Under the pieces are notes generated by a model, which saw nothing but the letters and a program-made list of their open reading frames with translations, was not told where the DNA came from and made no database searches. The position numbers and the translations under genes are program-made. 36,787 bases of DNA, from positions 1-36,787 of the forward strand of contig CANJVG010000022.1 of the NCBI GenBank assembly GCA_947478005.1. The letters are read 5' to 3'. Shown here piece by piece: positions 1 to 36,787 of this stretch. Positions within the stretch are counted from its first letter, which is position 1, and every line of letters begins with the position of its first letter. This DNA comes from Bacteroidota bacterium. Lineage in GTDB: Bacteria > Bacteroidota > Bacteroidia > Chitinophagales > LD1.

Positions 1-686
1 GGCTGGGAAGTTGAAAACGACCATATCGTTCCGCTTTACATGCTGAAAGCCGGGCAATGTTTTATAAGGAAGCTTTATCCATTCCAAATATGATTTACAA
101 TTAAAGACAGGGATAGTGTGGTGAACAAACGGTAAAGCAATAGGTGTGTTGGGAACACGGGCACCATAATGAAACTTCGACACAAACAAAAAATCTCCAA
201 CCAACAAGGTCTTCTCCATAGATGGTGTAGGAATCATATAAGCCTCGGCCACAAAAATTCGTATTAAGGTAGCTGCTACAACTGCAAAAACAATAGCATC
301 GGCCCATTCACGTACCGGAGAACGATGAATTGGCTTCTCTCCTTTTTTCACTCCACCCGCAGCATGAAATTTTTCGTTAGGCGAAAAACCCAGATAAGGA
401 ACATATACAAATGCAAACATTACCGCTGCAAAATGTTCCCAAAAACTGTACCGTTTGAATGTGGTGCTCAACTCTGTTAACTGACTCGCGATGTAGAACA
501 GATTTACTCCCGGAATAAAAAGCATCCATGTCCACCATGTTGGCTTGTCAATAATTTTTTGCCATTCGTTAGAACATAGTACAGGCACAAAGGCCTTCCA
601 TGGTTCAATACCCAGTTTCTTAAAAATACCGTAGGTACCAATACGAATGCCGAGCATGTAAACAAAGATGATAAGGAGAAGAATCA
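1..686 (-). CDS. lepB: Signal peptidase I (partial, runs off left edge), with N-terminal membrane extension
   Basis: Minus-strand translation MILLLIIFVYMLGIRIGTYGIFKKLGIEPWKAFVPV...ADAIVFAVVAATLIRIFVAEAYMIPTPSMEKTLLVGDFLFVSKFHYG contains the catalytic-Ser motif (IPTPSMEKTLLVGDFLFV); adjacent to dapB. Confidence 0.9.
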
Positions 687-774
687 TAGGGTAAATTGAG
701 AATTAAATATACTGTGGGTGTGAAAATATAATTTTAAGATAGTTGTTGTCTTTCATTTCCGAAGTGGGCAGAGG

Positions 775-1506
775 CTATAGGCCTAACAAATCCGTCATTT
801 CGAATATGCCTTTTTTGCCTACCATCCACTTAGCTGCCATCACCGCGCCCTCTGCAAATCCTCTGCGGTTTTTAGCTTCGTGTTTTATTTCAATATAGTC
901 AACGGAACTTGTGTAGGTAACGATATGTGTGCCGGGAACATCTGGCTCCCTTTTAGCAATTATTGGGATTTCTGTTGCTCCCAGTTGGTTTTTCTCTGTC
1001 CTTAAAAACCATTTCTCTTTTCTCGTTAACTCTTCGAGAACCACCTCCGCGGTTTTAACTGCAGTTCCACTAGGTGCATCTTTTTTCTCAAGGTGATGAA
1101 TTTCCTCCATTGAAATATCGTATTGCACTTGGGCATTCATCAACTGCGCCAACTTTCGGTTTACTTCCCAGAAAATATTTACACCTATACTAAAGTTGGG
1201 GGAAAAGAAAATAGCACCGTTTTGTACAGCACATTGCGTTTTAACTTCTTCCAATCTTCCCAGCCAGGCGGTGGTACCAACCACAACCGGAATGCCGGCC
1301 TCGAAACATTTATAAATATTACTTACAGCAGAATTCGGTTGGGTAAACTCAATAGCCACATCCGCCTTTTTCAAGTTCTCCACGGTAAGTTCATGAAGAT
1401 TTGTATCTGAAATTTTGAGCACAATTTCATCGTCCTTGTTCTGTTCCAAGATAACACTTTCAATCTCCTTCCCCATTTTGCCATAACCGATTAGTGCAAA
1501 TTTCAT
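775..1506 (-). CDS. dapB: 4-hydroxy-tetrahydrodipicolinate reductase
   Basis: MKFALIGYGKMGKEIE N-terminal NAD(P) motif; EIHHLEKKDAPSGTA dihydrodipicolinate reductase signature. Confidence 0.95.
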   Translation of the reverse strand: MKFALIGYGKMGKEIESVILEQNKDDEIVLKISDTNLHELTVENLKKADVAIEFTQPNSAVSNIYKCFEAGIPVVVGTTAWLGRLEEVKTQCAVQNGAIFFSPNFSIGVNIFWEVNRKLAQLMNAQVQYDISMEEIHHLEKKDAPSGTAVKTAEVVLEELTRKEKWFLRTEKNQLGATEIPIIAKREPDVPGTHIVTYTSSVDYIEIKHEAKNRRGFAEGAVMAAKWMVGKKGIFEMTDLLGL

Positions 1507-1613
1507 GTTCGATAACTTAAATATGTGTAGATGGTTTATTGAAAAAGGTAAATGTAAAAAATGTTAGCTTTTAAAGATGAGTTAGCTGCGCATTCCCATT
1601 ACACCTTCTATAT

Positions 1614-3245
1614 TTGCTTGAAATGAAGGCCGTAATTATAAAACATAAGATCATTCTCCTTTCTTTCCTGATTCCCTTCATTTATCTATTACCCGTATTA
1701 AACTCACCGCTTAGCTCAGATGATATTTCCAATTTTAATTTACGGGTGAGCCAAGAGGATTATTACGCAAAAAGTATTTTTGAAATTGCGGAATCTGATA
1801 TAACCCTCTTCAAGAATGCCGGCCGATTCACTCCGCTATCCTTTTATCTCGAAGAAGCCGTTTTTAAATATTTCCAAACAATAAACCAATACAAAACCTT
1901 CCTTTATTGTATTAATTTATTTTCAATATTTACATTTGCTTTACTACTCTATTTGTTAGAACTTAAACGAATAATTCCTCTCTTTTTCATTTGCTATGCA
2001 GGGCAGGTTCAATTCCGATTACAGTACCATGATTCCTTTACTGGCTTCAATGGGATGTATATTATACTTAGTATTTGTATTTTCTTAAGCACCTCTTTTT
2101 ATATCCTATATCTTAAAGAAAGCAAAGTGTACTTGCTCTTTGTTTCTCTCTTTTTAGCCATAGCCTCCATTCTACTTTCCGAAACGGGCTTATTTGTGAT
2201 TCCCTTTCTAACATGTTCCGCCCTTTTTGCGAATGTTTCAAAAAAGAAAGTCATTGTTTCTCTTGCGCCTTTTTTTGTGTCAGCTTTGACTTATGTGGTT
2301 TATGTTTTAGCAATTCGTGCTCATGTGAAAGTTTTTTATCCAGGGGTGGAAACAAATTTCGTTGTTTCACCAATGATGGACGTTTTATGGAAACAACTTT
2401 TTGCAGCTCTTCCGTTCTCAAACCTTTACCATCACACGGCTATTCCCAAGATAATGTGGGCTGAACTTTCCTCTATAAGCCACCTAATAATCGTCTTTTG
2501 TTTGTTCTTTTTGTTCCTTTTCATATTCATGGAGACAAAAAAAGGAATTGAAAGTAATAAGGTGAGTTGGTATTTGCCTGCTCTTTTACTTGGATTAGTT
2601 CTTATGGTTGTACCAGTTGTATTTATTATGCCGTCTATAAAATATCAGCAGACTTTACTCTACGGCTTTGGATATTTGCCCGTATATCTTCAAAATTATG
2701 GAACTGCACTGCTGATTTCCCTTTTAATGAGGTTGGTTATATCAAAAAAAAACAACTTTATAATGGTTACTCTTTCTTATTCTTTATTTCTAACTATTTA
2801 TATTAGTTCCGCTTCTGCTTTTTTATTTAATCGAGGTATTTCAAAAGTGTTAGCTTACGAACAAAGCCTAAGAGCACAGGCAATTTTTGCAAGTGTCGAA
2901 CATGGAATTCTGTCTTGTTGCCCTGAAGGAAGTGTTATTATTGTAATTAACAACGCAATATGGAGGGATCCTGAGGTCTCCCAAAAGATTTTCCAAAATA
3001 TAACAGGAAAGAAGTTTAGCGTGTACGACTACGGGAATTGGAAGGCAAGTGAAATTAAACCTGAAGAACAGTCTTGTTATATTTTAGATTGTCAAAACGG
3101 AGATACAATTTTCACCAAACTTTACTCGGCAGATTGTTCAAGCGAGACAATGCTTAACTTGCTTGCGGAAGACAGTTTTGTGCATGATATTAGGCTATGC
3201 GAAGTTGAAAGACCCCTACTAACTCATTTTACAAAAACGCCTTGA
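1614..3245 (+). CDS. Multipass membrane protein, possibly GT-C-type glycosyltransferase
   Basis: 543 aa ORF with many hydrophobic segments and an acidic motif (NSPLSSDDISNF) after TM1, as in GT-C enzymes; family not firmly recognised. Confidence 0.6.
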   Translation: MLEMKAVIIKHKIILLSFLIPFIYLLPVLNSPLSSDDISNFNLRVSQEDYYAKSIFEIAESDITLFKNAGRFTPLSFYLEEAVFKYFQTINQYKTFLYCINLFSIFTFALLLYLLELKRIIPLFFICYAGQVQFRLQYHDSFTGFNGMYIILSICIFLSTSFYILYLKESKVYLLFVSLFLAIASILLSETGLFVIPFLTCSALFANVSKKKVIVSLAPFFVSALTYVVYVLAIRAHVKVFYPGVETNFVVSPMMDVLWKQLFAALPFSNLYHHTAIPKIMWAELSSISHLIIVFCLFFLFLFIFMETKKGIESNKVSWYLPALLLGLVLMVVPVVFIMPSIKYQQTLLYGFGYLPVYLQNYGTALLISLLMRLVISKKNNFIMVTLSYSLFLTIYISSASAFLFNRGISKVLAYEQSLRAQAIFASVEHGILSCCPEGSVIIVINNAIWRDPEVSQKIFQNITGKKFSVYDYGNWKASEIKPEEQSCYILDCQNGDTIFTKLYSADCSSETMLNLLAEDSFVHDIRLCEVERPLLTHFTKTP

Positions 3246-3293
3246 CTTTAAGTCTTTTCAGGTTAAAAAAATCTATGCCTCAAAACAACCCTG

Positions 3294-3938
3294 CTAAATC
3301 AGCTTTTTCTCTCTCCACGATATATTTTCATAAAATCTGGAGCGGACAAATGTGAGATAGAAAATAGAAGATACAATAACGCCCACCAAAGACCCTGCAT
3401 ATATATCACGAAAGAAATGCTGTAGTAGATAGACCCGTGAAATGCCTACCGCCAAAGCGAGTACAAAAAGTAAGATACTCCATCTTTTGTCGATTGTTAA
3501 TAGGCTAAGCATGAAGAAAACCCCAAACGCAGAAGAGGTATGGCCTGAGGGAAAACTGTTAAAGTGAAGAACCTCTACTCCTTGCACAAAATTGAGCGGC
3601 ACCTTACCTTCGAACAAAACGGAAGGACGCATCGAATCATGGAAAACAATCGTTTTCAAAAAGAACGTTACCAAAGAAACAAGCCCAAGGTTCAACGCCA
3701 GAATCATACCCTTCCCATAACTAAGGCGTATTGTAATTAAGATTATAAAAAGAAACAAAGGCCCTTCTGCCAGTCGGGTTGTCCGTTTAAAAAACTGGTT
3801 TAGCAACGGTGTATGAAGCGAATTGAAATAGAGAATTTCATTTCCCTTTTCAAATGTGGTGATTATGATGCCTCCCGCAATTAGAAAGATGATGTAGAGC
3901 GCAATAAAAACCTTATTCTCTTGTAAAAACTGCTTCAA
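3294..3938 (-). CDS. PAP2-superfamily phosphatase (lipid phosphatase-like)
   Basis: Motifs SFPSGHTSSAFG and SRVYLLQHFFRDIYAGSLVG typical of the PAP2 active site. Confidence 0.88.
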   Translation of the reverse strand: MKQFLQENKVFIALYIIFLIAGGIIITTFEKGNEILYFNSLHTPLLNQFFKRTTRLAEGPLFLFIILITIRLSYGKGMILALNLGLVSLVTFFLKTIVFHDSMRPSVLFEGKVPLNFVQGVEVLHFNSFPSGHTSSAFGVFFMLSLLTIDKRWSILLFVLALAVGISRVYLLQHFFRDIYAGSLVGVIVSSIFYLTFVRSRFYENISWREKKLI

Positions 3939-5380
3939 GCTGACTTAGTTTTGAATGCGAATAATTGACGTACTGCTTTTACATAATAATCGGGACTATA
4001 AATCTTGGAATCATTTGTGGCCTGAAGAGTGAGAAACAAACCCAAAGGTGTCAAGATCATCGTGGATAGCCACATGCCGCTCAACACGGTGAGTGTACCG
4101 CCTTCAGCTAATTTCTCTCCGATAATAGAAGTCACATGATAAATAATGAAGAAAAGCACACAATAGAAAAGCGGCCAACCCAAACCACCTTTGCGAATGA
4201 TAGAACCCAAGGGTGCACCAATAAAAAACAAAACCAAGCAGGCTACTGAAAGCGTGAATTTGCGGTAGATTTCGATGTAATGAGTAACTATATCCTTGTT
4301 CTTATATTCCAACTGCTTCGTAGTAACGTCTAAGAAATTTTTGATGTTGCGCGCTCGGTTCATGGCTATTTCCATCACCTGAATTTTCTTAGTGTTGTCA
4401 TATTCCGCTAGTAATTCTTCGGGTTGTTTAAAGCTTGCTTTAGATACAACAGGCAGTACCTTCATATCTAATCCAAACTTACGAAAGCTGAAATAAGACC
4501 GGTCATAATCCACTAAACTCTTTTTCAGGTTATCTGACTGAAGGCTAATTGTATCAATTTCCGAATACAGTTGTTTCAGACCAAGCATCTGCTTCATATC
4601 TTTGAAATAGTTTTCGTCTGTACGGGTTAGTTTAAACTGCGAAAGATCAAATCGTTTTTCCCAACTTGAAAAAGATGTGTAAACCATTTGATGGGTATCC
4701 TTGGTGGGATCTTTAGGGTCCACTTCCTTATATTGGTTACCATTTTCCAGTTTCAGCGTTAGCACCACGGCCTTTTCATCCTGAGTTAAACTTCCCTTGT
4801 CGGCCAAAATTACATGGTCATTTCCTTTTCCACTGGTGTGGTCATAAACCGTTACTTTTTCAAGAGTATTGGTAGCATCGTCCTTTTTTTCAACCCGAAT
4901 AAAAAACCCATCAATACCACTGTAGAAAATTCCGGGCTTAATGGCCACCGTTGGTTTTTGTTGCCGAATATCGTAGAGCAGTGCACTAAACTTTAAGTTG
5001 GTAAGCGGCATTACATTATTGGAAAAAAAGAACGCAAAAATACTGATGCCTATGACGGCAATAATTAAGGAGCGCATAAAACGCAACAATGAAACACCCG
5101 ATGATTTTACAGCCGTAAGCTCATAGTTTTCGCCAAAGGCTCCGTAGGTCATAATAGAAGCCAGAAGTACCGCCAAAGGCAATGCGAGCGGCACCAGGCG
5201 GGCAGAGGCATACAGCATCAATTCCATCAGCACCCAGGTGTTCAATCCCTTTCCCACCAAATCATCTACATATTTCCAAAGAAACTGCATGACCAACACA
5301 AACTGAGCTATAAAAAATGTGAGGATAAAAGGGCCTATGAAGCTCTTGACAACCAACCAATCTAATTTCTTAATGCGCAT
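3935..5380 (-). CDS. LptF/LptG family permease (YjgP/YjgQ)
   Basis: N-terminal KKLDWLVVKSFIGPFILTFFIAQFVLVMQFLWKYVDDLVGKGL and C-terminal RKFTLSVACLVLFFIGAPLGSIIRKGGLGWP; overlaps the PAP2 start by 4 nt. Confidence 0.92.
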   Translation of the reverse strand: MRIKKLDWLVVKSFIGPFILTFFIAQFVLVMQFLWKYVDDLVGKGLNTWVLMELMLYASARLVPLALPLAVLLASIMTYGAFGENYELTAVKSSGVSLLRFMRSLIIAVIGISIFAFFFSNNVMPLTNLKFSALLYDIRQQKPTVAIKPGIFYSGIDGFFIRVEKKDDATNTLEKVTVYDHTSGKGNDHVILADKGSLTQDEKAVVLTLKLENGNQYKEVDPKDPTKDTHQMVYTSFSSWEKRFDLSQFKLTRTDENYFKDMKQMLGLKQLYSEIDTISLQSDNLKKSLVDYDRSYFSFRKFGLDMKVLPVVSKASFKQPEELLAEYDNTKKIQVMEIAMNRARNIKNFLDVTTKQLEYKNKDIVTHYIEIYRKFTLSVACLVLFFIGAPLGSIIRKGGLGWPLFYCVLFFIIYHVTSIIGEKLAEGGTLTVLSGMWLSTMILTPLGLFLTLQATNDSKIYSPDYYVKAVRQLFAFKTKSA

Positions 5381-5473
5381 GCGGGGGCGAATGTAATAGA
5401 TGGGGGGTTATTATTCATTTTAAAGAATAACAGCCGGGAATAAAATGAGGGAATGCTTTACTTTGTAGATTGT

Positions 5474-5851
5474 TTAGGCTCCAATGGCACGTTTCAGGTC
5501 TTCTACCTGTTTGTCCCAAAGAAAACTCTGTTCTTTAATTTCTTTTGTGTCCGCGAAGTCGGTTATTTCAAGCACGGTATCATCTGCAATTTCAGACTTG
5601 TAAACCTTGAAAGCAAAGAACTCGCCTTTGTTGGTTTCTTCCCAGTGGTACTTTACATATTCTTCCTCAATCATGTCCACCTGACGGGCGCGTTGGAAAG
5701 AACCGTTCCATCCGAAAATGAAAATATCACCTTGTGAATCGCAAAAGTCGCAAAACCATTGTGCCAGATTGGTTGGTTGTGCCAGAAATTCATAAAGGAT
5801 AGCGGGAGACGAGCGAATGATGTACTCTAACTGAAATTGCTTGCGTGCCAT
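5474..5851 (-). CDS. START-like / SRPBCC domain protein
   Basis: 125 aa; MARKQFQLEYIIRSSPAILYEFLAQPTNLAQWF typical of Bacteroidota START-like proteins. Confidence 0.8.
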   Translation of the reverse strand: MARKQFQLEYIIRSSPAILYEFLAQPTNLAQWFCDFCDSQGDIFIFGWNGSFQRARQVDMIEEEYVKYHWEETNKGEFFAFKVYKSEIADDTVLEITDFADTKEIKEQSFLWDKQVEDLKRAIGA

Positions 5852-6016
5852 GTTTTATTTTCGAGATAAATGAAAAATACAAAAGTGTGTTCGGCAAGAA
5901 TAGTAAATAAAATTTAACAGCAAAATAATTTCGAGATTAAGACAAAAGGCAAATTCAATTGAATGGCAAATGGATATTTTTTGCATGTTTGTTGCCGCTA
6001 ACAATCAATCAGATTT

Positions 6017-7519
6017 ATGAAGAAAATATTAGTGGCTAATCGCGGTGAAATTGCGCTGCGCATCATGCGAAGTGCCCGCGAAATGGGTATTAAAACCGTA
6101 GCAGTTTATTCCGAGGCCGACCGCAACTCTCCTCATGTTCGCTATGCCGATGAAGCCGTTTGCATTGGTCCGGCTTCTTCCAAAGAAAGTTACCTGCGGG
6201 GCGATAAAATTGTGGAGGTAGCCAGGAAATTAGGCGTAGACGGCATCCATCCGGGCTATGGGTTCCTGAGTGAGAACGCTGCTTTTGCTCAATTGGTTAA
6301 AGATAACGGTATTCAATTTATCGGTCCAACGCCTGAGGCCATTGTGATAATGGGTAGCAAACTGGCGGCCAAAGAAGCGGTGAAGAAGTTCGATATACCC
6401 ATGGTGCCCGGCAGCGAGGGCGCCATTACAGATGTAGGCGAGGCAAAAACACTGTCAGAGAAAATAGGCTATCCCATTTTGATTAAGGCAAGTGCCGGAG
6501 GTGGAGGAAAAGGAATGAGGGTGGTGAATAATTCGGCTGAATTTGAAGAGCAGATGCAACGCGCGCAAAGCGAAGCGCTGAGTGCTTTTGGCGATGGCTC
6601 GGTTTTTATCGAAAAATTTGTGGGCTCGCCTAAACATATCGAGGTGCAGATTCTGGGCGATAACTTTGGCAATATCGTGTACCTGTTTGAACGAGAATGT
6701 TCGATACAGCGCAGACACCAAAAGGTGGTGGAGGAAGCGCCAAGCTCCTGTTTAACACCTGAAAAGAGAAAGGCGATTGGAGAAGCTGCCGTGAAGGTGG
6801 GCAAATCCTGTGGCTATATAGGAGCCGGCACGGTGGAGTTTCTGGTGGATGAAGCATTGAATTTTTATTTCCTCGAAATGAATACCCGCCTGCAGGTAGA
6901 GCATCCTGTAACAGAAATGATTACCGGAGTAGATTTGGTGAAGGAGCAGATTAAAGTGGCGAGAGGAGAGAAACTGAGTTTTGCTCAATCCGATTTAGAG
7001 ATACATGGACACGCGATTGAACTACGCGTGTATGCCGAAGACCCGCTCAATAATTTCCTGCCCGATATTGGCAAACTGGTGCAATACAAAAAGCCCGAAG
7101 GCCCAGGAGTGCGGGTAGATGATGGCTACGAAGAGGGCATGGACATTCCTATTTACTATGACCCAATGTTGGCCAAGTTGGTGGCTTATGGCAAAGACAG
7201 AACGGAAGCCATTGACCGATTGCTGCGCGCCATACACGACTATAAAATTACGGGTGTAAGAAACACGTTATCGTTTGGAACCTTTGTGTTGCACCATCCC
7301 GATTTTGTTTCGGGTAAGTTCGATACCAATTTTGTTGGCAAAAACTTTAAGCCCGAATATCTAAAGAACGAAGCCGAAGATGAAATGGAAATAGCCGCGC
7401 TTTTGGCCGCTCATATTTTTGAAGGAGGGGGCAAAAAGAAATCAACAGTTGCTCAAAGCAACCATATTCAAGCGGGTAAAAGCAATTGGGTGAGGAACCG
7501 AAGCTCGATGAGAGATTAG
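6017..7519 (+). CDS. accC: Acetyl-CoA carboxylase biotin carboxylase subunit
   Basis: MKKILVANRGEIALRIMRSAREMGIKTVAVYSEAD; GGGGKGMR ATP-grasp loop; FLEMNTRLQVEHPVTE signature. Confidence 0.96.
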   Translation: MKKILVANRGEIALRIMRSAREMGIKTVAVYSEADRNSPHVRYADEAVCIGPASSKESYLRGDKIVEVARKLGVDGIHPGYGFLSENAAFAQLVKDNGIQFIGPTPEAIVIMGSKLAAKEAVKKFDIPMVPGSEGAITDVGEAKTLSEKIGYPILIKASAGGGGKGMRVVNNSAEFEEQMQRAQSEALSAFGDGSVFIEKFVGSPKHIEVQILGDNFGNIVYLFERECSIQRRHQKVVEEAPSSCLTPEKRKAIGEAAVKVGKSCGYIGAGTVEFLVDEALNFYFLEMNTRLQVEHPVTEMITGVDLVKEQIKVARGEKLSFAQSDLEIHGHAIELRVYAEDPLNNFLPDIGKLVQYKKPEGPGVRVDDGYEEGMDIPIYYDPMLAKLVAYGKDRTEAIDRLLRAIHDYKITGVRNTLSFGTFVLHHPDFVSGKFDTNFVGKNFKPEYLKNEAEDEMEIAALLAAHIFEGGGKKKSTVAQSNHIQAGKSNWVRNRSSMRD

Positions 7520-7549
7520 TAAACCACGGGGAATAATTAAGTTTGTTCT

Positions 7550-8134
7550 ATGGTGCTGCTGATTATTCTTTGGGTCTTGTTCTTTGTTTCGCACAGTGTG
7601 CTGGCGGCTAATGGAGTAAAAGCCGCTGCCGAAAAGATGCTTGGCAAGGGTTTTATTTTCTATCGCATTGGCTACAATGTTTTCTCGCTCCTGTTTCTGG
7701 GGCTTATTCTCTTTATCCTTATTTTTAAACACGAACCCGATTTTGTGTTCGCGGCCGATACGGCTGTTTCTGTTGCCGGACTAATACTGATGGCCGTAGG
7801 AGTGATAATTATGCTGCTGGCTTTTCGCAATTATGACCTGGGCGAGTTTACGGGCATTAAACAACTGGCGCAGAAAATACATCACCCCGAAAAACTGATG
7901 GTGCGCGGATTGAACAAGTATGTGCGCAACCCGCTCTATACAGGCATTCTTGTACTGGTGCTGGGTTATTTTCTTCGGCAGCCTACCTGGATGAATCTTG
8001 TTTCAATGCTGATTATTTATGCCTATATATACATAGGCACGGTGCTGGAAGAGAAAAAGCTGGAGCAGGTTTTTGGCGATGAATACCGAGCCTACAAGCA
8101 GCAGGTGAAGATGCTGATGCCTTTTGTGTTTTGA
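7550..8134 (+). CDS. NnrU/isoprenylcysteine methyltransferase-like membrane protein
   Basis: Multi-TM; VRGLNKYVRNPLYTGILVLVLGYF and C-terminal LEEKKLEQVFGDEYRAYKQQVKMLMPF motif of ICMT/PEMT-like methyltransferases. Confidence 0.75.
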   Translation: MVLLIILWVLFFVSHSVLAANGVKAAAEKMLGKGFIFYRIGYNVFSLLFLGLILFILIFKHEPDFVFAADTAVSVAGLILMAVGVIIMLLAFRNYDLGEFTGIKQLAQKIHHPEKLMVRGLNKYVRNPLYTGILVLVLGYFLRQPTWMNLVSMLIIYAYIYIGTVLEEKKLEQVFGDEYRAYKQQVKMLMPFVF

Positions 8135-8153
8135 GTTTAAGGGGGACTACTAA

Positions 8154-8191
8154 AACACAAAGCGCGAAGGGTTTCCTTCGCGCTTTGTGTT
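8154..8191. terminator. Bidirectional intrinsic terminator hairpin (17-bp stem)
   Basis: AACACAAAGCGCGAAGG-GTTT-CCTTCGCGCTTTGTGTT perfect inverted repeat between convergent genes. Confidence 0.85.
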
Positions 8192-8239
8192 ATGCGTTTA
8201 AGCACAGGGCCCCTATTCGGAGACCCTGAGGTAGCGAAA

Positions 8240-9616
8240 TCAATTCCTGAGGCAACGAACAGAAAGCCCCGTTGTCTTATCGGTATTATATACGGATGTA
8301 CCGGCACTATTGTAATTCAGCTGTCGGTACCATGTATTGTAAATGTCATACCCGGTAGAACTCCACCAGAATCCGACAGCGCCAAGGCTACTGAACATAC
8401 CATTGCCGGTACGTAGACCTCCCGGAGCGCCAGAAAAGCCACTTTCATTAGTAGCTGCGGTATTGGGTGTGACCCAAAGCGTTATAGTTTTCATTTTTCC
8501 GCCTGCTACCGTATCGCCTCCTAAATAATCCGATAGTTGTTGAAAGGCAGTATCACTTGGTACATGCCATCCCGTAGGACATACATTGCGCGGGTCGGCT
8601 ACCGCATACCAGTTATAGAGTTTACCGTATGTTGTGTTAATGGCGGCATTGGTATTGTAATAACACCAGGCGGGGGTAGAATCGTTGTTGTTGAGAATAT
8701 TACTCCAGATAGTGTTGTCTTCTATTTCGCCTATGATATCGCCATTGCTATATCTAGTGGTTTTAAGGTTGCCGACCATCCATTCCTGCCCGTTACCTAA
8801 TATAACAGAGGTGTATTGGTTACCGTCCATATCGTTTACCCCGGCTCCCGGGTTGCTTACTACGCTGCCGCTACCTCCTTTGGTAGTAAAGCCAAGCTGG
8901 TTGCCATAAGCTGTGCCAGCGCTGTTGGTGGCATAAGCCCGCACATAATAAGTGGTGCCGACCGCTAAGCCCGTTAAATTGCTGGTGTAGTTGCCCGTGC
9001 CGCTGCCATCGGTGGTTTTGCTGTTCGCTATAGTGGGGTAAGGCGTGGTGCTATAGCATACTCCACGTTGGGTTACGGGGCTGCCGCCAGTATTCGAAAC
9101 ATGCCCCCCGCTGGTGGCTGAAGTGCTGTCTATGTTTCCTACAGTAAGAGTAGTTAGCGTGGCAAGGGTGTTGGCTATGGTAGTAAAACTCAGCTCATTG
9201 CCATACGCTGTGCCAGCGCTATTGGTTGAGTAAGCCCGCACATAATAGGTGGTGGTGGCCGCTAAGCCCGTTAAGTTGCTGGTGTAGTTGCCGGTGCCGC
9301 TGCCATCGGTGGTTCTATTGTTGGCTATGGTGGGGGCAGTTGTAGTGCTATAGCATACCCCGCGCTGGGTTACAGGGCTGCCGCCATCGCTGGTTATGTT
9401 GCCCCCGCTGGTGGCTGTGGCGCTGGTTATACTGCCAACTGACAAGGTTGTTAATGTAGCAAGGGTGCCGGTATTGGGAATAGTATAGGTAATAGTATCG
9501 ATATTGCCGATTGGTATTTGCAGCACCGATCCGTTGCTTTGGTAAATGTTCATGGTGGTTTGGGTGTAGGCCGCTAAGCCTATCAGTATCAATATAAGGG
9601 TGGAAATCTTTTTCAT
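8240..9616 (-). CDS. Secreted FISUMP-domain protein with two FN3-like repeats
   Basis: Signal-like N-terminus MKKISTLILILIGLAAYTQ; two ~99 aa FN3-like repeats; DMDGNQYTSVILGNGQEWMVGNLKTTRYSNGD...YNWYAV...CPTGWHVPSD...SVRCLRN FISUMP pattern. Confidence 0.88.
   Translation of the reverse strand: MKKISTLILILIGLAAYTQTTMNIYQSNGSVLQIPIGNIDTITYTIPNTGTLATLTTLSVGSITSATATSGGNITSDGGSPVTQRGVCYSTTTAPTIANNRTTDGSGTGNYTSNLTGLAATTTYYVRAYSTNSAGTAYGNELSFTTIANTLATLTTLTVGNIDSTSATSGGHVSNTGGSPVTQRGVCYSTTPYPTIANSKTTDGSGTGNYTSNLTGLAVGTTYYVRAYATNSAGTAYGNQLGFTTKGGSGSVVSNPGAGVNDMDGNQYTSVILGNGQEWMVGNLKTTRYSNGDIIGEIEDNTIWSNILNNNDSTPAWCYYNTNAAINTTYGKLYNWYAVADPRNVCPTGWHVPSDTAFQQLSDYLGGDTVAGGKMKTITLWVTPNTAATNESGFSGAPGGLRTGNGMFSSLGAVGFWWSSTGYDIYNTWYRQLNYNSAGTSVYNTDKTTGLSVRCLRN
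8873..9466 (-). repeat. Two tandem ~297-bp in-frame FN3-like repeats
   Basis: TLATLTTLSVGSITSATATSGG...GTAYGNELSFTTIAN followed by TLATLTTLTVGNIDSTSATSGG...GTAYGNQLGFTTKGG; the nucleotide copies are also visibly very similar. Confidence 0.88.
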
Positions 9617-9655
9617 TGTTGTTGCTAATTTGTTTTTTTTAAATTCAGGTATGGA

Positions 9656-10174
9656 CTATTGTAAAATAATGGTTTTGCTAAAGCTGCCTTTGGCGGTGGT
9701 AAAGCGCAACAGATAGCTGCCTTTGGCCAGGCCTTCGGCTTGCCATTGCAGCAAATGGTTGCCGGCTATTTGTTGTTCGGTTGCCCATGTTTTTACCGAT
9801 TTGCCTTGCAGGTCGAATATGGCTATACTCACCTGCTGGGCCACCGGCAGTTGGTAGCTAATGTTTACGTTGCCCAATGCCGGGTTGGGATATATAAGCA
9901 GTTCGGCTGTGTTTGCCATCTCCTTTATGCCCACCGTGCCTGCTTCGTAGCGGTAGTTGCCTATGGTGCTTACATTCCACGATAGGGTGGTGCCATCTGT
10001 TTTTTGCAGTTTCATTACATCGCCCGTAAAGGTGATGTTGTGCACATCGGCCAGGCTGTAGGCCGCCTGTGTGCCGTCCTTAAAACTGAAGTAGATACTT
10101 TGCGCCTGTGAGCTGGTGGCCATTAGTAGGGCCGCCCAAAGCAATGGCAGGTATTTAGCTTTGCTTTTTTTCAT
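9656..10174 (-). CDS. T9SS type A sorting-domain-containing secreted protein
   Basis: C-terminus LLIYPNPALGNVNISYQLPVAQQVSIAIFDLQGKSVKTW...GSYLLRFTTAKGSFSKTIILQ; likely start MKKSKAKYLPLLWAALLMATSSQA at 10174 (ORF extends to 10237). Confidence 0.85.
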   Translation of the reverse strand: MKKSKAKYLPLLWAALLMATSSQAQSIYFSFKDGTQAAYSLADVHNITFTGDVMKLQKTDGTTLSWNVSTIGNYRYEAGTVGIKEMANTAELLIYPNPALGNVNISYQLPVAQQVSIAIFDLQGKSVKTWATEQQIAGNHLLQWQAEGLAKGSYLLRFTTAKGSFSKTIILQ

Positions 10175-10287
10175 GGTTATTCTTGTTTTTTCTGTATTGT
10201 GATAGAAACTATTAGACAATACAAGAGTAAATAGCATCTCCTATATTCAGATAGGCACATGTACTCATTTTATGCCTTCTATAAACC

Positions 10288-10319
10288 AAAAAGCGCGAAG
10301 GGTGGCCTTCGCGCTTTTT
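10288..10319 (-). terminator. Intrinsic terminator hairpin (14-bp stem)
   Basis: AAAAAGCGCGAAGG-GTGG-CCTTCGCGCTTTTT; lies 3' of the 10500..11132 minus-strand gene. Confidence 0.75.
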
Positions 10320-10499
10320 GCCTAACAGACTCAAGTCGCAGACTTGCTAAATCATTTAAAAACTTCGAAGTCATCCTGCGGAAGACTGCGAAGAACCGGG
10401 CAGTTGTAATAGGAATAAGTAATACCCTATCAAAGGATTTGCAACTTCCTGCGGCTTATTTAGTCTTTAAAGATAACCTTCCTTCGTTAGACGGATCCC

Positions 10500-11132
10500 T
10501 TAAAGCACTATAATGCTAATCACCTGACTCCAGCCATGTTCGCCTTCTTTGGTAAAGGCTTTGTAGCGAAAATAGACCCGGGTGCTGGGTGTTAATCCTT
10601 TTATAACCGTAGTTGCTTTAATTGTGGTGGTATGCTCTTTCCAAACTGTTTTGTTAAGACTATATTCCCATTTATAAGAAGCGCGTTTATCGGCCGCCTG
10701 CGCTACCAAAATTATTTCACCTTCGGATACTCCATGCTTGGCTTCGAAAGGCAGTTTGGTACGGGCAGGTTGTTTCCTGATACTAAAGCCTGCACTTCGG
10801 ATAATAATAGCTGCCTTATCGGGATTTTGCGCTTCATCGGCCAATTCCTGCACATAGGCCAGCCAGGCATAAATATCTTTCACTACGATGGTGTATTTAG
10901 CATTGCGCATAGCTACCGAGCCTCGCCTGCGCGAAAGAGTTAGCTGTTGTGCCGCATCCAATTTCTTCAAACGATCTGCAACCGCAGCTACCGAAGGTTT
11001 GGGCAGGATGAAGATATCGCTGTGTTCTTCAACCAGGGAGATAATGAATCTTAATCTGGTAATAAGAGAAGGGACGCTTCTATAGTTTCTGAAATGAAAC
11101 ACGGCAATAGGGCGGACTCTGTAGTTAGGCAT
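10500..11132 (-). CDS. Hypothetical protein with C-terminal FN3-like domain
   Basis: 210 aa ORF; C-terminal KWEYSLNKTVWKEHTTTIKATTVIKGLTPSTRVYFRYKAFTKEGEHGWSQVISI resembles an FN3 strand pattern. Confidence 0.7.
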   Translation of the reverse strand: MPNYRVRPIAVFHFRNYRSVPSLITRLRFIISLVEEHSDIFILPKPSVAAVADRLKKLDAAQQLTLSRRRGSVAMRNAKYTIVVKDIYAWLAYVQELADEAQNPDKAAIIIRSAGFSIRKQPARTKLPFEAKHGVSEGEIILVAQAADKRASYKWEYSLNKTVWKEHTTTIKATTVIKGLTPSTRVYFRYKAFTKEGEHGWSQVISIIVL

Positions 11133-11184
11133 TGGCTGATGTATTTATGGTGAATAAATTTTCCCGTTGCTCCTCCATTTCTAC

Positions 11185-11478
11185 TCGATGGCTGCTGCCG
11201 CTTCTACTGCGGCAGTTGCCATTTCGGCTTTGTCGCTAAGCTAAGCTGCTACGGCATTTACCATAGTAGCGTTGGCCTTTACCTCATCCATTTGGGCTCC
11301 TGCCATTTCTACTTTGAAAGTTGCCACAGCCGCTCCGGCTTCTTCCATAACCGCTTTGCTTCTTGCCACCTCCGCTATGGTTTTTACCACTTCCTCTTTT
11401 GCTCTGTCCTCTACTGTTATGGCTATTGCCATAATAGTTATGATAGTTGCCACAGCGGCATTGCGGTTTGCTATCTGC
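11185..11478. repeat. Diverged tandem array, exact 21-nt period, about 14 units (array A)
   Basis: Consecutive 21-mers e.g. gctttgcttcttgccacctcc / gctatggtttttaccacttcc / gttatggctattgccataata / gttatgatagttgccacagcg; conserved columns T3, G6, T12, C14, C15, C20. Confidence 0.85.
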
Positions 11479-11863
11479 ACCAACCAGTCTCACTCCTGCA
11501 CCGTTCCACATGGCTAAATTACAGAACAGTCCTGAATCTGCAAAATGCGATTTGAACCCGGCTAAATGAGAGTTGGTACCGGACATTGTACGGATGCAAG
11601 ATGCCAAGAGGAAGATGGCAGAGGCTAAAGTTTAATCCACCGCTGCTTAATGCTAAATCCCTTTGCGCGAATGTCAGCTACATACACACCCGGGCTGAAT
11701 CCACTGATGTCAATGGCAGATGCACCCGGTTGTTTATATTCTTACATCTTCGTCCACCTGCGCTTCACGCTGAAATCTCTTGTTCTAATTCATTGGGAAA
11801 TTCCAACACCCACTAAACAACACCGCCCGTTTCGTGTTTTTATGTTTTAATTGCCTTCACTAA

Positions 11864-13579
11864 ATGAGTCAAATAAACATTCGGTCTTCTTACGATATAG
11901 TAATTATAGGTGCCGGCATGGGTGGTTTGACGGCTGCGGCTACCCTGAGCAAGGCGGGTTATTCGGTGGTGGTGCTCGATGCCGCCAATCAGGCAGGTGG
12001 CTATCTGGCGGGCTTCCATCGCAACAGATTTCGGTTCGATACCGCCATTCACTGGCTCAATCAATGTAACCCCGGTGGCATCATCCACACTATCTTCGAA
12101 ACACTTGGCACCGATTATCCGAAAGTAACGTTACAAAAACGTATTAAGCGTTACATGGGTGACGCGCATGATTATTTACTCACCAATAAACCCGATGGAT
12201 TAAAACATCAATTGCAGGCTGAGTTTCCACACGAAAAAAAAGGTATCGAACGTTTTTTTACAGATGCCAAAGAACTAGGTCTGCAGATGAACACATGGGG
12301 CAATAACGTACGCACTGCAGAAACATTCCGGCTCGCAGAAAAGCCGGCTTTCTTTCTCAAAACATTCCGGTTCATTTTGCCTTTTATCAAGCACATTCGA
12401 TTTACGGGTGAGGAAGGTTTAACAAAAGGGCTGAACCGCTATTTCAAGGATAAAAGACTACATCAGATTTTCAGCACCGAGCCCGATTTGCTTTCATGCT
12501 TAGTGCCTTTTGGCTGGGCTTATTTTGGCGATTTTCAGAACCCACCCGCAGGCGGAGGGCAGGCTTTCCCTGAATGGTTGGCGCATGTTCTTAAATCTTT
12601 CGGCAACGATATTTTTTTTCACACCAAGGTAACTAAGATTCTATTGAAAAACGATACAGCCAGCGGTGTAGAATTAAATCATCGCGGCACTATCTATCAG
12701 GTAAACAGCCGCTATGTAATAGCCGCCTGCGATGTAGAAACCTTATATGAAAAACTGCTGCCGGCTGATGCAGTGCCACAACCTTTAAAAGATCGACTGC
12801 GCGATGCCAAGTTATACGGTTCCTCTCTAACCATTTCAGTCGCTCTCGATTGTTCGCCTGAGTCGTTAGGCTTCGGTGAGGAAGCGGTACATCTTTCAAA
12901 GCAAAGTATCAGCCACACCGAGCAAACTTCGGCCAATGCGGAAACCACAGAACTGATTGTTCTGGCTCCTTCCTTGCGCGACAAAACGATGGCTCCTGAT
13001 GGGCAGGGCACCATTACCATATTTATGCCTGCTGAAATGGAACAGCACGATTATTGGAAAACTACCCGCGATGCTGAAGGCAATTTTATTCGCGGTGATG
13101 CTTACAACCAATTTAAAACCGAACTGGCAGAGATACTGATACGCAGAGTTGAAGAAAAAATTGCTCCGGGTCTGCGCTCGCATATTCTGTTTTATGAAGT
13201 CGCAACTCCTTTCACTCATCAGCGATATACGGGTAATCGTAATGGAACAATGATGGGTGCCCGCCCCGGCAAAGAAAATATGAAGGCCAAGGTGGCCCAT
13301 TATCATACTCCGATAAAGAAATTGTTTTTAGGTAGCCATTGGGCCGAGTTGGGCGGTGGTGTGCCCATTGCTGTTAAGGCCGGTTTCAATGCCGCGCTGT
13401 TGGTGTTGAAGGAGGAGAAACCCAATCAACTCGAGCGGTATGCGCAATACATCAATCAAAAAATAACGGCTGATGAACTGCGCAACGACCCTGCCTTTAG
13501 ACCTTATGCCAATAATTGGTCAAGGAAACCAACCCCTGCCGAAATGCTTGCAGCACGTAGAGGGACAGTTGAAGAGTAA
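11864..13579 (+). CDS. FAD-dependent phytoene desaturase/carotenoid isomerase-like oxidoreductase
   Basis: YDIVIIGAGMGGLTAAATLSKAGYSVVVLDAANQAGGYLAGF dinucleotide-binding motif; C-terminal KKLFLGSHWAELGGGVPIAVKAGFNAALLV. Confidence 0.85.
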   Translation: MSQINIRSSYDIVIIGAGMGGLTAAATLSKAGYSVVVLDAANQAGGYLAGFHRNRFRFDTAIHWLNQCNPGGIIHTIFETLGTDYPKVTLQKRIKRYMGDAHDYLLTNKPDGLKHQLQAEFPHEKKGIERFFTDAKELGLQMNTWGNNVRTAETFRLAEKPAFFLKTFRFILPFIKHIRFTGEEGLTKGLNRYFKDKRLHQIFSTEPDLLSCLVPFGWAYFGDFQNPPAGGGQAFPEWLAHVLKSFGNDIFFHTKVTKILLKNDTASGVELNHRGTIYQVNSRYVIAACDVETLYEKLLPADAVPQPLKDRLRDAKLYGSSLTISVALDCSPESLGFGEEAVHLSKQSISHTEQTSANAETTELIVLAPSLRDKTMAPDGQGTITIFMPAEMEQHDYWKTTRDAEGNFIRGDAYNQFKTELAEILIRRVEEKIAPGLRSHILFYEVATPFTHQRYTGNRNGTMMGARPGKENMKAKVAHYHTPIKKLFLGSHWAELGGGVPIAVKAGFNAALLVLKEEKPNQLERYAQYINQKITADELRNDPAFRPYANNWSRKPTPAEMLAARRGTVEE

Positions 13580-13594
13580 ACAACTAGTCAGCAA

Positions 13595-14068
13595 CTAGCC
13601 GTTCGTATATTTTCCAAATCTTTTTTCAACCGCTAGATTGCGGTAATCAAAAATCTCTTTCAGCTGTCGTTTAATTATAAGTGTATTCGCTATCGCACCG
13701 ATAAACCCGAAAGGCGGTTGGTAGGTGACAATATCGCTCATAAGTACACCACCTTCAATAGCTGCAATTTTGTGTTGGTGATGCCATAAGGAATAAGGGC
13801 CGATGCGTTGCTCATCTACAAAGTATTCCTTCTCCCTAACGTGTGTTATCTCCGTCATCCAGTCCAGCTTGATTCCAAACAAAGGGCTTACCTTGTAGGT
13901 AATAATCATGCCCGGATACATTTTTGCATCATTGCCTTTGCTCGTAACCGTAAAACCCATGTGCTTGGGTGTAATGTCTTTAAGGTTGGCCGGAGAAGAG
14001 ATAAAATCCCACACTTCGTTTATCCCGGCAGGTATTTTTTGCGTTTGTTCTAATTGATAAAAAGCCAT
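13595..14068 (-). CDS. SRPBCC family (ligand-binding cyclase/dehydrase-like) protein
   Basis: MAFYQLEQTQKIPAGINEVWDFISSPANLKDITPKHMGFTV...KVSPLFGIKLDWMTEITHV. Confidence 0.8.
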   Translation of the reverse strand: MAFYQLEQTQKIPAGINEVWDFISSPANLKDITPKHMGFTVTSKGNDAKMYPGMIITYKVSPLFGIKLDWMTEITHVREKEYFVDEQRIGPYSLWHHQHKIAAIEGGVLMSDIVTYQPPFGFIGAIANTLIIKRQLKEIFDYRNLAVEKRFGKYTNG

Positions 14069-14076
14069 TTGCTAAA

Positions 14077-14775
14077 TTATATTTTGAGTGAAGAAATGCC
14101 ACCATCCACATGTAATACTTGTCCCGTAATCCATCCTGCTTTTTCAGACAATAAGAATTCAGCCATGTTGGCAATATCATGGGTATTACCGATTCTCTTT
14201 AGCGGATGTTTTTGTGCGTTAGCTTCGCGCTTGGTTTCGGTGTTCAACAGTGATGCAGCCAGCGGAGTATCGGTTAAGGAGGGTGCTATGCAGTTCACCC
14301 GAATCTTAGGGGAAAACTCAGCAGCCAGAGCTCTGGTTAAACCTTCGATGGCTCCCTTTGATGCAGCAACCTGTGCGTGAAACGGCAGCCCAGTTTGAAC
14401 GGCTACGGTAGAGAATAATACGATGGATGAATTGTCCGAATTTTTCGATTTAGATAACACTGCCTGAATCACTTTTATCGCGCCCGCTACCTGCAGGTTA
14501 AAGTCATCTGTAAAACTACCTGGCTTTATGCGTTCAAATGGTTTAAGGTTAATACTCCCCGGGCAATAGACTATACCAGCTAAAGTGCCGGGTAGAAAGT
14601 CAAGCGAAATGATTTCGTCCAACACATTCAAATAGACATAGTGGATTGCCTCATTTTCCGAATCAGGCAGGTTCTTGTAATAAGTCCCATAAACCTGATG
14701 TCCTGCTTCGGCAAGTTGTAAAGCCAAGCGTTGACCAATTCCGGATGAAGCTCCAACGATTAAGTAATTAGACAT
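14077..14775 (-). CDS. SDR family oxidoreductase
   Basis: MSNYLIVGASSGIGQRLALQLAEAGHQVYGTY; SKGAIEGLTRALAAEFSPKIRVNCIAP; GWITGQVLHVDGGISSL. Confidence 0.92.
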   Translation of the reverse strand: MSNYLIVGASSGIGQRLALQLAEAGHQVYGTYYKNLPDSENEAIHYVYLNVLDEIISLDFLPGTLAGIVYCPGSINLKPFERIKPGSFTDDFNLQVAGAIKVIQAVLSKSKNSDNSSIVLFSTVAVQTGLPFHAQVAASKGAIEGLTRALAAEFSPKIRVNCIAPSLTDTPLAASLLNTETKREANAQKHPLKRIGNTHDIANMAEFLLSEKAGWITGQVLHVDGGISSLKI

Positions 14776-14845
14776 AGAGAAAATATTTTCCTGCCTATAA
14801 CAAGAAAGAACAGGTGTTTGTTCTGGGTGGAGGGAATGGCTGATT

Positions 14846-16393
14846 TTATTTCACGACCACTTCCAGCAGTTTCACTTCTCTTGAAACCTCGCCAAACTCC
14901 ACCAACTTTATTTCCTCAAATAAAACTTTACCATCTAGGCCTTTGTAAAGTGCGTTTACGCGGGTGAAGAAATCGTTCGAAGTGTTCAGCACCTTTTGAG
15001 TGACCGGTGCGCTGCCGTCAGCAGGAAAACGAGTGCATTGCAGTTCCATATTATGTTCATCATCCGTCAACCAGTCGGCATTGTGAAACAGGAAAACATC
15101 ATTGCCTTTGCGGAATGCGGCACTAGAAAAAGCATAGTCCACCTTGGCACTGATTTGTTTCTTAGGAATAAATTGTTGCGACTTGACAACCATATTCTCA
15201 TCCACTCTGAAAGCAAGCAGATACCCTCGCTCGTTCAAAGGAGGCAAGGTTCTAGTAGGATTTGTGAGCGTGTCACGATATTCTGCAAAAAGCATAAATC
15301 CTTTCCCATCAAGTCGTAACACCTGTACCGTTTCGAGATTGGAAAACTCTTTCCCTTTCTTAAAAACCCGATAAGATGCTACTTGGGGAATAAGGTTAGC
15401 ATCGGGAAAAATATCGGTTGTGCCGCTCACATTCAAGCTGGCCGAGAACTTAGTGAGTGAAATGCCTTTAAAGTTCTGTTTGCGGCTGTCACAATAAAAA
15501 TCGGAGGTCATTAATAACTCACCATTGCTTAAAAGCGCGATCTGTATGTTATCATTATACCTATCCGAACCCACCGAGAAAGGGAACGAGTATTGCAGCG
15601 GTTTCTCGGTTTCCTTGTTTACCGAAAAAACATAAAAAGCCTTTACGTAATCCTTGGGCTTTTCAGCAATAGAAATAATATCATCACGCACCTTAGCCGC
15701 GACAAACACCTGCCCATCATTGTTCACCGCCAGTTGCAGAAATTGCAGGTATTCCTTCAGCTCTTTGAACTCATATGTTTTAAAAAAACTTATTCCGGTT
15801 TTATGGTCCGAAATCAGTACTTTATATTTCTGTTGGCGAAAAAAAGGTTTTAGCAACACTGCCGTTTTGCTTTGGTCAGGGCTATGTGCTATCTCTATAC
15901 CGGAGGCGGCAAAGTAGTCCTCCTTATTGTTTAAAACAGTTTTGGGTTCGCCATCAGCAGTCAACGAATCTAAATTGAAATCCTGCTGCATTACCACCGG
16001 CAATTCCTTATGTCCCTCTTTATTATCGAGCATGGTATTCTCATCCATACGTAATTCACATACAGCATAAAACATAGCCAACTTGCCGTTGATAATAGAA
16101 GAATGCAGGTAATAAGTCTTTTCGCCAAACGAGTTAAATAATTCCGAATTTTTCCCGGTCTTGAAACCCGAACCGTATTTGAAAATTTTAAAGCGCGGAG
16201 GTTTGTTAAGGTTTCCCAGCTTCTCAAAACCAATGGCATACCAGGAGCCTTTGTAACTACCTAACACTTCTACATTAGGCTGGTCAATGACAGAACTGGT
16301 ACGGATATCGAAACCGGAGCTGAAAGCAGTTGCAGAAAAAATAAGGATAAAAACGGCAAGGAAAATTTGCTTCATGCAGAAAAGATGATTCAA
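14846..16393 (-). CDS. Secreted hypothetical protein
   Basis: 515 aa ORF with signal peptide-like MKQIFLAVFILIFSATAFSSG; no family recognised. Confidence 0.7.
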   Translation of the reverse strand: MNHLFCMKQIFLAVFILIFSATAFSSGFDIRTSSVIDQPNVEVLGSYKGSWYAIGFEKLGNLNKPPRFKIFKYGSGFKTGKNSELFNSFGEKTYYLHSSIINGKLAMFYAVCELRMDENTMLDNKEGHKELPVVMQQDFNLDSLTADGEPKTVLNNKEDYFAASGIEIAHSPDQSKTAVLLKPFFRQQKYKVLISDHKTGISFFKTYEFKELKEYLQFLQLAVNNDGQVFVAAKVRDDIISIAEKPKDYVKAFYVFSVNKETEKPLQYSFPFSVGSDRYNDNIQIALLSNGELLMTSDFYCDSRKQNFKGISLTKFSASLNVSGTTDIFPDANLIPQVASYRVFKKGKEFSNLETVQVLRLDGKGFMLFAEYRDTLTNPTRTLPPLNERGYLLAFRVDENMVVKSQQFIPKKQISAKVDYAFSSAAFRKGNDVFLFHNADWLTDDEHNMELQCTRFPADGSAPVTQKVLNTSNDFFTRVNALYKGLDGKVLFEEIKLVEFGEVSREVKLLEVVVK

Positions 16394-16549
16394 TAAAATA
16401 AAGAAAGTATTTCGGTGGGGGGATAAGCAAATTTACATTCTTCCATCTAAACACATCATTAGCATAAATTAATTAATAAAAAGCTGGTGACAGAGTAGTC
16501 AATGTTGTTTTGTATTCAATCTAAACACATTCGCACCTTAACACAGTCC

Positions 16550-17584
16550 CTACACAACATTCACTTCCGGCATTATCTCAATCCCGAATTTCTCCTTAAC
16601 CGACTTTTGAATTTCAAGAGCGAGATTCCATATTTCATTTCCTGTGGCGTTGCCGTAATTCACCAACACCAAGGCCTGTGATTTATGCGAACCTGTATTG
16701 CCTACTACTTTACCTTTCCAGCCGCATTGTTCAATCAACCATCCTGCGGGTATTTTTAAGGAGCCATCCTTTTGCGGGAAGCTTGGCATCACCGGATATT
16801 TTAACACCAGTTCTTCAAATAGTTCTTTGTTTATAGAAGGATTCTTGAAGAAACTCCCAGCATTGCCCAACTCCTTCGGGTTTGGCAATTTTGAGTTTCT
16901 GATTTTAATAACCGCATCGCTTACAGCCTTGATAGAAAAATCATACACCTGCATTTCGCTGAGGGTGTTCTTTATATCACCGTAATCGGTCTTGAATTTG
17001 TAAATAGCTTTAGGCGAAGAAAGCTTGGTGAGTTTGAAGCTAACCGAAGTGATAAAGAATTTGTTCTTGTGTTTATGCTTAAACACACTCTCTCTATAAC
17101 CAAACTCACAGTCGTTCAAATTAAACTTCACTAATTCGCCAGTTTCTTTATCGATTGCCTCCAGTTCCTGAAACACATCTTTTATTTCCACGCCATAAGC
17201 GCCAATGTTTTGCATGGGGGCTGCACCAACTAATCCGGGAATGAGCGACAGATTTTCAATGCCCGCATAATTCCGTTCAATACACCAGAGCACAAACTCA
17301 TGCCACAGTTCACCGGCATTTGCCTTTACAATCACTTCTGTTTCTGTTTCACTGACTACTGAAATTCCTTTGATGGAGTTCTTTACTACTAGGCCATTCA
17401 CCTCACCGGTAAAAAGAATATTACTACCTCCGCCAAGAATCAGTTTGTGGTTGTTCTTATAAACCGTAGTTTGCATTAACTCACGAAACTCATCTACGGA
17501 ATTTACCTCTGCAAAATATTGTGCAGACACCGACAACCCGAAGGTGTTCAATTTATCAAGCGGTTTATTTTCCTGTATTTGCAT
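16550..17584 (-). CDS. murB: UDP-N-acetylmuramate dehydrogenase
   Basis: NTFGLSVSAQYF...LILGGGSNILFTG...GLVGAAPMQNIGAYGVEIKDV...GNAGSFFKNP...IPAGWLIEQCGWKG. Confidence 0.96.
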   Translation of the reverse strand: MQIQENKPLDKLNTFGLSVSAQYFAEVNSVDEFRELMQTTVYKNNHKLILGGGSNILFTGEVNGLVVKNSIKGISVVSETETEVIVKANAGELWHEFVLWCIERNYAGIENLSLIPGLVGAAPMQNIGAYGVEIKDVFQELEAIDKETGELVKFNLNDCEFGYRESVFKHKHKNKFFITSVSFKLTKLSSPKAIYKFKTDYGDIKNTLSEMQVYDFSIKAVSDAVIKIRNSKLPNPKELGNAGSFFKNPSINKELFEELVLKYPVMPSFPQKDGSLKIPAGWLIEQCGWKGKVVGNTGSHKSQALVLVNYGNATGNEIWNLALEIQKSVKEKFGIEIMPEVNVV

Positions 17585-17627
17585 TTACTGATTTACTGAT
17601 TCCCCGATTTACAAATCCACTCATTCA

Positions 17628-19103
17628 CTACTTCACCAATCTACTAATTCCTGCTTTTGCTTTCTGGTCCAATCCGTTTTTGTATTCGTGATTTTCGAAA
17701 CTCATGCAGAGATTGTAATAATACTTTGCTTTCTCCTTATCTCCTTTCGCCTCATAAATCTTTCCCGATTCGAAAGCGGAATTGGCGGCAAAGTAACGCG
17801 GCAAATCTTTACCTCGTGCAATCGCACTGTTGTAAAGTATCAACGCAGAATCTTTTCTGTCCCATTCATCATAAATCCTGCCGAACCTATAGAGATACTC
17901 CGTTTGTTCTTCAACATTGCTAAACAAACCTTCCCGCAGCTTACTCATTTCGCTGGCTGCCTGTTGGTAATAGCCGCCATCGAAAAGCAAACGTGCGCGC
18001 AGTAAATTTTTATTCGGCAGGCGATTGCTCTCTGCTTCTTTCTTCGCCTGCTTATCGGCATCTACCATGCTGGCGCCCAGGTTGTCGGCTTTGTTAATGA
18101 AGTAGAAGTAGTTCACCGTATCATCTTTCAGCAAATAGCTCCAGGCAATTTTTTGAAACGAAGATTTAATATGGTTCTCGCCTTTGTAGGCCGCTATAAA
18201 TTGTTTGAAATAAGAATCGGCACCGGCATCCAGCTTGTTCAACTTGGCCAGGCCCGTGAGGTAATTGAGAAAAGGGAAAGACACGAAGGCTTTGTCGGTT
18301 GGTTTGTTGTTGAGTAGCTTCAGCGCTTCTTCGTTGTGTTTGCCATAAACGCCAATATGCGCACAGGTGTAAACGGTCATCAGATTATCCTTCTTCGGAA
18401 AACCGTTTTCCATCAACATCTTCCACGCTCCGTCACTTTGATTTTGCAGATGGAAGAGAAGAAAGGCATAGTAAGTAATCGTTTCTTCCTGATATATAAA
18501 ATCATTCTTCTTACCAACATCAACCAGGTCTTTGAGGTAGCCGATTCCCTTCTCCACACTACCTTCCATGCCCAGGAGGTTTAAGCCCCATTTATATTTA
18601 TCGGGCACGCTGCCGAGCAGGGCATACAAGACCCCGAGCGATTTTTTGTTGGGTTTAAATTCAGGAAACTTCTTCTGATTTTCTTCCAGCAGCTTGAATG
18701 CTTTGCGGATTTCGAAAATGGCATTGAGGTATTCTCCGAATTTTATTTCAATAGCCGCCCATTGCAGATTGACTTCGGCTTGTGTAAACAGAAAATAGGG
18801 CGAGCCGTAATCTCCGGCTGCCAGCAACACCAACAGCACCTCTTTGTTTTTCTTGCGCTTATCATATTCCTCATGGGTGTCGGTTACATACACCGAAAGA
18901 AAATCGACATAGTTTTGGAGATAGAGCGGAATCAGATTGTCGGGGTTCTTTTTCTCTTCTGCTTTCAGCAGCGCATTTCCTTCCTGCAGTTTCAGCGCAA
19001 GAATGCTGTTGTAGGCCTGGCGGCAGTTGTCGTTGAAATCAAAAATCTGCGCAGGCGCCCGGAGCGAGGCAATAAACAGAAAGAAGAAAAGGAGGCTGCG
19101 CAT
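17628..19103 (-). CDS. Secreted TPR-like repeat protein
   Basis: Likely start MRSLLFFFLFIASLRAPAQIFDF (signal peptide) at 19103; helical repeats, e.g. YRFGRIYDEWDRKDSALILYNSAIA...KGDKEKAKYYYNLCMSF. Confidence 0.75.
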   Translation of the reverse strand: MRSLLFFFLFIASLRAPAQIFDFNDNCRQAYNSILALKLQEGNALLKAEEKKNPDNLIPLYLQNYVDFLSVYVTDTHEEYDKRKKNKEVLLVLLAAGDYGSPYFLFTQAEVNLQWAAIEIKFGEYLNAIFEIRKAFKLLEENQKKFPEFKPNKKSLGVLYALLGSVPDKYKWGLNLLGMEGSVEKGIGYLKDLVDVGKKNDFIYQEETITYYAFLLFHLQNQSDGAWKMLMENGFPKKDNLMTVYTCAHIGVYGKHNEEALKLLNNKPTDKAFVSFPFLNYLTGLAKLNKLDAGADSYFKQFIAAYKGENHIKSSFQKIAWSYLLKDDTVNYFYFINKADNLGASMVDADKQAKKEAESNRLPNKNLLRARLLFDGGYYQQAASEMSKLREGLFSNVEEQTEYLYRFGRIYDEWDRKDSALILYNSAIARGKDLPRYFAANSAFESGKIYEAKGDKEKAKYYYNLCMSFENHEYKNGLDQKAKAGISRLVK

Positions 19104-19298
19104 GTCAGGCGAATAAACCGAAAATGATGGAGATTCAAATGCAGAATGATGAGGTTCCCGCTCAGAGCAGCGGTCGGGCTTTCCGTTCCGCTCTTTTTTG
19201 CCACGCAGAAAAGGCAACGCAAAAAAAGGAGCTCCACTGCAATCCCTAACCCAACAGCCGCCCTCCACTCAACATTTTGGCATTTGCATTTTCTCTAA

Positions 19299-19375
19299 GT
19301 CCCATCGGGACGACCTATTGGTAGAAAAACAACAACCCACCCAAGAACCCCGACCCCGGAGCGGGTCGAACATTC
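19299..19375. repeat. Putative REP-like intergenic element with two short hairpins
   Basis: GTCCC-ATC-GGGAC hairpin (19299-19311) and GACCC-CGGAGC-GGGTC hairpin (19352-19367), spaced ~40 nt. Confidence 0.5.
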
Positions 19376-19434
19376 CTAACCTCGTAACCACAGCCAAATT
19401 GCTTTTATTCGCAGAGCAACAAATTCAACCATTC

Positions 19435-19698
19435 ATGACTATCCTTTACATAATAGGTGCCGCAACCATCGCTGTATTTCTTAATCGTGTTTGGCGAAAC
19501 AAAAAACAAACCGCCTCTTTGCCATCGGAGGCGCTGAATAAAAACAGATTTGGCAACCTGAAAGGAAAGCCCAATAGTGAAGAGAAAAATAAAATAGATT
19601 TAATTACCTCAGGTGACAGACCTGAAATAGGTAACAAAAACAAATGGCTTTATCCCGCAGATAACTTTGGAAAAATGGAAAAAGGTGTTGTAGCTTAA
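19435..19698 (+). CDS. Small hypothetical single-TM protein
   Basis: MTILYIIGAATIAVFLNRVWRNKK... within the longer ORF 19198..19698; the upstream part overlaps the REP-like element, so the downstream start is preferred. Confidence 0.4.
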   Translation: MTILYIIGAATIAVFLNRVWRNKKQTASLPSEALNKNRFGNLKGKPNSEEKNKIDLITSGDRPEIGNKNKWLYPADNFGKMEKGVVA

Positions 19699-19785
19699 AA
19701 AAAGGATTTCCACTACAATTGCTACCTCGAGCTACTAACAAAATGTCTAGGCTTCTTATTATTCCCGACATCAGAGTAGTTTGGT

Positions 19786-21348
19786 TTATTTACAATATTT
19801 CCTAATCACATCTTCCGCTTCTTTAGTGCCCAACTCTAACGACTTACGTAAATCCAAACAGCCATCTTCTTTTTGCCCAAGCACACATTTAGCTATACCT
19901 CTATAATAATAAGCGTTGGCATAACTGATATTGATTTCTATGGCTTTATTAAAATCTTCAATTGCACTTTTGTATTCCTTTAAGTAACTCTTCGCATTGC
20001 CCCTCTCCAAAAAAACATCAGCATCATTTGGGTTTAATTCTATTGCTGTTGTAAAATCCCTAATAGCTCCTGAATAATCTTTCATGTATTCACTTAAAAT
20101 TATTCCTCTCATAATCCATGCCTCCACAAATTTAAGGTCGAGTATAATTGCGTGACTGAGGTCATCTATAGCGCCCGTATGATTTTTTTGATTGTTTTTT
20201 GCCAAGCTACGATTATAGTAAGCCCGCGCATTACTGGGATTTATCTTTATTACTTCTGTATAGTCATCCAGTGCGCCTTTATAATCTCCTAAGTTTGCCT
20301 TTTCCATTCCACTCTCATAATATCCTTGTTCCGACAAATCCTTAATGCATCTTGAAGAATTGAAATCAACATTGTTTTTATAATAAATGCTCATCACCGA
20401 TTCTGATGGTCTATTTTCAAAAAGATAGGAACTGGAAGAACCATTTGGAGATGAAGTCCAAATTCTATCATATCCTGAAAGTAGATTTACTAAAATATTT
20501 CCTTTGCCACCATAACTGTATTCATTTTTGTCTCCAACAAGGCCATAGTATTCGGCTAGCTCCACTACATCTTCTCTTGCGGAAACGCGCCAACCACTTG
20601 GGCAAATATTTCTTTGTTCCGAAATAGCATACCAATTATAAAGATGTCCTTGGCTGATTTTGCCACGTTTATCTTTCTCTCTTGTTCCATAATCAACATA
20701 CCCAACCGTATTGTCTTCTGCTATTGTATCACTGTTATTGTATCGTGTTGTTTTTAAATTTTCTGCCATCCAGAGTTTATAACCGATCATTACAGTTTCG
20801 TAAATATTACCATCAATGTCCTTGCAAATGATTTCACCTAAATTGGGTGCCGTTGGTTTTGTTTGGGTGGTAGTTAAACCGTTGTCTTTACTAACCCCTA
20901 ACGACAATGTGTTTGTCGAATAATCAATTGAAAATTTTCCAAATCGCTGTAGAGCACTTTGACCAAACAAAAGTGGTGCCTCTAAAGTATGAGAAATAGA
21001 TGCCTCAACATTATAAATTTTTTGACCTCCAACCTCTAAGCTTTTCAAATTTACTTTTGTGCCTGCCTGAATATCTCCGTTAGCTATTCTGTAGTATTCG
21101 GTTCCTAAAAAATCTTTTTCGCTCAAGTAGCCGTTCTTCAACATGAAAAGCGCTTCGGTAAGCGATAAAGAAACATCACTTGCTCCTGTATCAAAAATAA
21201 ATTTCAAGCTAAGCCCATTCACCTTGCATGGTATTTTGTAAACACCACCGACCTTTTCCATTTTTATTATTGTTTGAGCTTGGCTAAACGAAAAGGAAAT
21301 AAGCATCCCAATAAAAAAGATAGCACCTATGTTTCTGTTATTAAACAT
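19786..21348 (-). CDS. Secreted retropepsin-like aspartic protease / FISUMP / TPR multidomain protein
   Basis: FIFDTGASDVSLSLTEALFML (DTGA active site); DIDGNIYETVMIGYKLWMAENLKTTRYNNSD...LYNWYAI...CPSGWRVSA (FISUMP); C-terminal TPR units (NPSNARAYYNRSLAKNNQKNHTGAIDDLSHAI...). Confidence 0.88.
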   Translation of the reverse strand: MFNNRNIGAIFFIGMLISFSFSQAQTIIKMEKVGGVYKIPCKVNGLSLKFIFDTGASDVSLSLTEALFMLKNGYLSEKDFLGTEYYRIANGDIQAGTKVNLKSLEVGGQKIYNVEASISHTLEAPLLFGQSALQRFGKFSIDYSTNTLSLGVSKDNGLTTTQTKPTAPNLGEIICKDIDGNIYETVMIGYKLWMAENLKTTRYNNSDTIAEDNTVGYVDYGTREKDKRGKISQGHLYNWYAISEQRNICPSGWRVSAREDVVELAEYYGLVGDKNEYSYGGKGNILVNLLSGYDRIWTSSPNGSSSSYLFENRPSESVMSIYYKNNVDFNSSRCIKDLSEQGYYESGMEKANLGDYKGALDDYTEVIKINPSNARAYYNRSLAKNNQKNHTGAIDDLSHAIILDLKFVEAWIMRGIILSEYMKDYSGAIRDFTTAIELNPNDADVFLERGNAKSYLKEYKSAIEDFNKAIEINISYANAYYYRGIAKCVLGQKEDGCLDLRKSLELGTKEAEDVIRKYCK

Positions 21349-21369
21349 TATATACGGTTAAAGTCTGCC

Positions 21370-21744
21370 TTAAGAAAAATACGATTCAATGACTACGTAT
21401 TTATACTGTTGCTCGTAATGGCTACAATTTATAGTTTCAATCGATTTGATTTTTTTACCTCTAAAGCGTTTACCCAGAAACTTCTCAACTACTTCATGAC
21501 ATATTGCCTCACCACTTAGCGCAGTTTGTTTTGCGACTTTTGCTCTTTGATCCTCTTCTATCAAACATTTTACAAAAACTATTTGATGCTTTGTCAAATC
21601 TATTTTAGGATCTAAAAAAGATGCACCATGCTTAAAGGGAGACGGTTTATCTTCGATGCATTTTTCAAACTCATTAAGGGTCGTTACCCTAACAGTTACA
21701 GTTTCTCCTGTTGATTCCAGTTTATATTCTATTACTGTTGTCAT
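21370..21744 (-). CDS. Hypothetical protein
   Basis: Intact ORF; likely start MTTVIEYKLESTGETVTVRV at 21744 (ORF extends to 21807). Confidence 0.55.
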   Translation of the reverse strand: MTTVIEYKLESTGETVTVRVTTLNEFEKCIEDKPSPFKHGASFLDPKIDLTKHQIVFVKCLIEEDQRAKVAKQTALSGEAICHEVVEKFLGKRFRGKKIKSIETINCSHYEQQYKYVVIESYFS

Positions 21745-21843
21745 TTTTTGTAAGTTTTTTCCTTGCTGCCGTTTAATTATCGCATCCGCGATACAACACA
21801 ACTCCAATTATTTCCAAATCTAATCTTCCCTTCCAACAAACAA

Positions 21844-21873
21844 AAAAGCCCCGCACTTGCGCACAGGGCTTTT
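21844..21873 (-). terminator. Intrinsic terminator hairpin
   Basis: AAAAGCCC...GGGCTTTT inverted repeat with T-rich flank, just 3' of the 21893..23131 minus gene. Confidence 0.7.
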
Positions 21874-21892
21874 ATATTTAGAAGAGGTCAGG

Positions 21893-23131
21893 CTACCCCT
21901 CCAAATTATCAAACGTCAACTTAAAATGTGCCGTAGTCATACCAATATTCTGAACCATCAGATAAGGATTCATAGCATTCAAACCAATCTGCACCCTAAA
22001 ATCATTCAAATCCACACTCATCGACCCTATCTGAAAATCCATAAACGGAACAGCTGGTTGATACCCGGTGGCCGGATTAGCCGCAGCATAAAACCGCACC
22101 GCGCTTCCGCTTATCACAATCCCAACCGTTGTTTGTGGTGTTGGGTTAATAGCGCTCACATCAATATTCACAAACCCTGGCGACACCACATCACCCTCGC
22201 GCACAGCAGTATTACTTCCCGCTATCAACTTTATCTTTCTTTGCAGCTCCTTACCGGGTCCTATATGCACATTCGTTTCCACCTGCGGCATATACCCGTT
22301 CAGCGACCACTTAAAATCAAAATCACCCGAAGGCAACTTATCCGCTTTATAATCTCCCACATTATTGGTCAGCACCTGCCTAACCAACGTCTGCGTGCCC
22401 GTATCAAAAATCTGAAAAGCCACGCCTGCCAGCGGCACCTTCAATTCATTCACCACCGACCCGCGCACCTTCGCAGTAGTAGAACCCAAATTAATAATCT
22501 CTCTTGCCTGGTCATAACCCTTGCAGAAATTAGGTTGCGCAATTTTTAGAGTATTCACAATCTTATCCATCACTCCTTCTAAATAATTCACCACAATATC
22601 AGTAACAATCGCTTTCGCCTGCTGGTTTGCTTGGCTCTTCGTAATAATCGCCTGTCTCGGTTTCTGAGTGGCTATCCGGTATAAATTAATCGCTGTTTGC
22701 AAATCAGTCACATCCGCAGCCACAACACCTGCCCCTGCCAGTGAAGCAATATTCGCATCAGTAGCATCATGAATGCCCTGACACACATCATCAACATCTT
22801 CCTTTTTCTCTCTGCTCAACTTACTTTCGTTAAAGTTTACCAACGCCTTCAACGTGTTATTGTTTGTAGTGTTAGCAAAAGCGAGGGTGCCGTTCGCGCA
22901 TTTCAGCGCAATATCCTGCATCACCTTTCTCAACAGATTCGTGTCTGTCGTCACTCCTTTGGTCGAACCCTTCGCTATTTGGTTCAATCCGTTAATCAAA
23001 ACTAGTTTGCCCTTCACAGTCGTAAGGGCGCTTACAAATAGTGTAAGCGATGCGGTAATCCCTGCATTCGCATCACTGTAACCTACTGTTGTGTTAATCA
23101 TGTTAACACGATTGGTATCTCTGTCTTCCAT
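21893..23131 (-). CDS. Bacteroidota-specific hypothetical protein with carboxypeptidase-regulatory-like domain
   Basis: 412 aa; central VRGSVVNELKVPLAGVAFQIFDTGTQTLVRQVLTNNVGDYKADKLPSGDFDFKWSLNGY resembles a CarboxypepD_reg-like beta-sandwich. Confidence 0.7.
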   Translation of the reverse strand: MEDRDTNRVNMINTTVGYSDANAGITASLTLFVSALTTVKGKLVLINGLNQIAKGSTKGVTTDTNLLRKVMQDIALKCANGTLAFANTTNNNTLKALVNFNESKLSREKKEDVDDVCQGIHDATDANIASLAGAGVVAADVTDLQTAINLYRIATQKPRQAIITKSQANQQAKAIVTDIVVNYLEGVMDKIVNTLKIAQPNFCKGYDQAREIINLGSTTAKVRGSVVNELKVPLAGVAFQIFDTGTQTLVRQVLTNNVGDYKADKLPSGDFDFKWSLNGYMPQVETNVHIGPGKELQRKIKLIAGSNTAVREGDVVSPGFVNIDVSAINPTPQTTVGIVISGSAVRFYAAANPATGYQPAVPFMDFQIGSMSVDLNDFRVQIGLNAMNPYLMVQNIGMTTAHFKLTFDNLEG

Positions 23132-23273
23132 GGCTTTTAGGTTTTAAACCCGGTGTGTAATCGGGCTTGGTTATTTAATGCTGGCAAAAATTTGGATTTA
23201 CCTAATTTTTTGCAAACTATTTTTAGCACACCCTGTTTATTTTTCAAAAGTGCCTGACAATCAAATAATTATA

Positions 23274-23567
23274 AAAACCTCCCGAACATCAAAAGCCTCT
23301 TACAGGACAACAAACGAGCCTCACAGGAGAACAAACGAGCCTCGCAGGACAACAAATGAACCTTACAGGAGAACAAACGAGCCTTACAGTTTGACAAACC
23401 GCCCTTACATGATGACAACCGAACCTTACAGTTTGACAAATGATGCTCACAGCAAGACAAACGCATCTTACATGGCGCAAAACGAACTCAACAGAATAAA
23501 AAATGAATCTTACGGTTTGTCAAACCATTCCTACCGGATGCAGAATGCACCTTTCAGGGAGAACAAA
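23274..23567. repeat. Diverged tandem array, exact 21-nt period, about 14 units (array B)
   Basis: gcctcttacaggacaacaaac / gagcctcacaggagaacaaac / gagcctcgcaggacaacaaat / gaaccttacaggagaacaaac / gagccttacagtttgacaaac ... gcacctttcagggagaacaaa, no indels. Confidence 0.92.
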
Positions 23568-23614
23568 AAAGGAATCTCTATTGCATCCGCTACCTCAAAT
23601 AGAACAATACAAAA

Positions 23615-24505
23615 TCACCAGTTAATTTTCCCATCAACATCTACATTTTTGCATTTAGACATTTCAAGTATTTCTAAATCCGCTAAAACTTTCGGATTGT
23701 CTTTAATGACTTTGACCTTTAGCTTAAATGCATTAAACAACGAAATCAATTTTTGGTCTTCTACTTCTTTTGAAAATACAACATTGAAGAAATCCGATTG
23801 AGTTACGCTTGCATAAATCACACCATAACTTTTGTTTCCCGAGTCTGATTTTATACCTAAACACATATTGGTATACGCAGCAGTTATTTGATAAGACAAT
23901 CCTCGTTCGTCAGATTTAAACCTACCATCCAAATAGTCAAAATAGATACCCGAGAACTCCTTATAATCCGAATACATTTTTTGCTTCTCCTCAACATCCT
24001 TGTCATATCTATCTCCTAATTCATGTTCGTAAACATGCACTCTTTTGCTTTTGAAAGGCTGAACTACATATGAGGTGTCGAGCGTTTTATTCATTTCCCA
24101 AATCCCAAGTGTAATAACACACGTTTCTCCCGCCTTCCGATTTTGCAAAGTTTCAATTATAGCTGTGTCGCGATTTTCAGATAAATATAAAAGGGCTTGT
24201 AGGGGCTTGTTACATCTACCAAAGTCCTTGATGTAATTTTCTTCCTTTTGATACCCAACTTTTGAAAAGCGATCAAACGATATCGCCTCCTCTGGACCAT
24301 AATGTATCTTACAGCGATACAAAATTTTTCCCTCAGCTATGTTTGCCCACATCGTTCTAAAACAGCCCGCTTGGTTGAACGCATTTATAACTTCTTGATA
24401 GTTATTGCCAGTCTTGAGATGCTCAAGCCAGTTACAAAATTTTTTTGCGTTGTCAATATTCCTACTCATAAAGTATATTTTTTGCCGTTGTTGGTATTTT
24501 ACCAT
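23615..24505 (-). CDS. Hypothetical protein with RES-like region
   Basis: ILYRCKIHYGPEEAISFDRFSKVG...RCNKPLQALLYLSENRDTAIIETLQNRKAGETCVITLG resembles the RES-domain pattern (R...R...LYLS...TAIIE). Alternative start MSRNIDN at 24469. Confidence 0.55.
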   Translation of the reverse strand: MVKYQQRQKIYFMSRNIDNAKKFCNWLEHLKTGNNYQEVINAFNQAGCFRTMWANIAEGKILYRCKIHYGPEEAISFDRFSKVGYQKEENYIKDFGRCNKPLQALLYLSENRDTAIIETLQNRKAGETCVITLGIWEMNKTLDTSYVVQPFKSKRVHVYEHELGDRYDKDVEEKQKMYSDYKEFSGIYFDYLDGRFKSDERGLSYQITAAYTNMCLGIKSDSGNKSYGVIYASVTQSDFFNVVFSKEVEDQKLISLFNAFKLKVKVIKDNPKVLADLEILEMSKCKNVDVDGKINW

Positions 24506-24532
24506 CGGCTTTGCGATCGAGACCTTCCAATC

Positions 24533-26323
24533 TTAATGTTCCACCACCTCATGCTCCCCCTTATACATTCCCTCCACATGGGCCTTATATTTTTCGAGAA
24601 TCACTTTGCGTTTCACTTTTAAGGTAGGGGTCAGCTCTCCGGCTTCTATGGTCCATTCATCGGTCAGCAGGTGGAACTTTTTAATCTGCTCCCATTTACC
24701 AAAGTCTTTGTTCAGGCGTTCTACTTCGGCATTCAGCAGCGCTTTTATTTTGCTGTTGTCCACTATCTGCGGATGGCTGGCGGCCTCTATGCCGTTTTCT
24801 TTGGCCCAGTCTTTCAGATTGATAAACGAAGGCACAATCAAGGCCGACACAAATTTTCGCGAGTCGCCCACAATCATCACCTGCTCAATAAAGCGACTCT
24901 CCTTCATTTTGTTTTCGATAGGCGAAGGCGCCACATATTTTCCGCCCGAGGTTTTGAAGAGTTCTTTTTTTCGGTCGGTAATTTTCAGGAACTTGCCGTT
25001 CACCCATTCGCCAATATCGCCTGTATGGAACCAGCCCTCGGCATCAATAACCTCAGCCGTTAAATCGGGGCGGTTGTAATAGCCCATCATAATATTGGGG
25101 CCCTTGGCCAATATCTCTCCGTCATCGGCTATCTTGATAGTAACGCCCGGAATAGGAAGGCCCACGGTGCCGATGGCGCGGTCGTGTTCTTCCAAACGAT
25201 TGGCGCAGAGCACAGGCGAAGTTTCGGTCAGTCCATAGCCCTCGATAACAATAATGCCGGCTGCGGTAAACAACTTAATCAGTCGCGGTTGCATAGGTGC
25301 CGCACCGGTTACAATAAATTCTACGTGTCCGCCCAGGGCTTCTTTCCACTTGCTGAAAACCAGTTTGCGCGCAATAGTTAATTGCAGATTATACCAGGCG
25401 CCCATGTTCTGGTTCAGTTCATATTTCAAGCCCAAATCAATACTCCAGAAAAACAATTTGCGTTTGAAACCCGTGAGCCCGTTGCCCTTGTCCATAATTT
25501 TTTCATACACCTTTTCGAGCAGGCGCGGAACCGTGCTGAAACAATAAGGCTGCACTTCTTTCAAATTCTCGCCAATGGTTTCGAGGTTTTCGGCATAGTG
25601 AATATGAATGCCGAACGACAGGTAGCAGTAGAAAACCATTCTTTCGAAACTATGGCAAAGCGGCAAAAAGCTCAGCGACTTTTCATCTTCAGCAAAAGGA
25701 GTTACGGACTTCACGCTCTCCACATTGCTCACCAGATTGCGGTGCGAAAGCATAACACCTTTAGGATTTCCGGTAGTGCCCGAAGTGTAGATGATGGTAG
25801 CAATATCGGTGGCTTGAACCACATCCATTCTCTTCTGTATTTCGCTGGCATCAACCGTTGCAGGCAGACTTTCTTCAAAACCCTTAATGCCTTTAACCAC
25901 ATCGAATGAATACAGTTCGATGAACGAAGTCAGTCGTCCTTTGAGCGGAAGCACCTTGCCGCTGATGACCGCATCGCCCACAAAAGCATATTTAATTCCG
26001 GCATCATTGAAAATAAACTCGTAGTCCTTCTCCGAAATAGTTGGATACATGGGCACCGGAATAGCGCCTATCTGCAAACATCCCAAGTCCACCAAATTCC
26101 ATTCGGAGCGATTGGCGGCTATCAGCGCAATCGTGTCGCCTTTCTTCACACCCAGATTAATCAGCAACTGACTAACGCGGTTTACCTTCTCCTGCACCTG
26201 CCCAAACGTGTAGGTTCGCCATGCCTTGCCACCGGCAGTTTCTTCTTTGCTCGAAAGGAAATTTTTGTTCGGATGCAACTTGACAGCTTCCGTTAAAAAG
26301 TCGAAGATTCGTTTAGTTTCCAT
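24533..26323 (-). CDS. Long-chain fatty-acid--CoA ligase (AMP-forming)
   Basis: IIYTSGTTGNPKGVMLSHRNL AMP-binding motif; GYGLTETSPV; GWFHTGDIGEW; TDRKKELFKTSGGKYVAP. Confidence 0.95.
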   Translation of the reverse strand: METKRIFDFLTEAVKLHPNKNFLSSKEETAGGKAWRTYTFGQVQEKVNRVSQLLINLGVKKGDTIALIAANRSEWNLVDLGCLQIGAIPVPMYPTISEKDYEFIFNDAGIKYAFVGDAVISGKVLPLKGRLTSFIELYSFDVVKGIKGFEESLPATVDASEIQKRMDVVQATDIATIIYTSGTTGNPKGVMLSHRNLVSNVESVKSVTPFAEDEKSLSFLPLCHSFERMVFYCYLSFGIHIHYAENLETIGENLKEVQPYCFSTVPRLLEKVYEKIMDKGNGLTGFKRKLFFWSIDLGLKYELNQNMGAWYNLQLTIARKLVFSKWKEALGGHVEFIVTGAAPMQPRLIKLFTAAGIIVIEGYGLTETSPVLCANRLEEHDRAIGTVGLPIPGVTIKIADDGEILAKGPNIMMGYYNRPDLTAEVIDAEGWFHTGDIGEWVNGKFLKITDRKKELFKTSGGKYVAPSPIENKMKESRFIEQVMIVGDSRKFVSALIVPSFINLKDWAKENGIEAASHPQIVDNSKIKALLNAEVERLNKDFGKWEQIKKFHLLTDEWTIEAGELTPTLKVKRKVILEKYKAHVEGMYKGEHEVVEH

Positions 26324-26398
26324 AACAGTTGTTTGCTTGATTTAGGAGAAGATTGAATAGCTAAAAATACATTTTTTGTTTATCGAGAGTGAAGTATT

Positions 26399-27496
26399 TT
26401 AGGACAGCGGTGTCGGATTGAAATGAGTAATGTAACTGAGAATATCTGCTTCAAACTTTTCTTTATCGCTGAACAAAAACTCCACGCTGACAGGCTGAAC
26501 AAAGAGTTCGATATTCTTTTCTAAAAACCAATCGCGAAATTCTTCGAGACGCGCAGCATCCTTTTCGGTGGTCACGATAATCTTTCTTCGGTCGCCAATG
26601 TTTTTAAACGTTTCCTGAATGGTTTCTAAATCAAAACTTTCGAAGCGATGATGGTCGCGATAGCTGCGCACATAAACATTGCCGAATTGTGATTTGAGAT
26701 AGGTTTCCAAAGGAGCATAATTCGCAATTCCGCAAACCAACAACACATCGGTTTCTTTGTTTGATTCAAACTTCATTTGCCAATTGTAGAAAGAATAAAG
26801 CGGAGCATATTGCAGCGTAGAGAAATAAACTTTCTGATAGCGATAAGGTTTTATCTCCGCCACAATTTTCTCGCGTTCTTCCAACGAAATATTGTGAGGA
26901 CACTTGGTTATGATAATGATATCAGCCCGATGATAATTGCTCCTTGCTTCGCGCAACCAACCCACAGGAATTAAATCATCCTGCGTAAACCGATTGGAAT
27001 ATTCAGTCAGCAGAACAGACAAACCTGCTCTGATACTTCTGTGCTGAAAAGCATCATCCAACAACACTACATCCACCTCGGGGTGTTCATGCAATATCTT
27101 GGGCACACCCAGCACCCTATCCTCACAAACAGTCACCAGCGTTTCGGGAAATTTCATTTTGAACTGCCTTGGCTCATCGCCTATCTGTAAAGCCGTTGAA
27201 TTTTCATCGGCCAAAAAATAGCCGTGTGTAGTTCTTCCATAACCACGGCTAAGCGTAGCCACTTTAAACTGATATTGCAGCAATTGAATCAGGTATTCAA
27301 TATGAGGGCTTTTCCCTGTGCCACCGGCAGAAAGATTGCCGACTCCAATTACCGGGAAATCGAACCGGACAGAGGCGAAATATTTTTTATCGAATAAAAA
27401 ATTGCGGATGGCGGTAACGAGTCCGTAAACCAACGCGATGGGATAAAGGAGTATTTTTGAAAAGGACTTGATATTATTGACTTTGAAATCGAAAAT
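26399..27496 (-). CDS. lpxK: Tetraacyldisaccharide 4'-kinase
   Basis: SKILLYPIALVYGLVTAIRNFLFDKKYF...PVIGVGNLSAGGTGKSPHIEYL...LSRGYGR...VLLDDAFQHRSIRAGLSVLLTEY. N-terminus uncertain; the ORF extends to 27691 but overlaps the divergent Nif3-like gene. Confidence 0.88.
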   Translation of the reverse strand: MFDFKVNNIKSFSKILLYPIALVYGLVTAIRNFLFDKKYFASVRFDFPVIGVGNLSAGGTGKSPHIEYLIQLLQYQFKVATLSRGYGRTTHGYFLADENSTALQIGDEPRQFKMKFPETLVTVCEDRVLGVPKILHEHPEVDVVLLDDAFQHRSIRAGLSVLLTEYSNRFTQDDLIPVGWLREARSNYHRADIIIITKCPHNISLEEREKIVAEIKPYRYQKVYFSTLQYAPLYSFYNWQMKFESNKETDVLLVCGIANYAPLETYLKSQFGNVYVRSYRDHHRFESFDLETIQETFKNIGDRRKIIVTTEKDAARLEEFRDWFLEKNIELFVQPVSVEFLFSDKEKFEADILSYITHFNPTPLS

Positions 27497-28591
27497 ATGA
27501 AGATTAAAGAAATCACTGACTACCTCGAAACAATTGCTCCCCTCTCCTACCAGGAAAGCTACGACAACAGCGGGCTGATTGTGGGCGATAAAAATGCAAC
27601 AGTCAAAAAAACGCTCATCACCCTCGATGCAACAGAAGAAGTAATTGACGAAGCCATTCGCGAAAAATGTCAGCTTGTTATTGCACACCATCCGATTGTG
27701 TTTGGTGGATTAAAAAAGTTCAACGGCAAAAACTATGTGGAGCGCGTGGTGATAAAAGCCATTAAGAACAATATTGCCATTTACGCCATTCACACCAACT
27801 ATGACAATGTGCTGGATGGAGTGAATTCCAAAATATGCGAGCGGCTTGGTTTGGTAGATTGCGAAATTCTTTTGCCGAAGAAGCAGTTGCTAAAAAAGCT
27901 TTACACCTTCATTCCGATCGCAGATCATGAACGCGTGACAAAGGCGGTTTTTGAAGCAGGAGCAGGTTATATTGGCAATTACAGCGAAACCAGTTTCAAT
28001 GTTCAGGGCACTGGAACTTTTAAAGGAAATGAAAAGTCAAATCCGGTTTTGGGTAAAAAGGGCGTTCTGGAAAAAGCCGATGAAATAAAATTCGAAACCA
28101 TTTTCCCTGCCCACATCGAAGGAAAAGTAGTTAGCGCCTTGCTGGAATCTCACCCTTATGAAGAAGTAGCCTATGATATTGTTTCGCTGGATAATTGTTT
28201 TTCAAAGGTAGGAAGCGGCATGGTTGGGAACTTAAAAAAGCCTTTGGAGGGCCTTACTTTTCTTAAATCTGTCAAACAAAGCCTTAAAACCGACTCTATT
28301 CGCTATACGCGGTTACTGGATAAACCAATTAAAAGGGTGGCCGTTTGCGGTGGGGCCGGCCGGTTTCTGTTGCCCAACGCCATAGCAGCGGGTGCTGATG
28401 TTTTTGTCACTGGCGACTTCAAATATCATGAGTTTTTCGATGCAGAAGGAAAGATAGTAATTGCCGATGTGGGGCACTACGAAAGTGAGCAGTTTACCAA
28501 AGATTTGTTATTACAGCATCTTTTGGAAAAATTTCCTATCATTGCCGCCCGAATTTCAACCGTCAATACAAACCCGATTAAATATTTATAA
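27497..28591 (+). CDS. Nif3-like dinuclear metal centre hexameric protein
   Basis: MKIKEITDYLETIAPLSYQESYDNSGLIVGD; VIAHHPIVFGGLKK; YAIHTNYDNVLDGVN; ADVFVTGDFKYHEFFDA. Confidence 0.93.
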   Translation: MKIKEITDYLETIAPLSYQESYDNSGLIVGDKNATVKKTLITLDATEEVIDEAIREKCQLVIAHHPIVFGGLKKFNGKNYVERVVIKAIKNNIAIYAIHTNYDNVLDGVNSKICERLGLVDCEILLPKKQLLKKLYTFIPIADHERVTKAVFEAGAGYIGNYSETSFNVQGTGTFKGNEKSNPVLGKKGVLEKADEIKFETIFPAHIEGKVVSALLESHPYEEVAYDIVSLDNCFSKVGSGMVGNLKKPLEGLTFLKSVKQSLKTDSIRYTRLLDKPIKRVAVCGGAGRFLLPNAIAAGADVFVTGDFKYHEFFDAEGKIVIADVGHYESEQFTKDLLLQHLLEKFPIIAARISTVNTNPIKYL

Positions 28592-28593
28592 GA

Positions 28594-29349
28594 ATGGCAG
28601 CAAAAACAGCAGCAAAAGACATTTCGGTAGATGAGAAGCTACAACAGCTTTGGGCTCTTCAGGAAATTGATACCAAGATTGATAAAATTCGCATTCTGAA
28701 AGGCGAACTTCCTATCGAAGTAAAAGAAATGGAAGACGAAATAGCCGGTTTGCATACGCGTTTGGCTAATTCGGAAGGAGAGCAGAACGAATTGCTGGAA
28801 GAAATAAAGAATCGCAAGAACGCTAAGTCATTGGCGAAGGAGTTGATTACCCGTTACGAAAAGCAACAGAATAACGTAAAGAACAATCGTGAGTTCGATG
28901 CCTTGTCAAAAGAAATCGAATTGCAGAAACTGGAAATACAGTTGTGCGAAAAGAAAATTAAGGACGCGGAAGCCAAGATTGACGCAAAAGCAGCAGGTGT
29001 AGAAGAAACACAGCAATTGATCAAGGATCGCGAAAAGCACTTGAAGAATAAGAAGAAGGAATTGGAAAAAATTATCGAGGAAACCGATAATGAAGAAAAA
29101 GAACTTCAGAAACTTTCTGACAAACAAGCTAAGAAAGTGGAAGAGCGTTTGTTGAAAGCGTACACGAGAATTCGCGGTGCTTACAAGAACGGTTTAGCTG
29201 TAGTAGCTGTATTGCGTGATTCATGCGGAGGTTGCTATGCTAAAATTCCACCTCAACGCCAAATGGAAATCCGCTCTCGCAAACGTTTAATTACCTGCGA
29301 ACACTGTGGACGAATTATGGTAGATTGGGAAGATCAGCCGAAAGATTAG
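28594..29349 (+). CDS. C4-type zinc ribbon coiled-coil protein
   Basis: Long coiled-coil followed by CGGCYAKIPPQRQMEIRSRKRLITCEHCGRIMV. Confidence 0.9.
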   Translation: MAAKTAAKDISVDEKLQQLWALQEIDTKIDKIRILKGELPIEVKEMEDEIAGLHTRLANSEGEQNELLEEIKNRKNAKSLAKELITRYEKQQNNVKNNREFDALSKEIELQKLEIQLCEKKIKDAEAKIDAKAAGVEETQQLIKDREKHLKNKKKELEKIIEETDNEEKELQKLSDKQAKKVEERLLKAYTRIRGAYKNGLAVVAVLRDSCGGCYAKIPPQRQMEIRSRKRLITCEHCGRIMVDWEDQPKD

Positions 29350-29371
29350 GATATACAAACAATTCATATAG

Positions 29372-29398
29372 AAACCCTCACTGAAAAGTGGGGGTTTT
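29372..29398 (+). terminator. Intrinsic terminator hairpin
   Basis: AAACCCTCACT-GAAA-AGTGGGGGTTT(T) just after the zinc ribbon gene. Confidence 0.75.
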
Positions 29399-29480
29399 CT
29401 ATTTTAGACCAAAAGCTAAATGCCGGAATGAATATCCGTATGGCTTTACTTTCTATTTTCACGCACCTAAATTTGGCAGC

Positions 29481-29693
29481 ATGGAAGAAATGGAAATAGA
29501 AAAGAAAGATTACGCTACGATTCAATTGAAACCCCGCGGCCCGGTGACCATCACAGGCAGCTTCGAAATAATTTTAGAAGACGGAACCCTGCTCGAGAAA
29601 CGTGAAAAAGTGTCCATCTGTCGCTGTGGCATGAGCCTGAAGATGCCTATCTGTGACGGGGCCCACAAAGCACTCGCAAGTATCACGGGCTAA
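29481..29693 (+). CDS. CDGSH iron-sulfur domain protein
   Basis: SICRCGMSLKMPICDGAHKA (CxC...CDGxH); start MEEMEIEKKDY preferred over the longer ORF from 29388. Confidence 0.85.
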   Translation: MEEMEIEKKDYATIQLKPRGPVTITGSFEIILEDGTLLEKREKVSICRCGMSLKMPICDGAHKALASITG

Positions 29694-29708
29694 GAATAAC
29701 TCCATCTC

Positions 29709-31493
29709 ATGTGCGGCATTGTCGGACAAATCAGTTCCACTCACTCCATTCAGCAGCCTTCCTTTTTGGCGATGCGCGATTCGCTCGCACATCGCGGGCC
29801 CGATGATGCGGGTGCAGAATATTTTGAAGACAATCATGTAGCACTCGGCCACCGCAGACTTTCGTTTCTCGATTTAAGCGCCTCAGGCAAACAACCTATG
29901 TGCAACGAAGATGAAACCGTTTGGATTGTTTTGAACGGAGAAATCTACAACTACATCGAGCTACGCAATGAATTGAAAAAGCGGAATCATGTTTTCAAAA
30001 CCAATACCGACACAGAAGTAATTATACATGGTTATGAAGAATGGGGCACCGATATTATCGGCAAACTCAAAGGCATGTTTGCTTTTGGTCTGCTTGATTT
30101 AAAGAAGAAGAAACTGTTATTGGCGCGCGATACCTTTGGCATCAAACCGCTCTACTACTATCATGCAAACGGTCAGTTTATTTTTGCTTCAGAACTCAAA
30201 GCCATTTTAGCCTGCCCCGATGTCAAGCGCGAAATGGATTACAGTTCGTTTGCCGATTACTTTGTTTACCGCTATGTGCCTTCTCCTAAAAGCATCTGGA
30301 AGAATATTTCTAAAGTTCCTCCCGCTCATTATCTGGTTTTTGATTATGAAAACAAAACAAGGGAGCTTACTGAATATCGCACTCTAAACTTTGATTCAAA
30401 AAAAGTAAAGGAGAAAGAGCTGATTGCAGAAACCGGTGCGCTGCTCGAAGATTCTGTCAGCATTCATGCGCGAAGTGATGTGCCTATCGGTTCTTTTCTA
30501 AGCGGAGGATATGATAGTTCGGCAGTGGTTTATTGGCTTACCAAACTGGGCTACAAGCCCGAGACATTCTCTATCGGTTTTGATAAATGGGAAAACAGCG
30601 AGCATCAGTTTGCTGCTCTGGTTGCCGAACACCTGCAAGTGCCGCATACAACCACCATTGCTACGGATGAAACACTTGACCTGCTTGATATAATGCCCGA
30701 TGTGTATGACGAGCCTATTGCTGATATTTCCATTCTGCCAACCTGGCTAGTTAGCCGTAGTGCTGTACAGAAAGTGAAGGCTGTAATGAGTGGTGAAGGA
30801 GCCGATGAACTCTTTGGCGGCTATACCTGGCAAAAGGAATTTTATAAGCTGAATTCAGAATTATCTTTTGGAAACAAACTGCTGAATAGAATTAAAGGCA
30901 AAGGAGATTTTGATACAGTAGCTTTTTATTCCAATGCTATGGCAATGGGAAAGTTTGATGCCGATGAATTGAAACAACTGTTCTCTCCATCTTTGCATCA
31001 TCATATCCCTGACGATGCCGATTGGTTCTACCGTAAACATTTTAATCGGGAGCTTTCTCCTCTCAAATCCATTCAGCAAATGGACATTAAATGTTTCATG
31101 GGCGAATTGGTATTGACAAAAATTGACCGCGCCAGCATGGCTAATTCATTGGAAGTGCGCGTTCCTTTTCTTGACCATGAATTATTTGAAAGGATACTTG
31201 GGGTGAATGAAAATATCTACTTCAAACAAAATGCTACCAAGTATATTTTGCAGGAGAACATTCGTGTTCATTTGCCTGATTCTATTCTTGATAGAAAGAA
31301 ACAGGGTTTTGTAGGTCCCGATGAGTTCTACATGGATATTCAGCGGTATGAACAGATTTTGAACAAATCTTCCTTGGTTCGTGATGGACTTATCCGAAAG
31401 GAATATGTGCAGACCCTGCTTACCAATAAAGACCACTGGCGCTTATGGAAAGTAGTTGTGATGGAGAAATGGTATAGCCGCTGGAAGAACTAA
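29709..31493 (+). CDS. asnB: Asparagine synthase (glutamine-hydrolyzing)
   Basis: MCGIVGQ N-terminal nucleophile Cys; SHRGPDD-like LAHRGPDDAG; FLSGGYDSSAVVYWL; SGEGADELFGGY. Confidence 0.95.
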   Translation: MCGIVGQISSTHSIQQPSFLAMRDSLAHRGPDDAGAEYFEDNHVALGHRRLSFLDLSASGKQPMCNEDETVWIVLNGEIYNYIELRNELKKRNHVFKTNTDTEVIIHGYEEWGTDIIGKLKGMFAFGLLDLKKKKLLLARDTFGIKPLYYYHANGQFIFASELKAILACPDVKREMDYSSFADYFVYRYVPSPKSIWKNISKVPPAHYLVFDYENKTRELTEYRTLNFDSKKVKEKELIAETGALLEDSVSIHARSDVPIGSFLSGGYDSSAVVYWLTKLGYKPETFSIGFDKWENSEHQFAALVAEHLQVPHTTTIATDETLDLLDIMPDVYDEPIADISILPTWLVSRSAVQKVKAVMSGEGADELFGGYTWQKEFYKLNSELSFGNKLLNRIKGKGDFDTVAFYSNAMAMGKFDADELKQLFSPSLHHHIPDDADWFYRKHFNRELSPLKSIQQMDIKCFMGELVLTKIDRASMANSLEVRVPFLDHELFERILGVNENIYFKQNATKYILQENIRVHLPDSILDRKKQGFVGPDEFYMDIQRYEQILNKSSLVRDGLIRKEYVQTLLTNKDHWRLWKVVVMEKWYSRWKN

Positions 31494-32884
31494 AACTTCC
31501 GTACCGTAAAATAGAAAGTAGTTCCCTTTCCTTGTTCGCTTTCGAACCACACATCACCGTGATAGTATTCGACAATTTTCTTGCAGATAGCTAATCCTAT
31601 ACCTGTGCCGTCATAATCTTTCTCATTGTGCAGACGCTTGAACATTTGAAAGATAACAGCCGAATAGTCTTTTGAAATACCGATACCGTTATCTGAAATG
31701 GAGAAAGTATAAAAATTCAGCGAGTTGGTCCAGTTGATATTCACCTCAGGTGCACCTGTTTTATTAAACTTTAAACCATTGCTGATAAGGTTCTGGAATA
31801 CGTGATACATAAGTGAAGAGTGCACATGATTGACTACTGGTAGTTCTTTCACAATATTCACCTTTCCATTGCCGGCAGTTAGTCTATCGCGAAGTTCAAA
31901 ACGAATGGTACCTACCACTTCGTTTAAATTCACCGGTACTGGTTTGGGTAAGTTTATTCCAATGCGGCAATAGGAAAGTACATCGTCAATCAATCGCTCC
32001 AGGCGCTTGGATCCCGATAGCGAATAGTCCACAAATTCCCGTGCCTCGGGGTGCATCGTGTTGCCATGTTTAGATACGAGCAGACTCATAAAGCTGGAAA
32101 TATTGCGCACAGGTGCCTTTAAATCGTGCGAAATAATGTATGCAAATTGTTCAAGGTCGGCATTAGATCGGGTAAGTTCAGAAGTTTGCATCACCATTTG
32201 CGCATTCGAAGACTGCAAATCTTCTTCAGCCCTTTTGTTATAATAAACGAATTGGTAAACTGCTATTAGCATAAGTAGAAACTGAAGAATAACACCCAAT
32301 CGAGCCAATATTGTCTGCTCATCTAAAGAAAGGTTATAAACTGAAAATTGAGGAGCAACAAACTCATAAGCATATATAAGTAGGAGGGGAAAAACAACAC
32401 CCAGTGCAATATAGCGGGTATGCTTCATATCAAAAAACAGAAAAGGAATAACCACAGAAATAATAAAGTAGTTGAGCCCCTGCGCGTGGGGGCCCACGTA
32501 TAGGGCATCGAGAAATAAGCAAAAGTTCATGAGCACCATAAACATTACCCGTGAAGCATTTATTTTGCCTATACTATTAAGCGCTAAAAGAAGAAGGGAG
32601 GAAAGGCTAAGACTTGAGAGAATGAAGAACCACTCCCATTTATCCCAAAGAATACTGAAACTAAGATATAGCAGTGAGCCCGCAAAATACACCAAGGCCA
32701 TAAAATTAGATATCCGTACGTGTTTGCGGTCGTTGCGCTCCTGCACATGATGAGTACCTAAATTAAGCAGCGCCCAATAAGTTGTTCTGATTACACTTAT
32801 CTCATTCTTATTAACTGTCTTTTCATATTGCTCTGATTTATCCGAGAAGGATAGTTGCGCAGCGCCTGTGTAATTGTTGCTCAT
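31490..32884 (-). CDS. Membrane sensor histidine kinase
   Basis: N-terminal multi-TM region; DLEQFAYIISHDLKAPVRNISSFMSLL (HisKA); FQNLISNGLKFNK, ISDNGIGI, GTGIGLAICKKIVEYYHGDVWFES (HATPase). Confidence 0.94.
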   Translation of the reverse strand: MSNNYTGAAQLSFSDKSEQYEKTVNKNEISVIRTTYWALLNLGTHHVQERNDRKHVRISNFMALVYFAGSLLYLSFSILWDKWEWFFILSSLSLSSLLLLALNSIGKINASRVMFMVLMNFCLFLDALYVGPHAQGLNYFIISVVIPFLFFDMKHTRYIALGVVFPLLLIYAYEFVAPQFSVYNLSLDEQTILARLGVILQFLLMLIAVYQFVYYNKRAEEDLQSSNAQMVMQTSELTRSNADLEQFAYIISHDLKAPVRNISSFMSLLVSKHGNTMHPEAREFVDYSLSGSKRLERLIDDVLSYCRIGINLPKPVPVNLNEVVGTIRFELRDRLTAGNGKVNIVKELPVVNHVHSSLMYHVFQNLISNGLKFNKTGAPEVNINWTNSLNFYTFSISDNGIGISKDYSAVIFQMFKRLHNEKDYDGTGIGLAICKKIVEYYHGDVWFESEQGKGTTFYFTVRKF

Positions 32885-33409
32885 GACCTTATATTTAAAT
32901 TACAACCTAAAGTTTGTTCTACTTCAATTAGCGTAAATAGTTTCAGCAAGTTATACCGAACCATGTTCAAAATTTTTTATAGAGAGCATTCCGCCTACGT
33001 ATATTTTATCTTCTAAACTGAAGTTTCATTGGCAAATACTAATCAACTGTAATTACTTTCTAGTTTTTATACGCTAAGCAAAGACTAAATCAGTTAAAGG
33101 GAAAATTAGCTTTCCGATGTAATCTCTGATTATATTTCATTCGATGAAATTTCACCTAACGTAAAAACCTCCGTTGAAAATTATATCCTATAACCCAACT
33201 CTGTTTTAGAAATTTAGACCTGAATATTTTTTTATTCAAGTTGAACGAGAAGAAAAGTGGATGTTAATAGTTAGCCCACTATAGCTGTTGGGGTAGTTTT
33301 AAATATGTGTTGAGTAAGCTGGAGTTTGAGAATGGTTGATTTTTATGATAAGATCAAAAAACTAAACTTTCGGACTAATTTTTGATCAAAAAAGGCTATT
33401 TATTTGAAA

Positions 33410-33682
33410 GTCGCCCTCAAATCTCTCTCGGTAACTGTCATATCTTCCTCCCGGACTGCCATATCTTCCTCCGGTATCGTCAAATCTTTTAGGGTTGTGA
33501 TTAAATCTTGAAGAGTTGTTCTCAAATCTTTGAAGTTGATGGTTAAATCTCGAAGAGTCGTTGTCGAATCTTTGAGGGTGATAGTTAAATCTTTCAGACT
33601 GATGGTCGTTTCTTTTGGTCTGACGACCATTTCTCTTTGGGTTATGAGCAAATTTCTTTGCCTGGTGAGCAATGGTGAGGCA
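33410..33682. repeat. Diverged tandem array, exact 21-nt period, about 13 units (array C)
   Basis: gttgtgattaaatcttgaaga / gttgttctcaaatctttgaag / ttgatggttaaatctcgaaga / gtcgttgtcgaatctttgagg / gtgatagttaaatctttcaga ...; core (T)(C/T)AAATCT. Confidence 0.92.
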
Positions 33683-33687
33683 TTCGC

Positions 33688-36069
33688 TTAATAAACCTTA
33701 TACCCCGCAAAAATACTTTCGAGCTGATTGAGGTTCACGCTTTGCGCGCTGCCTGAGCTTTGCACCACCACCACATCCACCACATCGCCCGAATACAATT
33801 TCAAATTAGCATTCAGCACCTGCTGCGTAGTGCCGCCACCGGTCTTAATCGTTTGCCGCACCTGCTCGATAATTACTCCATTGAGCCGCACCGCCAGCAC
33901 CGCATCGCCCTGCGCGGTGAACTGCTCCCAAATCATCTTCACATCAAAATGATACATCCCTTCGCTATAAACATTAAAGGTTCCCAAACCCACATCGTAA
34001 TAATTGCCATCATTAAAATTCACGTTGTCAAACAGAATCTGTGTTTCCACCGCATTGCTTATGCTCAGCAAACCGTTTGTGCTATAAGCGCTAAAGGCAT
34101 TCTTCGGGTTATCCTCACCCCAGGTAGCCAGCCCCGTAGCATCCGAAATTAAAACCTTACCAAAAGCCGGCCCGCCACCAGTAATCTTCACCTGTCCGTT
34201 CACCTCCAGCTTAGCACCCGGAGCCGGAGTGCCTATGCCTATATTGTCAGTCGCATTATCAATCGTAAAAGCATCATTGCCGGTCTGGTAATTAAAAATA
34301 CGATAATTATTATTGTTCAAAGTTCCCGTAAGCCACTGTGCCGAATCATTCAAACTAAACTGCACAGCCGCCTGGTCTGTAGAAGCATCCGTTCTATCCA
34401 AAATAAAAAGCGAACGATTGAAACCACCGCCCTGTCCTTTCAACCGCATGATAGCATCGGTGTTAAACGCAGCATCAATATTATATTTAGGCAAAGCAGA
34501 AACTAAACCGATTCCGATATTACCCGATTCAGTAATCCGCATTCTTTCTGTGGTGGATGTTCCAAACGAAAGCGGTTCGTTTTCATAATTGGTAATAAAT
34601 GCCGCGCCTGTCAGATTGCTGTGGCCTATCACCAAACCATCCGTAGAACCATCACCGGTAGAAGAAGAAGAAATTTGAAACCGCGTAGGCAAATTAGCCG
34701 CATTCTTCACCACCAAATCATTAATCGGTAAAGGAACATTCACACCCACTCTCCCATCCTGCGAAATCATCACCCGTTGCTTTCCGCTGGTTCCTATCGA
34801 CACATTCTCTGCTTCATAATTCATCAACTGAATTTCACCAGCATTAGTCACCTGCCCCATCACAAACCCGTCAAACTTAGAAGCCCCCGTTACGGTTGAA
34901 ACAATCTGCAGAGCAGAAGTATCGAAACCGGCAGACACCACCAACTCGCGCAAAGGATTCGTATTCCCGATTCCTACCTTCCCCAATTCATTCACCCGCA
35001 TTCGCTCCAAAGCATTTGTGCCAAAGAGCAAAGGCTTGTTTTCCTGATTCATCAACATAGCCGTTCCAAACACATCACTCTGCCCCACCAACAAACCATC
35101 GGTAGAAGTTTGTCCGGTAAGAATAGAAGCCATTTGAAAAGTAGTTGGCAAACCACTTTGACTGACTAACACTAAATCTCTTTTCGGAAAAGCCGTTCCC
35201 ATTCCAATCAAACCATCCTTAGTCAAGCGCATTCGCTCATTGCCGGCAGTGCTGAAGAATAAATCCTTCGCTTCCTGTTGCACAATTCCAACATCGCTGC
35301 TATCAGTGACCGAAATAATTAATCCATCACCCGCGTTCTTGCCCGTATTATTCGTAGTCAACTGAACGCCACTTGCACCAGCTTTGTGAATCTGCAAAGC
35401 ACTATGCGGAGTATTTGTATTTATGCCCACATTAGTTCCATCATCAAAAATCCGCGAATTGCCCAACGAAGTGGAGTCCGGAGTAAACTTAGCAACGTAA
35501 TTCAGCGTGCCAGAAGAGTTACCCGCTCCTGTTGCTCCCTTAGCTCCGGTTGTTCCTTTCAATCCCGTAGCACCGGTTGCACCTTTCGCCCCGGTAGCTC
35601 CAGCTAACCCATTAATACCACTAACTCCGGTTGCACCAGTTGCACCACCTCCTCCTCCCCCATTTCCCGCTCTCTCTGCATACAAAGCATACGGCACACT
35701 GATTAACTGCGAAGAAGCTACCAACAAATAATTAGTCCCGCCCTGCGGGTCAAACTCTACCTGTAAATACTTTTGGTCCCCACCCCAATTAATACTTACA
35801 AAACTTCCAATCGAAGCAGGTCCCTCGCCCACCATCGCAGTAAACAGCCCAAACTGATTAGTTTGAAGTTGTCGTGTTTCTTGATATACAATTGGACCCG
35901 TAAGAGAAATATCGCGAATAGTAAACCGACAGTTTACGTTTTGATTGGCTATTACAGAACCTGAAGCATCACGCGCCACTGCCTGATAATTAAATTTATG
36001 CGGAGCCTGCGCAATAAGTCCAATAGCTAAAACTGTACAGATAAAAAGTGTAATAGTCTTCTTCATCAT
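33688..36069 (-). CDS. Secreted collagen-like protein with repeated beta modules and C-terminal C1q/TNF-like head
   Basis: Signal peptide MMKKTITLFICTVLAIGLIAQ; Gly-X-Y run GATGATGVSGINGLAGATGAKGATGATGLKGTTGAKGATGAG; repeated ERMR(L/V/I)xxxGxxGIGxxxP modules; C-terminal NAFSAYSTNG...ILFDNVNFNDGNYYDVGLGTFNVYSEGMYHFDV...LYSGDVVDVVV...SIFAGYKVY. Confidence 0.85.
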   Translation of the reverse strand: MMKKTITLFICTVLAIGLIAQAPHKFNYQAVARDASGSVIANQNVNCRFTIRDISLTGPIVYQETRQLQTNQFGLFTAMVGEGPASIGSFVSINWGGDQKYLQVEFDPQGGTNYLLVASSQLISVPYALYAERAGNGGGGGGATGATGVSGINGLAGATGAKGATGATGLKGTTGAKGATGAGNSSGTLNYVAKFTPDSTSLGNSRIFDDGTNVGINTNTPHSALQIHKAGASGVQLTTNNTGKNAGDGLIISVTDSSDVGIVQQEAKDLFFSTAGNERMRLTKDGLIGMGTAFPKRDLVLVSQSGLPTTFQMASILTGQTSTDGLLVGQSDVFGTAMLMNQENKPLLFGTNALERMRVNELGKVGIGNTNPLRELVVSAGFDTSALQIVSTVTGASKFDGFVMGQVTNAGEIQLMNYEAENVSIGTSGKQRVMISQDGRVGVNVPLPINDLVVKNAANLPTRFQISSSSTGDGSTDGLVIGHSNLTGAAFITNYENEPLSFGTSTTERMRITESGNIGIGLVSALPKYNIDAAFNTDAIMRLKGQGGGFNRSLFILDRTDASTDQAAVQFSLNDSAQWLTGTLNNNNYRIFNYQTGNDAFTIDNATDNIGIGTPAPGAKLEVNGQVKITGGGPAFGKVLISDATGLATWGEDNPKNAFSAYSTNGLLSISNAVETQILFDNVNFNDGNYYDVGLGTFNVYSEGMYHFDVKMIWEQFTAQGDAVLAVRLNGVIIEQVRQTIKTGGGTTQQVLNANLKLYSGDVVDVVVVQSSGSAQSVNLNQLESIFAGYKVY

Positions 36070-36223
36070 AGAAACCTTATAGAACTTCCCAAAGTATTTA
36101 CGGTTAAAAGTAGATAGTGTTCTGCATTAATGTGAATAACACAAACAATTTCTTTTACTAAGCGAATGTTAGCTGTATAAAAAAGAAGAAAGCAATTTAC
36201 AAGTTCAGACTGGTGTAAATAAA

Positions 36224-36255
36224 AAATGGGTTGTCTAATTAAAGACAACCCATTT
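36224..36255 (-). terminator. rRNA operon terminator hairpin
   Basis: AAATGGGTTGTCT-AATTAA-AGACAACCCATTT, 3' of the minus-strand 5S rRNA. Confidence 0.85.
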
Positions 36256-36263
36256 ATAAAATA

Positions 36264-36374
<111 letters not shown>

Positions 36375-36462
36375 TTAAGTTTAGTCCTATAGCAAAGGAC
36401 AATAAATTTTGACATATTGGAGTTAATAAAAACGCTAAAATTTCAAACTAAAAAAATATAAA

Positions 36463-36787
<325 letters not shown>

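Follow-up and report, generated by a model that had tools for sequence, protein, structure and literature searches.

Tandem arrays of fixed 21/42-nt period and unrelated sequence are linked to three protein families of Bacteroidota and possibly act as spacing-conserved cis-elements

Results

Arrays with a 21/42-nt period lie upstream of F1, F2, and F3 genes

Tandem arrays with a period of 21 or 42 nt are linked, across the phylum Bacteroidota, to the genes of three protein families (F1, F2, and F3) that share no sequence similarity with one another. One such array, array B, is located in the window (the whole stretch of 36,787 nt that was analyzed here), and our preferred though tentative interpretation is that it belongs to a fast-evolving class of non-coding cis-elements, conserved in spacing, that would act on the downstream gene. 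When 102 distinct F1/F2/F3 genes were gathered by profile searches over the order and the phylum, a 21/42-nt array was found at most 1.3 kb upstream of 77 of them, compared with 12 of 1065 control genes (Bacteroidota); the seeds of the three families had been picked for standing beside an array, their homologs had not. Periodic stretches upstream of the F genes had a period of 21 or 42 in 78 of 83 cases, and the median gap from array to start codon was 171 nt. Within the genus, an array was present within 600 bp for 15 of 20 F1/F2 genes versus 26 of 499 other genes (Fisher p 2e-14, odds ratio 55), and in the genome that contains the window (the source genome) the corresponding counts were 7/10 and 49/375 (p 8e-5).

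The linkage was observed for each family. The first six F1 homologs checked in related genomes each had their own array 5′ of the gene, and the surroundings (up to 20 kb) of more distant F1 homologs contained an array in most cases, mostly adjoining the homolog. For F2, an array was found within ~0.5 to 1 kb at 17 of 20 genus loci, counting the locus in the window, while F3, a family found beside an array of the source genome (locus L034), had an upstream array in 10 of 10 full-length genus members examined. F1 and F3 arrays also occurred in several other families of the order, and F2 and some F3-like loci with arrays were present in genomes placed only to the same phylum (G250, G314, and G230). 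Some F2 arrays were located 3′ of the F2 gene; at two loci of genome G017 this position is 5′ of a gene of another family, F6, and elsewhere it is not. At three F2 homologs (L193, L194, and L200) an array was not detectable.

F6 is a further family without a Pfam match (MAIPxLNPYK..., L055 9218-9961 and L221 3022-3711), with an array 5′ of the gene in G017 and G009 and no array at the homologs in G006, G010, and G011. Two source-genome genes that adjoin arrays and have no Pfam match (L029 12178-12819 and L030 15309-16250) perhaps represent further such families.

Array B is an imperfect 21-nt array upstream of the F1 gene

Alignment in register showed array B to be real, with 12 clear head-to-tail units of 21 nt at 23302-23553 (minus strand; consensus on the plus strand ACAGGATGACAAACGAACCTT), 5′ of the minus-strand F1 gene. 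This core is bordered by two degenerate edge units, one nearest the F1 gene (23281..23301, minus strand, 11/21 matches to the consensus) and one farthest from it (23554..23574, minus strand, 10/21), and the extent of 23274-23567 proposed earlier from the sequence alone (the sequence-only reading) was correct to within one unit. Tandem Repeats Finder assigned a 21-nt period to 23299-23431 and a 42-nt period to 23310-23472. Identity within the array was 0.64 at lag 21 and 0.68 at lag 42, a slight odd/even alternation, and ~0.30 at lags 10, 11, 20, and 22; in 2000 first-order Markov simulations the lag-21 identity expected by chance had a mean of 0.267, an SD of 0.030, and a maximum of 0.372.

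The conservation gradient described in the sequence-only reading is genuine though mild: among the first four units, any two agree at 16 to 20 of 21 positions and the last units match their neighbors at 9 to 11 of 21, with the tight units nearest the 21893..23131 gene and the looser ones away from it. Column information bore out both the segment described as variable (columns 5-8) and the conservation of the CAAA core; columns 2 and 12 were invariant and columns 5, 7, and 17 were near zero. The recurrence of a variant in non-adjacent units was likewise confirmed for GTTTG, which is present in units 5, 7, and 11, but the idea that variants were shuffled was not, as the pattern fits the general odd/even alternation of these arrays. 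Where GTTTG is present, it and the core form a short palindrome (GTTTGaCAAAC, GGTTTGtCAAACC), which the sequence-only reading had not mentioned. A whole-genome search for the core, which that reading had proposed, returned six matches inside array B and one weak match elsewhere, which is the control level, and no second copy of array B was found in the source genome beyond chance level. Array B consists of imperfect head-to-tail 21-mers without spacers and did not qualify as a CRISPR, no Cas domain was found among the window proteins scanned, and no Rfam family matched array B above threshold.

The gene relevant to array B is the downstream minus-strand gene at 21893..23131 rather than the RES-like neighbor. 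Array B and this gene are separated by 142 to 170 bp, depending on the choice of array start, in agreement with the 143 bp given before, and the leader between array B and the F1 start codon (23132..23280, minus strand) presumably holds, by its position, a putative promoter and the 5′ UTR. Overall, the sequence-only reading of array B, which left its nature open, is partly supported.

The RES-like gene (23615-24505; Pfam RES E 8e-4, below the cut-off) lies between array B and an AMP-binding ligase, giving the order CoA ligase-RES-array-F1 at this locus. In G004 the order is ligase-other gene-array-PEPCK, with a different gene and another array (L070 5193-5533) on the equivalent side of the ligase. 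The CoA-ligase neighborhood was rejected as an ancestral array site, since G014 and G017 lack an array next to their ligase.

A period scan of the window also identified array C (11204..11497, minus strand), located 5′ of the F2 gene, and array A (33407..33679, minus strand), which has no recognized F gene adjoining; both are 21/42-nt arrays unrelated in sequence to array B. The 3′ end of a C1q/collagen-like gene (33688-36069) is a few nt from array A, and the 5′ end of a histidine kinase gene is ~0.5 kb from it. Elsewhere in the window, an Rfam Flavo-1 RNA was detected on the minus strand at 19168-19255 (51.4 bits, gathering threshold 42), overlapping the start of the ORF at 17628-19268; the ORF at 8240-9616 contains two 297-bp direct repeats with an 80% match (8881-9467); and a 5S rRNA and the 3′ end of a 23S rRNA occupy 36264-36787 at the contig end, so that the contig probably breaks inside an rRNA operon.

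The period is constant among arrays of unrelated sequence

The source genome was sampled by stretches, namely the window plus 20 further contigs, each over its first 20 kb, and these 437 kb contained ~24 21-nt arrays, ~22 of them additional arrays on the further contigs. Nearly all had a period of 21/42, most were intergenic, and at ~1 array per 18 kb the whole genome would hold ~200. Random stretches of other genomes were far poorer in arrays: most same-genus genomes had none in 20 to 40 kb, while some arrays were found in such stretches of the same-genus genomes G004 and G017, and ~80 loci of named Bacteroidota contained no array of the class except at one locus that belongs to G004 itself. 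The sources were draft metagenome assemblies, in which short-read repeats can be mis-assembled, and the taxonomic scope was Bacteroidota.

The period profile over 72 distinct arrays peaked at 21, 42, and 63 only, with a mean identity of 0.53 at lag 21, 0.62 at lag 42, and ~0.25 to 0.30 at other lags. As a function of unit lag from 1 to 6, identity was 0.53, 0.62, 0.51, 0.59, 0.49, and 0.56, and this odd/even alternation indicates that the true repeat is 42 nt long and made of two related half-units, A and B. No motif or consensus was common to different arrays, their units being unrelated from array to array. A 10.5-bp half-unit repeat was rejected, since identity at lags 10 and 11 was at background, and a 7-nt repeat was not observed over the 72 arrays (lag-7 identity 0.28); the array at L089, a simple 7-nt repeat, was placed outside the class.

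Array sequence diverges faster than the adjoining protein

Where the proteins were more than 80% identical, the consensus sequences of their arrays had a mean similarity of 0.66; this was mostly lost at 45 to 80% protein identity, and at less than 45% it had nearly fallen to the baseline between families, 0.21. Ortholog arrays differed, among others, by gaps of exactly 21 nt. These comparisons of sequence indicate that the array travels with its gene and gains and loses 21-nt units, and that its sequence outpaces that of the protein with period and place constant; once the proteins fall below ~50% identity the arrays become unrecognizable, with the period still fixed.

The leader was more similar than the array in two F2 ortholog pairs (90% versus 73% and 86% versus 81%) and less similar in one F1 ortholog pair (72% versus 78%). 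At two F2 loci (L199 and L206), the leader ~200 nt upstream of the gene is strongly conserved between orthologs, contains inverted repeats (GCCTGCC...GGCAGG, TTGTTGCGCAAC), and is possibly a regulatory RNA or an operator. A leader motif common to the F genes, AACCA..AAA, was rejected because it was enriched (18/45 versus 77/798) yet not specific.

F1 and F2 are predicted to combine helical and Ig-like domains

The F1 gene (21893..23131, minus strand), whose homologs also have arrays, encodes a protein of 412 aa with a match to Pfam PF13620 (E 7.5e-9). Its AlphaFold model (pLDDT 86.9) predicts a helical domain at residues 1-208, a CarboxypepD_reg/CNA-B-like Ig domain at 218-300, and a second beta domain at 306-410, with a pTM of just 0.38 that makes the arrangement of the domains uncertain. 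The F2 gene (10500..11132, minus strand) encodes 210 aa predicted to form a helical domain (residues 1-115) and an FN3-like domain (pLDDT 91.4, pTM 0.59), and fn3 was found in 8 of the 20 members of the family. No Pfam domain matched F3. Fold searches with the F1 and F2 models gave meaningful resemblance to Ig/FN3-type folds only, and the helical domains had no known relative in these searches. As judged by eye, a signal sequence was not evident in F1, F2, or F3, and no Rep/ParR-like protein was recognized among the array-linked genes. Weak phage-tail matches were obtained (PHROG E 0.04 and 0.003). The idea that the proteins derive from phages or plasmids was rejected, as tblastn found no F1 in phages and no F3 in plasmids; a pattern scan of IMG/VR for F3 revealed no relatives, and the F2 alignment was too divergent for such a scan.

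Discussion

Alongside the observed linkage of arrays and genes, we infer from sequence comparison that the arrays would act in cis on the gene below them. We hypothesize that each array functions in cis as a DNA element, located 5′ of the putative promoter of the gene, and that the phase of the array is kept while its sequence is not. A length of 21 bp corresponds to two turns of B-DNA, and every unit would therefore present the same face of the helix, such that bends or bound proteins would add up. With the same face presented by each unit, an array of almost any sequence could serve as a phased platform, through coherent curvature and/or a protein that binds it cooperatively (perhaps the gene product, perhaps a nucleoid protein), and this platform would set the expression of the gene below; steps of 21 bp in copy number would preserve the phase. 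Using a wedge model with assumed parameters, predicted curvature was above that of shuffled sequences in 48 of 74 arrays and above that of arrays re-spaced to 24 bp in 55 of 74, and the mean ratio of contour to end-to-end distance was 1.10 versus 1.05 for shuffled sequences. As this excess is small, protein binding is at least as likely as bending. Speaking against the hypothesis are the arrays with no recognized F gene adjoining, which show that an array can exist without one, the F2 arrays 3′ of their gene, and the F2 and F6 homologs at which no array was found.

It is conceivable, if rather doubtful, that gene and array form a unit throughout the phylum, in which the gene of a helical and Ig-like protein is paired with an array whose sole conserved information would be its 21/42-bp spacing, recognized independently of sequence by the partner or by a nucleoid protein.

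Arrays might also be parts of a cassette or recombination element, serving as boundaries or substrates for copying, moving, or shuffling F genes, with the solo arrays as remnants of gene loss. About two thirds of the arrays in the source genome, array A included, have no recognized F gene adjoining, which is easily explained if arrays are such remnants or if they are neutral. The many solo arrays in G000, the presence of arrays and F genes at non-orthologous sites in related species (the array B locus compared with G004, G014, and G017), the exact 21-nt gains and losses, and the patchy presence of the F families are also consistent with mobility. We nevertheless consider a cassette unlikely, since no core or boundary sequence is common to the arrays, an integrase or transposase was not a regular neighbor among the flanking genes read, and an array usually flanks the gene on a single side.

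Of comparably low probability, in our estimate, is a neutral minisatellite with a merely historical linkage, in which an ancestral 21-bp array stood before a spreading gene family and slippage has kept the unit length. The fast turnover of sequence, the gain and loss of units, vertical inheritance, and the lack of detectable structure in array B itself are all as expected of it, and whole-unit changes in copy number, a trait of minisatellites, are seen in the 21-nt gaps between orthologs. Unit length, in contrast, is free between the loci of neutral minisatellites and was here fixed at 21/42, in more than 100 unrelated arrays and outside the F-linked class too, and the three families have the same period and position in spite of their mutual dissimilarity. 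Retention in 75% of homologs against a background of 1% is hard to explain by history, and linkage was found where a neutral array should show none. The ordinary decayed minisatellite that the sequence-only reading had named as its refutation is a misfit for a class in which well over 100 unrelated arrays measure exactly 21/42 nt and in which an array usually accompanies the homologs of the adjacent gene.

Transcription into a non-coding RNA, a chain of RNA motifs (hairpins of the F2/F3 type) that would bind a protein or base-pair in trans, appears quite improbable. Dyad symmetry at span 42 does exist in F2 and F3 arrays (mean z -1.5 and -2.1), a few arrays fold strongly (L041 and L033), and over the whole set, many solo arrays included, the symmetry reached a Stouffer score of +9.8 versus -1.4 for a mirror control. 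A single RNA or hairpin structure for all arrays was rejected, however, as it holds for only some arrays of the F2/F3 type: the F1 arrays taken together had no dyad or folding excess (mean z about -0.2), array B had no excess of RNA folding (z +0.4/+0.7), and no Rfam family was found. Moreover, the dyad symmetry of F2/F3 arrays is equal on both strands, which fits a feature at the level of DNA.

The plus-strand ORF at 23178-23801, with its TNEPYRR heptads, is present as described before and crosses array B, and open frames across arrays were in slight excess (53 versus 40 in sense, 45 versus 39 in antisense). A coding function as seven-codon heptads (TNEPYRR or CKARLFS), to which we assign only a slim chance, is unsupported for array B and was rejected for the arrays, because conservation lacks a three-base periodicity (3% of arrays below p 0.05, with uniform p-values), the frames are open in each of the three phases with respect to the gene and in excess on both strands, and the ORF across array B runs antisense to the F1 gene; with no codon signal in arrays of the class, the TNEPYRR ORF is a side effect of a period that is a multiple of three.

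Selection is usually recognized as conserved sequence, whereas in these arrays spacing and position appear to be kept while sequence is replaced. If the spacing matters, as in the preferred reading of phased cis-elements, the arrays would provide a clear natural example in which helical phase is the functional signal and a handle on the function of the F proteins; if an enzyme builds such arrays anew, this would be a novel array-building activity. The array also offers a simple marker at the DNA level by which additional families of the F gene group could be found.

Within the literature consulted (open-licence full text, preprints not included), we found no account of gene-tied arrays with a fixed period and unrelated sequences, and nothing relevant on helical phasing or curved DNA upstream of promoters. 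Several known systems are nevertheless similar in part. Iterons and parC-type arrays are helically phased direct repeats beside rep or par genes, bound by the Rep, ParR, or ParB product. The arrays described here likewise consist of phased direct repeats, immediately 5′ of a gene that may encode a protein binding to them, but they are chromosomal, many per genome, and different in sequence at each locus. Intergenic VNTRs and minisatellites share with them the gain and loss of units and the diverged edge units, and differ in that the arrays here have a fixed 21/42-nt period over unrelated sequences and a strong linkage to genes. The TAACTGA-type heptamers, one fixed 7-nt direct repeat of Beggiatoaceae, Cyanobacteria, and a few Bacteroidetes, are also intergenic direct repeats upstream of start codons in a range that includes Bacteroidetes (PMC4679880), whereas the arrays here have no sequence in common and no 7-nt repeat. 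The tandem repeats of the archaeal Borgs, which have perfect units of many lengths, 14 to 38% of the intergenic ones divisible by three, resemble the arrays in being genome-wide, unrelated in sequence between loci, fast in turnover, and in many cases intergenic (PMC9879509); the units described here, in contrast, are imperfect (~53% identical to the next), nearly all of 21/42 nt, and tied to particular genes.
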